The notes under the pieces were generated by a model. The model did no database searches and had not been told where the DNA came from. It saw nothing but the letters and a program-made list of their open reading frames with translations. The translations under genes and the position numbers were made by a program. From NCBI GenBank assembly GCA_019694875.1, contig JAIBBC010000001.1, positions 124,001 to 188,000 on the forward strand: a DNA stretch of 64,000 bases. Direction: 5' to 3'. Source of the DNA: Cyclobacteriaceae bacterium. Lineage in GTDB: Bacteria > Bacteroidota > Bacteroidia > Cytophagales > Cyclobacteriaceae. Position 1 is the stretch's first letter; every line of letters starts with the position of its first letter. Below are positions 1 through 64,000 of the stretch, piece by piece.

Positions 1-1857
1 GATCGTAACCGGCTTATTCAAGTGGAGCAATGGGGCAGCGTAGCCTGGACAAGCATGCAAACTGCCTTTCGAAATTGTCTTAACCTGCAGATAACCGCTG
101 TTGATATACCCAATTTAGCAGGTGTTTCAAATATGTCAGAAATGTTTAGCGGGTGCGACATCCTAAACTCACCCGGCAACATAGGTTCCTGGAATACTGG
201 GGCAGTTACCACAATGCAACGAATGTTTGCCAATACCGATGCGTTTAACCAAAACATTGGGACATGGAATACTGCGGCAGTTACTAACATGTCGGAAATG
301 TTTTCTTCCGCGAGGGCCTTTAACCAACCCATTGGCGGATGGAATACGGCAGCCGTTACCGATATGAGTGGTATGTTTTTTTATGCAGATGTCTTCAATC
401 AAGACATTGGAGCATGGAACACGAGTGCTGTTACCAACATGTCGGATATGTTTACGGAAGCTTATGCCTTTAACCAAAACATTGGTTCGTGGAATACCGG
501 TGCAGTTACCAATATGTCGAACATGTTTTCAGAAGCGATCGCATTCAATCAGGACATTAGCTCGTGGAACACGGCAGCCGTTACCAATATGAGCGGCATG
601 TTTAAATTTGCCGGTGTCTTTAATCAAAACATCGGGGCGTGGAATACTGCAGCAGTTACCACGATGAGCCAGATGTTTTCGAGAGCAAGCGTATTCAATC
701 AAAACTTAAGCTCGTGGAATACAGCGGCAGTTACAAGCATGCTGGGTATGTTTGAACAGGCTACTGCCTTTAACCAAAACCTCGGTGCATGGACTTTAAA
801 TCCCGGGGTCGACCTCAGATTTATGTTTGATGATAATGGACTGGATTGCACGAATTATTCAGCCACATTAATCGGTTGGAGCGCCAATGCATCTACCCCC
901 AATGGCAGATCACTGGGAGCTACCGGAAGACAATACGGAACCAATGCCGTGGCGGCAAGAACTAATCTGAGGACAACAAAGGGTTGGACCATTACAGGCG
1001 ACACACCATCGGGCACAATTTGCGCCGCCACACCTGCGCCCACGATCATTTCTTTTACACCAACTTCGGGCGCGGTGGGCACAACCGTAACGATCACCGG
1101 CACCAACTTCAGTACCACACCCGCCGGCAATATCGTTCAGTTCAATGGAGTAGCCGCAGTAGTTTCGGCAAGTACTGCCACCTCGATTACAGTAGTGGTG
1201 CCTGCGGGAGCGACCACCGGAAAAATTTCGGTGACGGTAGATGGGATGACCGCCACAAGCACGAACGACTTCACCGTTACAACAACGGTTAATCAGCCCC
1301 CGGTAATTTCGTCCACCACCGCCAGCGTACCCGTTAATGGAATCGTAACCGTTGAACTGCTAAGCCTGCTCAGCGACCCTGACGACAACCTTGACATAAG
1401 CACACTCTCTTTAACAAGCAATACTTCTGAACAGGGTGCAGCAGCCAGCATCAATGCCTCGTCGGAATTGGTACTTGACTACGGTTCGGTAATCTTCATA
1501 GGTGTAGATCGCGTTTCCATTGAAGTGTGCGACTTGTTGAGTGCATGTGCGCAGCAGGTACTGTCGATTGAAGTTGAGGGGGATGTAATAATCTACAACG
1601 CCATTTCGCCCAATGGCGACAACAAAAACGACATGATGCGTATCGCGAACATTGAATTATTTTCGAACAATCACGTTACCGTGTTCAACCGGTGGGGTGA
1701 CATGGTGTTTGAAACCGATAACTATAACAATGACGACCGTGCATTCAAAGGCCTGAACAAGAACGGCAAAGAACTGCCATCCGGGATATACTACTATAAA
1801 ATAGAATTGTCGGGTAGCAAAACGAAAACCGGGTACCTGTCACTGAAACGGGAATAA
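1..1857 (+). CDS. BspA-repeat (DUF285) surface protein with T9SS type B sorting domain, 5' partial
   Basis: The frame is open from base 1, so the gene begins upstream of the window; the GTG at 22 is internal. The first third is a run of 25-residue BspA/DUF285 repeats (FNQxIxxWNTxAVTxMxxMF). An IPT/TIG Ig-like domain follows (about 1036-1285), then a cadherin-like segment (about 1300-1575). The end is a gliding-motility-type C-terminal domain (about 1585-1857) with the diagnostic ISPNGD, FNRWGD and LPSGIYYYKI motifs. Such proteins are exported by T9SS and held at the cell surface; BspA repeats are known in adhesins that bind host or matrix proteins. The ligand here cannot be inferred. Unlike the other type B protein in the window it is not followed by a PorP/SprF gene. 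Confidence 0.9.
   Translation, partial: DRNRLIQVEQWGSVAWTSMQTAFRNCLNLQITAVDIPNLAGVSNMSEMFSGCDILNSPGNIGSWNTGAVTTMQRMFANTDAFNQNIGTWNTAAVTNMSEMFSSARAFNQPIGGWNTAAVTDMSGMFFYADVFNQDIGAWNTSAVTNMSDMFTEAYAFNQNIGSWNTGAVTNMSNMFSEAIAFNQDISSWNTAAVTNMSGMFKFAGVFNQNIGAWNTAAVTTMSQMFSRASVFNQNLSSWNTAAVTSMLGMFEQATAFNQNLGAWTLNPGVDLRFMFDDNGLDCTNYSATLIGWSANASTPNGRSLGATGRQYGTNAVAARTNLRTTKGWTITGDTPSGTICAATPAPTIISFTPTSGAVGTTVTITGTNFSTTPAGNIVQFNGVAAVVSASTATSITVVVPAGATTGKISVTVDGMTATSTNDFTVTTTVNQPPVISSTTASVPVNGIVTVELLSLLSDPDDNLDISTLSLTSNTSEQGAAASINASSELVLDYGSVIFIGVDRVSIEVCDLLSACAQQVLSIEVEGDVIIYNAISPNGDNKNDMMRIANIELFSNNHVTVFNRWGDMVFETDNYNNDDRAFKGLNKNGKELPSGIYYYKIELSGSKTKTGYLSLKRE
169..768 (+). repeat. Eight 75-bp in-frame coding repeats (BspA units)
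   Basis: Eight consecutive units of exactly 25 codons encode the pattern FNQxIxxWNTxAVTxMxxMFxxAxA. The first unit starts SPGNIGSWNTG and the other seven start FNQ. The spacing is constant, with no insertions or deletions between units, while codons differ between copies. The array is therefore expanded by duplication but not recently homogenised. Confidence 0.9.
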
Positions 1858-1880
1858 CCGAAGGCTCCGCGAAACAAAAA

Positions 1881-1906
1881 TGTCCTGACAAGCAGGACAT
1901 TTTTTT
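1881..1906. terminator. Bidirectional intrinsic terminator
   Basis: A 7-bp perfect stem (TGTCCTG / CAGGACA) with a 5-nt loop is followed by seven T, and preceded by five A that serve the opposite strand. It lies between the convergent BspA and M28 genes and can end both transcripts. Confidence 0.85.
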
Positions 1907-1925
1907 ATTTCACGTTAAGAACCAC

Positions 1926-3368
1926 CTACTTCCACTTCCACTCACCCGCAATTCGCAGCGGCTCTTCCAGACCGTTTTCAATCATAAACTGCTTGGTCGT
2001 CTCGCTATCCATTTTATCAGCCGGTAGTTTGTCGGCATTGGCCAACGCAAACAAAATCATGGTTCCAAAACGGGCGGTGTTACGAATGTGCGCCTCGTTC
2101 ACCAAATTAAAATCATCGCAATCAGAATGATAACAACCATAGATCGAGCGATCGAGGTTACTCGTAACACTCAGGATCGGAACACCTTCCAGCATAAATG
2201 GCTGATGATCGCTGTGTAGCCCCGAACGGTTGCTGAATTTGTTTTTGTAGATCGTATCAATTGCCATAATGTCGGTACCAATCGATTTGAAGAATGTAGT
2301 GTCGTTTAGCTTACCGCCTGCATTTACACCAATCGGATTCCCGCCCATATCAATGTTAAACATGTACTTGATGTTTTCAATGGAACCGTCTTTCACAGCT
2401 TCTTCCACCATGTGTGTTGATCCGAGCAAGCCTTGCTCCTCACCCATGAACATCACAAACTGAATGGTGCGTTTCGGCTTCAGTTTGTTTGCCTGAAATG
2501 CCCGGGCAATGTCCAGCACAGCAAAGGACCCGATTCCGTTGTCGATCGCGCCCGTTGCCAAATCCCATGAGTCGAGGTGACCGCCAATAATAATTTTTTC
2601 ATCGGGAAGTTCAGAACCCTTTAACGTGGCTACTACGTTTCTGGCTTTGATTACATCGCTGTGATTCGTCATGGCAATGTGCGCCTGAATCTTCTTGCCT
2701 GCCTTTAATTTTTCTTTCAGTTCAAAGCCTTTCTCTTTGGCAATGCAGATGGCAGGAATCGGAATCAACTCACCGGTAACAGAAGCTGTTCCGGTCAGCA
2801 GCACGCCTTTGTCGACCTGGTTAAAAATAATAACGCCTTTCGCTCCATTATTGATGGCAATGGCAGTCTTTTCACTGCGGTGCAGATTCTTAGTGCCCTC
2901 TGCACTGCCTTCCAGCACACCGATGTACACGAGTACAATTTTATCTTTTGCCGCTCCGGGTTTTGCTTTGTAATCCGCTTCCAGGCCGTTGCCCATATCA
3001 ACCAGTTCCCCCGTAACATCGGCCGAAACCGGAGCATGACCCAGCGTTACCGCTTTTACGCTGTCACCATCGATCGTTACGTTAATCGTTCCGCGCGCCC
3101 AGGCCTTGGTTTCAAATTCCTGGAACTTCACATCGTCAAAACCATATTCTTTAAACTTGTTGTAGGTATATTCTTCTGCCTTTGAACCGTTTGTCGATCC
3201 CGTAAGGCGGTGACCAATGGTTGACGTTGCTTCCTTCAGTGTGGAATAAGCCTTTGAGTTTTGCGTTACTTCGGTATTGATTCTGGAAAATACTTCGGGG
3301 CGGCTTTCATCCTTGCACGAAAGACAAACGCACAGCAAGCCAAGACACAGAGCAGAGAGGTTTTTCAT
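1926..3368 (-). CDS. M28 family zinc metallopeptidase lipoprotein (PGCP-like)
   Basis: 480 aa with a lipoprotein signal peptide (lipobox LSC, Cys18), so probably anchored in the outer membrane or periplasm. Residues about 110-240 form the protease-associated insert found in carboxypeptidase-Q-like enzymes. The catalytic M28 domain follows with all expected residues: His264 in GGHLDSW, Asp276 in AIDNG, Glu310-Glu311 in GEEQG, Asp340 in NIDMGG and His414 in YHSDCDD. The family removes single amino acids or dipeptides from peptides using two zinc ions, here probably for peptide scavenging. It is monocistronic: convergent with the upstream gene and divergent from the next one. Confidence 0.92.
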   Translation of the reverse strand: MKNLSALCLGLLCVCLSCKDESRPEVFSRINTEVTQNSKAYSTLKEATSTIGHRLTGSTNGSKAEEYTYNKFKEYGFDDVKFQEFETKAWARGTINVTIDGDSVKAVTLGHAPVSADVTGELVDMGNGLEADYKAKPGAAKDKIVLVYIGVLEGSAEGTKNLHRSEKTAIAINNGAKGVIIFNQVDKGVLLTGTASVTGELIPIPAICIAKEKGFELKEKLKAGKKIQAHIAMTNHSDVIKARNVVATLKGSELPDEKIIIGGHLDSWDLATGAIDNGIGSFAVLDIARAFQANKLKPKRTIQFVMFMGEEQGLLGSTHMVEEAVKDGSIENIKYMFNIDMGGNPIGVNAGGKLNDTTFFKSIGTDIMAIDTIYKNKFSNRSGLHSDHQPFMLEGVPILSVTSNLDRSIYGCYHSDCDDFNLVNEAHIRNTARFGTMILFALANADKLPADKMDSETTKQFMIENGLEEPLRIAGEWKWK

Positions 3369-3528
3369 GGGTTATCGGTTAATGAGTATGCAAGGTATCG
3401 AAATTCGGCCGCGTTTTTCGCAGAACTACATTAACGGTTCATAAAGCCTGCAGGCAGATTACGGGTATTCGATTGTGCAGGAGAAAATAATTATCCACAT
3501 TAGTGCGGCTTTTAATTTCACCGTTCGT

Positions 3529-5793
3529 ATGCCCGCAAATCGAATTTATATATCGCTGTTTTTTCTGCTCGCACTGTTGAGCTGTTCAGCACCTGAGAAA
3601 AAAGACTCTGATGGCTTTGAGCGTAAGTTCATTACCGCCAATCCCGACCCTACACCTCTTTCTCCCGAGGAAACCGTTAAGAAATTTCAGTTACCGCCCG
3701 GCTATCATGCCGAAGTGGTGGCCAGCGAACCCATGGTGCAGGAGCCTGTTGCCATGGCGTGGGATGGAAACGGCAGACTCTACGTGGTTCAGATGAACAC
3801 GTACATGAAGGATGCGAACGGTACAGAGGAATATGAGCCGACCAGTCGCGTGATGCGTCTGGAAGATACCGATGGTGATGGGCGGATGGATAAATCAACC
3901 ATTTTCGTTGACAGCCTGGTTTTGCCACGCACCGTGCTTCCCGTGGGCGATGAAGTGTACATTACGGTTACAAACGTTCAGCATGTCTGGAGTTATAAAG
4001 ACACGAATGGCGATGGAGTTGCCGATCAGAAAAAAATCGTTTTCGAAAACAACGCAATTGATTCACGGAATCTCGAACATCAAAATGGCGGCTTCCTGTG
4101 GAATCTCGACAACTGGATTTATCCTTCGCGCGATGACCTCCGTTATAAATACAAAAATGGAAAACTAATAGTTGACACGTTGGTTGACCACATGTTTGGT
4201 CAGTGGGGCCTGACAAATGACAACTACGGTCGTTTGTATTTTTCAGAAGCTGGCCCGGGCTTACCAGCTGTTCAGATTCAGCAAATGCCCGCATACGGTT
4301 CTCTGAATCTCCGTGACCAATACACGGAAGACTTCACCTATTTATGGCCTGTGATTGGAAACGTTGATGCCAACACGGGTCCTGAAGGAAGACGTGACGA
4401 CAACACGTTGATTCATTTTACCTCCGGTGCCGGCCAGGTTGTTTTCCGTGGTGATCGCCTTCCGGCAGATATGGTGGGTGATTACTTTATTCCCGAACCC
4501 GTTGCCCGTGTAATTAAAAGAGGAAAGGTTCTCAACAAAAATGGCAAGCTCGTGATCGAACCCGCATATCACGAAAAGGAATGGCTCGCTTCCGCGGATA
4601 TGAATTTCCGTCCGGTTAATACGTACACCGGTCCTGACGGATGCTTTTACATTGTTGATATGTATCACGGCATTATCCAGGAAAGTGAATGGACACAACC
4701 CGGTTCATACGTTGCAGGAAAAATTGCAGAGCTTGGTCTTGATAAAATTCGGGGCATGGGTCGCATCTACCGTATTGTACATGACAATTTCAAACGCAAT
4801 TCGGTTAAACCGAATATGCTCAAGGAAACTCCGGCCGAACTTACCAAACATTTGGGTCACCCCAACGGGTGGTGGCGCGACATGGCCCAGCAAACAATCA
4901 TTGTAAGAAATGACAAATCTGTTGTTCCGGAACTGAAGAAGATGGCGCTTGAAGACAATAACCCTTTGGCGCGCATTCATGCACTCTGGACACTGGAGGG
5001 TCTTGAATCACTTGACAAGGCTACGCTGATTAAAGCTTTCGCGGATCAGGATGCCAATGTTCGAAAGACAGCTGTCTGGGCCAGTGAATTATACATCAGA
5101 AAGAATGATGAAGAAATTATCGGTGAATTAAACAAGCTTCAACAGGATGCGAGCGCTGATGTTAAAATTCAGCTGATGTTGTCGTTGCGCACGAATAAAA
5201 CGGTATCCGCACAGAAAATCGTTAAAGATCTGCTCGCGGCCAATCCTGACAATGAACTTATGCAGTTTTCGTACAAAGTTTACGAAGACACAAAAATTAA
5301 AACCGAAGCTGAACTCGCGCGGATTAAGAATTTAAGTCCTGCTGAGCGCGACCTTGTCTCCAAAGGTGCTATCAACTATAAACAACTTTGCTCAACATGC
5401 CACGGCCCCGATGGAAAAGGTATTTTAATTGGCAGTAATCCGATGCCTGCTCCCCCACTCGTTGGTTCGGTACGCGTAACAGGCGATAAGATTGCACTGA
5501 TTCAATTAATGTTACTGGGTTTGCAGGGGCCCGTTGATGGCAAAACCTATCCGAACGTAATGCCTGCCATGGCCGGCAATACGGATGAATACATTGCATC
5601 GGTATTAAGTTACATCCGCAACAGCAGCGACTTCGGCAACAAGTCTTCAGTGGTTACAGTAGAAGAAGTAAAAGAAGTGCGCAGCTTCACGCAATACAAA
5701 GTAGAAGGCGGGGTAACACTCCGCGATCTGGAAATCGGCAAACTCGGCCGTGCCGAGAATACGAACTGGGATCGCGACAGAAACAAAAAATAA
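3529..5793 (+). CDS. PVC-type haem-binding beta-propeller / HEAT / cytochrome c lipoprotein
   Basis: The frame is open from a GTG at 3475, but the ATG at 3529 is preferred because it opens directly onto a lipoprotein signal (lipobox LLSC). That gives 754 aa. Residues about 35-420 resemble the sorbosone-dehydrogenase-like propeller of the PVC-type family. Residues about 450-580 have HEAT-like helices. A class I cytochrome c domain carries CSTCH at about 621-625, with a Met-rich distal segment (NVMPAMAGN). These proteins are periplasmic redox enzymes linked to sugar or polyol oxidation; the substrate is unknown. The stop codon abuts the next start at 5794. With the SUMF1-like and DUF1080 genes it forms an operon suggestive of oxidative glycan or sugar degradation. 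Confidence 0.85.
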   Translation: MPANRIYISLFFLLALLSCSAPEKKDSDGFERKFITANPDPTPLSPEETVKKFQLPPGYHAEVVASEPMVQEPVAMAWDGNGRLYVVQMNTYMKDANGTEEYEPTSRVMRLEDTDGDGRMDKSTIFVDSLVLPRTVLPVGDEVYITVTNVQHVWSYKDTNGDGVADQKKIVFENNAIDSRNLEHQNGGFLWNLDNWIYPSRDDLRYKYKNGKLIVDTLVDHMFGQWGLTNDNYGRLYFSEAGPGLPAVQIQQMPAYGSLNLRDQYTEDFTYLWPVIGNVDANTGPEGRRDDNTLIHFTSGAGQVVFRGDRLPADMVGDYFIPEPVARVIKRGKVLNKNGKLVIEPAYHEKEWLASADMNFRPVNTYTGPDGCFYIVDMYHGIIQESEWTQPGSYVAGKIAELGLDKIRGMGRIYRIVHDNFKRNSVKPNMLKETPAELTKHLGHPNGWWRDMAQQTIIVRNDKSVVPELKKMALEDNNPLARIHALWTLEGLESLDKATLIKAFADQDANVRKTAVWASELYIRKNDEEIIGELNKLQQDASADVKIQLMLSLRTNKTVSAQKIVKDLLAANPDNELMQFSYKVYEDTKIKTEAELARIKNLSPAERDLVSKGAINYKQLCSTCHGPDGKGILIGSNPMPAPPLVGSVRVTGDKIALIQLMLLGLQGPVDGKTYPNVMPAMAGNTDEYIASVLSYIRNSSDFGNKSSVVTVEEVKEVRSFTQYKVEGGVTLRDLEIGKLGRAENTNWDRDRNKK

Positions 5794-6609
5794 ATGATGA
5801 AGAGCGGATTGATCGTATTGCTGATGTTGGTGGCGCTGGCAGGCCGGGCGCAGGAAAAAACATTTACCAACTCAATCGGGATGGAGTTTGTTCTGATTCA
5901 ACCGGGAAAAATGACGGTTGGAAAGTTTGAGCCAACAGTCGACCGCCCTGATGATCCGAAGGATCGTTTGCCGGACTCACTTTATGTTAAAGCGGAAAAA
6001 TTAGCAAAGGCCGCATACATGCCAGGCTTTGAAGTTATCATCGATAAGCCTTATTACATGGGGAAGTTTGAAGTAACGCAGGCACAATGGACGAAGGTGA
6101 TGGGAAGTAATCCATCGGTATTTACCGCCAGCAAAGTTTCGGACGATGTAAATAACCATCCGGTTGAAAATGTGACGTGGAAAGAGGTGCAACAATTCAT
6201 TAAGCAACTCAATAAACTTGATCAGAAACACTCCTATCGGTTGCCAACGGAATTTGAGTGGGAGTATGCAGCACGTGGTGGTAACAAAGAAGATATCGCT
6301 TGGAAAGAAATTTTTGAAACCGCGGTTTTGTCAGGCCAAACCACGGCAGCCGTTGGTTCAAAAAAACCAAATGCGTACGGGTTATACGATATGCTCGGAA
6401 ATGTTTGGGAATGGGTTCAGGATGTGTATAACGAAAAAATCTTCGCTGACCCGGTGCCGCCCAAAAAAGGCACACAGCATGTGTTGAAAGGATCTTCGTT
6501 TACCGGAGATGTAAAGAACGCCTCCTACATGAATCACTCGGCCGGTCCCGGTAACGGATTTGATGTAGGCTTTCGCCTGGTGACGGAAGTAAAACCAAAA
6601 ACGAAATGA
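5794..6609 (+). CDS. SUMF1/formylglycine-generating-enzyme-like (FGE-sulfatase) domain protein
   Basis: 271 aa with an N-terminal signal peptide (cleavage near GRAQEK). The FGE-sulfatase fold is recognisable from SIGMEFVLIQPG, KPYYMGKFEVTQAQW, HPVENVTWKEVQQF, YRLPTEFEWEYAARGG and GLYDMLGNVWEWVQD through to the terminal GFRLV. True FGE enzymes activate sulfatases. Secreted bacterial members often have other or unknown roles, and no sulfatase gene lies nearby. Residues 35-75 contain an Asp/Pro-rich insertion seen in the Bacteroidota/Planctomycete subgroup. It starts immediately after the PVC-type gene and overlaps the DUF1080 gene by 4 bp (ATGA), so the three are probably translationally coupled. 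Confidence 0.87.
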   Translation: MMKSGLIVLLMLVALAGRAQEKTFTNSIGMEFVLIQPGKMTVGKFEPTVDRPDDPKDRLPDSLYVKAEKLAKAAYMPGFEVIIDKPYYMGKFEVTQAQWTKVMGSNPSVFTASKVSDDVNNHPVENVTWKEVQQFIKQLNKLDQKHSYRLPTEFEWEYAARGGNKEDIAWKEIFETAVLSGQTTAAVGSKKPNAYGLYDMLGNVWEWVQDVYNEKIFADPVPPKKGTQHVLKGSSFTGDVKNASYMNHSAGPGNGFDVGFRLVTEVKPKTK

Positions 6610-7295
6610 ATATGAAAAGGTATCTGTTCATTTTGATAACACTCACGTCCGCTGCAGCGTTCGCTCAATTGCCTGAAGGATTCAAGCCTCTCTTCAACGG
6701 AAAAAATCTAAAGGGCTGGCATATCAGCCGGACAACTCACCAGGGCACAACGCCAAACTTCCATGTCGAGAACGGTGTGATTGTGGTTACGCAACAGCCT
6801 TACGGACAAGGCGGAGTACTGTTAACCAATAAGAAGTACAAGAATTTTGAATTGTACATCGAAGTAAAAATCGATCTGTACACCAATGGCGGCATTTTTA
6901 TTCGCTCTACTGAAAGCGGAGTAGCCTACCAGATTGAGCTCGATGAATTGGCCAAAAGCACGGGAAGTTTGTATGGCGAACGTATGCCGGTAAGCAAATC
7001 CGTGCGCGCGGAAAAATTAGCAGATGTGTGGAAGCCGGGCGAATGGAATTCATTTCGCTTACGCATGACAGGCGATGTTCCGCACCTCACCTTATGGATT
7101 AACGGTGTTGAAATGTGGGATGTGACCCAGCCGAAAAATGATTTCATTAATGAAGCCACAGAAGGGATGATCGGGTTGCAGTCGCACTGGACTGCGTTGT
7201 ATTCGTCATCTGCCGGCAAATGGGATCATCTGGAATCCTGGGCACCGGGTGCAAAGCATCAGTACCGCAACATCGGCATAAAAGAGTTACCGTAG
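6606..7295 (+). CDS. DUF1080 (3-keto-disaccharide hydrolase-like) secreted protein
   Basis: 229 aa with a signal peptide ending near AFAQLP. The DUF1080 lectin-like jelly roll begins at GFKPLFNGKNLKGWHIS and carries the typical NGGIFIRS, YQIELDE and WNSFRLR blocks. Family members bind or hydrolyse glycosides, and some act on 3-keto sugars made by periplasmic dehydrogenases. That fits its place at the end of an operon with a PVC-type redox protein. The start ATG overlaps the previous stop by 4 bp. The 3' end directly abuts the stop of the convergent MFS gene, leaving no spacer. Confidence 0.88.
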   Translation: MNMKRYLFILITLTSAAAFAQLPEGFKPLFNGKNLKGWHISRTTHQGTTPNFHVENGVIVVTQQPYGQGGVLLTNKKYKNFELYIEVKIDLYTNGGIFIRSTESGVAYQIELDELAKSTGSLYGERMPVSKSVRAEKLADVWKPGEWNSFRLRMTGDVPHLTLWINGVEMWDVTQPKNDFINEATEGMIGLQSHWTALYSSSAGKWDHLESWAPGAKHQYRNIGIKELP

Positions 7296-8552
7296 TTACT
7301 CCGGTTGCGAAGCAGGATGAATAATTGACGTTGCCTCCTCCACCTGTTTTTTGCGTGCTTTGTACTTCACGCGAAAATTTCCAATCGATAAAATAATCAA
7401 TCCGATGATGGCGCAACCGGCCATTGTCGTTACCATTGGCAACGCGGTATTGTTGTGGAACAGGCTCACAATCGCGGAGATAATTCCGCCTGCACCCAAT
7501 CGCCAGCTGCCAAACAAAGCTGAAGCACTTCCGGCCTGCTTCGAAAAAGGGGCAAGCGACAAAGCAGTTGCGTTCGGCCCGGTTATTCCCTGACCGGCAA
7601 AGAAGATGAACATCATCGCGATAAGCGAATACACATTAAATAAACGGAAGTATACCCCTGCCACGAGTATCAGTCCTGTAAATGTCTGATACAGCAACGC
7701 AAACCGGATTACCTGTTCGCTTGTAAATTTCTTCAGAATGACATGATTCAATTGTGTGGACCCAATCATGGCGAAAGCAAGCAACGCAAACACCCACCCA
7801 TACTGCTGCTCGGTAAGTCCGTAAATATTCATGAACACACTGGGCGAACCCGCGATGTATGCGAAGGGCGCAGCAGACGCAATACCGCCCGTAACGGCAT
7901 ACATTAAAAACTGCGGATTGCGAACAACGGTATAGAAATTCTTCGCTACCGCTTTCGGCTTCAGCGACACCGATGGATCAGCCCCGCGGCCTTTTGGCAG
8001 GAAGAAATACGATGCTGTGAGAATCAACAGGGTGATGGTTGCCAGGATGGCGAATACATATTGCCAGCCGACATGCGCGGTAACATAGCCGCCAACGGTA
8101 GGTGCGATCATGGGCGATACCGAAATTACCAGTGTAATCAGGGCGAACGCCTGCGCAGTTTTGTTAACCGGGAAAATGTCACGCACCAGTGCCTGAGCCG
8201 AAACGATACCGGCACATCCGCCAAGGGCCTGAAGGAAACGCATAAAAATCAGCGCATGAATCGATTCTGTAAACGCGCAGCCGATGGACGCCAGGATGTA
8301 AACGGTGAGACCCACGTACAATGGTCTCTTCCGCCCGAAGCGGTCGAGCAGCGGACCATATAATAATTGACCGAATGCTATTCCAACCAGATAAGCCGTA
8401 AGCGAGAGCTGTACCTGGTCGATAGACGTATTTAAATCGAGTGCGATAGCGGGAAAGCCCGGAAGATACATGTCGATCGAGAACGGGCTGATGGTTGCCA
8501 GTGCCCCGAGAATCAGGATGATAAAGAAGTAATATTTCTGACGGTCGCTCAT
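7296..8552 (-). CDS. Bcr/CflA-type multidrug MFS transporter
   Basis: 418 aa from the ATG at 8552; the frame is open to a TTG at 8561 but MSDRQKYYFF is the better start. Twelve hydrophobic segments are visible. The N-terminal half has the signature of drug:H+ antiporter family 1: the ISPFSIDMYLPGFPAIA opening, the DRFGRKRPLYVGL loop between TM2 and TM3 and the motif C region SVSPMIAPTVGGYV. It is expected to export drugs or small metabolites across the inner membrane using the proton gradient. It is divergent from the PorP/SprF gene with only about 115 bp between starts. Confidence 0.92.
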   Translation of the reverse strand: MSDRQKYYFFIILILGALATISPFSIDMYLPGFPAIALDLNTSIDQVQLSLTAYLVGIAFGQLLYGPLLDRFGRKRPLYVGLTVYILASIGCAFTESIHALIFMRFLQALGGCAGIVSAQALVRDIFPVNKTAQAFALITLVISVSPMIAPTVGGYVTAHVGWQYVFAILATITLLILTASYFFLPKGRGADPSVSLKPKAVAKNFYTVVRNPQFLMYAVTGGIASAAPFAYIAGSPSVFMNIYGLTEQQYGWVFALLAFAMIGSTQLNHVILKKFTSEQVIRFALLYQTFTGLILVAGVYFRLFNVYSLIAMMFIFFAGQGITGPNATALSLAPFSKQAGSASALFGSWRLGAGGIISAIVSLFHNNTALPMVTTMAGCAIIGLIILSIGNFRVKYKARKKQVEEATSIIHPASQPE

Positions 8553-8667
8553 GTAACTCAAAGAAGGTTTGAACGGAAAGCAAGCAAAGAAGGTTCCATC
8601 ACATCATTATGCGATTTACCGGCAGACGGTTTATAGGCACCTTGTATTGTCAAAAATCATCCGCAGC

Positions 8668-9573
8668 ATGAAGAACCTACTCCCCCTTGCCTTCCTCATC
8701 GCCAGTCTTCCGGCAATTGCGCAGCAAGATCCGATTTATTCGCAATACATGCTTAACCCGCTGGTGATCAATCCTGCCTATGCCGGACTAAACAATAATT
8801 TGAACCTTACGGGAAGCTACCGCATGCAGTGGGTGGGTATTGAAGGACAACCCAATACGTTCAACCTGAATGGGAGCTCATCGCTACTCCAAAACAAAGC
8901 GGGTGTCGGCTTTACGTTCTCGCACGATCAGATCGGGAACACGAAAAACACCGAAGTGAACGCATCGTTTGCCTATAAACTTGACCTGGGTCACGATCGC
9001 CAGCTAAGTTTTGGTATGCAGGCAGGAATCCTTAACTACCGAATCGACAATGCCGATCTCAATATTTATGACGAAGGTGATGAAGCTTTTCTGAACAATG
9101 AACGCGGTACAACTGTGAATATCGGGGCCGGGGTGATTTTAAAAGGTTCAGATTTCTTAATAGGTCTTTCAGTTCCGCGGATGCTGCCAACGAAGTTCAC
9201 AGCCGGAGACAGCGAGTTTGAATTGTACAATCAGCACTACTATTTATTTGGAGCATATGTGTTTTACCTGAACGAGCAGATCAAGTTCAAGCCCACTGCT
9301 TTGGTGCGGGCCGTGAAAGGCGCAACCGCCTCAACCGACATCGGTGCAAATTTCATTTTCAACAGCATTCACTCCGCAGGACTGTTTACACGAAATTTTA
9401 AGACGTATGGCCTAATGCTTCAAACGCTTTATCGCGAAAAGTTCCGCTTCGGATACGTGTTTGAGTTGCCGACCAATAAATCAGTGGTAAGCAATTTCAC
9501 TACACATGAAATCTCATTGGGAGTTCGCTTATCGGTACTACGCTTCCATGAAACAACCATCAGCAATTTTTGA
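8668..9573 (+). CDS. PorP/SprF family T9SS outer-membrane protein (stand-alone)
   Basis: 301 aa using the ATG at 8668, which begins a clear signal peptide; the longer frame from a TTG at 8569 has no signal-like start. After cleavage the mature protein starts QQDPIYSQYM, and NPLVINPAYAG is the family hallmark. The rest alternates amphipathic strands and ends in an aromatic strand (ETTISNF), as in a 14-strand-type outer-membrane barrel. PorP/SprF proteins help T9SS secrete or attach large gliding-type adhesins. No adhesin gene precedes it here. It is a paralogue of the protein at 20917, sharing the opening, SVPRML, QHYY and SNFTTHE blocks. Confidence 0.92.
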   Translation: MKNLLPLAFLIASLPAIAQQDPIYSQYMLNPLVINPAYAGLNNNLNLTGSYRMQWVGIEGQPNTFNLNGSSSLLQNKAGVGFTFSHDQIGNTKNTEVNASFAYKLDLGHDRQLSFGMQAGILNYRIDNADLNIYDEGDEAFLNNERGTTVNIGAGVILKGSDFLIGLSVPRMLPTKFTAGDSEFELYNQHYYLFGAYVFYLNEQIKFKPTALVRAVKGATASTDIGANFIFNSIHSAGLFTRNFKTYGLMLQTLYREKFRFGYVFELPTNKSVVSNFTTHEISLGVRLSVLRFHETTISNF

Positions 9574-9583
9574 CCGCGGATAG

Positions 9584-10966
9584 CTATTGCGTCTTGACAA
9601 GGTTGTAATCCATTCCCGCATTGGCTTTATCAACCAGACGCAGTACACGTCCGCCCCGCACAGCTTCAAACTGTGCCCAAAAGACTTCTGTTTTACCGTT
9701 GAACCGGTTGGGTAGCGTAATATCCCAATTTGTTACTGTTGTGTTGCCTGAATATTTCTGACTGAAGAATTGCATGCTGCCAACCATACCATGCGCGCCA
9801 CTGTGTTCGCTTTTGTAGGAGCCGTCTGCATTAAAGATAAACTTATGTGCCGATGAGGCAGTATTCATACCTGCGTATGCTCCCGTAATGGTGCTGTACA
9901 TATTTACATAGGCGCCTGAACTTTCTTCCCACGTTCCGACAATGTCTTTCAGCGTAACGGCAAATTTGTTGTAGTTCAGCATCGCTTCAACTTTCTCCTG
10001 TGTGGGAAATGCTTGCTGAAAATCGGCTTGCGAAGGTGAGATGATTTCGATACATCGTGCAATTCCGTTGTTCGGGATCACCCGGAAACCGACATGCACT
10101 TTTTTACCGGTAGCTTTTTCAACAGCATCCGCTTCGAAAAAATAGATGCAAAAGTAACATGGCCCGCCATGATCGTATTTGCGGATATTGGAAACATTGT
10201 AACGCGGTAAAATAAACCGGTCAAACAAAACACCCTCCATATTGTTACCGCTGCGCATTTCATCCGTGATCTCTACCGCATAATGAAGCAATACGGTTGT
10301 GTTATTCTTCGTGACTTTCACATAGTCGGCAAACGGATGCGACACCCAGCCGTCATCAAAGTTGGTTGTTGCCAGGGTAATGCCCTGATTACCGGGCGAC
10401 TCTTTAACCGTAATTCCGGATGTTCCGGATGAAGCCTGATTTGCATTTGCTGTAATGGGCTGAACAACTACCGGTATCTCCGGCTTCTTGAGTGTTACCG
10501 AACTTAAAAATAACTCAACCTCACGTTTAAATTCCTGACCGTTCATGATTACGGTTATGCTGAGTGCTTTTCCATACCCACTGATTGCCGTCAGGAGCGC
10601 ATAACATTGCTGCTTCTCCCAGGTGAATCCGCTGGCTCCCGATTGAGCTGTCCAGCCATCTTCCACAGTAACATCCTGTTTGGGTTTAACCGTACCGCTA
10701 TACGTTTTAGTAATCAGTTCATTCCACTCATGGTCGAAGTCGACATTCAGGTCACCACTGCTTCCAATGCTTTTAAAAATGGTTATCCGGCACCATTGCC
10801 GGCTAATCTGGTTTGTCATCACATAAGAAACCGCACTGGAATTCGTCTCCTTTTTCCAGCCGGCAGGTGGTGTGAATGTTACCAGGTCGAATGTTTCAGA
10901 TTGTGAAAAGACAGCCTGGCTGATCAACACAAGCAGAATCAACAGAAGTTTTGGTTTGGTATGCAT
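9584..10966 (-). CDS. Secreted protein of unknown function with lipocalin-like C-terminus
   Basis: 460 aa from the ATG at 10966, which starts a signal peptide (MHTKPKLLLILLV to VFSQSE); the frame is open to 11011. I do not recognise a named family. Residues about 20-160 look like a beta-rich domain beginning FTPPAGWKKE. A Gln/Thr/Ser-rich linker follows near 180-200. The last 120 residues (DIVGTWEESSG, HKFIFNADGSYKSEHSG, then strands to VLRLVDK) resemble the lipocalin-like domains common in Bacteroidota lipoproteins. It lies 10 bp from the 3' end of the convergent PorP/SprF gene. Confidence 0.75.
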   Translation of the reverse strand: MHTKPKLLLILLVLISQAVFSQSETFDLVTFTPPAGWKKETNSSAVSYVMTNQISRQWCRITIFKSIGSSGDLNVDFDHEWNELITKTYSGTVKPKQDVTVEDGWTAQSGASGFTWEKQQCYALLTAISGYGKALSITVIMNGQEFKREVELFLSSVTLKKPEIPVVVQPITANANQASSGTSGITVKESPGNQGITLATTNFDDGWVSHPFADYVKVTKNNTTVLLHYAVEITDEMRSGNNMEGVLFDRFILPRYNVSNIRKYDHGGPCYFCIYFFEADAVEKATGKKVHVGFRVIPNNGIARCIEIISPSQADFQQAFPTQEKVEAMLNYNKFAVTLKDIVGTWEESSGAYVNMYSTITGAYAGMNTASSAHKFIFNADGSYKSEHSGAHGMVGSMQFFSQKYSGNTTVTNWDITLPNRFNGKTEVFWAQFEAVRGGRVLRLVDKANAGMDYNLVKTQ

Positions 10967-11147
10967 CGGGGGGAAAGAATTGTTTAACAAGATCGTCAAA
11001 TCATTTTGCAATCACTAAAATTGCGTTATTCTATCATTTTTCGAGCCAATTTAAAAGCCCGTTTCTTGACAAATGGGCTAAAGATTCCGCCAGTGGTTTG
11101 ACATCGTAAGCCGGGATTGATGTACTTTAATGATTCAATCACTTATT

Positions 11148-13310
11148 ATGAATAAATCATTCCGATACCTTTACGCAGCCTTATGTGCCGCAATGATTAT
11201 GAACGCTTGTAACCCCGCCAAAGAGGAAACAAAAAAGGATGAGCTTGCTCCTCCGATTGCCGAGAAGAAGCCCGACACGCTTACCGGAAACCGCATCGAC
11301 AACTATTACTGGATGAAGCTCACTGAAGAGCAAAAAACTGCGGAGCAGAAAGATGAGGTCACCAACAAGGTGATCACCTATCTGAACAGCGAAAATGACT
11401 ACCTGAAAGCGAAACTGAAGCACACCGAAGCTTTACAGGAGAAGCTTTATAATGAAATGGTTGGCCGCATCAAGCAAACCGATGAATCAGTTCCCTATAA
11501 GCTCAACGGCTACTGGTACTATACCCGTTTCGAGGAAGGAAAAGAGTACCCAATCCATTGTCGTAAAAAAGAAAAACTGGAAGCACCGGAGGAAATCCTG
11601 CTCAACGTAAACGAGATGGCAAAAGGCCACAGCTATTATTCGATTGCGGGATTGAAGGTAAGTGAAGACAACAAGCTGCTGGCTTATGGCGAAGACTCTG
11701 TAAGCCGCAGACGGTACACGATCTATGTAAAAGATTTAACCACAGGCAAACTGGTAGGTGAACCGATTGCCAACACCACGGGTAGTATTACCTGGGCTAA
11801 CGACAACAAAACGCTTTTCTATAGCCGCAAGGATTCGGTTACGCTCCTCCCCCGCTGGGTGATGAAGCACAAACTTGGAACCTCTCCGAAAAAAGATGCG
11901 ATCGTTTACGAAGAACAGGATGATACATTTTATACCACTATCTATAAAACAAAATCGAAGAAGTTCTTAGTGATTGCATCCGGAAGTACCTTAACCAACG
12001 ACTATCAGATTCTGGATGCCAACACACCTGACGGAAAGTGGAAAAACTTCACCAAACGCGAACGCGGTCTTGAGTACTCCATCGATCACTACCAGGACAA
12101 ATTTTACATCGTCACCAACTGGGATGCATTGAACTTCCGGCTGATGGAAACGCCTGATACAAAAACCGATAAGGCTAACTGGAAAGAGAAAATCGCTCAT
12201 CGCGATGATACACTTCTCGAAGGCATCGACATCTTCAGAGATTATCTCGTTGTCAGCGAGCGGTCGAAAGCCAGCACGCAGTTGCGCATCATGAACCAAA
12301 AGAATAATGAAGAGCATTACATGAAGTTCGAAGAACCAGCTTACACGATCTTCTCCTCTACCAATCTTGATTTCGACACCGACTTGCTTCGGTACGGCTA
12401 TACCTCGATGACCACGCCCAATTCAACCTACGACTATAACATGAAGACGCGCGAGCGGAAGCTGCTCAAGCAACAGGAAGTAGTAGGCGGTTACAATCCG
12501 TCAGATTATCAAACGGAGCGCCTGTGGGCAACTGCAAAAGACGGCACCAAAATTCCGATGTCGATCGTATATAAAAAAGGAATTAAGAAAGACGGCACCA
12601 ATCCAACCATGCTCTATGGATATGGATCCTATGGAGCGAGTATGGACCCGACTTTCTCATCGACACGTTTAAGCTTACTCAATCGCGGATTTGTTTATGC
12701 CATTGCCCACATTCGGGGTGGACAGGAAATGGGCCGTCAGTGGTATGAAGACGGCAAGATGTTCAAGAAGAAGAACACGTTTACCGATTTCATCGACTGC
12801 GCAGAATACCTGATTGAAGAGAAGTATACGTCACCTGAGCATTTGTTTGCATCCGGTGGAAGTGCAGGCGGATTGTTGATGGGTGCTGTTGTAAACATGC
12901 GTCCGGATTTATTTAAAGGTGTGATCGCGGCTGTACCCTTTGTAGATGTTGTTACTACCATGCTTGATGAAAGTATTCCGTTAACAACAGGCGAGTTCGA
13001 TGAATGGGGTAATCCTAAAAATCCGGAATCATACATGTACATGCTGGAGTACTCTCCTTATGATCAGGTGAAGGCTCAGAACTATCCGAACATGCTGGTG
13101 ACAACCGGTCTGCACGATTCACAAGTGCAATACTGGGAGCCGGCCAAGTGGGTTGCCAAACTCCGCGATATGAAAACGGATAACAATGTGCTTTTACTTC
13201 GCACGAACATGGAAACCGGGCATGGCGGAACAACCGGCCGTTTCAAAGTTTACCGCGAGACAGCGCAGGAATATGCGTTCATTCTTGATCTGGCGGGGAT
13301 AAAGGAGTAA
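11148..13310 (+). CDS. S9A prolyl oligopeptidase / oligopeptidase B-like lipoprotein
   Basis: 720 aa from the ATG at 11148, giving a signal peptide with a plausible lipobox (MNAC). Residues about 35-430 are the beta-propeller lid, opening with DNYYWMKL and RIKQTDESVPY. The alpha/beta hydrolase domain has its nucleophile in GGSAGG (Ser about 572), acid in LHDSQV (Asp about 657) and His in TGHGG (about 692). The HIRGGQEMGRQWYEDGK stretch is typical of the oligopeptidase B branch, which cleaves after basic residues in short peptides. A periplasmic or surface peptide-scavenging role is likely. It ends at a strong terminator. Confidence 0.93.
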   Translation: MNKSFRYLYAALCAAMIMNACNPAKEETKKDELAPPIAEKKPDTLTGNRIDNYYWMKLTEEQKTAEQKDEVTNKVITYLNSENDYLKAKLKHTEALQEKLYNEMVGRIKQTDESVPYKLNGYWYYTRFEEGKEYPIHCRKKEKLEAPEEILLNVNEMAKGHSYYSIAGLKVSEDNKLLAYGEDSVSRRRYTIYVKDLTTGKLVGEPIANTTGSITWANDNKTLFYSRKDSVTLLPRWVMKHKLGTSPKKDAIVYEEQDDTFYTTIYKTKSKKFLVIASGSTLTNDYQILDANTPDGKWKNFTKRERGLEYSIDHYQDKFYIVTNWDALNFRLMETPDTKTDKANWKEKIAHRDDTLLEGIDIFRDYLVVSERSKASTQLRIMNQKNNEEHYMKFEEPAYTIFSSTNLDFDTDLLRYGYTSMTTPNSTYDYNMKTRERKLLKQQEVVGGYNPSDYQTERLWATAKDGTKIPMSIVYKKGIKKDGTNPTMLYGYGSYGASMDPTFSSTRLSLLNRGFVYAIAHIRGGQEMGRQWYEDGKMFKKKNTFTDFIDCAEYLIEEKYTSPEHLFASGGSAGGLLMGAVVNMRPDLFKGVIAAVPFVDVVTTMLDESIPLTTGEFDEWGNPKNPESYMYMLEYSPYDQVKAQNYPNMLVTTGLHDSQVQYWEPAKWVAKLRDMKTDNNVLLLRTNMETGHGGTTGRFKVYRETAQEYAFILDLAGIKE

Positions 13311-13330
13311 ATCTTGATGTTAAAGATGAA

Positions 13331-13357
13331 AAAGCCCGGGTCGATCCGGGCTTTTTT
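13331..13357. terminator. Bidirectional intrinsic terminator
   Basis: The stem AAGCCCGG / CCGGGCTT with a 6-nt loop is flanked by A-rich and T6 tracts. It lies between the convergent oligopeptidase and response-regulator genes and touches the response-regulator stop codon. Confidence 0.88.
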
Positions 13358-14001
13358 CACGTCTTATTGTTACCACGACCGAATACTTTATTCAATGCCT
13401 CCGTACGATTTTGCACGTGGAGTTTTTCATAAATTTTAGAAATGTGCTGTCTGACCGTATTGAAGCTGATGCCTAGTTGATCTCCAATTTCTTTATACAA
13501 CATGCCCTTAGCAAGACTTTGGAGCACCTCCTTCTCGCGAGGCGTTAAAACCGCAGCTTCATCACGATGAATATGTTCTTCCTGAAACAGCGTGACAAGT
13601 TTACGAGCGATGGTGGTACTCATGGGCGAACCTCCCTGGTTGAGTTCCTTCACGCTTGCGATAATTTCTGCGGGCGATGCGCTCTTCAGCAGATATCCGT
13701 TAGCACCTGCCTTCAGGGCTTCAAAAACCTGTTCGTTGTTCTCATACACGGTCAGCATCATAAATTGAGTTGACGGGCTTGTGCCTTTCAACTGGCGCAC
13801 GCATTCGATACCGGTCATCCCGGGAAGGTTGATATCCATAATAACAATGTCAGGCTTAAGCAGCGGCACTTCAACCAGAGCCGCCTCCGCAGTGCGGTAA
13901 GAGGCAAGTAATTGCAATTCGCTTTCGAGTCGAATGAAAGCAGAAAGTGCTTCACTCACTTCTTCAAGGTCTTCAACAATTACTACTTTTATCCTCTCCA
14001 T
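13357..14001 (-). CDS. NarL/LuxR-type response regulator
   Basis: 214 aa. The receiver domain (1-120) has the acidic pair Glu10-Asp11, phosphoacceptor Asp56 in PDIVIMDINLPG, and Lys in LLKSASPAEI. The C-terminal LuxR HTH starts LTPREKEVLQSLAKGM and has the recognition helix region SFNTVRQHISKIYEKL. It lies 21 bp downstream of the sensor kinase gene at 14023 and is certainly its partner. Both are on the minus strand with the kinase first. The target genes are unknown; the divergent giant adhesin at 17194 is the obvious candidate, but only by position. Confidence 0.95.
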   Translation of the reverse strand: MERIKVVIVEDLEEVSEALSAFIRLESELQLLASYRTAEAALVEVPLLKPDIVIMDINLPGMTGIECVRQLKGTSPSTQFMMLTVYENNEQVFEALKAGANGYLLKSASPAEIIASVKELNQGGSPMSTTIARKLVTLFQEEHIHRDEAAVLTPREKEVLQSLAKGMLYKEIGDQLGISFNTVRQHISKIYEKLHVQNRTEALNKVFGRGNNKT

Positions 14002-14022
14002 AATTTGGTGTCTAATAATTGA

Positions 14023-16992
14023 TCAGTCGATCGGAACTGTGAGCGTGATACCAACACCGTTGTCTGTTTCCAGCGCGAACGTACCCATTACATCGCTCAT
14101 TCTCTTTTCCATATTCACCAACCCGTTAGCAAACGGCCGAACGGTGCTCCAGTCAAAGCCTTTACCGTTATCCCGATATCGTATTTGCAAAAACCGGGAT
14201 TGCTCGAAAGAGATCATTACGCGTGTTGCCTCCGCGTGTTTTACGGTGTTGTGCAGAGCCTCCTTCAGCACCAGGTAGATATTGCGCCTTGCCTCACCGC
14301 GCAACCGAACATCTGTGATGCCCTGCGAACTAAAATCCAGTTCAATTTTGTGATGGTCGAGGTATTCTGCTGCGTATGATCTGCAAAAGCTGATAAGGTC
14401 CTCTACCGAATCGAATCGTTCGTTCAAGGCCCAAACAATTTCGTTCATCTTTCCGGCCATTTCATCGCTGTAGCTGGAAATTTTTGTTAAATCTTTGTCT
14501 AAATCCGGATTGAGTCCCTCCTTCAATTTAAGCTTTTCACTGATGAATTTGATGCGACTCAGGCTTGCTCCGAAGTCGTCATGCATATCCGTGGCGATGC
14601 GGGTCCGTTCCTTTTCAAGTGCCTGCTGGCGTTCATACAAATACAGTCTTTGTTCTGTTTTCCGCCTGTAATAGAACCTGACAAAACCAACAACGAACAG
14701 CACACTGACTACGGAGACAGCAATGTTGAACCACCCTGATTTAAACCAGGGTGTAGCGATCGTAAATTTCACCGGGTCTTTAATTGTATACCATGGATTA
14801 TTCCCTACATATCTTGCCCGAACAAAAAAAGCGTACGTTCCGGGTTCAAGATTAGCATAAGATGCGGTGGTGCCGGAAAGATTATCAATCCAATTTTTGT
14901 CTTCCCCGTTCAGCTGATAACTGTATTCAATTCGTTTGTTGCTGAAATCTGGCGCGACAAATCTGAATTGAATGTTGTTTTGCAAATAGTCGAGATCAAC
15001 ATCTGAGGCTAAGTTCTCCGAATAGATTTTTCCATTAACCAAGACTTCATCAAGCTGAACATTAACCTCTTGATCACGTTCATTCAACAGTGAATCGGGG
15101 TTAAAGCGCATAATGGCGGTACTTGCGCCAGCCCAAAGTATGTTTTCAGAGCTGTCGTAAAAAAGACACTGCTCATAAAACCGGTCGTCTGCCAGGCCGT
15201 CTTCGCGTGTAAACGTAACAATCCGGTTGGTAGCCGGATTCAAACAGCAAAGACCTTTCCATGTGCCTATCCAAAGGCGTCCAGAACCATCAAACTGCAA
15301 TGAATTTATATAATTTGACGCCAGGCCATCGTCAAGGGCATAGATTTTTAATTTCTTTCTTTTAAAATCATATTGATATAAACCCGATCCTTCACACCCA
15401 AACCAGACATTGCCTTTGCGGTCGGCAGTTATTACATTAAATCCGGCCAAGCCGGCTGTCCAGGTCGGCACCATCGGTTCGAAATCCAGGATTGAAAATT
15501 CATCCCTGCTTTTATCCCAGAACAATGGCAACCAAGTCTTCCCTACGCCAAACCAAAGGTTCCCGTTCTCATCCTCTGAACATGTCGAATAATAGCTAAA
15601 GGAACCTGCAGGTAATTTTCGTCCGCGACCGTCAATCGTATAATGAAATATCTTCTTGTCGGAAGCTCTTACCCGAACCAATCCGCCACCACGGTTTCCA
15701 CTGAACCATTCATCGCCATTGCTGTGCCTGAAACAAAGAATGAGGATATCGGAATTCGGGAAATATTGCTTCAGAAAAGGGGACGATTTATTCAGAACGT
15801 TTGTTGCCGGATTGAACGATGCATACGTTGGCATTCCGCCTGAGAATACCAACTCCTGCCCGAATCGCGCAACACCCCAAACCGCCTGAAACTTGTTGTC
15901 GGCAATAAGCTCCCAAGTGTCGTTCGGTTCGCTTAACCGATAGAGCACCGGAAAAGAAAATAGCGAAGTGTACATGCGCCCATCATTACCTTTGGTAAGT
16001 CCCAGCGGAATACCGGCAAACGGTTTATCATTTAATAGAGTCCACGCTTTAATGTTCTTATTCGCGGCACTTATTTTGATCAATCCCTTGTCCGTTCCAA
16101 TCCAGTTATTACCCTCACGATCCACAAACGAACTGTGCGTGCCCGATACCGGAACTCCATCCAATACAAACGTTCGAATCTCATCCGTTACCAGGTCCAA
16201 TATTTTAGCCTGCCCATTGATTTCTCCCGAACCGATCCATAACAAATTCTCCATTAATCGCCCAACGGGCATATAGGAGTACATTGGAAAATGTTTTAAG
16301 AGTTTCCCTTCAAGCGAAAAACGATATATTCCGGTAAAATAACTGCTTAAGTAAATCCATTGCCGGGTGTTGTCATAAAACGCAAAAAACAGTTGCTCAT
16401 CCGTCAGCCCGGAACCCGTCAAATTCAACCGCGTAAAACTCCGGTCCTTCCTGTTCAAAAAATAAAAGGTTTTGTTATGCTGCATCAGGTATTTCGACTG
16501 ATCCATGGCGTAGATTCGGACATCGCCATGGTCTGATGATGGAGGAATTAAACAGTCCTTTATCCGGAAGTCCGGCCCCGCCACGAAGCACGTATCCATC
16601 GATCCAATCAAAATGTCCGGTCCGTCAACAAGAAAATTTGTCGCAACCCTGTTAACAAAATCGTCAGGGCGATAAAAGTCCTTCGTTTTTGTATTCACCA
16701 TCAACAGCCTGTTGATGGTGACATAGGCCATGTGGCCGGCTGAAATTTCAGTAAGACTCTCCGCTTCTCTTGGAAAAAAACTTAAGTCGCTGGATGGTCT
16801 ATAACTGGCGAATGTCTTGCCGTCAAACCTGTTTAAACCTTCGCGGGTGCCAAACCACATAAACCCCTGGTGATCCTGTGTTATACTTACCACACTGTTA
16901 TCCACCAGTCCGTCACTTACATCATAGCGCGTAACCGAGAAGTCCTGAGCAAAAACCGGCTGAGCAATAAGCAAAATACAAATGAGACGCAT
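14023..16992 (-). CDS. Sensor histidine kinase with periplasmic Reg_prop propellers and Y_Y_Y domain
   Basis: 989 aa from the ATG at 16992, which gives a signal peptide MRLICILLIAQPVFAQ; 11 extra codons are open upstream. Two periplasmic seven-bladed propellers of Reg_prop repeats (GFMWFGTREGLNRFDG, NLWFGVG, RLWIGTWKGL) lead to a Y_Y_Y domain (SYQLNGEDKNWIDN) and one membrane segment (WFNIAVSVVSVLFVVGFV). A coiled linker, an HisKA_3 dimerisation helix with the phospho-His in TDMHDDFGASLSRI, and a HATPase_c domain (KEALHNTVKHA, DNGKGF) follow. There is no fused receiver or AraC domain, so it is a classical kinase, not a hybrid regulator. Such sensors in Bacteroidota usually detect glycans or other extracellular polymers. 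Confidence 0.94.
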   Translation of the reverse strand: MRLICILLIAQPVFAQDFSVTRYDVSDGLVDNSVVSITQDHQGFMWFGTREGLNRFDGKTFASYRPSSDLSFFPREAESLTEISAGHMAYVTINRLLMVNTKTKDFYRPDDFVNRVATNFLVDGPDILIGSMDTCFVAGPDFRIKDCLIPPSSDHGDVRIYAMDQSKYLMQHNKTFYFLNRKDRSFTRLNLTGSGLTDEQLFFAFYDNTRQWIYLSSYFTGIYRFSLEGKLLKHFPMYSYMPVGRLMENLLWIGSGEINGQAKILDLVTDEIRTFVLDGVPVSGTHSSFVDREGNNWIGTDKGLIKISAANKNIKAWTLLNDKPFAGIPLGLTKGNDGRMYTSLFSFPVLYRLSEPNDTWELIADNKFQAVWGVARFGQELVFSGGMPTYASFNPATNVLNKSSPFLKQYFPNSDILILCFRHSNGDEWFSGNRGGGLVRVRASDKKIFHYTIDGRGRKLPAGSFSYYSTCSEDENGNLWFGVGKTWLPLFWDKSRDEFSILDFEPMVPTWTAGLAGFNVITADRKGNVWFGCEGSGLYQYDFKRKKLKIYALDDGLASNYINSLQFDGSGRLWIGTWKGLCCLNPATNRIVTFTREDGLADDRFYEQCLFYDSSENILWAGASTAIMRFNPDSLLNERDQEVNVQLDEVLVNGKIYSENLASDVDLDYLQNNIQFRFVAPDFSNKRIEYSYQLNGEDKNWIDNLSGTTASYANLEPGTYAFFVRARYVGNNPWYTIKDPVKFTIATPWFKSGWFNIAVSVVSVLFVVGFVRFYYRRKTEQRLYLYERQQALEKERTRIATDMHDDFGASLSRIKFISEKLKLKEGLNPDLDKDLTKISSYSDEMAGKMNEIVWALNERFDSVEDLISFCRSYAAEYLDHHKIELDFSSQGITDVRLRGEARRNIYLVLKEALHNTVKHAEATRVMISFEQSRFLQIRYRDNGKGFDWSTVRPFANGLVNMEKRMSDVMGTFALETDNGVGITLTVPID

Positions 16993-17193
16993 GGTCGGTA
17001 CGGAAATGGAATCTGGGTACTTCAAGTTACAACAGTCTGATGAGAAATAAACTCACAAACCGCTACCGCTGCAATCGTACAAACGTGGGATAGGTTCATG
17101 CGTCTTATCCAACGTTTTCATCACGTTTTTTCGATCCCCGGCTGCGAAGTTTGCTTTGTCAGCACACACCGAAATTATTTCCCCAATCAACTT

Positions 17194-20100
17194 ATGAGAA
17201 AGGTCATTTCTATACTTTCAATTCTGGCATGCCACACTTTTTCAGAAGCCCAAACAATAAACTTTTTCCCCGCAGCCAACACAGGAGTACCGGCATTACC
17301 CTATGGTATTGTAAGCAGCGACTTCAATAATGACGGTCATGCCGACCTCGCAGTTCCCTCTCAGGGTTCAAATTCGGTTTCAATACTGCTCGGAAACGGC
17401 TCAGGAGGGTTTGGAGCGCCAACAAGCTTTAACGCTGGAACACTACCCCTAAACCTGGCGGTGGGCGACTTCAATGGCGACACGCACCGTGACATTGTTG
17501 TTTCAAACATGGGCGCCAGCAACATTACACTCCTGCCGGGTAATGGCTCAGGTGGGTTTGGCCTGCCGGTAGATTATGCGAGTGGGTTCAATACATGGGG
17601 AATTGCAGTCGGTGATTTCAATGAAGATGGAAATCAGGATGTCGTAACGTCCTCAACAACCTCTGGTGTTGCAATCTTGCTGGGGAATGGTCTTGGAAGT
17701 TTTGGTTTGCCTTCCGGTTACACAACTCCCGGAGGTCCATCGTTTATAGCCGTTGATGACGTAAATGGCGACAATCACCAGGATTTTGCGGTGACTAATC
17801 AAGCTGGGAACAACGTATCAGTCTTCATTGGCTCAGGTACAGGAACGTTCACCACGGCTACGAACTACCCGGTACAAACTAACCCGATCGGTATTGTGAT
17901 CGCAGATTTTAACGGTGACACAAATAAAGACATCGCAGTAGCGAATATGTTGTCGAAAAGCATATCGATTTTGCCTGGAGACGGGCTTGGCAACTTTGGA
18001 AGTGCCAGTAATTTTTCAGCCGGCGGAGAGGCGGTGGGAGTTTTGGCGACAGATTTTAATCTTGATGGATTACCTGATCTGGCTGTAACAAACAGAGATG
18101 TTAGTTCAGTTACGGTATTAACCGGAGCCGGATCAGGTAGTTTTAATGCTCCAAAGAGCTTCACTGTAGCAACCGGTCCGCGAGGCATAACGGCTTCAGA
18201 CTTTAATGGCGATGGCAATCCGGATTTAGCCAGCGCGGGCTACACTTCCGGTAACATTTCGGTGCTTTTATTTAATCCAGCATCCCCCGCGCCTACCATC
18301 AGTTCATTCACACCGTCTTCCGGGAACTTCGGAACGACTGTAACAATCTTCGGTACCAACTTCGATCCCACGGCAGCCAACAATACGGTAACTTTTAATG
18401 GCGTGGTTGCTGCTGCGCCATCCGCGGCAACCGCCACGAGCCTGACCGTGACTGTACCCCCAGGAACAACAACCGGACCTATTAGCGTTACGACTGCAAA
18501 TGGAACAGGCACAAGCACAAGCAATTTTACAGTTACTTCATGTGTTCCGGCAATCGAACGGGCTGCACTTCTCGCTCTCTACAATTCGACAGACGGACCA
18601 AATTGGGGCACTGCCAATCAAAATTGGTTAAGTCCGGATGAAAGCACATGGTATGGGATAAAAGTAACGAACTGTCATATCGAGGAGATTGATTTGGCCT
18701 ATGTAAACTTACAGGGTTCCATTCCGGCAGAGTTAAAAGATCTTGTTGAACTTGATTCATTGGTTCTTCTCTCTGACGGCCTTACTGGCATTATTCCCGC
18801 AGAACTAGGTCAACTGTCTAAATTAAAACACTTGCTTATTGGAAGCAGTGGCACCGGGAATAACATCACCGGCACATTGCCTAAAGAAATAGGTAACCTC
18901 ACTAATCTTATAAGACTAGCTTTGGTCGGAGGTCATACCCTGACGGGACCTATCCCTACAGAATATGGGAACTTGATTAACCTTGAAGATATGACCCTGC
19001 AAGGTGGTGATTACGTAAGTGATGCGACCAGCGGGCAAACCGGTTTGACAGGAAACATTCCCGCCAGTGTTGCCAACCTTCCCAAATTAAAATACCTCTA
19101 TTTGCAAGAAAATCAGTTGAGCGGCCCGATACCCTCAAGTTTCAGTCCTACACTGGAGTGGCTGGAAATTGGCGGTAACCAATTTTCAGGAAACATCCCC
19201 TCGTCACTAGCCAACACCAACCTGCGCGGCCTGTACCTGTACCGCAATCAATTAACGGGTTCCATACCCGAATCACTCGGCAATCTCAACAATTTGCAAT
19301 GGATAAATCTCCGCAGCAATAATTTAACCGGGTCATTGCCCACAACGTTTCAAAACCTGAACGTTCGCCTCTTCACCGTTTACAACAATCACTTGGAGGG
19401 AGAAATACCTGATAGTTGGGGCGCTTCAATGGATTGGGAATTTCGGATTGAGAATAATGATTTTACGAAAATTCCAAAATTTACCAAGGCATTCAACTTC
19501 TTTGCCGGTGGATTGAAGGTTGATAATAACTTTCTTGATTTTGGCAGCCTGGAGTTGAACGTTGGCAAAACACCAAGCTACACATACACTCCTCAGAAGA
19601 ATTTGACCGGTGGTGCAGTTTCGGCAACGACCGGAAGTACACTAGTGATCCCTTTTTTTACCGGAGGGACACAGAACGGTTATCAATGGTATAAAGATGG
19701 GAGCCCGATTGTCGGTGCAACAAGTCAGGAATACGCCAAGGCAAATGCACAATTAACCGATGCCGGAAGCTATACTGTTCACGTAACCAATTCCCTGGTT
19801 ACAGGATTAACGTTAATCTCCGATCCATTTATTGTTACCGTTACGGCTTGTCCGTCTCCTCCACTGACAACGTCCAATAGTGGTTGTTCAGGAAGTGCGA
19901 TTAACCTTTCAGCATCAGGTGGAACGCCCGGTCAGTACCGATGGTACACAGCAGCAAGTGGCGGTACACCCGACACTCAGCAAAACGCAACCTTCAATAC
20001 GCCCGCGTTAACCAACACAACCTCTTTTTGGGTTGCAATTAATGATGGCACTTGCGAAAGTCCGCGCGCGGAAGTAATCGCAACGGTATTGCCATTGCCA

Positions 20101-20904
20101 ACCGCACCGGTTGTTCAACCTGTTAGTCCTGTTTGCCCCGGTTCAGGCATAACGTTCATCGCTTCTGGTGGAGCGAATGGGGAATATAGATGGTACGATG
20201 GTACAACACTCCTTGTGGGTGAAGTAAATAATATGCTTGCCATTGCCAACGTAACATCCACAAAATCATTTTCGGCTTCCATAAATGATGGAACGTGTGA
20301 AAGCAACAAAACTTCTGTAACAGCAACGGTAAAAAGCTGTACAGCACCCTCGGTGGAAAGCACAGTAGCTACGGCATTCATGGATGGGGTTGTCGCTATC
20401 AATCTTGAGACTCTGATATCCGATCCTGAAGATGATCTTGATCCGGCATCGTTAGAAATTATTGAGCAACCCCAAAGCGGAGCTTCTGCCACACTGGAAG
20501 GTTTCAATCTGAATATCGACTATTCGGGCATAGCATTCTCCGGAACGGATCGGGTAACGGTAGGCATCTGCGACCTCACCAATCTGTGTACCGAACAAGC
20601 CGTAACCATTGAGCTGGGCGGGCAGATTAAAATTTATAACGCAGTTTCTCCAAACGGAGATGGGAAAAACGAAATCTTTTTCATTCAGTACATCGAGCTG
20701 CTTCCCGAAACCCAGCGCAACACCGTAAGCATTTACAATCGCTGGGGCGATGAGGTGTTTCACACAAAAAATTACAACAATACATCCAACGTTTTTAAAG
20801 GCGAGAGCAATACAGGTGATAAACTACCTACAGGAACCTACTTCTACAAAATCGTCTTCTCATCCGGAAAAACCCGAACCGGCTTTCTCGAACTAAAACA
20901 CTAA
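17194..20904 (+). CDS. Giant FG-GAP/IPT/LRR/Ig T9SS type B adhesin
   Basis: 1236 aa from the ATG at 17194, which begins a signal peptide (MRKVISILSILACHTFSEAQ); the frame is open from 17098. In order: about seven FG-GAP/VCBS repeats with DxNxDxxxD calcium-type loops (17270-18270), an IPT/TIG domain (18285-18538), a plant-type leucine-rich repeat region beginning ALLALYNSTDGPNW (18550-19560), Ig-like modules (QWYKDGSPI; two with GxYRWY cores) to 20330, a cadherin-like segment, and a gliding-type C-terminal sorting domain (AVSPNGDGKNEIFF, IYNRWGDEVF, LPTGTYFYKI). It should be exported by T9SS. The mosaic suggests calcium-stabilised adhesion. Its stop lies 12 bp before a PorP/SprF gene. Confidence 0.92.
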   Translation: MRKVISILSILACHTFSEAQTINFFPAANTGVPALPYGIVSSDFNNDGHADLAVPSQGSNSVSILLGNGSGGFGAPTSFNAGTLPLNLAVGDFNGDTHRDIVVSNMGASNITLLPGNGSGGFGLPVDYASGFNTWGIAVGDFNEDGNQDVVTSSTTSGVAILLGNGLGSFGLPSGYTTPGGPSFIAVDDVNGDNHQDFAVTNQAGNNVSVFIGSGTGTFTTATNYPVQTNPIGIVIADFNGDTNKDIAVANMLSKSISILPGDGLGNFGSASNFSAGGEAVGVLATDFNLDGLPDLAVTNRDVSSVTVLTGAGSGSFNAPKSFTVATGPRGITASDFNGDGNPDLASAGYTSGNISVLLFNPASPAPTISSFTPSSGNFGTTVTIFGTNFDPTAANNTVTFNGVVAAAPSAATATSLTVTVPPGTTTGPISVTTANGTGTSTSNFTVTSCVPAIERAALLALYNSTDGPNWGTANQNWLSPDESTWYGIKVTNCHIEEIDLAYVNLQGSIPAELKDLVELDSLVLLSDGLTGIIPAELGQLSKLKHLLIGSSGTGNNITGTLPKEIGNLTNLIRLALVGGHTLTGPIPTEYGNLINLEDMTLQGGDYVSDATSGQTGLTGNIPASVANLPKLKYLYLQENQLSGPIPSSFSPTLEWLEIGGNQFSGNIPSSLANTNLRGLYLYRNQLTGSIPESLGNLNNLQWINLRSNNLTGSLPTTFQNLNVRLFTVYNNHLEGEIPDSWGASMDWEFRIENNDFTKIPKFTKAFNFFAGGLKVDNNFLDFGSLELNVGKTPSYTYTPQKNLTGGAVSATTGSTLVIPFFTGGTQNGYQWYKDGSPIVGATSQEYAKANAQLTDAGSYTVHVTNSLVTGLTLISDPFIVTVTACPSPPLTTSNSGCSGSAINLSASGGTPGQYRWYTAASGGTPDTQQNATFNTPALTNTTSFWVAINDGTCESPRAEVIATVLPLPTAPVVQPVSPVCPGSGITFIASGGANGEYRWYDGTTLLVGEVNNMLAIANVTSTKSFSASINDGTCESNKTSVTATVKSCTAPSVESTVATAFMDGVVAINLETLISDPEDDLDPASLEIIEQPQSGASATLEGFNLNIDYSGIAFSGTDRVTVGICDLTNLCTEQAVTIELGGQIKIYNAVSPNGDGKNEIFFIQYIELLPETQRNTVSIYNRWGDEVFHTKNYNNTSNVFKGESNTGDKLPTGTYFYKIVFSSGKTRTGFLELKH

Positions 20905-20916
20905 CCCCATTACGCC

Positions 20917-21831
20917 ATGAAAAAATCCCTCGTCCTCATCGTGCTGTTTGTTTTAGTTTGGATTCAGGCATTCTGCCAGCAAGATCCGCTGTATGCACAA
21001 TACATTAACAATCCTTTTGTTATCAATCCCGCCTATGCCGGCTTCACGAAAGATCTTAATGTAAACATGAGCTACCGGCACCAATGGACCGGACTTGAAG
21101 GCAGTCCAAAAACGGTTAACCTAAATGGGCACGTTTCACTGTTCGATAACCGAATGGCAACCGGGGTCATGTTTGTGTCCGACAAAATCGGAAACAGCAC
21201 AACCACCGAGTTCATGGCGACTTATGCGTACCGGATTAAGATTGACAATAATAAAGTGTTTTCATTCGGACTTCAGGCTGGTGCGATCAACTATAAAATT
21301 GATAACTCGAAGGTTAATCCGTATGACCCCGGAGACCCTTTGTTCGATGGCACTGCAAGCAAACTCAATCCAACGCTTGGAGCGGGTATAATTTTATCCT
21401 CTCATACCTTTTATATCGGATTTTCTGTTCCGAGAATGCTGAAGTCAAATATCCATGAAGCAGACATGAGCGTAGCCGTATATTCACAACACTATTATGT
21501 AATGGGATCTTATTTGTTTTTTGTAGCGGATCGCGTTCGGTTTAAACCATCCGCCCTCGTCAAGCTAACGGGGCATTCACCCGCATCGGTAGATGTGAAT
21601 GCGTCTTTTATTCTGTTTGAGAACTATCAGGCGGGACTCGTAACACGCAATTTTAATACGTATGGAATTATGCTTCAAGCTATGGTCAGGAATTCGTTCC
21701 GCGTAGGCTATGTGTTCGAGGTCCCCACAGGCAACTCGGTTGGATCAAACTTTACAACACACGAAATTACGATTGGATTCAGAACGGCAATCCTAACATT
21801 CCATGAAAACAACTCGGTGATGAGTTTTTAA
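20917..21831 (+). CDS. PorP/SprF family T9SS outer-membrane protein paired with adhesin
   Basis: 304 aa with a signal peptide ending at FCQQDP. The family hallmark NPFVINPAYAG follows, then MSYRHQW, GVMFVSDKIGN, SVPRML, SQHYYVMGSY and the terminal SNFTTHEITIGF block. In Flavobacterium, SprF is needed to secrete the adhesin SprB and is encoded immediately downstream of it. The same arrangement here, 12 bp after the giant type B adhesin, argues that the two form a dedicated secretion/attachment pair. It is a paralogue of the stand-alone gene at 8668. Confidence 0.94.
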   Translation: MKKSLVLIVLFVLVWIQAFCQQDPLYAQYINNPFVINPAYAGFTKDLNVNMSYRHQWTGLEGSPKTVNLNGHVSLFDNRMATGVMFVSDKIGNSTTTEFMATYAYRIKIDNNKVFSFGLQAGAINYKIDNSKVNPYDPGDPLFDGTASKLNPTLGAGIILSSHTFYIGFSVPRMLKSNIHEADMSVAVYSQHYYVMGSYLFFVADRVRFKPSALVKLTGHSPASVDVNASFILFENYQAGLVTRNFNTYGIMLQAMVRNSFRVGYVFEVPTGNSVGSNFTTHEITIGFRTAILTFHENNSVMSF

Positions 21832-21852
21832 AAATCAGGGCTGATTCCTGAT
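21828..21852 (-). terminator. Intrinsic terminator of pyrD inside its last codons
   Basis: Read on the minus strand, stem ATCAGG / CCTGAT with a 7-nt loop is followed by TTTTTAAAAA. The hairpin overlaps the final codons and stop of pyrD, and the tail lies in the last codons of the convergent PorP/SprF gene. The two genes are only 3 bp apart. Confidence 0.65.
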
Positions 21853-22869
21853 CCGTCTGTTAATCTCTTTCACAATCCCAGGCCCTTCATAAATAAAGCC
21901 GGTGTAGATCTGAACCAGGTCGGCACCGGCTTTGATTTTTTCAACTGCATCTTCAGCGTTCATAATACCGCCCACGCCAATAATTGGATAGTTGGTACCC
22001 AGCTTTGCGCGCAGATACCGGATCACTTCAGTGGAGCGGTCTTTCAATGGCTTACCGCTCAATCCGCCACTGCCGATTTTTTCAATGGCATCTGCGGGTG
22101 TTGCTAATCCTTCACGGGAGATTGTCGTATTCGTGGCAATCACGCCATCGGTTTTGGTTTCGAGCAATATCTCAACGATGTCATCCAGTTGAGAGGTTGT
22201 AAGATCGGGTGCAATCTTGAGCAGAACAGGCTTTGGGTTTGCCTTCGAGCGCGTTAACACCTTTACGTCTGCCAATAGTTTTCGCAAAGGTTCTTTTTCC
22301 TGCAATTCCCGGAGGCCGGGGGTATTGGGTGAACTCACATTCACTACGAAGTAATCCACCAATCCGTCAAGCGCTTCAACACAGGTCGTGTAATCCGTAA
22401 ATGCCTGATCGTTTGGGGTGACTTTATTTTTACCGATGTTTCCTCCTACTATAACTTTTGAACGCCTTTTTCTCAGTCGCTTGGCTGCTTGGGTAACTCC
22501 TCCGTTATTGAACCCCATGCGGTTAATCAATGCCTGGTCGGCTTTAAGCCTGAAAAGTCTTGGCTTGTCGTTACCCGGCTGCGGCTTGGGTGTAAGTGTT
22601 CCGATTTCAATAAAACCGAAACCGAAACAATTCAATTCATCGATCAGTTTTGCATCTTTATCGAATCCTGCTGCCAGTCCAACGGGATTTTCGAAACGAA
22701 GACCGAGAATGTTCCTTTCGAGGTTTGTATGTTTATAGCTGAAAATTGAACTGAGTAAAGATTTTATTCCGGGAATTTTTCCTGCCACCGACAGAAGTCT
22801 AAAAACAAGATGATGAACACGTTCGGCATCAATCAAAAAAAGTATTGGCCGAAACAGGAATTTGTACAT
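21835..22869 (-). CDS. pyrD: Quinone-dependent dihydroorotate dehydrogenase (class 2)
   Basis: 344 aa, the normal length for class 2 enzymes. It oxidises dihydroorotate to orotate in pyrimidine synthesis and passes electrons to membrane quinones. The N-terminal membrane-association helix ([20 protein letters not shown]) identifies class 2. FMN and substrate motifs are present: [38 protein letters not shown] with the catalytic Ser, [10 protein letters not shown], and [13 protein letters not shown]. It is transcribed alone, divergent from the barrel-protein gene at 22929 across a short gap. Confidence 0.97.
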
Positions 22870-22900
22870 GGGAGTGCAGGCGGTTTTCGGCTCAAAAGTA

Positions 22901-22908
22901 TAGCTTTG
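22901..22908 (+). promoter_or_regulatory. Bacteroidota-type -7 box upstream of the barrel-protein gene
   Basis: TAGCTTTG matches the TAnnTTTG -7 consensus of the Bacteroidota primary sigma factor. It lies 21 bp before the first possible start at 22929. No convincing -33 TTTG was seen at the usual spacing. Confidence 0.5.
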
Positions 22909-22928
22909 TAATCAATTAAAAACCAAAT

Positions 22929-23414
22929 ATGACTCAACGTATGAAAAAATTAGGAGTGGCGCTGGCCTTTATCGTCTGCATGATTGCCTCGTACGATTCT
23001 AACGCCCAGAAAATTGGCGTGATGCTCGGGTATGGTACAGAGGTGGAGCAACTGGGATTAGGAGTGAATGGCGAATTCAATATCAATTCAAAAGTTTCCA
23101 TTTCACCCAGTTTTGTTTACTGGTTTCCAAACGATCCGTTAAAATTCTGGGAGTTTAATGCCAACGTAAATTATTATTTCACCAAAGCGGGCTCAGCAGA
23201 TTTCTACGGATTGGCAGGTATCAACCTTTTCACGGTTAAGTATGACGGCAGTGCAAATGTTGAAGATGACAGTAGCAGCGAAGTAGGCCTTAACCTCGGT
23301 GCGGGCGCGAACTTTAACATTGGCAAGAACTGGGAACCCTTCACCGAAGTGAAATTTGTGCTGGGCGATGCCGATCAGTTAGGCTTATTTTTCGGTGTGA
23401 AGTTTAAACTCTGA
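22929..23414 (+). CDS. Small outer-membrane beta-barrel protein
   Basis: 161 aa, or 157 if the ATG at 22941 is used. A signal peptide (MKKLGVALAFIVCMIASYDSNAQ) precedes about eight amphipathic strands (GVMLGYGTEVEQLGLGV, FWEFNANVNYYF, FYGLAGINLFTVKY, EVGLNLGAGANFNIG). The C-terminus LGLFFGVKFKL ends in an alternating aromatic/hydrophobic strand. It resembles OmpW/OprF-like eight-stranded barrels common in Bacteroidota; the function is unknown. It is a single-gene unit with a TAnnTTTG promoter and its own terminator. Confidence 0.85.
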   Translation: MTQRMKKLGVALAFIVCMIASYDSNAQKIGVMLGYGTEVEQLGLGVNGEFNINSKVSISPSFVYWFPNDPLKFWEFNANVNYYFTKAGSADFYGLAGINLFTVKYDGSANVEDDSSSEVGLNLGAGANFNIGKNWEPFTEVKFVLGDADQLGLFFGVKFKL

Positions 23415-23432
23415 TTAGCGTAAACACATATC

Positions 23433-23460
23433 AAAGGCTGGCTTAATGTCAGCCTTTTTT
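23433..23460. terminator. Bidirectional intrinsic terminator
   Basis: An 8-bp perfect stem AAAGGCTG / CAGCCTTT with a 9-nt loop continues into T6. It lies between convergent genes and includes the stop codon of the minus-strand gene. Confidence 0.82.
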
Positions 23461-24012
23461 GTTGCGCTTTTTCTTCTTTTCCTTTTTGAACTTATCCGGA
23501 AAATCACGCAGCGCATTTTTGATCGCATACTCCAGCACATTGCCACCCCGTGTTCTTGCAACATCCATCGTACCCTCCGATGACCACACTTGATTATTCT
23601 TTCCCGCTTCCGCGGAAATAATCAACGACCCTCTCGTAAAGTCGCGCGACCAGGTTTGTGTTTGCACATCTCCCGCATTTCGCTGCGGCATCTGGCCCAG
23701 CGGCCCCACATTCTCAGACTCCACTACACGTGATGTCTCGACAACATACGTCATTGAAAGGGTTGCAGATGTGTCTGCAACATATTTATATCCTTTCGCT
23801 TCCAGTTCTTTCACAGCGATCCTGACAAAATCTTTATAAAACTGATCCTTGTCCATCTTGCTGTCTTCGCTCGTCACTACTTCACCCTGAACAATCGTGA
23901 ACGTATCGTATTTCCTGAGGTCAACCCCTTTCTGCGTTGATGTTTTAAAATCCTGGCCGTGAACTGAAATACTCAGTATACAAACCACAGCAATTGTAAT
24001 ACACGCTTTCAT
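23449..24012 (-). CDS. DUF4136-like secreted protein
   Basis: 187 aa with a signal peptide ending at VHGQDF. The pattern VDLRKYDTFTIVQGE near the N-terminus, a middle helix (FVRIAVKELEAKGYKYV) and a C-terminal IKNALRDFPDKF block match the DUF4136 fold of small exported proteins. No catalytic residues are known for the family. The tail is extremely basic (KKEKKKKRNKKG), which is unusual and may simply reflect coding through the A-rich side of the terminator. Monocistronic. Confidence 0.75.
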   Translation of the reverse strand: MKACITIAVVCILSISVHGQDFKTSTQKGVDLRKYDTFTIVQGEVVTSEDSKMDKDQFYKDFVRIAVKELEAKGYKYVADTSATLSMTYVVETSRVVESENVGPLGQMPQRNAGDVQTQTWSRDFTRGSLIISAEAGKNNQVWSSEGTMDVARTRGGNVLEYAIKNALRDFPDKFKKEKKKKRNKKG

Positions 24013-24041
24013 AACAGTCGGTTTAACGGAAGATACAATTT

Positions 24042-24959
24042 TTACTTTCGCGGATGAAATTCAGTTATCACCTGCCGCAGATAATCCCGGTCGAGATGCG
24101 TATAAATTTCGGTGGTAGTGATTGATTCGTGGCCGAGCATTTCCTGCACAGCGCGCAGGTCGGCCCCGCCTTCAATCAAATGCGTGGCGAAAGAATGCCG
24201 GAATGTATGCGGGCTGATCGTTTTTTTCAAGCCCGTTCGCTGCGCAAGCTCCTTTATTATATTGAATACCGAAACCCGGGTAATCCGCTTTCCGCGTTTG
24301 TTCAAAAACACGTCAGCTTCATACCCTTTCTGAACCGGGAAATGAACACGAATTTCTTCCAGATAGATTTTCAAGTACTTCATCGCATCACGTCCAATCG
24401 GAACAAGTCGTTCTTTGTTTCCTTTTCCAATCACGCGCAGGAAACCAATATCGAAATACACATTTGTTCGTTTCAAGTCCACCAGTTCCGATACCCGCAA
24501 CCCTGAACTATACAAAACTTCCAGCATAGCGCGGTTTCTTCCCCCTTCAGGTTTTGAGAGGTCGATGGCATTTAACAGATTTTCAATTTCCGGGTAGCTT
24601 AACGTATCCGGCAGCTTGCGGCCTATTTTCGGTCCCTCAATTAATTCGGTCGGATCTTTCGTAATCAGCTCTTCAAACATCAGGTATTTATAAAAGCTTT
24701 TGATGCCCGATAGAATACGTGCCTGGCTATACGCGCTCATGCCGAGCTCATTGATAAATTGTAAAAAGCCCTGTAAATGTTTCGTGGTAAGTGTAAGCGG
24801 GCTCACTTTCGGGTAGTCGCCCTCCATAAACTGCTTAAGCTTCTCAACATCCCGAACGTAAGCCTGAATGGAATTTTCAGACAGCGAACGTTCCAGTTTC
24901 AGGTAATGACCAAATCCTTTTATGTGCAAGCCCCAGTTCACAGCGCGTAACGATGACAC
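24042..24959 (-). CDS. xerD: Site-specific tyrosine recombinase XerD
   Basis: 305 aa starting at GTG 24959; no ATG exists before residue 45, and the N-terminal SAM-like core-binding domain (HYLKLERSLSENSIQAYVRDV) needs this start. Catalytic residues are all visible: Arg155 (SSGLRVSEL), Lys179, His251 and Arg254 (HTFRHSFATH), His277 (LGHESI) and Tyr286 (EIYTHLD). XerC/XerD resolve chromosome dimers at dif. The gene is divergent from aroQ with 30 bp between starts, a chromosomal-housekeeping setting and not a mobile-element integrase. Confidence 0.95.
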   Translation of the reverse strand: MSSLRAVNWGLHIKGFGHYLKLERSLSENSIQAYVRDVEKLKQFMEGDYPKVSPLTLTTKHLQGFLQFINELGMSAYSQARILSGIKSFYKYLMFEELITKDPTELIEGPKIGRKLPDTLSYPEIENLLNAIDLSKPEGGRNRAMLEVLYSSGLRVSELVDLKRTNVYFDIGFLRVIGKGNKERLVPIGRDAMKYLKIYLEEIRVHFPVQKGYEADVFLNKRGKRITRVSVFNIIKELAQRTGLKKTISPHTFRHSFATHLIEGGADLRAVQEMLGHESITTTEIYTHLDRDYLRQVITEFHPRK

Positions 24960-24989
24960 AAATGTGCAAATTATTTTAACTTAGGAGCC

Positions 24990-25415
24990 ATGAAAATCCA
25001 GATCATCAACGGGCCCAACCTGAATTTGCTGGGAAAGCGCGAACCCGAAGTTTACGGGAACAAAACTTTTGACACTTTTTATGAAGAATTGAAAAAGCGA
25101 TTTCCACAAATAACGTTCAGCTACTACCAGTCGAACGTGGAGGGTGAGCTCATCAACAAAATGCAGGAGGTTGGCTTTTCAGCTGACGCCATAATTTTAA
25201 ATGTAGGGGCATACACACACACATCCATTGCAATACACGATGCAATTGCCTCCATTAAAACACCCGTTGTGGAAGTTCATATTTCGAATATCTATGCGCG
25301 GGAAGAATTCCGGCATACCAGTCTGATTACGTCCAAATGTGCCGGATTAATTACCGGTTTCGGCATGGAAGGATATGCGCTGGCAGTTCAGTGGGCGCTG
25401 AACAAAGGAAGATAG
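24990..25415 (+). CDS. aroQ: Type II 3-dehydroquinate dehydratase
   Basis: 141 aa, the full family length. It dehydrates 3-dehydroquinate in the shikimate pathway; the enzyme is a cytosolic dodecamer. Signature residues are visible: INGPNLNLLGKREPEVYG with the active-site Arg and Tyr, QSNVEGELI with Asn and Glu, LNVGAYTHTSIAIHDA, and the catalytic His in VEVHISNIYAREEFR. The start ATG is preceded by AGGAG at about 7 bp. It is divergent from xerD. Confidence 0.97.
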   Translation: MKIQIINGPNLNLLGKREPEVYGNKTFDTFYEELKKRFPQITFSYYQSNVEGELINKMQEVGFSADAIILNVGAYTHTSIAIHDAIASIKTPVVEVHISNIYAREEFRHTSLITSKCAGLITGFGMEGYALAVQWALNKGR

Positions 25416-25429
25416 AACAATCCGTTGAT

Positions 25430-25468
25430 TTATACGTATAACTTTTTTAGGTTTGTCGTATAAATACG
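25430..25468. promoter_or_regulatory. Paired palindromic operator sites upstream of the toxin-antitoxin pair
   Basis: A perfect 12-bp palindrome TTATACGTATAA (25430-25441) is followed, one helical-phase-like step of about 26 bp downstream, by CGTAT-AA-ATACG (25457-25468), which ends one base before the antitoxin ATG. The two share the TATACGTATAA/GTATAAATACG core. This is the layout expected for autoregulation by an antitoxin or toxin-antitoxin complex covering the promoter and start. Confidence 0.6.
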
Positions 25469-25469
25469 T

Positions 25470-25727
25470 ATGGACAGCAAAATCACACTATCATTTGACG
25501 AGGGGGTTATTGCGAAGGCAAAAAAATTTGCCGATTCTCAAAATATAAGCCTTTCACGGTTAACCGAATTCCTTTACCGGAAGATCACAAGCGGGGAATA
25601 TGAAAATCTTGAATCGTTACCAGTGGCCGATTGGGTTAATTTGTTAGCTGAGGGAGAAACAGAATACAAAACAAAAGGCCGTAGCCGCAAAACTCTTAAA
25701 AGAGAATACTTAAAGTCTCGGAAATGA
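25470..25727 (+). CDS. DUF6364-like antitoxin
   Basis: 85 aa. The N-terminus MDSKITLSFDEGVIAKAKKFA followed by SQNISLSRLTEFLYRKI is a ribbon-helix-helix pattern of the DUF6364 antitoxin group. The acidic and then basic C-terminal half is the expected toxin-neutralising segment. It overlaps the PIN gene by 4 bp (ATGA) and is preceded by two palindromes. The role as antitoxin is inferred from family and context. Confidence 0.82.
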   Translation: MDSKITLSFDEGVIAKAKKFADSQNISLSRLTEFLYRKITSGEYENLESLPVADWVNLLAEGETEYKTKGRSRKTLKREYLKSRK

Positions 25728-26143
25728 AGGTATTTCTGGACGCAAATGTCCTCGTTTCTGTACTTAACAAAGAATATCCGGTGTTTACATACGCTTCACG
25801 CGTACTCAGCTTGGCGGGACGCAGGAATATCGAATTGTTTACATCGCCAATTTGTCTGGCCATTGCGTTTTACTTTGCTGAAAAGAAAAGCGGAACAATA
25901 AAGGCGAAAGAGAAAATCGGCCTGCTGAGTTCAAAAATCACTGTAACGGACACAGGAAAAAAAGCCGTTCTCGCAACGCTCAAAAACAAATCAGTCCACG
26001 ACTTCGAGGATGGTCTGGAATATTATTCGGCTGTTCAGGCAGGTTGCACTCATTTTATTACCGAAGACAAAACCGACTTCTATTTTGCTGAAATTCCGGT
26101 ATTAACATCTGCAGAATTCTTAACAAAACATTTTACATCATGA
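25724..26143 (+). CDS. PIN-domain toxin (VapC-like ribonuclease)
   Basis: 139 aa. The PIN fold starts MKVFLDANVLVSVL with the first catalytic Asp, and later acidic positions are in HDFEDGLEYYSAVQAGC and TEDKTDF. PIN toxins cleave tRNA or rRNA to stop translation when the antitoxin is degraded. The start is coupled to the antitoxin stop. Unusually, the toxin stop also overlaps the next gene, an aminotransferase, by 4 bp, so all three may be co-translated. Confidence 0.86.
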   Translation: MKVFLDANVLVSVLNKEYPVFTYASRVLSLAGRRNIELFTSPICLAIAFYFAEKKSGTIKAKEKIGLLSSKITVTDTGKKAVLATLKNKSVHDFEDGLEYYSAVQAGCTHFITEDKTDFYFAEIPVLTSAEFLTKHFTS

Positions 26144-27195
26144 TCTCCTTTTATCCCGGCCCTTCCCGCGTTTACGATGACATCCCGAAGTATGTGAAGG
26201 AAGCTCATGCGAGCGGAATTCTCAGCATGAATCACCGCAGCCCGGAGTTCATGACACTGATGAAACGAACTGTAACACTGCTCAGGCAAAAGCTTCGCAT
26301 TCCGAAAGATTATACAATCCTGTTTACCTCATCTGCCACAGAGTGCTGGGAGGTTGTGACACAGTCGTGGATTACGAACAAGAGTTTTCACCTATATAAT
26401 GGAGCGTTCGGCCAGAAATGGTATGAGTACACGAACAAACTGAAGCCCGGAGCAACAGCTTTACCGTTCGGCAGGGAAACAACTTTGAATCCGGGTCAAG
26501 CCTTGTTTGAAGGAAGTGAGAACGTTATCTGCATCACGCAGAACGAAACTTCCAACGGAACGCAGGTGAGTAATGAAATTATCAGAAGCATTCGCACGGG
26601 GAGCTCGCAGCATTTAATTGCCGTAGACGTTACGTCTTCCCTTGCGGGCATTAAGCTCGACTTTACCGCAGCCGATATCTGGCTTGCCTCGGTTCAAAAA
26701 TGTTTCGGGTTGCCGGCCGGCCTCGGAATCATGATCTGCTCCCCTGCCGCGATCACCCGCGCCCGGGCTATCAACAACCGGCAGTTTTATAACAGCGCTG
26801 CGGTCATGGCCGACATGATGCTCAAGTGGCAAACCTCCTGTACCCCGAATGTGCTCGGCATTTATCTGCTCATGCGGGTGATGGAAAAAGTAAAGCCCAT
26901 CGGCAGCATTCACAAGATTACAGAAACCCGTTACCGGGATTGGATCAATATTGTAGGCAAACAGTCAAAACTTCGTCATCTTATCCGGAACGAGGCAGTG
27001 CGCTCACTCACGGTTTTGCCGCTCGAAGCAGATGAAAAAACTATTCGGAAGGTTAAGAATTCCGCAAAGGCAAACGGGTTCCTCCTGGGTGATGGGTATG
27101 GCGACCTCAAGCCAACAACCCTTAGAATCGCGAATTTTCCAGCCATAACTGACCGCGAAGTCAAAGCGCTGATGAAGTTTCTCCGGAAACACTAG
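26140..27195 (+). CDS. Class V (SerC-like) aminotransferase
   Basis: 351 aa, PLP-dependent fold type I. The opening FYPGPSRVYDDIPKYV, HRSPEFMTLM, CITQNETSNGTQ, AVDVTSSLAG and the PLP lysine in SVQKCFGLPAGLG (Lys187) place it with phosphoserine/alanine-glyoxylate aminotransferases. Classical SerC begins NFxAGPA, so the assignment stays at family level. Phosphoserine in serine synthesis is the likeliest substrate, but no serA is adjacent. Its ATG overlaps the PIN-toxin stop by 4 bp, an odd coupling between metabolism and a toxin-antitoxin unit. Confidence 0.85.
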   Translation: MISFYPGPSRVYDDIPKYVKEAHASGILSMNHRSPEFMTLMKRTVTLLRQKLRIPKDYTILFTSSATECWEVVTQSWITNKSFHLYNGAFGQKWYEYTNKLKPGATALPFGRETTLNPGQALFEGSENVICITQNETSNGTQVSNEIIRSIRTGSSQHLIAVDVTSSLAGIKLDFTAADIWLASVQKCFGLPAGLGIMICSPAAITRARAINNRQFYNSAAVMADMMLKWQTSCTPNVLGIYLLMRVMEKVKPIGSIHKITETRYRDWINIVGKQSKLRHLIRNEAVRSLTVLPLEADEKTIRKVKNSAKANGFLLGDGYGDLKPTTLRIANFPAITDREVKALMKFLRKH

Positions 27196-27266
27196 GGAAA
27201 ATATTTCTACCGATTTTTTCAAATTTTTCGGGAATGTTGAGACATTTGTCACGACACCAGCCGCAC

Positions 27267-27593
27267 ATGCGCTTCATTATCATTATTCTGTTTATCCAAT
27301 TCATCTCCTCCGGAGTTGCGCAGGCTGGCGTACAGGATCAATCCGTTACTGGCAAAACGACTTACCATTCGGTACACCGTGAAGCTGGTGTTTGCCTTGA
27401 CATCCTGTTCAACGAAAATTCGGAAGAAAATAAAGAGGCGAATCATCGCGTATTTCTTTCGCACGAGCTCATCGACTTTTCATTTCTTACAACAATTCTT
27501 ACGCAGCAATCATCACGCTGCCACCACGACATCAGCAACCTCCGGCCTACTCACGAACCGCTGTTTAAGCTGAATTGTATTTACCAGATCTGA
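27267..27593 (+). CDS. Small exported protein of unknown function
   Basis: 108 aa from the ATG at 27267, which begins a convincing signal peptide (MRFIIIILFIQFISSGVAQA); the frame is open to 27234. The mature part is short, His/Ser/Thr-rich and matches no family I know. The following 219 bases hold no gene. It could be a real periplasmic protein or a chance frame; the signal peptide is the only support. Confidence 0.45.
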   Translation: MRFIIIILFIQFISSGVAQAGVQDQSVTGKTTYHSVHREAGVCLDILFNENSEENKEANHRVFLSHELIDFSFLTTILTQQSSRCHHDISNLRPTHEPLFKLNCIYQI

Positions 27594-27735
27594 TTTAGTT
27601 TCCTTCACATGCATTACATCCTGCAACCTCGCAGGCATGCGCATTCTCTGTTATTATCGCTGTCATTCAATAAGTCTTTTTCACATCTGACAGCAACGTT
27701 CTTCGTAGTTGAGGTTTAGAGTAACTACAGGGGTT

Positions 27736-27762
27736 GAAGGCTGACCAGACGGGTTGGCCTTC
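27736..27762. other. Intergenic hairpin without T-tract
   Basis: GAAGGC (27736-27741) pairs with GCCTTC (27757-27762) around a loop that has further partial pairing. No run of T follows on either strand, so it is a weak terminator candidate or an mRNA structure ahead of the antiporter gene. The surrounding 27594-27812 shows no other feature apart from a TATCTTTA near-consensus -7 box about 20 bp before the antiporter ATG. Confidence 0.35.
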
Positions 27763-27812
27763 ATCATTTAATAGCAGATTTTGTTATCTTTAAAGTCCGG
27801 CAAACGTGAACG

Positions 27813-29063
27813 ATGGAGTTATACTATTCTTTTTCTGTCTTGATTGTGCTTACAGCCATCTTTTCATATCTGAATCTCAGGTATTTAAAGTTGCCATCGG
27901 CTATAGGCATCATGCTGCTGGCGATGATCGTATCAATCAGCCTGGTAATCGCGGGTAAATCTTATCCGGATATGTTTACCGGATTTACCGATATCATTGC
28001 GAGTGTCGATTTCACGGAAGTACTCATGGGCTCCATGCTGAACTTCCTGCTGTTTGCCGGAGCCATTCATATCAGCCTCCACGATCTGCGCAAGCAACGC
28101 ATTCCCGTGATGATCTTTTCCACGATTGGTGTAATCATTTCGACCTTCACCGTGGGAACAATCCTGTATTTCACGTTTATAGTACTCGGTGTAACGATTC
28201 CCTTCATCGAATGCCTGGTGTTCGGTGCGCTCATCTCTCCTACCGATCCAATTGCAGTAATCGGTATCCTGAAGAAAGCGGGCATTCGTAAATCACTCGA
28301 AATAAAAGTTGCCGGTGAATCTTTGTTCAACGATGGCGTGGCGGTAGTGCTGTTTGCCGTACTGTTACAGCTTGCGCGTGGCAGCGAAGTCGATTTAACT
28401 TTCCTGCACATCAGTGGATTGTTTTTGCAGGAAGCCGGAGGCGGATTGCTCATGGGGTTGCTCCTCGGGTTTATCGCTTCTCAGGGCATTAAGCGAATCA
28501 ACAGCTACAACGTTACGGTAATGATCACGCTCGCTGTGGTTATGGGCGGCTACCTGGTAACCCGGGCACTTCACATTTCCGGACCGTTAACGATGGTTGC
28601 AGCCGGACTTGTTATCGGTAACTACGGTAAAGCTGTTGCGATGTCGGTTGCTGACAAGGACTATCTCGATAAATTCTGGGAACTGATTGACGAAATTCTG
28701 AACGCGATGCTGTTCCTGATTATCGGTTTTGAACTGTTACTGATTCCAAACCTTCAGCAATACTGGCTCATCGGCCCGCTTACTATTTTAATTGTGTTGC
28801 TGGCTCGATTCTTTTCCATCTGGTTGCCGATCAAATTTGTTCCCAACATTGGCTCGTTCGATGCGCGCACGATAACCATTTTAGTATGGGGAGGCTTGCG
28901 GGGTGGTGTTTCCGTTGCGCTGGCATTAACAATTGATGATCATTTGCATCATAATTTGTTCATGGCGATTACCTATTACGTAGTAGTTTTCTCGATTGTA
29001 GTCCAAGGGCTCACCGTAGGTAAGCTTACGCAGATGCAAAAGGCCAACAAGCGCGTGAAATAA
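27813..29063 (+). CDS. CPA1-family Na+/H+ antiporter (NhaP-like)
   Basis: 416 aa with 11-12 hydrophobic segments. The central SPTDPIAVIGILKKAG followed by KVAGESLFNDGVAVVLF carries the paired acidic ion-binding signature of CPA1 antiporters. A later WGGLRGGVSVALAL is the conserved Arg-containing segment. It should exchange cytosolic Na+ (or K+) for H+ at the inner membrane. There is no C-terminal regulatory TrkA-type domain, the protein ending soon after the last membrane segment. It appears to be transcribed alone or with the TPR gene 50 bp downstream. Confidence 0.93.
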   Translation: MELYYSFSVLIVLTAIFSYLNLRYLKLPSAIGIMLLAMIVSISLVIAGKSYPDMFTGFTDIIASVDFTEVLMGSMLNFLLFAGAIHISLHDLRKQRIPVMIFSTIGVIISTFTVGTILYFTFIVLGVTIPFIECLVFGALISPTDPIAVIGILKKAGIRKSLEIKVAGESLFNDGVAVVLFAVLLQLARGSEVDLTFLHISGLFLQEAGGGLLMGLLLGFIASQGIKRINSYNVTVMITLAVVMGGYLVTRALHISGPLTMVAAGLVIGNYGKAVAMSVADKDYLDKFWELIDEILNAMLFLIIGFELLLIPNLQQYWLIGPLTILIVLLARFFSIWLPIKFVPNIGSFDARTITILVWGGLRGGVSVALALTIDDHLHHNLFMAITYYVVVFSIVVQGLTVGKLTQMQKANKRVK

Positions 29064-29113
29064 CGTTACGATTACAAATAAACAAGTATCTTCACAGGCG
29101 TTCCCACAACCGC

Positions 29114-29779
29114 ATGGAGTTTACTGAAGGCGATATCTTTTATACGATTATTGAAAACAAGTATCACCTGCACAAAGTGCTGAAGGTTGATCATGATTTC
29201 AATACGTATCACGTGCTCGGATATGCTCCGGCAGAAAAATTGCCTGATCCGGAAAAAGTCACTGAATTGAGTGTGTTCATCTACCATTTCCCGATCGATA
29301 AAAACGGTTTTGAAAATCCTGTGTTGTTCACCAAGAGCATTGTGAGCGATGAAGAACTGACCGGTTATCACGAATACCTGCGCCAGACACAAAGCATCGA
29401 CTCCATCATTCAGGAAGCAACGCGGTATTTTCACGAAGGGTATTCGTTAACCGATCAGAAGAAACACGAAGAGGCAATTGAAAAGTATTCGCGGGCAATC
29501 GACTTATTCCCTACATTATACGAAGCAATCGACAACCGCGCCTTTTGCAAAATGGATCTCGGTCGCTGGCATGATGCGATCGAAGATTTCAAAATGTCGT
29601 TAACCATCCACCCGTACAGCGCATTGGCAGAATTTTCAATCGGTGAATGCTACCTCAAACTTGGCGAAGTACACACTGCTAAGGAATACGTTCAACGCGC
29701 ACTTGCCATCGACCCCGACCACGAATTATCGAAGGAGTTTTTACAGCGTTTAGAGGAATCTTCTAAAACCCTCCGGTAA
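29114..29779 (+). CDS. TPR-repeat protein
   Basis: 221 aa without a signal peptide, so cytosolic. Residues 1-95 form a unique domain beginning MEFTEGDIFYTIIENKYHLH. Residues about 105-215 are three tetratricopeptide repeats (GYSLTDQKKHEEAIEKYSRA; LYEAIDNRAFCKMDLGRW; SIGECYLKLGEVHTAKEYV). TPRs mediate protein contacts; the partner is unknown. It lies between the antiporter and marC-like genes on the same strand, with a near-consensus -7 element TATCTTCA about 20 bp before the start. Confidence 0.85.
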   Translation: MEFTEGDIFYTIIENKYHLHKVLKVDHDFNTYHVLGYAPAEKLPDPEKVTELSVFIYHFPIDKNGFENPVLFTKSIVSDEELTGYHEYLRQTQSIDSIIQEATRYFHEGYSLTDQKKHEEAIEKYSRAIDLFPTLYEAIDNRAFCKMDLGRWHDAIEDFKMSLTIHPYSALAEFSIGECYLKLGEVHTAKEYVQRALAIDPDHELSKEFLQRLEESSKTLR

Positions 29780-29791
29780 GCTTCTTTTCTG

Positions 29792-29799
29792 TAACTTTG
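29792..29799 (+). promoter_or_regulatory. TAACTTTG -7 box right before the MarC-family start
   Basis: A perfect TAnnTTTG -7 element ends 4 bp before the ATG at 29804. If used, transcription would begin at or within a few bases of the start codon, giving a leaderless or nearly leaderless mRNA. Confidence 0.55.
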
Positions 29800-29803
29800 C
29801 GGT

Positions 29804-30373
29804 ATGAGTTTCAAAGAGATTTTTTCGGTAACGCTTATTCTTTTCTCCGTAATCGACATTCTGGGTTCAATCCCGTTTATCATTAACATCCGTAAACGCG
29901 AAGGACGAATTCATGCCGAAAAGGCAACCATCATTTCAGCCGTGCTGATGGTGGCATTTCTTTTCCTGGGCCAGTCTATTCTTAATCTGTTCGGACTTGA
30001 TGTTGCCTCATTTGCAGTTGCCGGTGCAATTGTGATTTTTATTGTAGCGATGGAAATGATCCTGGGCATTACCCTGATAAAAGACGATCCGGATGCGAAA
30101 GGAACCGGATCAATTGTTCCGATCGCCTTCCCGCTTATTGCCGGTGCCGGAACATTAACAACCATCCTGTCGCTGCGGGCCGTTTATGCCGAGATTAACA
30201 TTCTTGTCGGCATTGTGATCAACCTCATTTTCGTTTACGTTGTATTACGTTCGTCTGCATGGCTGGAACGTGTAATCGGGAAAGCCGGCTTCGCAGTGCT
30301 TCGCAGAATCTTTGGAGTTATCCTGCTGGCTATCGCTGTGAAGATTTTTAAAGATCACGTGTTTCCGTCCTAA
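29804..30373 (+). CDS. MarC-family integral membrane protein
   Basis: 189 aa with six predicted membrane helices. The opening VTLILFSVIDILGSIPFII, the KATIISAVLMVAFLFLG block and the central PIAFPLIAGAGTLTTILSL are diagnostic of MarC/YchE/YhgN proteins. Despite the name, a role in multidrug resistance was not upheld for MarC; transport of small metabolites is suspected. The gene has its own apparent promoter immediately upstream. Confidence 0.92.
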   Translation: MSFKEIFSVTLILFSVIDILGSIPFIINIRKREGRIHAEKATIISAVLMVAFLFLGQSILNLFGLDVASFAVAGAIVIFIVAMEMILGITLIKDDPDAKGTGSIVPIAFPLIAGAGTLTTILSLRAVYAEINILVGIVINLIFVYVVLRSSAWLERVIGKAGFAVLRRIFGVILLAIAVKIFKDHVFPS

Positions 30374-30485
30374 CACTCGTCTGCAAACAACAATTTTATA
30401 GTCAAACCTCTGGAACTCAGTAGGTATTTTTTCCAATATTACCTTACCTTTAACAGATTGTTATTGTAAGATTTTTATTTCGAAA

Positions 30486-31742
30486 ATGATGGCGAAGAAT
30501 TTTGTGAGGTTAGCTGTTGTTTGCTCAGCGCTCTGTACACTTTTGATGTTTAACGGTTGTTCTTCCGATGAAGACAAGGAGCCTAATATCACGGCTGCAG
30601 AAGGTCTGTTCATAAACGAAATTTCGGCTTCGGGAGACGATTGGGTTGAACTTTACAATTCTACCGGCAGCCAAAAAGACATTAGCGGTTATCGCATCCA
30701 GGACGATGGAGATGTTGACTATGAATTGCCCGATGGAACAACAGTTCCAGCCAACGGCTTCCTCGTAATTTATTGTGATGACACGAATACAGGCCTGCAC
30801 ACAAATTTCAAACTTTCTTCCGGTGGTGAAACGGTAACACTGAAGAACAGCAGCGGTGAAATAGCAGAAGCCGTTACCTATCCAAAGCTCGACAACGGCC
30901 AATCCTATGGCCGCTACCCTGACGGATCTGACAACTTTGCGATTTCTGGTAACACCAGTCAGGGATCTTCAAACGATGAAGCCAACGCACCTGCCATCAC
31001 CACTATTTTGCGCACACCCACAGTTCCGGCTTTAAATCAGGAAGTAACTATTCAGGCCGAGTTAACTAATACTGACCAGCTCAGCACAGTAAAACTGTAC
31101 TACAGTTTTGAAGGTGCTGATTACACATCGGCTGCCATGACAAAAGTTGGTAACTATTATACTGCAATAATTCCTGCCCAGGGAGCTGGCGTTACAGGAA
31201 CTATGAATTATTACGTTGAAGCGAAGAGTACAACCGGTGCCGTTAGCTACAAGCCATTCGATGCGCCTGCAGATTCATACCATTACCTGTTGAACAATGA
31301 TGCCTTGCCTGCACTCCATGTGAACGAGATCATGGCATCCAGTACAACGTGCTGCCCGGACGATGATGGTGGTGTTGACGAATTTGACGACTGGATTGAA
31401 ATTTACAACAGCAGCGCTTCTGCAATCGATCTGAGTGGCATGTATTTGTCAGACGATCTGAGCGATCCATTCAAATCGAAAATCCCGAACGGAGTAACGA
31501 TTCCGGCAGGTGGATTTTTGTTGTTCTGGGCTGACGAGCAGGGAAGCCAGGGGCCATTGCATATGAATTTTAAGTTGAGCAAAAGCGGAGAGTCTGTAGG
31601 CTTATTCTACATTGATGGCCGAAAAATCAGCAGCAAGGATTTCGGAGCACAGGATGATAACAAATCGTTTGGTGCCTTTGTCGATGGTGGTTCTACGTGG
31701 CAGCAGTTTACGAGTCCTACTCCTGGCGCTTCAAACAATTAA
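30486..31742 (+). CDS. Lipoprotein with two lamin-tail (LTD) domains
   Basis: 418 aa starting MMAKNF (ATG 30486 or 30489). The lipobox is FNGC. LTD 1 (about 38-150) has INEISASGDDWVELYNS and NGFLVIYCDD. An Ig-like central segment (165-275) follows. LTD 2 (about 285-410) has VNEIMAS, DDWIEIYNSS and GGFLLFWADE with a Cys pair TTCCPDD. Bacterial LTDs occur on secreted or surface proteins and are thought to bind polymers or other proteins. It is first in a same-strand cluster with DUF4956, HlyD, TolC and CotH genes, and it shares the LTD fold with the CotH protein. Confidence 0.85.
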   Translation: MMAKNFVRLAVVCSALCTLLMFNGCSSDEDKEPNITAAEGLFINEISASGDDWVELYNSTGSQKDISGYRIQDDGDVDYELPDGTTVPANGFLVIYCDDTNTGLHTNFKLSSGGETVTLKNSSGEIAEAVTYPKLDNGQSYGRYPDGSDNFAISGNTSQGSSNDEANAPAITTILRTPTVPALNQEVTIQAELTNTDQLSTVKLYYSFEGADYTSAAMTKVGNYYTAIIPAQGAGVTGTMNYYVEAKSTTGAVSYKPFDAPADSYHYLLNNDALPALHVNEIMASSTTCCPDDDGGVDEFDDWIEIYNSSASAIDLSGMYLSDDLSDPFKSKIPNGVTIPAGGFLLFWADEQGSQGPLHMNFKLSKSGESVGLFYIDGRKISSKDFGAQDDNKSFGAFVDGGSTWQQFTSPTPGASNN

Positions 31743-31766
31743 GTGATTTTAAATAACATGTAACCG

Positions 31767-32438
31767 ATGTTTGAACTATTCCCCGATCAGCCGGTATACG
31801 AATACCCCCAGCTGATAAATGTTCTGTACTGTTTTGCGTGGAGTTTTGTGTTATCGTCCATTATTGCCGTAACACACCGGCTCACGTTCACGGGTGAGTA
31901 TTATCCGAAAAACTTCTTTCAATCACTGATCCTTGGCTCAATTGTAACAGCCATGGTGATGATGGCCATTGGCGACAGTCTTGCGCGTGGCCTCGGAGTA
32001 TTTGGCGCCATGGCCATTATCCGGTTTCGCACCCGCATTGACGACCCGCGCGATGTACTCTTCCTGTTTGCTGCGCTCAGCACAGGCCTTGCCGTAGGTG
32101 TTTATGGCTTTACGGTTTCATTTGCCGGTACAATTTTGTTTTGTCTCGTTGCGGTTTTGCTGCATGTGTCGCCCTTCCGAAGCTTTACAAGCCCAAACAT
32201 GCTTTTCTTCAACCTGAAGAATACACAAGACCTGAATTCGGTTATCGGCATTATTGAGCAGCACACGGCCGCTCATCGTCTCGTTACCATTAACGTTTCA
32301 AAAAGCGGGGAGACGCGTTACCAATATGCGATCACCTTTCACAAAGAGCAGGAAAAAGATGTTCTGTTCAATGCGCTATTGGCAGTGGAAGGGCTGAGTC
32401 AACCAAAGATCACCGTAAACGAACCTGACAATGCCTAG
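31767..32438 (+). CDS. DUF4956 inner-membrane protein
   Basis: 223 aa. Four membrane helices lie in the first 135 residues, with the family core RGLGVFGAMAIIRFRTRI followed by DDPRDVLFLFAALSTG between TM2 and TM3. A cytosolic alpha/beta domain (about 145-223) follows. DUF4956 genes are usually found with VTC polyphosphate polymerase and CotH genes; its biochemical role is unknown. Here it overlaps the HlyD-like gene by 8 bp. Because no pump gene is present, it is the only inner-membrane multi-pass candidate to work with the adaptor and channel. Confidence 0.88.
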   Translation: MFELFPDQPVYEYPQLINVLYCFAWSFVLSSIIAVTHRLTFTGEYYPKNFFQSLILGSIVTAMVMMAIGDSLARGLGVFGAMAIIRFRTRIDDPRDVLFLFAALSTGLAVGVYGFTVSFAGTILFCLVAVLLHVSPFRSFTSPNMLFFNLKNTQDLNSVIGIIEQHTAAHRLVTINVSKSGETRYQYAITFHKEQEKDVLFNALLAVEGLSQPKITVNEPDNA

Positions 32439-33444
32439 CGACAAACACACCTCCGGCATTAACTGGTTTTACGGAGTGGTTGTAATTGTATTTGCAGCCA
32501 TGATCTGGATCAGCGCCAAATATTTCCGCGGAAGCGCGTACTCTTCTATCGGAATAACAGAAGTAAAAGAATACAAAATCAACTCCGAACGGTCGGCCCT
32601 GATTAAGTCGGTTCGCGTAGTCGCAGGTCAGCAGGTAAAAACAGGCGAGTTGTTAATTGAGCTCAGCAGCATCGAGCTCGAAATGGACATTGATAAAATC
32701 AGCAACCGGATAGTATTGCTGAAAGATGAACAGCAAAGTAAAGCACGGCTCATCCAGGCACAGGTAGACTACCTGCGTGCCGATCAGGGAATTCCGCTCG
32801 AAGAACTCGAAACCGAAATCGCGCAGACCAAAAGCGATATTCAGCTGAACAAAAAATTGACCAAGGAACTTGCCACAGGCAGCGATACATCTGTTTGGAA
32901 CGAGGCTGACAATCCGCTTCGCGTGAAGTTAAATTCACTCTACAAGCAGAAAGTACAACACAAGCAGGCCATGGTGATTAAAGAGGCTGATATCCGCCAG
33001 GAGGGTTTTATTGAGCAGCAACTGTTAAATAACCAGATCAAGTTGCTCGAACAGGAATTGGACCTTCTAAAAACAGAAAGAAGTAATCTTGTTAAGTATG
33101 CAAGCTCCGATGGCGTTGTTACCAGTGTTTACGTGAAGCCGGGTGAACAGGTAAGCTCATACACAGAATTGCTTGCAATAACTCCGGTGCGGCCAACAAC
33201 GGTAATCGGCTACCTGGCCGGGAAAAACAACAACACGTTTGTCGTGGGTGACTCCGTTCGCGTATCTGCCTATGGAAATGGCTCAATCAGAATTACCGGC
33301 CGCGTGATTGGCTATGGTGCAGTAACACAGTTGCCTGATATTCTTCAAAAGTCAACGGCAGTCAAAGCATTCGGACGAGAGGTGTTTATCGAGATTCCGC
33401 CTTCCAACAACTTCACCAATGGTGAAAAAGTACTAATCCGGTAA
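32431..33444 (+). CDS. HlyD/membrane-fusion-type periplasmic adaptor
   Basis: 337 aa with one N-terminal membrane anchor (WFYGVVVIVFAAMIWISA). A lipoyl/biotinyl half-motif follows (INSERSALIKSVRVVAGQQV, KTGELLIELSS), then a long coiled-coil hairpin (about 85-215), the second lipoyl half (ASSDGVVTSVYVKPGEQV) and a beta-barrel region (IGYLAGKNNNTFVVGDSVRV). This is the layout of adaptors that bridge inner-membrane pumps and TolC channels. The GTG/TTG question does not arise: the ATG at 32431 overlaps the DUF4956 end by 8 bp. The expected transporter partner is not encoded alongside. Confidence 0.87.
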   Translation: MPSDKHTSGINWFYGVVVIVFAAMIWISAKYFRGSAYSSIGITEVKEYKINSERSALIKSVRVVAGQQVKTGELLIELSSIELEMDIDKISNRIVLLKDEQQSKARLIQAQVDYLRADQGIPLEELETEIAQTKSDIQLNKKLTKELATGSDTSVWNEADNPLRVKLNSLYKQKVQHKQAMVIKEADIRQEGFIEQQLLNNQIKLLEQELDLLKTERSNLVKYASSDGVVTSVYVKPGEQVSSYTELLAITPVRPTTVIGYLAGKNNNTFVVGDSVRVSAYGNGSIRITGRVIGYGAVTQLPDILQKSTAVKAFGREVFIEIPPSNNFTNGEKVLIR

Positions 33445-33449
33445 GTATC

Positions 33450-34688
33450 ATGAGGCTGGCGTTCTTCTTCATCTTTCTTTTCACCGGAAGCTACCTTGCT
33501 GCGCAGTCGGGGTTCGGCTCTTTTATCAGCGCAGCGAAGAACGATCCTGCCGTAACGATGTTCGATCTTCAGGTCGATTATCTCAATCACCGTCCGTACC
33601 GCCTTGCACCGGTGCAAAAGTTTGAGTTCCGAACCGAGAGTAACCAGCTTGATCCTAACCGGCAGGAGTATGCACTTCGATTGAATCCTTCTAACCCTTG
33701 GGAAGTACGTCAAAACAACCTCTATTTTAAAGAGCTTAAATCCAGCCTTGCCCTTGAAAAGGGTGTTGTGTTAAAAGAGGCATTATTGCAGCGGTACATG
33801 CTGGTGGTTGAACTTGTTACGTATGCGAGCCTCCGCGACCTGGCGCAGCGCAAATTGGAACTTACCCAAACATCACTTTCGATGCTCGAGAAGCAACAAT
33901 TGTCGGGTTATTTCGATGGCGAAGATTATGTAGATATGAAGTTGGAAGAAATGGATAAGTCGGTGGAAACCGATGAAGCTGTTTACGAAGCTGAAAATGC
34001 AGTGCGCAAAGTTATCGCCATTTTTCCCGATGCGGCCCAAACCGCCAGGCAGTGGAACATTTCGGAAGTCATCACAATCGCACAAATAGAAAAGCTGCTC
34101 GACAGTTTGCAAACCGCGATGCCGGAGGCTACTACGCTTTCCTACTATCAAAAGAAAATTGATCTCGCAGACCGCGAATTCAAACTTGAGCGCAACAACA
34201 TTAACTTCGGATATATTCAGGCGAAATATCAGGACTTCCGCATCGATCAGGGAAGAAAGCCCTGGAGCATCGGGTTGGGAGTAACAATCCCAGTTTTCAA
34301 TCCAAACAAGGGTGACATGACCAAGCGCAGGCTTGAATCGATTGAGTCGCAGCAGGAATTAAAGGAAGCGAAAGTTGAAGCTGGCAAAGACCAGGTAAGG
34401 TTGCGCGAACAGCTGCGCGATCTTATTGCCAGCCACCGAAAGATTGAAGAGAAAATAAACGCTTTGAACGTAAGTTCTTTGGCGCGCACACTCAGCACCA
34501 TCCAAAAGAGCAACCCCTTAGCGAGCGTCCGGTTCCAAAGCAATCTGATTAAACTTGAAGAGCTTGCACTTAAACTGAAGCAAAACATTTTAACTACATA
34601 TACCGAATGGCTGGCCAGCACCGATGCTTTGCAGCAGCTGCCGCTTACAAACTATTTGTCGCGTAACCTCGAAACGCTCGCGGATTAA
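33450..34688 (+). CDS. TolC-like outer-membrane channel protein
   Basis: 412 aa with a signal peptide ending at SYLAAQSG. The sequence is mostly long amphipathic helices in two similar halves (about 100-190 and 220-400), and PWSIGLGVTIPVFNPNKGD is the strand segment typical of TolC/OEP family half-repeats. Five bases separate it from the adaptor gene, so the two are one transcriptional unit. It likely forms a trimeric tunnel. The helices are more divergent than in standard efflux TolCs, so the exported substrate cannot be guessed. Confidence 0.82.
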   Translation: MRLAFFFIFLFTGSYLAAQSGFGSFISAAKNDPAVTMFDLQVDYLNHRPYRLAPVQKFEFRTESNQLDPNRQEYALRLNPSNPWEVRQNNLYFKELKSSLALEKGVVLKEALLQRYMLVVELVTYASLRDLAQRKLELTQTSLSMLEKQQLSGYFDGEDYVDMKLEEMDKSVETDEAVYEAENAVRKVIAIFPDAAQTARQWNISEVITIAQIEKLLDSLQTAMPEATTLSYYQKKIDLADREFKLERNNINFGYIQAKYQDFRIDQGRKPWSIGLGVTIPVFNPNKGDMTKRRLESIESQQELKEAKVEAGKDQVRLREQLRDLIASHRKIEEKINALNVSSLARTLSTIQKSNPLASVRFQSNLIKLEELALKLKQNILTTYTEWLASTDALQQLPLTNYLSRNLETLAD

Positions 34689-34733
34689 GGTTACAAAACT
34701 TTACAGGTCATTATTAATACACCACGTCAGGGC

Positions 34734-37700
34734 ATGATGAAGAAGCTGTTTTTTGCACTATTCTTACTAACCGGTACCGCTGTTTCCGCACAGGTGGTAC
34801 TCAATGAAATTTGTCCGGCCAATGCCGATATAAATTACGATCCTGATTTCTACAATTTTTCTTCGTGGATTGAACTCCATAACTCCGGTACTTCAACCGT
34901 AAACATCGGTGGTTTCTATCTTTCCGATGATGAAAGCTCACCCCTTAAATGGCGTGTACCTGCCAACACCACCATTCCCGCCAACGGATTTATTATTTTC
35001 TGGTGTGACGATGAAGACACGGGCAGACACACAAATTTTTCGCTCGACAGTGATGGAGAAGATGTAGTAGTTTCCAATAGCGCGGGCCAGCTGATGGACA
35101 AGATCACGTTCCCAAAACAGTTCACCAACATTGCATACGGTCGTGTAACTAACGGAACAGGTGCATGGGCTTACCTCGCGGTACCGACACCCGGCACGGG
35201 TAACAACCCGGCAAGCGCTGCTCAACAATTAGCCAAGCCAAAGTTTTCCGTTAACGGTGGTCGCTACTCAAGCCCGGTTCAGGTTTCGTTATCGCACAGT
35301 AAAACAGGTGCTGAAATCCGGTACACCATTGATGGCAGTGAACCGATCAGTACATCAGCTTTGTACAGCGCCCCGGTTTCTATCAGTCAAACACAAACTA
35401 TAAAGGCAAAAGCATTCTTAACCGGATTTCTGCCCGGTGAAACAGAAACACAAACTTACTTCATCAACGAGCATGCGTTCTCGTTGCCCGTTGTTTCCAT
35501 TTCCATGAAACCTGAATATCTCTACGATAATACCATTGGAATTTACATTGAAGGAACCAACGGGGTGCCGGGTTATTGTAACGGCAATGCAGTCAACTGG
35601 AACCAGGACTGGGACCGTCATGCGGTTTTTGAATATTACGACAAAGATGGAAACCGTCTTTTTAATCAATCGGTAGATGTTCGTATCGGGGGCAACTGTT
35701 CGCGTAACCAACCGCAAAAGTCGTTTGCTATCAAGGCGCGCGATAAATACGGCAGCAACATCATGAACTATAAATTCTTCGACAATAAAAGCATCAACCA
35801 GTTTGGCGCGCTTATGCTTCGCAATTCCGGCAATGATTTTAACGTGACGATGTTCCGTGATGCATTCATGCAGGCGCTGCCGGTCGGGCAGATGGATGTC
35901 GACTACATGGAGTACCAGCCTGCGGTTCTGTACCTCAACGGTCAGTACATGGGTATTCAAAATCTGCGTGAAAAAATTGACGCTGACTTTTTCGAAAGCA
36001 ATTACAATGTCGACAAAGACAATCTCGATCTGATTGAAACGTGGGATCAGAACGTGCTCGAAGGGTCGTACGAAGGTTATGTGAATTACAAAAACACACT
36101 GGCCGGCATGAACCGTACTACGCAGGCTGCGTACGATTTCATCGATCAGCACATCGACATCCAGGAGTACATCAACTACCTGGTTTGTGAAATATACTTT
36201 GCCAACACCGACTGGCCGGGTAATAACATGAAGTTCTGGCGCGATGCTTCAGTTAACGGCAAGTTCCGCTGGGTTCTGTGGGATACCGATTTTGGATTCT
36301 ATCTCGTAGGTGATCCTGCGCATCCCACGTTAAATTTCGCTACTGCAACAGATGGCCCGGGCTGGCCCAATCCACCATGGTCGACCGAACATATTCGTTT
36401 TTGCCTGGAGAACCCGTTGTTCCGGGCACGGTTTATTCAAACCATGAACACGGCATTGAATACTACGTTCCAGCCCGACCGGGTGATCAGCATTGTCAAT
36501 CAGTTTCAAGCGGGCATTGCGCAGGAAATGCCTTTCCATAAAACGCGCTGGTGGGGCGACATGAACAGCTGGAATTATGAAGTTCAGCGTCTGCGTGATT
36601 TCACAACTACCCGTACTCCGTTTATGCGTCAGCATATGGCCGAATTTTTTGGTCTTGGTGAAATGGTTAACATTTCAACCAGCGTGGCGCAGGGCGAAGG
36701 CCAATTCAAACTCAACGGTGTTACCGCAGATGCAAACGCAACACAACCGTACTTTAAAAATTTGCCGGTGAAAATCGAGCCCGTACCGGCATTGGGGTAT
36801 GCATTCAAGGAATGGAAAATCCGCAAGAGACAATCGCAGGCTGTGCCTTTAATTACGTCCGGAACAACGTGGAAATACTTCGATCAGGGAAGTATGCAGG
36901 TGAACTGGAATACTGCTGCGTTCAACGATGCATCATGGGCTTCTGGTCAGGCGCAGCTTGGGTATGGCGAAGGCGATGAAGCAACAGTTGTAAGCTATGG
37001 GCCCGATGCCAACAACAAGTTTATCACTACGTATTTCAGAAAAACATTTTCTGTTGCCGACACCGTTGGCTTTGCGGCATTAACGGGAAGTATTTTGGTA
37101 GATGACGGAGCGGTAATCTACCTGAACGGAGTTGAAATGACCCGCATGACCATGCCCGGAGGAACGATCACTTATTCAACATTAGCGCTTGACGGAACCA
37201 TTGAAGGTTCGTATACCGCATTCACGATCCCGAAAGGATTGATTAAGCCCGGCACGAATGTGCTGGCTGTTGAGGTACACCAGATTAACGGCAGCAGTTC
37301 GGACCTGAGTTTTGATTTAACACTGAGCACTGTAAAGCTGGGAAGTGAAACGATCGAAACCTCTACCGAACCTGTTCAGGTTGATACTGCCCTTTCCGAC
37401 ATTAGCTACGAAGCCACGTTTGAACCGTTCGGAACGATTGTAAACAACATCATCATCAACGAAATCAGTACCACACCTTCTGCGCTGCTGGATAACAACG
37501 GTGAAGCCGAAGACTGGATTGAATTATACAATGCAGGATCACAGGCTGTAAACCTCGGTGGCCTGTATCTCACCGACAATTTGAATAACCGCACCAAGTA
37601 TCAGCTCCCTGCCGGTATCGGGTCGTTGCAGCCGGGCGCGTATAAAATTGTGTGGGCCGATGAAGATGTTGCGCAAGGCGCTGATCACCTGGGTTTCAAG

Positions 37701-38123
37701 CTTTCGAACGATGGCGAGGCTGTGGGCCTTTACCAAAAGCTGGGCGAAAACATTCATATGATTGATGAATATGTATATAATGCTCAGCTGATCGAAGGTT
37801 CTTTCAGCAGAATACCGAATGCCACGGGGCCGTTTGTTTTCACGAAAGTGAGTACACCTGATGCCTTGAACGAAATCATTACCGGCTTTGAGAATGACGA
37901 CCTCACCATAAGCGTTTATCCGAATCCGGTAAGAGAATACCTGAGTGTGGATTCACCGCGACCGATCGATATTATGATTTCGGATTGTATGGGCCGAACC
38001 ATTCAACAGTTCTCTCAGGTAACGCAGCAGCAATTATTGCTCACCAATAATCCTCCGGGGATTTATATCTTGCGGCTTAAATCGGGCAACCGGTTAAAGA
38101 CGTTAAAGATTATCAAGGAATGA
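34734..38123 (+). CDS. CotH-kinase protein with lamin-tail domains and T9SS type A signal
   Basis: 1129 aa with a signal peptide (to AVSAQV). In order: LTD 1 (17-150), a chitobiase/FN3-like module (165-245, IRYTIDGSEPISTSALY), a CotH kinase domain (about 255-640), a jelly-roll-like beta region (700-880), LTD 2 (905-1040), and a type A C-terminal sorting domain (VYPNPVREYLSV, IYILRLKSG). CotH motifs visible are RIGGNCSRNQPQKSFAIKA, the Arg/Asn-rich LMLRNSGNDF, EYQPAVLYLNGQYMG, and the metal-binding WVLWDTDFGF. CotH of Bacillus is an atypical kinase that phosphorylates spore-coat proteins. Here the enzyme would act at the cell surface. It overlaps rnhA by 4 bp. Confidence 0.9.
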   Translation: MMKKLFFALFLLTGTAVSAQVVLNEICPANADINYDPDFYNFSSWIELHNSGTSTVNIGGFYLSDDESSPLKWRVPANTTIPANGFIIFWCDDEDTGRHTNFSLDSDGEDVVVSNSAGQLMDKITFPKQFTNIAYGRVTNGTGAWAYLAVPTPGTGNNPASAAQQLAKPKFSVNGGRYSSPVQVSLSHSKTGAEIRYTIDGSEPISTSALYSAPVSISQTQTIKAKAFLTGFLPGETETQTYFINEHAFSLPVVSISMKPEYLYDNTIGIYIEGTNGVPGYCNGNAVNWNQDWDRHAVFEYYDKDGNRLFNQSVDVRIGGNCSRNQPQKSFAIKARDKYGSNIMNYKFFDNKSINQFGALMLRNSGNDFNVTMFRDAFMQALPVGQMDVDYMEYQPAVLYLNGQYMGIQNLREKIDADFFESNYNVDKDNLDLIETWDQNVLEGSYEGYVNYKNTLAGMNRTTQAAYDFIDQHIDIQEYINYLVCEIYFANTDWPGNNMKFWRDASVNGKFRWVLWDTDFGFYLVGDPAHPTLNFATATDGPGWPNPPWSTEHIRFCLENPLFRARFIQTMNTALNTTFQPDRVISIVNQFQAGIAQEMPFHKTRWWGDMNSWNYEVQRLRDFTTTRTPFMRQHMAEFFGLGEMVNISTSVAQGEGQFKLNGVTADANATQPYFKNLPVKIEPVPALGYAFKEWKIRKRQSQAVPLITSGTTWKYFDQGSMQVNWNTAAFNDASWASGQAQLGYGEGDEATVVSYGPDANNKFITTYFRKTFSVADTVGFAALTGSILVDDGAVIYLNGVEMTRMTMPGGTITYSTLALDGTIEGSYTAFTIPKGLIKPGTNVLAVEVHQINGSSSDLSFDLTLSTVKLGSETIETSTEPVQVDTALSDISYEATFEPFGTIVNNIIINEISTTPSALLDNNGEAEDWIELYNAGSQAVNLGGLYLTDNLNNRTKYQLPAGIGSLQPGAYKIVWADEDVAQGADHLGFKLSNDGEAVGLYQKLGENIHMIDEYVYNAQLIEGSFSRIPNATGPFVFTKVSTPDALNEIITGFENDDLTISVYPNPVREYLSVDSPRPIDIMISDCMGRTIQQFSQVTQQQLLLTNNPPGIYILRLKSGNRLKTLKIIKE

Positions 38124-38575
38124 TCCGCATTTATACCGATGGTGCCGCACAGGGCAATCCGGGACCGGGAGGTTATGGTACCATCATGAAGTATGGCCAG
38201 CACGAGAAGGAATTCTCAGCCGGCTTTCGCCTGACGACCAACAACCGGATGGAATTGCTTGCGGTGATCATCGGCCTGGAGGCAATCAAGAAAGACGGTA
38301 TTCCGATTACGATCTATTCGGACTCGAAGTATGTGGTCGATTCGATTGAGAAGGGCTGGATCTGGGGCTGGGAAAAGAAGAACTTTGCCAAGAAGGCGAA
38401 TCCCGACTTATGGAAACGCTACATACCGCTGCATAAGAAATTCAAACCGAAGTTTGTGTGGGTAAAAGGCCATGCGGGGCATCCGGAGAATGAGCGCTGC
38501 GATGTTCTGGCTGTGCAGGCTGCACAAAGCGGCAACTTACCGGCCGACAGCTGGTTTGAGATGAACATGGAGTAG
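38120..38575 (+). CDS. rnhA: Ribonuclease HI
   Basis: 151 aa, full length. It cleaves the RNA strand of RNA/DNA hybrids. The DEDD catalytic set is complete: Asp7 in IYTDGAAQGNPGPGG, Glu45 in NNRMELLAV, Asp68 in IYSDSKYVV and Asp128 in NERCDVLA, with the flexible His in GHAGH. The ATG overlaps the CotH stop by 4 bp, which ties a housekeeping gene to the surface-protein operon by coupling. The 3' end is 1 bp from the convergent HEAT gene. Confidence 0.96.
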   Translation: MIRIYTDGAAQGNPGPGGYGTIMKYGQHEKEFSAGFRLTTNNRMELLAVIIGLEAIKKDGIPITIYSDSKYVVDSIEKGWIWGWEKKNFAKKANPDLWKRYIPLHKKFKPKFVWVKGHAGHPENERCDVLAVQAAQSGNLPADSWFEMNME

Positions 38576-38576
38576 T

Positions 38577-39113
38577 CTATTTTTTACGCTTTACTTTTTT
38601 TATAGCGTCCACATATTTCTTTTTGACACCCTGGTTTTCTTCGCGTTCGCAAATCGCTTCCAGTGCTGGTAGTAAGTCTGTGTTGAATTTTGTTTGCAGT
38701 TTCACAATTTCGCCTAACGCTAATGCAGTAGCCCAACGCACTACAGTACCTTCGTGGTCTGCATTGTCCAATAGAAAAGTTATGGAGTTCTTGAGTTTCG
38801 CAGGGAATTGAGAGGCGATGTTGCCGATCACGCGCGCACTCTCCCATTTCACACGGGGCGATGGATCCTTTAGCGACTTTGTTACGAACGTCAGCACCTT
38901 CTCATTCGCAATGGCGGGGTTTTTCCTGGTGACAGACTCCATTGCTTCGATACAGTTAGCTTTTTCCTGCTCATCTGACTTCTCAGCCACTGCTATTAAA
39001 TCAGTTACTGGTAACGAATTGTCGTTTAACCACGCAGCGATTGTGGCGACCTTCTCCTTGGCTTTTTTTGATTTGTCGCCTAAGAGTTTAGCAAGTTGGG
39101 TTATTGCAGACAT
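38577..39113 (-). CDS. HEAT-repeat protein
   Basis: 178 aa from the ATG at 39113; six more codons are open upstream. It has no signal peptide. The sequence is four to five helical HEAT-like pairs (IEAMESVTRKNPAIANEKV, SPRVKWESARVIGNIA, HEGTVVRWATALALGEI) ending in a basic tail KKVKRKK. It most likely acts as a cytosolic protein-binding scaffold. Homologues in Bacteroidota are of unknown function. Divergent and unlinked neighbours give no hint. Confidence 0.8.
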   Translation of the reverse strand: MSAITQLAKLLGDKSKKAKEKVATIAAWLNDNSLPVTDLIAVAEKSDEQEKANCIEAMESVTRKNPAIANEKVLTFVTKSLKDPSPRVKWESARVIGNIASQFPAKLKNSITFLLDNADHEGTVVRWATALALGEIVKLQTKFNTDLLPALEAICEREENQGVKKKYVDAIKKVKRKK

Positions 39114-39172
39114 TTTCTTCAGCAGATACACCTAAAGGTAGCAATCATTACCAAAAGGGATCAAACATCCAG

Positions 39173-39862
39173 TTAGGATTCAGGAGCGTTTAGCAATTGC
39201 TCGAAGAAGGCGCCAATATTGTTTGCGCGATCTACGAACTGGAGCTCGAGTATCCAGTGGCGTTTGTTGCCAAACTTATCGGGCTGGAAGATGTCGGTGT
39301 GATTATCGGGGTGGACATCGAGGCACATGTCGTTGGGGTCGTCTGGTTGTTCGTGCGGGTGTTTGCCTACAATGTGCCCCGCAATGGCATTACCAAATTC
39401 ATAGCCATATCGTTTGGTGAGGTCGGTCACATAGCGGAAGTACTCCGCACCGGTTAATTTGGTTTGTTTGAAATACCACGCATTGGCTTCGTGCCAGGCG
39501 GCTTCAATGTCGTTTTTGATTTTGAGCTTGCGCGGATCGCTACCCACCACGTAGGTTCTGCCGAGGTCGGCTTCCCAGCCTTCGAAGATTGGGTGGAAGT
39601 CGAAGAACACGATGTCGTCATCCTGAATGATGCGGTCGGGTGGATCGGCAATGAAGGGTTGCAGCGTATTGATGCCGGCCCGTACGATCTTTTTGTGCCA
39701 GTGATCGGTGATGCCGAAGTCGTCTTTGGCTATCTGAACAATCTCCCGGCAAAGCTCGCTCTCGGATTTTCCGGGAACGATCAGGCCGCGCATTTCGATT
39801 GCATGAAAAAGGTCTTTTGCCTTCTGTTCGGCACGGATGAGTTTAGTTCTGGTGTCGGTCAT
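39173..39862 (-). CDS. M24 family metallopeptidase-like protein
   Basis: 229 aa from the ATG at 39862 (MTDTRTKLIRAEQKAK); the frame is open to 39919. It has the pita-bread fold without the N-terminal domain of aminopeptidase P. Expected metal ligands are visible at Asp in FFDFHPIFEGWEADLGRT (two Asp), His in IAGHIVGKHPH and Glu in HWILELQF. I could not clearly place the last Glu ligand, so activity is uncertain. The family cleaves N-terminal residues or, in creatinase, C-N bonds. Monocistronic. Confidence 0.83.
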   Translation of the reverse strand: MTDTRTKLIRAEQKAKDLFHAIEMRGLIVPGKSESELCREIVQIAKDDFGITDHWHKKIVRAGINTLQPFIADPPDRIIQDDDIVFFDFHPIFEGWEADLGRTYVVGSDPRKLKIKNDIEAAWHEANAWYFKQTKLTGAEYFRYVTDLTKRYGYEFGNAIAGHIVGKHPHEQPDDPNDMCLDVHPDNHTDIFQPDKFGNKRHWILELQFVDRANNIGAFFEQLLNAPES

Positions 39863-40366
39863 GGAGAGATTGGATGCGGGCGAAGTACGGAAATCAGGCG
39901 TTAACGGTGAATCACCCACGCGGGGGTAAACTCAAGATCACCGCGTATGGTATCCACATAAGCGTAATCCCCATGTGGAACAGAAGTAGCAACCCCAATA
40001 GAGATAGCGTCCAGAATGGAGCTGCCGGTTTATACTTATCGTTTCCGGCATAAATCAAGTTTTTTGTACACTTCGGGCATCGATCTTCATACCTTAATCA
40101 GGTAGAAGATGTTTCGTTAAACTTTTGGGTTTAAGTACGAGGGGCACAGCTTTCCAGGGTATCAAACCACCTGTACTAGTTATGAACATTATTTTTTCTA
40201 AGTCAAGTATCACCTTTGCGGGCCGACTTACTTCATCGTTAGTAAACTAGTGGCGACTGTGCTCTACGGAATTTTCAGATAAACTGATTTCTGAAGTTCG
40301 TAACAAAATAGCTTGAAAGTAGTTTTCCAGGGTTGCAACCCTGCCCCTTCCAGTTTTGGCATTCTA
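39863..40366. other. About 500-base gap without a gene
   Basis: No frame with coding features is present. The only structure seen is the perfect 16-bp palindrome at 40328-40343. A related TTTCCAGGGT string occurs at about 40152. The gap marks the start of the accessory stretch. Confidence 0.6.
40328..40343. repeat. 16-bp perfect palindrome (REP-like)
   Basis: CAGGGTTGCAACCCTG reads identically on both strands and lies 24 bases from the 3' end of the lipoprotein gene at 40367. It lacks a T-tract. Short GC-rich palindromes of this type are known as REP elements in some Bacteroidota, but no RAYT transposase is in the window. Confidence 0.5.
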
Positions 40367-40867
40367 TCAGTTCTGTATTAAGCCATAATTACTTTTCGTA
40401 ATTACCTTATCGATCGCCTCGCGCAAGTCACCAATTGAAGAATCAGCTTGCTCCGAGAAAGTGCCGGCATTGATGAAACAGGGTGAGGTTAAAATAAAGT
40501 AATCTTTAGTTTCGCCATAGTAAATTGGAATGCACCATGAATAAAGCTGTTGAGATTTGATGAAATTTATCAACTCTTTTTTCTGTGCGATTGGATACAG
40601 ATCAAGAATCAATGACGGGTTGAGTCTCTCGCCTGACAGATGCGTGAATTCGCGGCTTGTATTTTTGTATTTTAGAACCGCGACTGGTTCTTTAGCATTT
40701 TGAGGAATATCATTCTTATTGAAGTCATTTTGTATGATCTCACAGTCCCAACCAGTTGGTTTTATTCTACAAAAATCGTTCAACGTTGGGTTTTTTTCCT
40801 CCTCTTCACACGATAAAAGTGAACAGGAAATACAAGTTATAAGAAATAAGAATTTACTAGTTTTCAT
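40367..40867 (-). CDS. Lipoprotein of unknown function
   Basis: 166 aa with a lipobox LLSC (Cys20) followed by EEEEKNPTLND, an acidic +2 context typical of Bacteroidota surface-exposed lipoproteins. The body contains two Cys (FCRIKPTGWDCEII) that may pair. Strands and helices alternate with no recognised motif. It stands alone between two long non-coding gaps. Confidence 0.7.
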   Translation of the reverse strand: MKTSKFLFLITCISCSLLSCEEEEKNPTLNDFCRIKPTGWDCEIIQNDFNKNDIPQNAKEPVAVLKYKNTSREFTHLSGERLNPSLILDLYPIAQKKELINFIKSQQLYSWCIPIYYGETKDYFILTSPCFINAGTFSEQADSSIGDLREAIDKVITKSNYGLIQN

Positions 40868-41363
40868 ATGCGATGTTTTTTAGATTATTAAGATGTAAAC
40901 AAATGATTTCTCAACGATGCACACACCGCTCGTCTGTGAGGTGGTATCTTCTTCCTGAAGTCGCGTCCTGTGTTAGGAAGCGATAGCGATTAACGAAAGT
41001 TAGAACTTTACACTAACTTATCACGACCTTCACCACGATGCGTAATCAGTTGTCTCAAAATGTCAGTATAGTTTTGTTATGAGTCGATGTGTGTCGTATC
41101 AGTTAACGTGTTCTCTGAATCAGAGATATCATATTGCCGTCCTGTAGTTGTGATGTGGTGATTAGGTTATCGAGTTGATCGCTACAGGTGCGGAGATGCG
41201 TTACTTCTGGAAAAGGGGTGGTTTTGTGGGGTAACCTGTGCGGTCTTGGCGGGCTCGCATTCCGAGCAGGCCGGATTTCCGGGTTAGCATGATCGAATTT
41301 GCCTGAAGCAGGGCGTTGGTCGGGAAAGCTGAAGAAACAGGCGCAAGTTTTCTTGCCAACATT
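40868..41363. other. About 500-base gap without a gene
   Basis: I see no supported gene, hairpin or promoter in this stretch. It leads directly into the 21-bp tandem array. Confidence 0.55.
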
Positions 41364-41762
41364 GCTCTAACTCTCCGTAACATCGCGAGTTCCATACTTT
41401 ACATCGCGGGAATTAACTTTTACCACGCGAGTTCCATGAGTCACATCGCGCCAACTACAATTTGCACTGCTCCAACACTCACTCACATCGCTCCAATACT
41501 CGCTCAACATGCCCCAACACTCCGCGTGGGTGCTCCAATACTCGCTAAACATGCTCCAATACTCGCTCGCATCGCTCCAACACTCCGTGTGGGAGCTTCA
41601 ATACTCGCTAAACATGCTCCAATTCTCCGCGTGGTTGCTCCAATACTCAGCGTGGGAGCTTCAATACTCGCTCAACATGCTCCAATTCTCCGCGTGGGTG
41701 CTCCAGTTCTATGCGTGGGTGCTCCCATACTCTGTGTGGTTGCTCTAAATTCCGTGCGGGAT
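41364..41762. repeat. Nineteen-unit 21-bp tandem repeat array
   Basis: Nineteen contiguous units of exactly 21 bp run from 41364 to 41762 with no indels. The left half is near-constant GCTCCAATACTC. The right half is one of two types: GCTAAACAT/GCTCAACAT-like or CGCGTGGGT/CGTGTGGGA-like. Units 1-6 are the most diverged (for example GCGAGTTCCATACTTTACATC). Because 21 is divisible by 3, two forward frames and part of a reverse frame stay open through it, giving repeated heptads such as APILAKH/APTLRVG. No ribosome site or conserved flanking coding sequence supports translation. Confidence 0.92.
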
Positions 41763-41876
41763 CTCTTACATATCGTTCAGGGTGCCTGTTTTCCTGCTGA
41801 ATAAGCCTATTTTACAGTTGTGAGCAGGAATTTTCCCGGAGGTATGCAGGAATGCAGCAAGCTTTCCCGTTCAGCT

Positions 41877-42239
41877 TTACCACTGCTGAACAATGATGCA
41901 CACCTGGTGATCGCGTAGCGCGAATTCTTTTGCACCCCACGGGCGAACGGTGACTTTACTGAGGTTAGGGTGGAGAAATTCCGGGTGTGATGCGCTAACT
42001 TTTTTGTACACATCATCGATGCCTTTTGTTTGAAGCCTGAATTCGGGATTGTGCTCTTTCGCGAGTTGTGCATGCTGGAAAAGAAAGATCTGCAGGCCGT
42101 CTCTTTCGAGTACACAAAACGGGTTGGCTGACTTCAGTTCTTCGTGACCGATTTTAAATTCAAGGCAATCCACAAAGAATTTTAATCCGTCATGGATGTC
42201 CTGGTAGTAAACGTTGGGGACTAATCTGATAAAGTTCAT
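41877..42239 (-). CDS. VOC (glyoxalase/bleomycin-resistance) family protein
   Basis: 120 aa, the usual size of a single VOC chain. Paired beta-alpha-beta-beta-beta modules are visible: MNFIRLVPNVYYQDIHDGLKF and FCVLERDGLQIFLFQH, then GIDDVYKKVSAS and KEFALRDHQVCIIVQ. Members bind divalent metal and act as dioxygenases, isomerases or drug-binding proteins. Conserved His/Glu spacing is too loose to choose. The gene follows the tandem repeat on the minus strand. Confidence 0.87.
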   Translation of the reverse strand: MNFIRLVPNVYYQDIHDGLKFFVDCLEFKIGHEELKSANPFCVLERDGLQIFLFQHAQLAKEHNPEFRLQTKGIDDVYKKVSASHPEFLHPNLSKVTVRPWGAKEFALRDHQVCIIVQQW

Positions 42240-42264
42240 GGCTGACCGGGCTACTTCTATGGTT

Positions 42265-42714
42265 CTATGACGGCAATTCGCGTTGCGCCTGCAATTTCTT
42301 CCTTCCCGATATGGCAGAGAATATGGTCACACCAGCTACTACGGGCAAGCCAAACATCAAAAGTTTGCTGCGATATTCGGGCGTGTTAAGTGCAAAAAAG
42401 AACACCAGAAATGTTCCCACGGCAACAATGGTGTTGGAATGAAAAATAAGGTGTAGCGAAGAATACCGCGACTGCACTCCGTTGCTCAAGTTCTTCCATG
42501 CCAGAATTTCGTCTTTGTCGTTGAAAACAAAGAAGAGGTCATCACCCACCCGCGTGTTTTTCGTTAGCCTGCCATCCGCGTAATAGAAGCGCCTGCTTCC
42601 GACCACCAGATAATATGAATATCGGCTGAGTGTACTTTCCGCTGCCGCGCTGGGCGTATCTACCACGAGATTACTATGCTTGTCTATTTTTTCAATCTTG
42701 CCCCGGGTGTGCAT
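42265..42714 (-). CDS. Membrane protein of unknown function
   Basis: 149 aa from the ATG at 42714; the frame is open to 42753. The N-terminal part is a small beta-domain (GKIEKIDKHSNLVV, YYLVVGSRRFYYADGRL, RVGDDLFFVFNDKDEILAW). Two hydrophobic helices (TIVAVGTFLVFFFAL; LLMFGLPVVAGVTIFSAI) end the protein. It resembles the many bacterial proteins with an OB-like domain fused to two helices. No function is known. Confidence 0.7.
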   Translation of the reverse strand: MHTRGKIEKIDKHSNLVVDTPSAAAESTLSRYSYYLVVGSRRFYYADGRLTKNTRVGDDLFFVFNDKDEILAWKNLSNGVQSRYSSLHLIFHSNTIVAVGTFLVFFFALNTPEYRSKLLMFGLPVVAGVTIFSAISGRKKLQAQRELPS

Positions 42715-42858
42715 GGATGAATGTTTTATACCATTGGTGAAGTTAAAGAACAAACATGACTTCTGCAGCAGGGCAAGCGCACCGCTACGCTATCTCAGTT
42801 GTGAGTGAGGCCAATAAAAAATCCGTTGCTGTCGTGCGAGTTTCGTCTCCGCCATCTA

Positions 42859-43503
42859 TTAATGCATTATCGATCGTACCCATGTCGCATCCTTATCACG
42901 AATTCTCTCACCTGTAACAGCATCTATAATAATCGACTCCCCCCTATCGGGTTTTGTCTGGATATGATTTCTAACCTCCCATTGGAACGAATTTGATTCG
43001 CTGTCAAACTTCAAGCCGGTATTGTAAACACCAAGGGCCTTTGCCAGCCCGGACTTGATCGCAAGATCGATCGCTGACAAACTGTCAACTGTGATTTTGC
43101 AAGCACTTGTGTGTACACAGTCAGGAAGCTTTATTTTTTCCTTCAACTCTAAATTCTTATCAATCCTGACTTCAAAAAGGTAGTTCGAACTGCCTTTGAG
43201 AAGTAATTTGTACTTAAGCACATAAAACTCAGGTTTAAATTCGCTCGTATTTTTACTTTTTTTCCTGCGTGTTGGCTTCAATTGTTGGCAAGCACTTAAT
43301 GAAAGGTGGTCCCCTATGTGAATTAGGCTATTCTCGCAATCAAATATTGTGTTTGCAAAAAGATCTTGCCCCAATAGAAGTTTGATTAACGAATCAGCTG
43401 TGTGTTTGACTTGACTCGGAATTTGACCGAGACTGCTTTGAGCTCGTGCGTTAATTACAACTGTAAACGCAAGCGTTGTTAGTATTGCTGTGATTATCCT
43501 CAT
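42859..43503 (-). CDS. Secreted protein with PepSY-like C-terminus
   Basis: 214 aa with a signal peptide ending at INARAQSS. Three Cys residues lie in the middle (FDCENSLIH, SACQQLKP, DCVHTSACK). The C-terminal 80 residues (SAIDLAIKSGLAKALGVY, SFQWEVRNH, ESIIIDAVTGERI) look like a PepSY-type module, which in other proteins inhibits peptidases. The family match is by eye and weak. Single gene with non-coding flanks. Confidence 0.65.
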   Translation of the reverse strand: MRIITAILTTLAFTVVINARAQSSLGQIPSQVKHTADSLIKLLLGQDLFANTIFDCENSLIHIGDHLSLSACQQLKPTRRKKSKNTSEFKPEFYVLKYKLLLKGSSNYLFEVRIDKNLELKEKIKLPDCVHTSACKITVDSLSAIDLAIKSGLAKALGVYNTGLKFDSESNSFQWEVRNHIQTKPDRGESIIIDAVTGERIRDKDATWVRSIMH

Positions 43504-43594
43504 TGTTTATAAAGTGCCAGACAAAGGGTCAACTAAAGTACGCAACGCACGCGACTCACCGAAAATTCAGTTGGAGCTTGCGTTCGAGCCGGAG

Positions 43595-43948
43595 TCAGTC
43601 AAAGATGTTCACGGTGATTGTTTTTCCTGCCTTCACCTGAACCGTCTGTCGAAATCCAGTTTGATTGAAAACTACAACCACGTAGTTACCCATGTTCAGA
43701 TTTTCAAATTTGATTTTTCCACCCTTGAATTGGCTGGTTACTATTGCCTCATCCATGAAATATCTGGTCGTTACCAATACATTCATGTCGAACACTCCCA
43801 CCAATAAATCGTCAACCGGGGTTCCATTAACCGTTGTAACCCCGTCGGAAATTACTACGATATCTCCTGTGTAGGTTGTGTCGTCATCGCAGGCCATTCC
43901 GAACACGGCAAGTATTACAAACATGCCAATCGTACTCGTCATCTTCAT
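43595..43948 (-). CDS. Small lipoprotein with carboxypeptidase-regulatory-like domain
   Basis: 117 aa from the ATG at 43948; the frame is open to 44029 but only this start, or the ATG two codons later, gives a lipoprotein signal (GMACDDDT). The C-terminal part, GKIKFENLNMGNYVVVVFNQ then ending VKAGKTITVNIFD, is the beta-sandwich pattern of CarboxypepD_reg/SpaA-like modules. Its function is unknown and probably structural at the cell envelope. Confidence 0.65.
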   Translation of the reverse strand: MKMTSTIGMFVILAVFGMACDDDTTYTGDIVVISDGVTTVNGTPVDDLLVGVFDMNVLVTTRYFMDEAIVTSQFKGGKIKFENLNMGNYVVVVFNQTGFRQTVQVKAGKTITVNIFD

Positions 43949-44059
43949 ATTGTAATTTTTGGTTATCGCTATGCTGTTTAAAAATCGGTCGCAGCCTTCG
44001 CCTGACCAAGCACGAAGCGAAGATAACACTTATTACGAAGACGTTTTCGAACCCGGTAA

Positions 44060-44251
44060 CAATTGAAGCAGCTTGAAGCGGATGGGTTGATAAGCCGGGA
44101 GGAAGTTAATGGCACGGCTGTGCGGGTTGAATACGCATTAACGGATTTCGGAAAATCGGTTTTACCAATCCTTAATCTGATTTGTGGATGGGGTAAGCAG
44201 TTTACCGAAGGCGAGCCGTTGGAAAAGAAAGGATTTACGAAAGGCAGGTGA
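44060..44251 (+). pseudogene. Truncated HxlR-family regulator remnant
   Basis: The 63 codons to the stop at 44249-44251 match the C-terminal half of HxlR winged-helix regulators: KQLEADGLISREEVNGTAVR then VEYALTDFGKSVLPIL. The frame has a TAA at 44057-44059, exactly where the upstream DNA-binding helix should be, and no ATG start. The N-terminal half is missing. It is the only plus-strand coding relic in this part of the window. Confidence 0.75.
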
Positions 44252-44287
44252 TTTTTTGTCACGGATGAGGCCACAGCCTTGGGTTCG

Positions 44288-45334
44288 TCAGGGTGTGAAT
44301 GGCCCGAAGGTTACACCGTTAAATTTGTATGCTCCGTTCTCGTGGGTTCCGAGCCACAGGGTGCCGGCGTTGTCTTTGTAAATACTGAAAATTGCAATTT
44401 GCGTTGAGTCTTTCAGCACCGGGTAGTGTGTAACGGTTGTGCCGTCATATTTCCAAACCCCGTTGCGGTAGGTTGCGATCCAGATGTTGTTCTCGTTGTC
44501 GGTTACAATCGACAGGTACTCATTGATGTTTCCGTTCTTTTTCCCGTCCAGGCTGCCAAGGCCCGGGTGCCGCGTGTAAAAGCGTTTGCTGTTTACTGTC
44601 AGGCTGTCGTAAATGCTGTACCGATATTCGGTATTGAACCAAAAGTCTCCGTTTTTATCTTCTGTGATGGAACGAACACCGTTCGCACCGCGATCGCCAA
44701 ACTCGGTTACATCACTTTCGGTAATCCATTCAAATGCTTTTCCATTATAGCGGCACACGCCCACCGGATTGGTGCCGAACCAAAGGTTGCCATGCTTGTC
44801 GTGATAGATGCTGTAAATTTCAAATGAACCGGAAAACCCGGGAGGCTTAGGAAGTTTCAATTCGTGAAGGGTGGCACCGTCATACCGAAATACTTTTTCG
44901 GGTTCGGCGTGTCTGAACCACAAATCGTCGGGGTCAAGTTTCCAGTCGTTATCGGCAGCAGCCCGGAGGGTAGTAAATGAATGTCCGTTAAACCGGGCGA
45001 TGGCTGAACGGGGGTAACAGGTTGCGAAGTACAGGTTGCCTGCGTGATCCTCTTTGATTTCTTCAATCCGCATAGCGGGCAGGCCGTGCGCGGTTGTGTA
45101 GTTCGACAGTGTTTTTCCATCGTACCGATACAAACCGGTTTGCCAACTTCCAAACCAGTACAGGTTTTTGCTGTCGTGATAAACAGTCATGATGTTGTTA
45201 CCGGGTACGGTTACCAGATTGCCACCGGTGTGCTGCGGGGCACTATTGACATCCCTTTTCGCACCCGTGGTTTGACCGTTGCATGACGTTAGCAGGCATA
45301 AGACGACTAATGATAAAGGTATATACAATTTCAT
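44288..45334 (-). CDS. Reg_prop beta-propeller lipoprotein without kinase
   Basis: 348 aa with lipobox LTSC (Cys19). The rest is a single propeller of Reg_prop-type blades: NLYWFGSWQTGLYRYDG, NLYFATCYPRSAIARFNG, NLWFGTNPVGVCRYNG, DFWFNTEYRYS, NIWIATYRNGVWKYDG, TLWLGTHENGAYKFNG. These blades normally form the sensor half of hybrid two-component proteins such as the kinase at 14023. Here they stop without Y_Y_Y, membrane or kinase parts, so this may be a free surface ligand-binding protein. Confidence 0.85.
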   Translation of the reverse strand: MKLYIPLSLVVLCLLTSCNGQTTGAKRDVNSAPQHTGGNLVTVPGNNIMTVYHDSKNLYWFGSWQTGLYRYDGKTLSNYTTAHGLPAMRIEEIKEDHAGNLYFATCYPRSAIARFNGHSFTTLRAAADNDWKLDPDDLWFRHAEPEKVFRYDGATLHELKLPKPPGFSGSFEIYSIYHDKHGNLWFGTNPVGVCRYNGKAFEWITESDVTEFGDRGANGVRSITEDKNGDFWFNTEYRYSIYDSLTVNSKRFYTRHPGLGSLDGKKNGNINEYLSIVTDNENNIWIATYRNGVWKYDGTTVTHYPVLKDSTQIAIFSIYKDNAGTLWLGTHENGAYKFNGVTFGPFTP

Positions 45335-45361
45335 GTGCGTTGCACCCTTGAGTCACGCTCT

Positions 45362-46594
45362 CTAATACTCCTCATTTACATAGATAATCCCGCCTATATT
45401 AACTTTGGGCAGACTTTCTTCCAACCACGTTGTTTCTTTGTGGTATCTGGCCTCAGATTCTTCATGTGTGGTATAAATGAAGGTCGGGGTTAAGAATTCC
45501 AGATCCTTTAGTTTTTTAATATCAGATTTATTATACAAAAGTAGCTCATAGGGCGCACTAAATTCTCTCAGCGATGTTAGGTTCAGGTCTTTTATCTTGA
45601 AAAGAGTAACTGTATCAGGAATCGTGAGTTCGGCTAACTTGGGCAACTCAAATATTTCTTTGGGAATTTGCCTGATTCTGGTGAAGCCAATATCCAGTAT
45701 TTCAAGATTTTTCAGGTCTTTAATCCTGGGCGAAACTTTGTTAACGTCTGTTGCAGCAATATCCAGCTCTTTCAGATTTGAAAGATTGTAAATATTGTCA
45801 GGCAGTTTTCTGATAGGGCCTCTCAGAATTAAGTGTTCCAAGCTGTCTAACTGGCCAACGCTGGCAGGCACTTCTGTTAGCTTATCTCCTTCAATAAAAA
45901 GATATTTTAGGTTCTTAAAATTTGAAATCAACGAAGCGTTAATTTCAGGAAATCCCACCAGTGAAAGCACTTCCAGCTTTTTGAATTTTCCTACTTCATG
46001 TTCGATCAAGTAAAAATTATCATAGCTTAATTCAAGTTGAATCACAGAGTCTGGATTAGTACGTGCAACTTTCTTAAGTTTCATCAATCGCAACGAATCG
46101 TATTGTTCGTGCAAATCACGCTGGTAACTTTGGAGGTTGTATGTGCTATCCCGGAGTTTGCATTTGAAGTATCCTGAAACTACAAATCTTCCATTTTGGG
46201 GATTCTCGATGAAATATCCTTTGACCCTAACCTCGCCCATTAACGAGTCGCCAAGTGCGAGGGCAGATTTGCTTAGCGTTATCTGGTGTTCATTACATGT
46301 AAAGTCTGGCACTCGTTCTATATCAGACCATGCCCTGAATGTGAAAGTGGTATCTCCCCCATCAATTCGTATAATTAATTTTTCCCCCACGAAGCCGATT
46401 CCACTCGAAGCTGTTACTTGAAGATTACCATCTTTTAAATTGCAAAAGCATGCCCACAAGTCAAATTGCCTTGAAACTGTATCGTTTACAATAAACCTAC
46501 CGGTTAAGTAATTTGGATTTAGTTCATCGCTGCCTTTGTCTGAACATGAGACCAGAACCATCAAGAAGGTAAAAATGATGAGAGGAGATTTCAT
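45362..46594 (-). CDS. Leucine-rich-repeat lipoprotein
   Basis: 410 aa with lipobox LVSC (Cys17). An N-terminal beta-rich domain (20-165) contains paired Cys. Residues about 190-360 hold seven to eight leucine-rich repeats of the 23-residue bacterial type (KKLEVLSLVGFPEINASL, LDSLEHLILRGPIRKLPDNI, LKNLEILDIGFTRIRQIPKE). A short non-repeat tail follows. It is likely surface-exposed and binding other proteins or polymers. Base composition is A/T richer than in core genes to the left. Confidence 0.82.
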   Translation of the reverse strand: MKSPLIIFTFLMVLVSCSDKGSDELNPNYLTGRFIVNDTVSRQFDLWACFCNLKDGNLQVTASSGIGFVGEKLIIRIDGGDTTFTFRAWSDIERVPDFTCNEHQITLSKSALALGDSLMGEVRVKGYFIENPQNGRFVVSGYFKCKLRDSTYNLQSYQRDLHEQYDSLRLMKLKKVARTNPDSVIQLELSYDNFYLIEHEVGKFKKLEVLSLVGFPEINASLISNFKNLKYLFIEGDKLTEVPASVGQLDSLEHLILRGPIRKLPDNIYNLSNLKELDIAATDVNKVSPRIKDLKNLEILDIGFTRIRQIPKEIFELPKLAELTIPDTVTLFKIKDLNLTSLREFSAPYELLLYNKSDIKKLKDLEFLTPTFIYTTHEESEARYHKETTWLEESLPKVNIGGIIYVNEEY

Positions 46595-46692
46595 AGTCAG
46601 TCAACGGACTAAATTATCTTTTATTTTTTGGTCAATCGGACTTTCTGGGTACTTTTTACCGGAAGCGCAGATTGCGTCTATTTTGAGTGCAC

Positions 46693-47475
46693 TTAATCAC
46701 CGTATTCAAACCTCCGATTAAAGACTCGGTCGCTTTTCTTTCTGCCTCTCACGTTGTCGAATATTCTCATCGTTATCCAATTCCCGAATTCGTCATACTT
46801 ATACTCATAGAAATATTTTGGTGACTCGATTATATCTCCGTGATCATTGTACTTACATTTACTATCTGTCCTCGTTTCGAATTTTATAGTCAGGGTATCT
46901 CTGCCTATTAAGATGCCTTTACTATTCTGAACCTCGGTGTAAGCTTTATTCGCTTCGTAGTCATAGGACGCAAGTTCGTAGCCATAACTATTACCGTTTC
47001 CATCAAATAACGCCAGCTTCACTGGATGTCCCTTGGCGTTGTTTGTTAACACCGTCTCTTGAATTGTATTGCCCTTATCGGTTTTATCAGTAACCCGAAT
47101 TAAAAACCAACTGCTGTCGTACTCGTAAAATGCAGTTTCAGACGTGTAACCAAAATTTGTCCATCTTTCAATTCTCCTCGTCAGGCTATGTCGCCCTGAA
47201 GAGTCATAAGAATAGGCCAGGCGCGCCTCTAGTTTTCCTTCCTGATTATACCGCTCCTCCGACAAGACATGTTTCAGTTCATTCAACCGTTTTTTGTTTC
47301 GCTTGACCTCTCTTCCTGTAGGGGTAATGAAAATATTCTCTTCTATAATCTCCACAGGAATTCTTCCCCTTATTTCCTCCTCACTGTCATGCTGGAGCGC
47401 GGAATAAATATTTTGGGAATATGTTCGTGTTATAAAACACGTTAACAACAATACTATCAGAAGGAGTTTATTCAT
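46693..47475 (-). CDS. Secreted protein with YD-like beta hairpins
   Basis: 260 aa with a signal peptide ending at TRTYSQNIY. The body is a series of antiparallel strands with recurring Y-x-Y/E-x-YD patterns (ARLAYSYDSSGRHSLTRRI, ETAFYEYDSSWFLIRVTD, KYFYEYKYDEFGNWITMRI), similar to RHS/YD-repeat strands. It is much too short for an RHS toxin. Its function is unknown; many Bacteroidota encode such stand-alone exported hairpin proteins. Confidence 0.72.
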   Translation of the reverse strand: MNKLLLIVLLLTCFITRTYSQNIYSALQHDSEEEIRGRIPVEIIEENIFITPTGREVKRNKKRLNELKHVLSEERYNQEGKLEARLAYSYDSSGRHSLTRRIERWTNFGYTSETAFYEYDSSWFLIRVTDKTDKGNTIQETVLTNNAKGHPVKLALFDGNGNSYGYELASYDYEANKAYTEVQNSKGILIGRDTLTIKFETRTDSKCKYNDHGDIIESPKYFYEYKYDEFGNWITMRIFDNVRGRKKSDRVFNRRFEYGD

Positions 47476-47510
47476 ATTACATCACTATATCAGGATATTT
47501 TCACGGCAGG

Positions 47511-48104
47511 CTACTTAAAAGTCAAGGAATGAAATACCTCGAACATGAGTTCCGAATGTTTCGACTTGTTGTTACTCATGAATGTAATGATCACTTCCGC
47601 AACACCTTCTTTTTGTAATGTAACCATTTGCCCATATCTGTACCCTTTTCCAAAGGTGCAATTGAATTCAAAAAATGCTGAACCACCCACGTCAGCGTTG
47701 AATTCGCGCTTCACCGCGTCCTTCGGAAATGGGTCTATCGAAGCCCCTTTTCCGGCCGTCATGTTCAGGACATTTACTTCAGCAATGGCCTGAAAAAATC
47801 TATTTGGATGTACCATGGCGCAGCCGGGCGTTGTCTTGCACAGTTCATATTCGGCTAGTTTTTGTTTCATCGGGAAAATCGAGTACCGTACCTCAAAGTC
47901 TAATTTCTTATGCTTCATCGCAAAGGAATAAAACAAATCACCGTTCTCAACAACATCGGTTTCTTTGTAGTTGTCAGGCATTGTAAATTTTAGTCCAACG
48001 GAATCAATCATGTTACTAAACTCCCCGGCCGAAACAACATGATTTTGCCCTATTGCAATCGGCATAAGTGCAGTAAGTAGCAGCAAGGTTAATAATCCTT
48101 TCAT
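47511..48104 (-). CDS. Secreted protein of unknown function
   Basis: 197 aa with a signal peptide ending at MPIAIGQNH. Features include GLKFTMPDNYKETDVV near the mature N-terminus, two Cys (ELCKTTPGCAMVHP) that could pair, and a beta-rich C-terminus (AFFEFNCTFGKGYRYGQMV). I recognise no family. It lies 35 bp downstream of the promoter-side end of the 46693 gene and in the same direction, so the two could be co-transcribed. Confidence 0.68.
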   Translation of the reverse strand: MKGLLTLLLLTALMPIAIGQNHVVSAGEFSNMIDSVGLKFTMPDNYKETDVVENGDLFYSFAMKHKKLDFEVRYSIFPMKQKLAEYELCKTTPGCAMVHPNRFFQAIAEVNVLNMTAGKGASIDPFPKDAVKREFNADVGGSAFFEFNCTFGKGYRYGQMVTLQKEGVAEVIITFMSNNKSKHSELMFEVFHSLTFK

Positions 48105-48193
48105 AGCTGTAGCTTTTATCGCGTAAAATTCCTCCCGGATGATTCCTGCGGTTATACAGTGGTCTACACTAACGCTTAGTTTTTCTAGAATCG

Positions 48194-48634
48194 CTATTGC
48201 TTACGAGTTACGAAATAAACGCCTGTCAGTAAGAGAACAGTCACAAGAAGTTGAACGACTGTCCATACAACTGACCAGGAAATTACCTTTCTGTCTTCTT
48301 GTTTCGGCAGCGAAATCATCTTTTCTAAGATATTTCGATACCGCTTAAATTTATCCTTGTCCCAGTTTAATGAGCGTTGAAAAAGAAAAAGAACAATCGA
48401 ATAGGCGATAGTCACAAGTACGGAATAAACGAAGAAGCTGTTTCCCTTGTCAGGGTCATAGTTTTTTGCATCTCGAAGAAGAAACGGAGCGGTTAAAAGG
48501 ATGCCCGTCCAAAATAGGCCATTGAAAGTCCACTGTATCTTTCTTGTAGTATCAAAGCGCTGCATGTGAGCTTTTATGAGCTCGGTCAGAATTTCGCCCT
48601 TGTCAGTAGGCTCCTTAATTTTGGCTTTTTTCAT
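48194..48634 (-). CDS. Three-helix membrane protein of unknown function
   Basis: 146 aa. A charged cytosolic N-terminus (KIKEPTDKGEILTELIKAH) precedes three hydrophobic helices (FNGLFWTGILLTAPFLL; SVLVTIAYSIVLFLF; VVWTVVQLLVTVLLLTGVY). The family is not recognised. Twenty-five bases separate it from the upstream gene at 48660, so they may form a pair. Confidence 0.68.
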   Translation of the reverse strand: MKKAKIKEPTDKGEILTELIKAHMQRFDTTRKIQWTFNGLFWTGILLTAPFLLRDAKNYDPDKGNSFFVYSVLVTIAYSIVLFLFQRSLNWDKDKFKRYRNILEKMISLPKQEDRKVISWSVVWTVVQLLVTVLLLTGVYFVTRKQ

Positions 48635-48659
48635 TGTTTTATATATTTCAACGGGGTTG

Positions 48660-49187
48660 CTAACGCTGCCAGCCTTTTTCTTTAATCAAATCACCAGTCG
48701 ATTTGTCCAGCCTAAAGTTTCTCCAACCATTCGGTGGATCCCAGTCACCTGTACCCAAAATTACGTTGTCTTGAAAGGTTTCAACTATTACTCCGTCAAT
48801 TCCGAGATTTGAATTTCTCCAGATTATTTTGCCCCGCTTGTCGAGGCAGGAAAGTCCACTTGCTCCAGCCACGTAAAACAAGTTGTCATCAAGATATACA
48901 TGACCAAAGTATCCCTCAACCTTTATTGATACTATATGAGTTTTTGTTTCTAAGTCAAACAGATAAAAGTGTTCCTCGTGTCCAACACCTAGAATTTTGT
49001 CCACCAGACAAGCCTCTTTAAATGGACTGCAGTGGACATCATATCTGATTTCAAGAAAGTATTCATCTTCATTGTCATCAACAGTCAAAAATTCTTGTCG
49101 TCCTAAGTTGGTAGATTCTTGTCCAGATATTAAAACGGTTTTTCCGGAAAAGGTATTTGGCAATTGTGGGAGAAATTTATATGTCAT
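48660..49187 (-). CDS. Cytosolic beta-rich protein of unknown function
   Basis: 175 aa without signal peptide or membrane segment. Strand-rich, with propeller-like blades (HFYLFDLETKTHIVSIKV, NLFYVAGASGLSCLDKRGKIIW, FQDNVILGTGDW) reminiscent of half a PQQ/WD-type propeller. Similar small proteins occur in Bacteroidota accessory regions, sometimes as candidate immunity proteins, but nothing here proves that. Confidence 0.65.
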   Translation of the reverse strand: MTYKFLPQLPNTFSGKTVLISGQESTNLGRQEFLTVDDNEDEYFLEIRYDVHCSPFKEACLVDKILGVGHEEHFYLFDLETKTHIVSIKVEGYFGHVYLDDNLFYVAGASGLSCLDKRGKIIWRNSNLGIDGVIVETFQDNVILGTGDWDPPNGWRNFRLDKSTGDLIKEKGWQR

Positions 49188-49328
49188 TCGTTAAGTCAAT
49201 CTATCCAAATAAAATGGCTGCAACGTGTGTGTACGAGCCGTGGCGCTGAGCAAAAATAGAAAATGCCCCTCCTTATCCGTGCCATGAATTATACATTTTG
49301 TTGTGTGCTGTTAGGTCTTCCTCAATCT

Positions 49329-49970
49329 TTAAATTTTCAGTTCACCACTTTTAAAGTAAATTTTCATATTGGAGCGTGCCTTTGTCCTTGGTTCGACTTC
49401 TTTTCCGCCCACGGCCCCATTAGTCGAATAGTAGTACTCACTTTCAAATTCTACGTAACCGTAAATTACCTTACCTGTTCCTTTTGTTGGAATCTCAGAC
49501 ACGATCGCTTTAGTGTGATGGCATGGCACATCAAGTCTAAATATGATCTCGGTCGTTTCTCCATATGCGTATGTCGGAAAATCGTCTGAGCTTAATAAAT
49601 GGTACACTGTCGCCTTACCATCTACAACTTGTATTGAAAAACCGCCACCTCCAAAAAGTCCAATAGCTCCGTCAATAATAAGCGTGTCTCCTTTCCACAA
49701 GTAGAAAGATTTAAAAAGTATTGCTTTAGGTTTACCATGAGTTGAAACGATTAAGCTGTCGTTTTCATAGAAATCGAATTCCAGGCTATTCTCAAAGATT
49801 TGAAATCCAATATGTGATGTATTTATTTTCTCATACTCACTTTCTGATTTAAAATGCTTCTCAGCTTCGATTTTAATCTCAGGGTCAATTGTAAGTCCGT
49901 TTATTGAATTGGACTGTCCGCATGACGATAATGTCAAATTGATTAGAATCAAACCTATTAGGTACTTCAT
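49329..49970 (-). CDS. Lipoprotein of unknown function
   Basis: 213 aa from the ATG at 49970; 16 upstream codons are open. Lipobox LSSC is followed by GQSNSING. The body starts with a charged helix (EIKIEAEKHFKSESEYEK) and then strands, with a Gly-rich loop GLFGGGGFSIQVVDG. No recognised domain. It lies within a same-strand run of unknown genes. Confidence 0.68.
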   Translation of the reverse strand: MKYLIGLILINLTLSSCGQSNSINGLTIDPEIKIEAEKHFKSESEYEKINTSHIGFQIFENSLEFDFYENDSLIVSTHGKPKAILFKSFYLWKGDTLIIDGAIGLFGGGGFSIQVVDGKATVYHLLSSDDFPTYAYGETTEIIFRLDVPCHHTKAIVSEIPTKGTGKVIYGYVEFESEYYYSTNGAVGGKEVEPRTKARSNMKIYFKSGELKI

Positions 49971-50025
49971 TTTCCTGCTTGTCATTTTACAAATCTTTCC
50001 CGACCCAGTTGACCACAACGCCTCG

Positions 50026-50049
50026 ATATAGGGACATTATGTCCTATAT
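50026..50049. promoter_or_regulatory. Imperfect inverted repeat
   Basis: ATATAGG-g-ACA / TGT-CCTATAT pair across a TTA centre with one bulged G. It is upstream of the lipoprotein gene at 49970 (minus strand) and may be an operator or a transcript hairpin. Confidence 0.35.
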
Positions 50050-50062
50050 TTCTGTATCATAA

Positions 50063-50086
50063 GGTTACCCAAATCCCGCGAACGCC
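50063..50086. repeat. CCCGCGA intergenic motif, copy 1
   Basis: GGTTACCCAAATCCCGCGA lies 19 bp past the stop of the minus-strand gene at 50105. It is the first of three intergenic copies sharing AAATCCCGCGA with a nearby TAAC/TTAC. Confidence 0.55.
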
Positions 50087-50104
50087 TTTACCGATCCCTC
50101 AACA

Positions 50105-50644
50105 TCAGGGATAATCTTCACCAAACCAGAATTGAACTAGCTTTCCATCTTTAAAATCATACTGCCCAAAATAAAGACCATCTTTGTCTGTAGCTTCGTA
50201 ATTCCAAATTGTCAAACTGTTGTCAGTTCTTATCTTAGTGGGAATTCCTAGCTTGCTCTTCACCTGACGTTCCGTTAAACCAAGCCTGATATGTTTGCCT
50301 GTAATAAAACGTTTGGTTTTAATCTTAAGGCTTGGAGTTAGGTTCCTAACGTTATAAGAAACCCGAAATGAATAAAATTCATTAATGGCCCCGCCCGGAT
50401 TGAAGATCATTACCAGTAGCTGTGTACCATCCTTGTTAGCCACTTCGGTTTCATCATCTTGATCTATGTAGTTTTTTCCTTGTCCAAATATTTCCTCAAC
50501 CGTCTTTTGGCTTCTTAACTTTATACCGCTAACTGAATTGTCCAGATATGCCGGGTTGGTTTTCTGTGCCAGAACTTGAGAGTAGGCAATCAATGCAAGA
50601 ATGGTAAGGAATCTTTTCACGTGTTTCTGTTTCTGCTTGCTCAC
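50105..50644 (-). CDS. Secreted protein of unknown function
   Basis: 179 aa with a basic N-region and signal peptide (MSKQKQKHVKRFLTILALIA to QVLAQ). Mature features: GIKLRSQKTVEEIFGQGKNY and LGLTERQVKSKLGIPTKIR, which resemble the BLIP/SmpA-like motif of small exported domains, then a strand-rich C-terminus (YFGQYDFKDGKLVQFWF). Its first base overlaps the last base of the upstream gene, so the two are co-transcribed. Confidence 0.68.
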   Translation of the reverse strand: MSKQKQKHVKRFLTILALIAYSQVLAQKTNPAYLDNSVSGIKLRSQKTVEEIFGQGKNYIDQDDETEVANKDGTQLLVMIFNPGGAINEFYSFRVSYNVRNLTPSLKIKTKRFITGKHIRLGLTERQVKSKLGIPTKIRTDNSLTIWNYEATDKDGLYFGQYDFKDGKLVQFWFGEDYP

Positions 50645-51510
50645 TACATACTACCAGAGTCTGGCCAGTTTGTCCAATGCGTATTAGGTTCTAACGCAGG
50701 TTTATATTGCTTCGGGTCATTCGTTACAATGGCTTTCGCAATTAGTTGCCAGGTCTCATAGGAACTTGGTTTATTGTTCTCCCAAATTTCCTTATTCCGT
50801 TCGTTACTCCGTATTTCCTGCTGTCTGAATGAATCTGCGAAACTCTCAAAGTTCATTCCACCAAGGCCGGCTAAGTTTCTGTTCAACTCATAGGTTTGGC
50901 GTAAATGCTCATCCGTCATGGTCGGTGAAATTTGAATTTGGAAGTCTTGATGGTACCACTCGTCAAGGACTAATATTTTTTTCAAATCGGTTGGAATGGA
51001 CTTGAATAGTTCGCTGTCTGTTGCGCGGAATAAGTCGCGATTTTGTGAAACGACAAGTCTTCCAACTTCTTCAGCACGTATTTCATTTGGCTCGTACTCT
51101 TTCAGTTCGATACCGGCTTGCAGATAGTGCTGTTTATTATGGCTTACGGAAACCGGTTGTCCGCGAACTAACCAAAATTTTGCATCTGACTTTAAACTTT
51201 CCCCATCCACTGTTTCGTTGAAGTTATCGAAGTCAATGGGGTAAATGCTGTAATAGTTCTTCGGTCGTTCATTGTAAAATTCGAGATTGATCAAGCAATT
51301 GCCATAGTAATTGATGTCAAGAACAATTGCTCCAGCTCTCGGATTATAACCCAGTCTTTCAACTGCAATTGCCCAGCGGTTGTTGTTCCCGCGAAACACG
51401 TTGAGTCGTGTGTCAATCAGGTAGGAGTATACGTGTCCAAGCTCAACAAACGAGCAGTAGAATCCGTCATTGGAATTATCAAGAGCATTTAATATGTCCT
51501 GTTCGGTCAT
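50644..51510 (-). CDS. DUF7003-like cytosolic protein
   Basis: 288 aa, no signal peptide. The N-terminal domain (MTEQDILNALDNSNDGFYCS, FVELGHVYSYLIDTRLNVF, RWAIAVERLGYNPRAG, YYGNCLINLEF) matches what I recall of DUF7003, an uncharacterised Bacteroidota family. The C-terminal half is helical with a conserved-looking DEWYHQDFQI. It overlaps the secreted-protein gene at 50105 by one base. Families like this often travel with toxin/immunity loci, but no toxin is seen. Confidence 0.65.
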   Translation of the reverse strand: MTEQDILNALDNSNDGFYCSFVELGHVYSYLIDTRLNVFRGNNNRWAIAVERLGYNPRAGAIVLDINYYGNCLINLEFYNERPKNYYSIYPIDFDNFNETVDGESLKSDAKFWLVRGQPVSVSHNKQHYLQAGIELKEYEPNEIRAEEVGRLVVSQNRDLFRATDSELFKSIPTDLKKILVLDEWYHQDFQIQISPTMTDEHLRQTYELNRNLAGLGGMNFESFADSFRQQEIRSNERNKEIWENNKPSSYETWQLIAKAIVTNDPKQYKPALEPNTHWTNWPDSGSM

Positions 51511-51571
51511 TGTGTTTTCGGGTAAACGTCCGAATATGAGACTAACGATATGGTATATCCTTGTTTATAAA

Positions 51572-51595
51572 GTTAACGAAATCCCGCGACTGCGG
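51572..51595. repeat. CCCGCGA intergenic motif, copy 2
   Basis: GTTAACGAAATCCCGCGACT lies about 15 bp past the stop of the minus-strand DUF3667 gene. CCGC/GCGG within it can form a short hairpin. Confidence 0.55.
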
Positions 51596-51610
51596 TCAGA
51601 CTGTCATTGA

Positions 51611-52369
51611 CTAATACACGGCTTTCAGAAGATTTAGTGCCGCGTATGCTGTTAGCCCGTAGATGATTTGACCCACATAAACGACTGTGAGGCTTTTTAT
51701 AATTGTTTTGATCCAACTCTCCTGAAACAATTGCCTGTGTAGTTTTATGACGAGGTACAGAAACAGCGCAACGGGTATTATCGTTAATATAACCTGGCCA
51801 GCCTTGCCTGACAAGCTCACAAACGGAAGGGTAATCACCAATACAAATGCCAGTTGCCCGGTGAGATACAGATATGGGATAAACAACTCAATCATTGAAA
51901 GTTGTCTTGTTCTGAAAAGGAAATGACTCAGCACGGCTAAAAAAGGTACCATGCCCAAATAGAACAAGTCGGTGTACCGAACGAGCAGTTCTATATATAT
52001 GTTAAGAAAGTCGGTAAAACTTTCAGAGGAGAAGGGCTGGTTTTGATTGAAAAGTAATTGTGTGATGGAGTTTCCTTGCGGGCCAGCAGCCACGAAGGGT
52101 GATATGATAAAAAAAATGGCTGTCCATAGAATGAGATATTTAACCGGGCCGTAGTAGTTCTTCCGTTTACCATCAATATAGTCGGCCGCTGTTTTACCGG
52201 GATTGATCCAAAGACTTTTGATGGTATAAATAAGCCCCTTGTCGATGTTGAAGATGTCGTCCGCTATTTGGGTCCAGATGTGTTTAAGGTTTATTCGGCC
52301 GGCAATTTCCTGCCCGCAGGCATTACAATACCGGCCATCAAATTCATGGGAGCAATTTTTACACTTCAT
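51611..52369 (-). CDS. DUF3667 membrane protein
   Basis: 252 aa. The N-terminus has the two CxxC knuckles of the family (MKCKNCSHEFDGRYCNACGQ), then helices and LWINPGKTAADYIDGKRKNY, followed by five hydrophobic segments. DUF3667 is a Bacteroidota family of inner-membrane proteins with a zinc-ribbon-like cytosolic head; its function is unknown. Single gene flanked by copies 2 and 3 of the CCCGCGA motif. Confidence 0.88.
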   Translation of the reverse strand: MKCKNCSHEFDGRYCNACGQEIAGRINLKHIWTQIADDIFNIDKGLIYTIKSLWINPGKTAADYIDGKRKNYYGPVKYLILWTAIFFIISPFVAAGPQGNSITQLLFNQNQPFSSESFTDFLNIYIELLVRYTDLFYLGMVPFLAVLSHFLFRTRQLSMIELFIPYLYLTGQLAFVLVITLPFVSLSGKAGQVILTIIPVALFLYLVIKLHRQLFQESWIKTIIKSLTVVYVGQIIYGLTAYAALNLLKAVY

Positions 52370-52444
52370 TTCTTTGTGTCAATTCTCGTGGCTTTCACAC
52401 GCGCATTATGCAGCACGTTTGGCTGCACCGCAGGTTATGAAAGA

Positions 52445-52468
52445 TAACTAAATCCCGCGAACGCGGCT
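52445..52468. repeat. CCCGCGA intergenic motif, copy 3
   Basis: TAACTAAATCCCGCGAACGC ends directly at the stop codon of the minus-strand acyltransferase. On the minus strand CCGCG-TT-CGCGG forms a tight hairpin. Confidence 0.55.
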
Positions 52469-53554
52469 TTACCGGCTTCCGGTACCTTGTTTCCAGATGT
52501 CGACACTCCAGCCGGTGAGGAATGGCAGCGTGATTACGTAGGCCACGGTGATGCGCCAGTCGTGAAAAACGGCCTGTACGACTGCGCTTTGGATTAGTGT
52601 GAATACCGGCACGAGCACCATGCCCATCCCGAACTTTACTGACCCGCGAAACTCGCGGCTCACCTTTTTATCGAGGAAGCGGTGGATGATGAAATACGGA
52701 ATGAAGTTGTTAACCCACGCATACACGTGCAGCGGGAACGTTAAGGCGAGCAACAGGTAGTTGGTGCTTTTCGGTTGAACGGTAACAGGACTGGTTTTCC
52801 AGTTATCGGCCAGCTGCTGATCGTGTGCAAGCTGCGCAACCATGTCGCGTTTTACCGATTGATTTTTTACCGCGTGCTCAATCTCGTTGTAGTGCTCAGC
52901 AGGGATGTCGAGCATGAGTGGCTTTAATGCTGCCCGAACCGTGTCGGTAATGTGAACGAGGAATTTTCGTTCGTCCATGTTTTGATACGCTTCGCCTACC
53001 GGGATCGCTTTTCCATAGTTCACCAGCATGCGTGAACGGAAGTTGTAATAGTGATCGTAATGCAGGCCTACCGGAACGATGTATAACGGCAGCTTCCAGT
53101 TGTTTTCCTGCTGCACCATCCACGCAATGCGCGCAAAGCCTTTCTGCATACTGCGCAACGTCCATTGCATGTTCTGGTCGCCTTCGCCAAACAGTAAAAT
53201 GGCCCACCGTTTATTTAAAATATCGGCACTCAGCCGCATGGAGGCTTCGTTATTGCGCAGGCCTTTTATGCCATCGCGAAAGCGATACACGGGCATCATG
53301 TGAAACTGGTTGAAGATCCATCGCGCGAATGCGCTTCCAAAAACGTTGGCGCGTGTAAGGAACCACGGAGCTTCATCGATTCCGCAGGTTACTACCAGGG
53401 CATCCTGGAATGCATTCTGATGGTTTGCTACGAAAATAATGGCGGCATCTTTCGGGATGTTTTCTTTTCCGCTGATCTGCCACTTGCGGTAAAAGAACAG
53501 CAATGCGGTTTTCACGTATGCACGCATCAGCCAATAAAAAGCATTTACCCGCAT
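52469..53554 (-). CDS. PlsC-like 1-acylglycerol-phosphate acyltransferase family protein
   Basis: 361 aa. The acyltransferase domain (about 25-230) has the catalytic His/Asp block as NHQNAFQDALV, with five rather than four residues between His45 and Asp51, as in the NHPNxxxDP subgroup, plus FGEGDQNMQW and LYIVPVGLHYD. The C-terminal third has two to three membrane helices. It should transfer acyl chains to lysophosphatidate or a related lipid at the inner membrane; the exact acceptor is uncertain. The gene lies 2 bp after the saccharopine dehydrogenase-like gene and is probably co-transcribed with it. Confidence 0.87.
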   Translation of the reverse strand: MRVNAFYWLMRAYVKTALLFFYRKWQISGKENIPKDAAIIFVANHQNAFQDALVVTCGIDEAPWFLTRANVFGSAFARWIFNQFHMMPVYRFRDGIKGLRNNEASMRLSADILNKRWAILLFGEGDQNMQWTLRSMQKGFARIAWMVQQENNWKLPLYIVPVGLHYDHYYNFRSRMLVNYGKAIPVGEAYQNMDERKFLVHITDTVRAALKPLMLDIPAEHYNEIEHAVKNQSVKRDMVAQLAHDQQLADNWKTSPVTVQPKSTNYLLLALTFPLHVYAWVNNFIPYFIIHRFLDKKVSREFRGSVKFGMGMVLVPVFTLIQSAVVQAVFHDWRITVAYVITLPFLTGWSVDIWKQGTGSR

Positions 53555-53556
53555 GG

Positions 53557-54891
53557 TTAGTGAATTTCCTGTTCGGTTAAACTTATGCCGAGTGTTTTGA
53601 GTTCGGTGAGCACGGGCTCATAGATTTCTTTCACGGTAGGAATGCACACGCCCCTGCTTGTGATTTTATTTTCCAGCACCAGCCTGGCGGCAATGCCCAG
53701 CGGCAACCCTACGGTTTTGGCCATGGCTGTATAGTTGGCATCATCGCCTGTGGCGGTGAGTGATGCGTGAATTTCTTTTTTATTGCCGTTGAGGTCGTAC
53801 ACAAATTTGTGCCACATCACAATCAGATCTTTATCGCCCGGGTTCAGGCGCCACTTCTTGTTAAGAATGTGTTCGAGCACTTGTGCAGGTGTACCTTCTT
53901 TTAACCCGATCAGTTCGCGATCGAACAAGCCTGACCAGCGCAGGCGTTTCATCTCGGGACCATTCGGTAAAATCCGGAAAGTGAAGCAAAGCTTTTCTTC
54001 CACCATCAACTGCGAATCGTAGTTCAGGAATGCATTGAGGAAATCGCGGTGGGTCATGCCGGCAACGCCTTCCATCGGGTAGGTGTCATCGCAGCAACCC
54101 AGTTGCGCGAGTATGTCCCACGCTGCACAATAGCCCACGTTACGCAAGGTGCCGCGAAGCATGTTGCGGATGCCGTGCAAGCCATAGGTATCGATGTATT
54201 TTAATGAGTCGCGGTTTGCATAACCTTCGTAGTCGCCAAAGCCGGGAACGGAAACTTTCGTAAGCCGTTTGAACAGTTGCTGATAGGGAATGTATTTGAA
54301 CTGACCTTCCTGCAGAAATTTTGCGGTGGCTTGTCCGGCCATTACCACGTTGCGCGGATTCCAGGTGAACTTATACCGCCACGGATTTTCCGGATCGGTT
54401 TCGGGTGAGATCAGGCCCCCGGTAAAACTCTCGAATGTGAGCAGCTTGCCGCCTTGTTCTTTAATGTTCTCGATCACCTGCATGGCGCTCATGTGATCGA
54501 TGCCGGGATCGAGCCCGCATTCATTCAGCAATAAAACATTCTTCGACAAGGCTTCGTTATGCAAGGCTTGCATCTCGGGCGATACGTAGCTGGCGTTGAG
54601 CAAATGTTTTCCATGCACGATGCAAAGCTTTGCTACGAGGTGATGCAAGTGTGCGGGCATGAGTGAAATGACAACATCGGCCGTGCGGATGGCTTCGGTG
54701 CTTTTCTCTTCGTTGTGGATATCGAACATGATGGCATGGCCGCGTGTTGAGCCGCCAATGCGCAGGCGGGCTGCCGCTTCGGACACATCGCCTACAACAA
54801 TTTTCCATTCGTGGGACGCTGCGCGCTGCAGCAAATAGGTAATCAAAGCTGATGAAGAGCGACCTGCCCCCAGTACGAGAATCGTTTTCAT
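53557..54891 (-). CDS. Saccharopine dehydrogenase family protein
   Basis: 444 aa from the second ATG at 54891; MIM gives two starts. The NAD(P)-binding Rossmann motif is VLGAGRSSSALITYLL and the conserved block NECGLDPGIDHMSAMQVI is typical. The C-terminal domain has WNPRNVVMAG and the YEGYANRDSLKYIDTYG substrate region. The family interconverts saccharopine with lysine or glutamate, and bacterial members also serve in lysine degradation or carboxynorspermidine synthesis. Which applies here is unknown. It precedes the acyltransferase on the same strand. Confidence 0.88.
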   Translation of the reverse strand: MKTILVLGAGRSSSALITYLLQRAASHEWKIVVGDVSEAAARLRIGGSTRGHAIMFDIHNEEKSTEAIRTADVVISLMPAHLHHLVAKLCIVHGKHLLNASYVSPEMQALHNEALSKNVLLLNECGLDPGIDHMSAMQVIENIKEQGGKLLTFESFTGGLISPETDPENPWRYKFTWNPRNVVMAGQATAKFLQEGQFKYIPYQQLFKRLTKVSVPGFGDYEGYANRDSLKYIDTYGLHGIRNMLRGTLRNVGYCAAWDILAQLGCCDDTYPMEGVAGMTHRDFLNAFLNYDSQLMVEEKLCFTFRILPNGPEMKRLRWSGLFDRELIGLKEGTPAQVLEHILNKKWRLNPGDKDLIVMWHKFVYDLNGNKKEIHASLTATGDDANYTAMAKTVGLPLGIAARLVLENKITSRGVCIPTVKEIYEPVLTELKTLGISLTEQEIH

Positions 54892-54964
54892 GATCATTTC
54901 GAGGCTGGCAAAGTACCCAATGCGGCATTAAAGTAGAAATACCGCACGAAAATTTTTACCTTAC

Positions 54965-55462
54965 ATGTATAACCTTTCGGCCATGAAAGAATTTGAAATA
55001 CAAAAGGATTTTGACCAGCTGGACCAGGAGTCGAAATACCTTGTGCATAAAGCCAAGGAAGCTACAGCCCATTCATATGCGCCTTACTCGAAGTTCCATG
55101 TGGGGGCTGCGCTGATCTTGCAAGACGGTACGGTGATTACGGGTGCGAACCAGGAGAACGCGGCTTATCCGCTTTGCATGTGTGCCGAGCGTGTGGCGCT
55201 TTATGCTGCCGCGGCCATGCATCCGGGAAAGAAGATTATGAAGATGGCTATTGTGGCGCACAAGAAGAACCACAAAGAACTTGTGCCTGCGGCTTCGTGC
55301 GGTGCATGCCGGCAGGTGATGACTGAATTTGAAGACCGGCAGAAGGTGCCGTTTGAGATTGTGATGCTTGTGGCGGAGAACCAATGGGTGAAGTGTTCTT
55401 CTGCAGAATCGTTGCTGCCCTTCCTGTTTACGAAAGATAATCTTGATTCACCCGCGAAATAG
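54965..55462 (+). CDS. cdd: Cytidine deaminase
   Basis: 165 aa from ATG 54965, or 159 from ATG 54983. It deaminates cytidine and deoxycytidine in pyrimidine salvage. Homotetrameric-type zinc site: Cys73-Ala-Glu75 in MCAERVALY and Cys112/Cys115 in SCGACRQ, with the substrate block SKFHVGAAL and GANQENAAYP. It is 3 bp upstream of the SiaB-like gene, so the three genes cdd, siaB-like and siaC-like look like one operon. Confidence 0.95.
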   Translation: MYNLSAMKEFEIQKDFDQLDQESKYLVHKAKEATAHSYAPYSKFHVGAALILQDGTVITGANQENAAYPLCMCAERVALYAAAAMHPGKKIMKMAIVAHKKNHKELVPAASCGACRQVMTEFEDRQKVPFEIVMLVAENQWVKCSSAESLLPFLFTKDNLDSPAK

Positions 55463-55465
55463 AGC

Positions 55466-55933
55466 ATGCTGGTTTATACGATCGATTTGTCGCGCGAAAT
55501 CAATGAAGGTTTTTTTTACAAGCTGAAACAATTTGGCGATGGCCGGTTAACGGTAACAAAACGTGTAACTGAAATAACACTCGAGTTACTTCAGAACATC
55601 CGCAGTCACGGCAACGGCCTGACGCATGCCAGTCTTTCGATCATCAAACATGAGTCGGGCTTTACATGGCAGTCGGTTAATGGGGTATCTTCAAATGTCG
55701 TGAAGCCGCTCTCCGAAAAAATTCATCACATCAATACGCTTAGCGGAGCTGAACTGCAGCAGCAGCACAAACAGATTCTTGCCAACAGCAAACACATTCA
55801 AGCGATCAATCCGGGCCTGGGCCTGTATCGAATTGCCCTGCGGTCGCAATCAAAACTGCGCGCTTCGTTTAAACCGTTGGGCTCAGCTCTTTCAACATTT
55901 TCACTTGACATTAACCTTGCCACGCATTCATGA
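55466..55933 (+). CDS. SiaB-family protein kinase-like (DUF6272)
   Basis: 155 aa, cytosolic. The GHKL-type N-box analogue is in EITLELLQNIRSHGNG (Glu40, Asn44, His48). In Pseudomonas aeruginosa, SiaB phosphorylates SiaC, switching the partner protein controlling c-di-GMP synthesis and aggregation. Its stop overlaps the start of the SiaC-like gene by 4 bp, the same order as in the characterised system. SiaA (phosphatase) and SiaD (diguanylate cyclase) genes are not adjacent. Confidence 0.85.
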   Translation: MLVYTIDLSREINEGFFYKLKQFGDGRLTVTKRVTEITLELLQNIRSHGNGLTHASLSIIKHESGFTWQSVNGVSSNVVKPLSEKIHHINTLSGAELQQQHKQILANSKHIQAINPGLGLYRIALRSQSKLRASFKPLGSALSTFSLDINLATHS

Positions 55934-56292
55934 AAAGACTTCAGATTGACGCAACCGACATAACTCCCTCCGTAACCTTAGATGCCGAAAAAAATATTTT
56001 CGAGTTGTCGGGCCGCTCGGTGGCCGACAATCCGTCTGACGTTTATCAACCGGTGCTTCAGTGGCTGAACAATTATGCACGCGACCCGCGCCCGGTAACG
56101 CTGGTATCGGTAAAGCTCGAATATTTCAACACGGCCTCTTCAAAAGCGCTGCTTGATATGCTGTCGGCATTGTCGTTTATCCGGAATGCAAAAGTTCTTT
56201 GGTATTACCAGGAGGATGACGAAGATATGCGTGAAGCCGGGGAAGAGTTTTTTGAACTTGTGAACGTTCCTTTTGAGTTTAAAACTTACTAA
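55930..56292 (+). CDS. SiaC-family regulatory phosphoprotein (DUF1987)
   Basis: 120 aa, full family length. The core ISGxS-like FELSGRSVADNP segment and LEYFNTASSKALLDML are present. The Thr in YFNTASSK is residue 68, the position phosphorylated in Pseudomonas SiaC. Phosphorylation state decides whether SiaC binds its effector. Here the effector is not encoded next to it; the following gene is an unusual ABC transporter with signalling domains. Confidence 0.9.
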   Translation: MKRLQIDATDITPSVTLDAEKNIFELSGRSVADNPSDVYQPVLQWLNNYARDPRPVTLVSVKLEYFNTASSKALLDMLSALSFIRNAKVLWYYQEDDEDMREAGEEFFELVNVPFEFKTY

Positions 56293-56323
56293 TTTAGTCC
56301 CTTAGCCCAATTGGACTCCCCGG

Positions 56324-59300
56324 ATGAGTGAAGAAATACTCAAAGCGTTAACGCAACTTTTTGCCATTATCACCAAACAGGATGGCGGGGTATCCATCAA
56401 CGAGCGTCAATTTGTAATCAACTTTTTCGAAGCCGAACTCGACCAGGACAGTATTGCCGAGTACCTGAATCTGTACGATGAATACTCGGGCTACAGCAAA
56501 GTGGGACTGGTGGCGGAAGAAGACCGCACGCTTGCGCCTTCGGTAAAGGATTCGCTTAAAACGCTTTCGATCTGTAAAAAGATCAATAAGACGCTTACCC
56601 AGAAGCAGAAGACGATTGTATTGATCAAGCTGCTGGAACTGGTAGGGTCTGACGGGCATTTCACATCGCAGCGGATGGACATTATTAACACGGTGGCCGT
56701 GGTGTTTAACATTCCGCAGATTGAGAATGCCATTATTGAAAGCTTTGTTGTATCAACGGACGAGAGCACGCTGAACTTCCCGGAGATTCTGATTGCCAGT
56801 ACGGACCCGATTGGCGCACCTGACAAAAAATACAAGCACACGCACATTCACATTAACGGCAGCCTGATTTTTATGCGGGTTCGCAGTGTGGATATGTTCT
56901 TTGTAAAGTACATGGGTGAAGAGCCTACCACGCTCAACGGATTTATCATGCAGCCGAAGCGGGTGTATTTGTTCTCGCACGGCAGTACTATTAAAACGCA
57001 GGAAGGTGCCGCGCTTTACTACAGCGATGTGGTTGGCGATTTCAATGAGCAGATTAAAACCACCAAACTTTCTTTTAGCGCAAAGATTAAGCTGTTCCGT
57101 TTTAAGAACCGCGCTATCGGCTTAAGCAATGTGTTTGTATCGGAAGGGCCCGGCAAGCTTATCGGCATCATGGGCGCCAGCGGTGCCGGAAAAACCACAT
57201 TGCTGCATGTTTTGGCGGGTTTGGAAAAGCCCACCAAAGGTGAAGTGCTGATTAACGGTTTCGACATCAATAAAGAGAAGGATAAAATTCACGGAGTTAT
57301 CGGCTATGTGTCGCAGGATGATTTATTGATTGAAGAGCTTACGGTTTACCAAAACCTGTATTACAACGCCAAGCTTTGCTTTGCCGATTTTACCGAAGAG
57401 CAACTGCACAAGCGTGTGATGGATGTGCTCGAAGACCTCGGTCTGGATCAGCGTAAAGATCTGAAAGTCGGCAGTGTACTCGATAAAACCATCAGTGGGG
57501 GTCAGCGCAAGCGCCTGAACATTGCGCTGGAGCTTATTCGTGAACCGGCTGTTCTCTTTCTGGATGAACCCACATCCGGACTCAGCTCACGCGATTCGGA
57601 GAATGTGATCGACTTACTGAAAGAACTTTCCCTGAAGGGCAAGCTTGTGTTTGTTGTAATCCATCAACCGTCTTCCGACATCTACAAGATGTTCGACAAG
57701 ATGATTATTATGGATGTTGGCGGGGTACCGGCTTACTATGGCCCGCCAGTTGAAGCAGTAACCTATTTTAAGAAGTCAACGAACCAGGTCGACAGCAACC
57801 GCGGTCAGTGCCAGATTTGCGGTAACGTAAATCCTGAGCAGATCTTCAATATTATAGAGGCGAAGGTTGTTGATGAATACGGACAGCCGACTGCCAAACG
57901 CAAAATTACGCCTGCGCAATGGCACACGTGGTATCGCGAGCGTTTCAAAATTCCGGTGATCGACAATGTGAAAGAGGCTCCGCCCAAATCGTTGCAGCTG
58001 CCTTCGCGCATTAAACAGGCTATCATTTTCACAACCCGCGACTTGCTTTCGAAAATCAGCAACAAGCAATATTTATTAATCAACCTGCTGGAAGGGCCTT
58101 TGCTGGCGCTGATCCTGGCTTTTATTATTAAATATAAGAGCGCCCCGGGCGGAGCGGTTTACAGTTTCCGCTACAACGAAAACTATCCGGCATTCCTGCT
58201 GATGAGCATTATTGTCGCGCTGTTCATGGGCCTTACGGTGAGCGCGGAAGAAATTATCCACGACCGGAAAATTCTGAAGCGCGAATCGTTTCTGAACCTG
58301 AGCTGGAACAGCTATCTCGTTTCCAAGCTTGTCATTCTGTTTTTCCTTTCCGCGATTCAAACATTATGCTTTGCGGTGGTGAGCAATTTTATCCTGGAGA
58401 TTGAATGGGCGATGCTCGTTCCTTTCTGGCTGGTATTGTTTACAACGTCATGCATGGCGAATGTTTTGGGCTTGAATATTTCTTCGGCCTTTAATTCTGC
58501 CGTAACGGTGTATGTATTGATTCCGCTGCTGCTGATTCCGCAAATGATTTTGAGCGGATTGCTTTTCAGCTTCGATAAGCTGAACAGTGCCATCAGCACA
58601 AAGGGAAAGGTGCCAATTGTTGCCGACATGATGGCATCGCGCTGGGCCTATGAGGCGATGGCTGTTTACCAGTTCAAGAACAACTCGTTCGAGAAGCCGA
58701 TTTATGTTCATGAAAAAATTGAATCGCAGGCTGACTTCAAGTCGTCATTTTTTGTTGACAAGCTGAGTGAAAAACGAAAGTCTGTTTCTGAGAACATAAG
58801 TTCGAAAGACGAAACCGTTCGCACGCAGGCGCAAAACGATCTTGAACTGATCCGGAAAAGCCTGCGCAACGAACCGTACAAGGAAGGTTTAGAGAACATT
58901 GACTTTAATTCGCGCTGGACGCCCGAGATGTTTACACCCGCGTTTGATAATACGCTCGCTACTTACCTGACCAACTTCCGGAAAAAATACTTAGATCAAT
59001 ACAACGCCATTGCAGCCCGCAAAGAAGAAGACATTGCTGCGTTGCAAAAGAGTGCCGGGTTTGATGTGCTTGAATACAAGAACCGGTACTATAATGAAGA
59101 TCTTGCTGACCTGGTGAAAAATGTGAATACGAAAGATCGGGTACTGGAATACAAAGGTCAGCTCATTCAGCAAATCAATCCTGTATTTAATGACCCTGCC
59201 GAGGCGGGTTTCCTAAATTACCGCACACATTTCTTTGCACCCACGAAAACTCTTTTGGGCACCCGCTTCAATACGTTTTCCTTTAACCTGGTAGTGATCT

Positions 59301-59458
59301 GGCTGACAACTGCCTTGCTCTATATTCTGTTGTACTTTGAGGCGCTTCGGAAATTCCTCAGATTGTTCAACAAGGTAGCCCTGCCGCAGGTGGTTATGCC
59401 GAAAGTTGTTCTTCCCAAAGTCTCGCTTCCTAAAATGCCTTTCACCAAAAAGAATTGA
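56324..59458 (+). CDS. TerB/FHA-like/ABCG fusion transporter
   Basis: 1044 aa. Residues 1-130 are a TerB-like helical domain (AIITKQDGGVSINERQFV; ELVGSDGHFTSQRMDII). Residues about 145-235 are FHA-like (TTLNGFIMQPKRVYLFSHGS). The ATPase follows: Walker A GASGAGKTT (about 283-292), signature ISGGQRKRL (390), Walker B VLFLDEPTSGLSS (410-422), H-loop VIHQPSSD. A CxxC pair QCQICGNV sits near 495. An ABCG-type membrane domain (580-780) is interrupted by a long charged insert, and a last helix near 1000 precedes a tail of repeated LPK/MPK units. It is likely a lipid or polymer exporter under protein-level control. Confidence 0.88.
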   Translation: MSEEILKALTQLFAIITKQDGGVSINERQFVINFFEAELDQDSIAEYLNLYDEYSGYSKVGLVAEEDRTLAPSVKDSLKTLSICKKINKTLTQKQKTIVLIKLLELVGSDGHFTSQRMDIINTVAVVFNIPQIENAIIESFVVSTDESTLNFPEILIASTDPIGAPDKKYKHTHIHINGSLIFMRVRSVDMFFVKYMGEEPTTLNGFIMQPKRVYLFSHGSTIKTQEGAALYYSDVVGDFNEQIKTTKLSFSAKIKLFRFKNRAIGLSNVFVSEGPGKLIGIMGASGAGKTTLLHVLAGLEKPTKGEVLINGFDINKEKDKIHGVIGYVSQDDLLIEELTVYQNLYYNAKLCFADFTEEQLHKRVMDVLEDLGLDQRKDLKVGSVLDKTISGGQRKRLNIALELIREPAVLFLDEPTSGLSSRDSENVIDLLKELSLKGKLVFVVIHQPSSDIYKMFDKMIIMDVGGVPAYYGPPVEAVTYFKKSTNQVDSNRGQCQICGNVNPEQIFNIIEAKVVDEYGQPTAKRKITPAQWHTWYRERFKIPVIDNVKEAPPKSLQLPSRIKQAIIFTTRDLLSKISNKQYLLINLLEGPLLALILAFIIKYKSAPGGAVYSFRYNENYPAFLLMSIIVALFMGLTVSAEEIIHDRKILKRESFLNLSWNSYLVSKLVILFFLSAIQTLCFAVVSNFILEIEWAMLVPFWLVLFTTSCMANVLGLNISSAFNSAVTVYVLIPLLLIPQMILSGLLFSFDKLNSAISTKGKVPIVADMMASRWAYEAMAVYQFKNNSFEKPIYVHEKIESQADFKSSFFVDKLSEKRKSVSENISSKDETVRTQAQNDLELIRKSLRNEPYKEGLENIDFNSRWTPEMFTPAFDNTLATYLTNFRKKYLDQYNAIAARKEEDIAALQKSAGFDVLEYKNRYYNEDLADLVKNVNTKDRVLEYKGQLIQQINPVFNDPAEAGFLNYRTHFFAPTKTLLGTRFNTFSFNLVVIWLTTALLYILLYFEALRKFLRLFNKVALPQVVMPKVVLPKVSLPKMPFTKKN

Positions 59459-59470
59459 GGCTCCTGTAAC

Positions 59471-59503
59471 TTTTTGGACGGGAATGCCGAATTTATAACT
59501 TTG
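59471..59503 (+). promoter_or_regulatory. Bacteroidota-type promoter (-33 TTTTTGG, -7 TAACTTTG)
   Basis: TTTTTGG at 59471-59477 and TAACTTTG at 59496-59503 match both consensus boxes, with about 19 bp between the TTG and TA. Transcription would start near 59510, giving a leader of about 14 bases for the lipoprotein gene at 59524. Confidence 0.7.
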
Positions 59504-59523
59504 TAAACCTTTACTTTTCAACC

Positions 59524-60423
59524 ATGAAAGTAGTAAAAACCGCGTTCCTTCTGGCCTTGCTAACCGCTTGTGGATCAGGTAAGAACACCGATGAACAGGC
59601 CATGCTGAACAGCATTGATTCAGCCGGCAACAAAGGCCCTCACATTTCTGAAGCCGTTATTGACGACCTCCTGCAGGAGATTCCCAGTCCGCTGGAAATC
59701 TCGGTACTCCTGAAAGAGTCGGGTAAAAAATATAATGTAGACTACCTGAATTCTGCCGATAACATCGCCCGGTATAACAACAACTTCCAGAAAGCGATGA
59801 ATCTCGGGATTTACGGTACCGACTTGGGCTACACGAATATTTACGAGAAAAATACGGATGGCATTAAGTACATGACCTCTATTAAAGGTCTGGCGGACGA
59901 CCTGAATATCGGGCAGTTCTTCGACCTGGAAACCATCAGCCGGCTTGCTACCAACAGCAAAAACCTCGATTCGCTGCTGCTGATTACCACGCAAAACTTT
60001 AACAACATCAACCACTATTTCCAGACCCAGAACCGCTCTAACCTGAGTGTGCTGCTGCTCACCGGAGGCTGGCTGGAAGCCATGCACATCACCTGCAGCG
60101 TAGCCGCATCCGATCCGAAAAACAAAGAGCTGAATGAGAAAATCGGGGAGCAAAAGATCATTTTGGAGAAGGTTTTGAAGCTTCTCTCCTTCTACAAGGA
60201 TACCGATGCTCACATGGCATCATTATTGACTGACCTGCAGGGTCTGGAAGAAGTTTACAAAAAAGTGAACATCACCTACACCTACAAAGAGTCATCGTTT
60301 GTGGTGGTGGATGGTGTTATGGTTATCAAAGACAACAGCACCACTACGGTAGACATAACTCCCGAACAAGTGGCCGAGATAAAGAACATATCAACCTCCA
60401 TCCGAAACAAAATCATTAGCTAA
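59524..60423 (+). CDS. Lipoprotein of unknown function
   Basis: 299 aa with lipobox LTAC (Cys16). The body is almost entirely helical and begins IPSPLEISVLLKESGKKYNV, with later segments DLGYTNIYEKNTDGIKYMTS and TGGWLEAMHITCSVAASD. This resembles an exported helical-repeat fold found across Bacteroidota that I cannot name with confidence. It has a good promoter upstream and is followed after 8 bp by the 60432 gene, so the two form an operon. Confidence 0.75.
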   Translation: MKVVKTAFLLALLTACGSGKNTDEQAMLNSIDSAGNKGPHISEAVIDDLLQEIPSPLEISVLLKESGKKYNVDYLNSADNIARYNNNFQKAMNLGIYGTDLGYTNIYEKNTDGIKYMTSIKGLADDLNIGQFFDLETISRLATNSKNLDSLLLITTQNFNNINHYFQTQNRSNLSVLLLTGGWLEAMHITCSVAASDPKNKELNEKIGEQKIILEKVLKLLSFYKDTDAHMASLLTDLQGLEEVYKKVNITYTYKESSFVVVDGVMVIKDNSTTTVDITPEQVAEIKNISTSIRNKIIS

Positions 60424-60431
60424 AACCTCTT

Positions 60432-60857
60432 ATGAAAAAGCTGATCTTCTTCGCGGCAACCCTTTTTCTGCTTAATACATCAGACGCTGTCGGGCAATGC
60501 AACTCCGAAAATCTGAGCAGCCAGTGCATACCCAAACTGGCAGCCGGTTTCAATTTCCTGAAAAGCTACAAAATTGATGGTGATGGCGGAAACAAAGAGA
60601 AGGTTGAATACTCGTATGTATTCCTGAAAGGCACCCAGTATATGATTAATATCTGCGCACCTGCGCAGCCGACTGATGGTATTATTGTAAGCCTGTTCGA
60701 TTCGAACCGTAACAAGGTAGCGTCAAGCAAAATTGATAACCAGTTCATCAGCGCGATTGCTTACCCATGCAACGCAACCGGTGTGTACTACATTCAGTAC
60801 ACCTTCGAAAAGCCAAGCTCATATTGTGGCGGAAGCGCACTAGGCTTTAAACGCTAA
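60432..60857 (+). CDS. Small Cys-rich secreted protein
   Basis: 141 aa with a signal peptide ending at DAVGQCNSE. Five Cys remain in the mature part. The middle region (YSYVFLKGTQYMINICAP, GIIVSLFDSNRNKV, GVYYIQYTFEKPSSYCGGSA) resembles a PPC-like pre-peptidase beta-sandwich that mediates binding. No family is assigned. It follows the lipoprotein gene by 8 bp and ends at a strong terminator. Confidence 0.75.
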   Translation: MKKLIFFAATLFLLNTSDAVGQCNSENLSSQCIPKLAAGFNFLKSYKIDGDGGNKEKVEYSYVFLKGTQYMINICAPAQPTDGIIVSLFDSNRNKVASSKIDNQFISAIAYPCNATGVYYIQYTFEKPSSYCGGSALGFKR

Positions 60858-60878
60858 AAGTAATATTGAAAGAAATAT

Positions 60879-60909
60879 AAAGTCTTCCGGAATCCGGGAG
60901 ACTTTTTTA
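60879..60909 (+). terminator. Intrinsic terminator
   Basis: AAGTCTTCCGG pairs with CCGGGAGACTT across a 3-nt loop, giving an 11-bp stem with one G-T pair, followed by TTTTTT. It ends the two-gene operon at 59524-60857 and lies just before the esterase start. Confidence 0.87.
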
Positions 60910-60919
60910 TTTGAACGCC

Positions 60920-61576
60920 ATGCAGGAATTATCCATCAGCTTTAATTACCACGGCCGTTATTTCAAACTCGGAGAAATCAATTCCGATACGCGGGCCGTT
61001 TGGTTTGTGCTGCATGGCTACGGACAGCTTGCGCAGTACTTTTTAAGAAAATTTAAATCGCTGGAAGCGCATGGCATTTGTGTGATAGCGCCCGAAGGCT
61101 TGTCGCACTACTACCTGGAAGACGCCTCCACGCGAACCAAAACCGGGAACACCCGCGTGGGCGCGAGCTGGATGACGCGTGAAAATCGTGTGCGCGACAT
61201 TGAAAATTACGTTACTTATCTCGATACAGTTTTTCAGCGCGAGGTCGGTTCACGAACGGACGTTGACGTTACACTGCTGGGCTTTTCGCAAGGCGCTGCA
61301 ACCGTATCGCGCTGGGCGCTAAGTAACTCAATCTACTTCCGCAGATTAATTCTTTGGGCTGGCATTCTTCCACCGGATATGGATTTTGAAAAGGGTAAGC
61401 AGTTGCTGAAGAATAAAGATGTGAAGGTTATTTACGGCAAGCATGATCCTTTCCTCAACGAATCCAGATTCGGTGAAATGAAATCGCTTTCTGAAAAACT
61501 GGAAATTACTGCCGGAGAAATTGTGTTCGATGGAGCCCACGAGATTCACGAGCCAACTCTCCTGACGCTTATTTAA
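60920..61576 (+). CDS. Alpha/beta hydrolase (phospholipase/carboxylesterase type)
   Basis: 218 aa from the ATG at 60920; the frame is open from a TTG at 60911 inside the terminator tail. Motifs: oxyanion region WFVLHGYGQ, nucleophile GFSQGAATVSRW, acid YGKHDPFLN and the final His in DGAHEIHEPTL. There is no signal peptide, so it is cytosolic and probably cleaves short-chain esters or lysophospholipids. Its stop shares TTAA with the stop of the convergent SDR gene. Confidence 0.87.
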   Translation: MQELSISFNYHGRYFKLGEINSDTRAVWFVLHGYGQLAQYFLRKFKSLEAHGICVIAPEGLSHYYLEDASTRTKTGNTRVGASWMTRENRVRDIENYVTYLDTVFQREVGSRTDVDVTLLGFSQGAATVSRWALSNSIYFRRLILWAGILPPDMDFEKGKQLLKNKDVKVIYGKHDPFLNESRFGEMKSLSEKLEITAGEIVFDGAHEIHEPTLLTLI

Positions 61577-62331
61577 GCATCGCGCTTTACGTGCATGCTG
61601 CTTGCCTGGGCGGTAGGGAACACGGTAAGGTCTGCCAGCATAACGTGTGCCGGACGTGTAATCGTAAACAGAATAATATCGGCAATATCATGCCCTGTCA
61701 AAGGTTCCAATCCCTTGTATGTTTGGGCCGCGCGCTGCGCATCGCCTTTAAAGCGTACCAGCGAAAATTCTGTTTCAACCATTCCGGGATTAATTGACGT
61801 CACTTTTACGCCACTGGCATTCAGGTCGATCCGCATACCGCGACTCAATGCATCTACGGCAAACTTACTGGCCGAATACACGTTTCCGTTCGGATACACT
61901 TCCTTCCCGGCTATTGAGCCGATGTTAATGATATGCCCTGATTTACGTTCGGCCATTGCAGGCACTACTTCGTGGCACACATACAGCAGTCCCTTCACGT
62001 TAATATCGATCATAGCATCCCAATCATCCACGTTACCGCTTTGGATCGGGTCGAGGCCATGGGCATTACCCGCTGAGTTCACCAATACATCAACCTGCTT
62101 CCATTCGGCCGGCAAAGATGAAATTGCCTGTTGTACCGCGTTGCGATCGCGAACATCAAAGGCAAGTGTGTGGACCTCAGTGGTTGATGCAAGCTTCTTC
62201 TTTAATGCTTCGAGCCGGTCGTTTCTGCGTCCGCACAGGATTAATTTGAAATTATTTTCAGCCAGCAGCAAGGCTGTGGCTTCACCGATTCCTGATGTTG
62301 CACCGGTGATGAGAACAATTCGCTTTTGCAT
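61573..62331 (-). CDS. Short-chain dehydrogenase/reductase (YdfG-like)
   Basis: 252 aa classical SDR. The cofactor motif GATSGIGEATALLL with CGRRNDR favours NADP(H). NSAGNAHG, the catalytic Ser in NIGSIAGKE and Tyr/Lys in YSASKFAVDALSRG are present. Members of this branch oxidise 3-hydroxy acids such as serine or 3-hydroxypropionate, but the true substrate is unknown. The start codon overlaps the porT stop (TAATG), so the two are coupled. Confidence 0.93.
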   Translation of the reverse strand: MQKRIVLITGATSGIGEATALLLAENNFKLILCGRRNDRLEALKKKLASTTEVHTLAFDVRDRNAVQQAISSLPAEWKQVDVLVNSAGNAHGLDPIQSGNVDDWDAMIDINVKGLLYVCHEVVPAMAERKSGHIINIGSIAGKEVYPNGNVYSASKFAVDALSRGMRIDLNASGVKVTSINPGMVETEFSLVRFKGDAQRAAQTYKGLEPLTGHDIADIILFTITRPAHVMLADLTVFPTAQASSMHVKRDA

Positions 62332-63065
62332 TATTGGAAGAGTAAGTAAATCGTAACGGTATTCGTGTTTACGTATTTCAGCGGCTTGCCGTAGTCGTTG
62401 CGTGTGTTATCCAGAATGTTGCTCACGCCTCTTGAAAAACGTATTTCGGGAGAAAATTTAAAAAGCGGGAAGTATAAATCCAATCCGATACCTGCCTCAA
62501 GGCTCATATTCAAATTCTTAACCTCCAGACCATCGGAAATATTTTCAAGTTCTTTTTTACCGGAAGCTTCAATGCCGGGTTTCGCCCCGCCCACTACATA
62601 CATTCTAACGTTGCCCCTTCGCATCGATTTATACTTCAGCAGAAAAGGAAACTCAACCATCGTTGTTTCCACAAGCTGGTCCTGGTGCGTACCATCGGTG
62701 TAATTATAGCGCAAGGTATGTTCGTAGAAGGCTACCTCGGGTGTGAGTCGTATATCCAGGTAATCGTTAACCCGGTAGTTTACGATAAACCCGAGTGAAA
62801 AGCCGGGTTTCCAGTCGGGGATTACCGAGTGCACCGTATCCATATCTTCGGTTACGAAGTTGTTGGCATACTTGATCTGGTAGGATGTTGTGTGAAGGCC
62901 GATCAGGAACCCGTACGTCCATTTACGGTCGTCATAGTTCGGATTGTTCCGCGGAGCCCACTTAAACTTCTGCGCATGCGATACTCCCGCTGCAAGCATC
63001 AGGCAAAGCAGAATTACTTTTGCGCGGTGTATATAGAGCTTACGCCAAACGTGAGTGGTGTGCAT
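62331..63065 (-). CDS. porT: PorT, type IX secretion outer-membrane protein
   Basis: 244 aa. Eight amphipathic strands follow a signal peptide ending at VSHAQKF. The order ubiE-porT and the sequence (RKWTYGFLIGLHTTSYQI, VNDYLDIRLTPEVAFYEH, GGAKPGIEASGKK, RFSRGVSNI) match PorT/SprT, a T9SS barrel needed for gliding and secretion. The ATG at 63065 gives an unusually basic pre-signal; the true start may be the internal TTG or GTG near 63014. It overlaps the 3' end of ubiE by 52 bp in a different frame. Confidence 0.88.
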   Translation of the reverse strand: MHTTHVWRKLYIHRAKVILLCLMLAAGVSHAQKFKWAPRNNPNYDDRKWTYGFLIGLHTTSYQIKYANNFVTEDMDTVHSVIPDWKPGFSLGFIVNYRVNDYLDIRLTPEVAFYEHTLRYNYTDGTHQDQLVETTMVEFPFLLKYKSMRRGNVRMYVVGGAKPGIEASGKKELENISDGLEVKNLNMSLEAGIGLDLYFPLFKFSPEIRFSRGVSNILDNTRNDYGKPLKYVNTNTVTIYLLFQ

Positions 63066-63736
63066 GCAGTGTTTTTAAATCCGGTCTCATGAAGAATTGC
63101 AATAAACCTTTCGCCATCCGGAAATGCTTCAACCGATTCAGGCAAATAGGTATATGCTGACTTATCGCGGGAAACCAAACGACCGATCCTCGGCAGAATA
63201 AATTTGAAGTAAACGTTATAAATCTGCTTGAATGGAAACCGTGTTGGCCGGGAAAACTCAAGAATGATCAGTTGCGCACCCGGCTTCATTACCCGGTTAA
63301 TTTCAAACAGACCCTTCTTCAGATTTTCAAAGTTCCTCACTCCAAATCCAACGGTTACAGCATCAAAATTATTATCGGGGAATGGCAGATTTTCAGAATC
63401 GCCCAGTCGCAGCTCAATCTTGCGTGTTAATCCTTTCTCTTCAATTTTCTTTCTGCCAACCTCCAGCATGCCTTCCGAAATGTCGACCCCGACAATTTTC
63501 AACGGCTCAGCTTTCAACGACTGGATGGCAAAATCGGCCGTGCCGGTTGCTACATCCAACACCAATTCCGGCTTTGACGCGGCCAATATCTTCACGGCTT
63601 TTTTACGCCACCGTTTGTCAATGCCAAGGCTCAGAAAATGATTAAGAAAATCGTACCGGCCGCTGATGTTGTTAAACATTTGGGCAACCTGCTCCTTTTT
63701 CGAAATGTCCTGCTCTTTATAAGGTACAACCGTCAT
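63014..63736 (-). CDS. ubiE: Demethylmenaquinone methyltransferase
   Basis: 240 aa from the ATG at 63736 (MTVVPYKEQDISKKEQVAQM); eight further codons are open. It uses SAM to methylate demethylmenaquinone, the last step of menaquinone synthesis, fitting a menaquinone-using Bacteroidota. SAM-binding motif LDVATGTADFAI, VGVDISEGMLEVG, then FDAVTVGFGVRNFE, which is diagnostic of UbiE/MenG. It overlaps porT by 52 bp and is the first gene of the ubiE-porT-SDR run. Confidence 0.96.
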   Translation of the reverse strand: MTVVPYKEQDISKKEQVAQMFNNISGRYDFLNHFLSLGIDKRWRKKAVKILAASKPELVLDVATGTADFAIQSLKAEPLKIVGVDISEGMLEVGRKKIEEKGLTRKIELRLGDSENLPFPDNNFDAVTVGFGVRNFENLKKGLFEINRVMKPGAQLIILEFSRPTRFPFKQIYNVYFKFILPRIGRLVSRDKSAYTYLPESVEAFPDGERFIAILHETGFKNTACTPLTFGVSSIYTAQK

Positions 63737-63827
63737 ACGTGGGCTAACTGCGAGGCGCAAGTTGCTAAATTCTTTGCTAAGAATAACAGCGGCAAGCCAA
63801 AGGGCAATAAAATGGGGAAAGCGGCCT

Positions 63828-64000
63828 TTATTTTCCGGAGAGCACCTTGAACTCCACTCTGCGGTTCAGTTCCCGGCCATCCTCCTCGTCATCGTTGCTG
63901 GCGAGCGGTTTTGTGGCGCCATAACCTACCGCGGTAACCCTGCGACTGTCAATGCCCTTTTTGGTAAGGAAATCTTTAACCGCTTCTGCGCGCTTCTGCG
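63828..64000 (-). CDS. OmpA-family peptidoglycan-binding domain protein, 5' partial
   Basis: The last 57 codons are in the window and the gene runs off the right edge. The residues read FLTKKGIDSRRVTAVGYGAT, KPLASNDDEEDGRELNRRVE, then FKVLSGK and stop. NRRVE with GYG is the OmpA/MotB C-terminal signature that anchors outer-membrane proteins to peptidoglycan. Neither the N-terminal domain nor its type can be seen. Confidence 0.88.
   Translation of the reverse strand, partial: QKRAEAVKDFLTKKGIDSRRVTAVGYGATKPLASNDDEEDGRELNRRVEFKVLSGK

Follow-up and report, generated by a model that had tools for sequence, protein, structure and literature searches.

The locus considered here raises the question of what a periplasmic adaptor and a TolC-fold outer-membrane channel, two parts of a proposed tripartite system, might convey between a DUF4956 membrane protein and a secreted CotH-type kinase. 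It lies in a window of 64,000 nucleotides from a Cyclobacteriaceae bacterium and consists of five ORFs (Table 1). An earlier note on this DNA had described five tightly spaced genes with lamin-tail domains at both ends, and the ORF list of the window, together with Pfam and NCBIfam, bears out the genes, their coordinates and their spacing, the successive intergenic distances being +24, -8, +5 and +45 bp (the 8-bp overlap joins the DUF4956 and adaptor ORFs); LTD was found in two stretches in each of the two end proteins. A separate promoter and terminator inside the cluster had been named as an argument against it. Sequence scans of the locus yielded such sites at chance level only (10 promoter-like sites against 12.4 expected, and 8 terminator-like sites against 9.7 expected), by which a single transcript is not proven. 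A Bacteroidetes promoter pattern has its sole match in the window at 59473, outside the locus. The transcript may exceed the five genes, since the last 4 bp of the CotH ORF are shared with an RNase H ORF (38120-38575), and the region upstream (27813-30373) carries, in the same orientation, ORFs for a Na/H exchanger, a TPR protein and MarC, separated by 50, 24 and 112 bp. Elsewhere in the window, the ORF at 41316-41804 is a 21/63-bp tandem repeat (APTLRVGAPILAKHAP-like) that may not be a gene, and positions 22-1857 encode a DUF285-repeat protein with TIG and CHU_C T9SS domains, partly through 75-bp tandem repeats.

Table 1. Genes of the locus, with window coordinates and the evidence for each assignment
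Feature	Coordinates	Strand	Evidence
Double lamin-tail-domain lipoprotein, 418 aa	30486..31742	+	Pfam LTD 116.8 bits, two stretches; lipobox
DUF4956 protein, 223 aa, adaptor-linked type	31767..32438	+	Pfam 45.2 bits; structure model; MgtC profile match; hydropathy
HlyD/EmrA-like periplasmic adaptor, 337 aa	32431..33444	+	Pfam HlyD_3 and Biotin_lipoyl_2; PDB profile matches; hydrophobic segment
TolC-fold outer-membrane channel protein, 412 aa	33450..34688	+	Predicted structure; Foldseek; hhalign
Secreted CotH-type kinase, 1129 aa	34734..38123	+	Pfam; TIGR04183; residues aligned to 5jd9

Both HlyD_3 and Biotin_lipoyl_2 exceed their Pfam cut-offs in the adaptor, which carries one N-terminal membrane helix (hydrophobic segment 7-34) and whose profile finds the solved structures of EmrA (6e-9) and MacA (3.5e-8). 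The channel protein has no family over the cut-off in Pfam or NCBIfam. Its TolC label, given in the earlier note without support from a sequence family, holds because the predicted structure (pLDDT 87.2, pTM 0.80), in which long helices are combined with two beta hairpins, matches those of TolC, OprM and CusC (Foldseek E down to 2e-10, TM about 0.63); in hhalign, the channel matches the OEP-family alignment at 94%. Some VTC-bearing loci contain weak phytase-like or SdiA-regulated (propeller-type) matches (L138:11744-12664, L059:5930-6886 and the C-terminal part of L133:10749-12755), in a protein that is either separate or fused to the C-terminus of the adaptor.

No inner-membrane pump of the ABC, RND or MFS type was detected by Pfam in the locus or in five genes next to it; the gene at 27813 encodes a Na/H exchanger, which is none of these, and no energy source is visible in the operon. 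Nor does a pump family recur around the triads formed by DUF4956, HlyD and TolC genes. For 88 such loci, the 574 unlabelled ORFs lying no more than 6 kb away were examined by motif and clustering: the most widespread family occurs in 17 of these loci, the next in at most 13, and an ABC-type signature in 4. A recurrent pump adjoining the triads was not found within this distance of the 88 loci.

The gene that does travel with adaptor and channel encodes the DUF4956 protein. It exceeds the Pfam cut-off of 30.6 bits and represents a low-scoring, divergent type, with 45 bits compared to about 140-205 for most of the matches listed. Hydrophobic helices, one of them bearing a GxxGAxxIIRFRT motif, are followed by an ACT-like C-terminal domain, which the earlier note had not described. 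The structure model, of moderate quality (pLDDT 77.8, pTM 0.58), contains helices and then a beta-alpha-beta-beta-alpha-beta domain, the best PDB matches of which include ACT domains (Foldseek E about 0.006, none below 0.001). A sequence search for solved relatives of the protein gave none with a convincing E-value. In profile comparisons by hhalign, the adaptor-linked DUF4956 type matches canonical DUF4956 at 87% and MgtC at 81% (pairwise P 1.2e-5, in the region around GLGxxGAxxII), compared to just 12% for canonical DUF4956 and MgtC and 0.4% for the unrelated adaptor profile. The NCBIfam MgtC model scores the window protein weakly (20.8 bits, cut-off 214). An adaptor-linked DUF4956 gene in another genome (G027:C11:79807-80148) is matched by the MgtC Pfam model at E 6.3e-4, under the cut-off. 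MgtC itself has an ACT-like C-terminal domain. Judged from these profiles, the membrane part of DUF4956 and MgtC are probably distantly related. The MgtC/SapB profile matches in the membrane region around GLGxxGAxxII, and an ACT-like domain would be common to both, whereas the window-type DUF4956 is adaptor-linked and has a conserved R-F-R-T motif.

The R-F/Y-R motif sits in the helix that follows the second segment in the membrane. Since the peptide pattern behind the set of 80 loci described below contains R-F-R, its conservation was counted only in rows found otherwise: it is present in 13/13 canonical, 27/31 VTC-plus, 17/18 VTC-less adaptor-linked and 4/6 other rows, and thus missing from four VTC-plus rows and one VTC-less row. 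Its retention fits a retained polyanion path and is only suggestive of it. In the window's genus, two genomes (L069:6412-9442 and L070:9263-12371) have a canonical DUF4956 gene with unlabelled genes of 341 and 480 aa after it, and for 4.5 kb around it no VTC was labelled on that strand.

At the two ends of the locus stand proteins that appear destined for the cell surface. The CotH domain (Pfam 162.4 bits) is accompanied by LTD in two stretches, CHB_HEX_C_1, Fn3_assoc and Por_Secre_tail, and the protein begins with a hydrophobic signal-like segment and ends in a type A T9SS sorting domain (TIGR04183 46.9 bits, cut-off 23). A single-sequence search of the PDB with CotH found nothing; a profile search finds spore coat protein H (5jd9) of B. 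cereus. When two alignments are combined, K329, E413, D416, D493, D517 and D519 match positions of 5jd9, so that catalytic and metal residues are kept, and the loss of active-site conservation that could have spoken against the earlier note did not emerge. In PMC7821199, CotH is reported to have kinase activity, for which D228 of the B. subtilis protein is needed, a D228Q variant being inactive; the ATP source of spore-surface CotH is there called unanswered. D493 of the window protein would be the counterpart of B. subtilis D228. The lamin-tail protein carries the lipobox LMFNGC, which leads into an acidic stretch (CSSDEDKE). On the usual meaning of a lipobox and of such a following stretch, this lipoprotein is probably surface exposed. 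Its gene holds the same position in the relatives L053, L109-L113, L115, L117 and L119.

How far these genes belong together was examined by scanning species genomes with a DUF4956 alignment (A1); the locus set comprises the best 80 of 565 confirmed stretches. The DUF4956, HlyD and TolC genes are contiguous in 75 of these best 80 loci, mostly with short gaps or overlaps. Four of the five exceptions (L120, L132, L136 and L166) end at a contig boundary, and in the fifth (L149) the adaptor is followed by an unlabelled ORF of 411 aa that matches neither channel profile. The adaptor gene adjoins DUF4956 in 77 of the best 80, and the remaining three are truncated where their contig stops. As a same-strand run, the triad was recorded in 74 of the 79 loci with a called DUF4956 ORF; the remaining locus of the best 80, L118, had this ORF removed by the overlap filter but proved to be a triad when inspected, so that it counts among the 75 and not among the 74, in the tree or in the distances. 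The lineages concerned include Bacteroidota, Balneolota, Fibrobacterota, desulfobacterial and other groups. In a sample of 395 genomes of the phylum, newly fetched high-scoring neighbourhoods contained the triad in 8/8 cases (8 of 20 genomes, L209 repeating L125). The medium-scoring ones (20 regions from 20 of 38 genomes of this class) had an adaptor-like neighbour in 19/20, a VTC neighbour in 19/20 and, according to our own channel profiles, a same-strand channel gene in 0/20. Within the order, the window DUF4956 was matched in 19 of 241 genomes, six of which, the window's included, reach at least 40% identity over most of the protein length, and complete five-gene copies are found at L053, L109, L110, L111, L112 and L115. 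The conserved unit is therefore the three genes DUF4956-HlyD-TolC, which CotH and lamin-tail genes accompany in a variable manner. The earlier expectation of a conserved cluster holds for the three-gene core across several phyla; of the 74 triads among the best 80 of 565, 29 include CotH in the same-strand run (10/15 VTC-bearing and 19/59 VTC-less). Over 86 loci, the distance matrices of DUF4956, adaptor and channel correlate at 0.89, 0.86 and 0.89, values of a size that shared ancestry alone can give; for DUF4956 and CotH, the correlation is 0.47 over 30 loci. What follows the channel gene differs from locus to locus among those examined (short-chain dehydrogenase, glycosyltransferase, methyltransferase, acetyltransferase). 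Two candidates in the Balneolaceae were dismissed at the one locus scanned (L125): the gene of about 240 aa after TolC is a short-chain dehydrogenase and not a hidden VTC, and the gene of about 183 aa before DUF4956 encodes DUF6580 and not a lamin-tail protein.

The earlier note had called this a locus without a VTC enzyme, which extends to the whole window genome, where 0 VTC matches were obtained. VTC, CotH and PPK1 were sought in 52 of the 64 triad genomes first listed, all with VTC-less triads, and 36 of the 52, the window genome included, have no VTC match anywhere. VTC is inside the triad run in 15 of 74 cases among the best 80 of 565 stretches; when same-strand genes within 4.5 kb are counted in this set (leaving out L118 as well as L114 and L116, which are copies of L054 and L053), it accompanies 0/52 triads of Bacteroidota, 0/5 of Balneolota and 15/15 of other or unassigned phyla. 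Operons of the order HlyD-VTC-DUF4956-OEP nevertheless exist in genomes of the window's own order (f85; L058-L062 by profile, L059 by Pfam), and a CotH-DUF4956-HlyD-TolC-VTC arrangement is present at L214 in G617, a genome of the window's own phylum group. The earlier proposal that the adaptor/channel pair had replaced VTC is contradicted by these operons, which carry all three, and by a rooted tree, which suggests that the adaptor was gained before VTC was lost.

This DUF4956 tree, a quick one with a long outgroup branch, comprises 141 proteins (145 rows less the contig-cut L068, L120, L136 and L166) and is rooted on 11 canonical ones, one row falling on the wrong side of the outgroup. Adaptor-less, mostly VTC-linked loci stand at its base, followed by loci with VTC and adaptor and then by VTC-less triads, which are mainly found in two derived groups, one of 30 rows including the window (SH-aLRT 98) and one of 43 rows (SH-aLRT 96). 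Under parsimony, the adaptor changes state 3 times and VTC 7 times. Since the VTC-less L063 and L064 are placed elsewhere, the tree implies repeated loss of VTC, and the channel may have been acquired on two occasions, as OEP-like and window-type channel profiles occupy different parts of the tree. The likely order on this tree is thus VTC-DUF4956, gain of adaptor and channel, and loss of VTC. The ten aligned operon VTCs keep the motifs ERK, RxR and ExK, which are of catalytic significance in this enzyme family, and this retention of basic and acidic motifs makes polyphosphate the natural candidate for the ancestral cargo, which may have been abandoned given the 36 of 52 VTC-less triad genomes lacking any VTC. 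PPK1 is present in 50/52 of these genomes, including that of the window, the two exceptions being small assemblies (G549 and G551), and was rejected as a marker because it is too widespread to discriminate.

The tie with CotH is closer at the level of genomes than in gene adjacency, and this co-occurrence supports the earlier note. CotH is encoded in 51/52 VTC-less triad genomes. In the phylum sample, the triad-type profile A2 matches 63 genomes, of which 58 are not weak matches and include VTC-bearing as well as VTC-less loci; CotH is found in 57 of these 58 compared to 78 of the 337 others, a comparison uncorrected for phylogeny in which the five weak matches count among the others. The 20 highest-scoring genomes all have CotH (20/20), as do 115 of the remaining 375. 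The window genome possesses a second, higher-scoring CotH gene (G000:C1:779456-780523, L072), and in the surrounding 19.9 kb no gene was labelled as DUF4956, adaptor or channel.

There is good support for a conserved module of adaptor, channel and DUF4956 that has no pump gene to itself; beyond it, we infer that the parts assemble and transport something, what drives them, what they carry and that it reaches CotH. From the sequences and predicted folds, the three proteins would quite likely form a tripartite envelope conduit, with DUF4956 as the partner in the inner membrane, the HlyD/EmrA-type adaptor in the periplasm and the TolC-fold channel in the outer membrane. It is supposed that this conduit arose on a VTC-DUF4956 polyphosphate background, VTC still being present in the operons of many relatives. 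DUF4956, with its R-F/Y-R-T motif, would pass a phosphate polyanion (polyphosphate or a nucleotide) into adaptor and channel, a cargo proposed tentatively; the polyphosphate of VTC-less genomes would perhaps be made by PPK1. At the surface, the polyanion might be phosphoryl donor or substrate for the T9SS-type CotH kinase and lamin-tail surface proteins, and such delivery to CotH is more doubtful than the cargo. Taken as a whole, a conduit ancestrally used for polyphosphate and now serving surface CotH phosphorylation is the best explanation, its chances lying somewhat below even. It draws on the synteny, the folds, VTC within operons, the order in the tree, CotH co-occurrence, the motif and the lack of a recurrent pump, and further on PPK1 in 50/52 genomes and the distance correlations of 0.86-0.89. 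Against it count the 36/52 triad genomes without any VTC, the wide spread of PPK1, the uncorrected shared ancestry behind co-occurrence and distances, the five rows that lack the R-F-R motif, the presence of CotH in just 29/74 runs (best 80 of 565) but also in 78/337 other genomes, the separate second CotH gene, the moderate DUF4956 model, ACT matches with E >0.001 and the lack of a visible energy source. A more specific version is rather unlikely: here, the MgtC-related DUF4956 would replace the pump and thread polyphosphate or another donor via HlyD and TolC to surface CotH, export having once been driven by VTC synthesis and VTC-less lineages having rewired the source.

Equally unlikely as this version, and the strongest of the competing explanations, is a tripartite exporter of some other small molecule or peptide, for which the link to VTC and CotH would be historical and a new use would have followed VTC loss. 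The absence of VTC from the window genome and the rest of the 36/52 triad genomes and the varying genes after the channel fit such an exporter, which leaves CotH in 51/52 of these genomes and 57/58 in the phylum sample, as well as the R-F-R motif in 17/18 VTC-less rows not chosen by motif, to be accounted for. Improbable to a further degree is a role of DUF4956 as a sensor or regulator, which would gate adaptor and channel while a pump from another locus drives them: the MgtC profile match, the ACT-like matches and an operon without energy source agree with it, whereas the pairing with the adaptor in 77/80 loci (best 80 of 565), often with overlapping ORFs, and the lack of a recurring pump-like family within 6 kb of the triads oppose it. 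Very little speaks for the view that adaptor and channel secrete the co-located lamin-tail or CotH proteins by a type I route, as CotH has an N-terminal signal-like segment and a T9SS sorting domain, the lamin-tail protein has a lipobox and no ABC protein was found by Pfam among the genes scanned. A chance neighbourhood of unrelated genes, for which the patchy distribution might be cited (19/241 genomes of the order matched, six at 40% identity or more), is rejected by synteny, the three genes standing together in 75/80 loci (best 80 of 565) from several phyla.

The preferred conduit would differ from the systems it resembles. EmrAB-TolC, MacAB-TolC and HlyBD-TolC, efflux and type I secretion systems with inner-membrane pumps of established types, share the EmrA/MacA-related adaptor and the TolC-fold channel with the locus; among the genes scanned here, however, there is no ABC, RND or MFS pump, and the inner-membrane gene that travels along is DUF4956. 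According to PMC7112168, CotH, a polyphosphate polymerase and DUF4956 occur as accessory genes beside Gram-positive Pel clusters, and PMC2879425 places VTC and CotH genes in one locus. Compared to such VTC-DUF4956-CotH neighbourhoods, which likewise combine DUF4956 and CotH, there with the polymerase (PMC7112168), the window locus adds the adaptor and the TolC-fold channel, lacks VTC and has a low-scoring DUF4956. With the eukaryotic VTC complex and its VTC channels, as treated in PMC10657179, the idea is shared that polyphosphate is synthesised on one side of a membrane and leaves by a channel to the other, whereas the window locus has no VTC domain, has another membrane protein and would have to span two membranes. 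A description of DUF4956 with adaptor and channel was not found in the one open-licence library searched. If the proposed explanation is true, DUF4956 gains a role and a pump-less class is added to the tripartite export systems. It would also suggest a dedicated bacterial route for polyphosphate export across two membranes and offer an answer to the question of how CotH kinases at the surface come by a phosphoryl donor.
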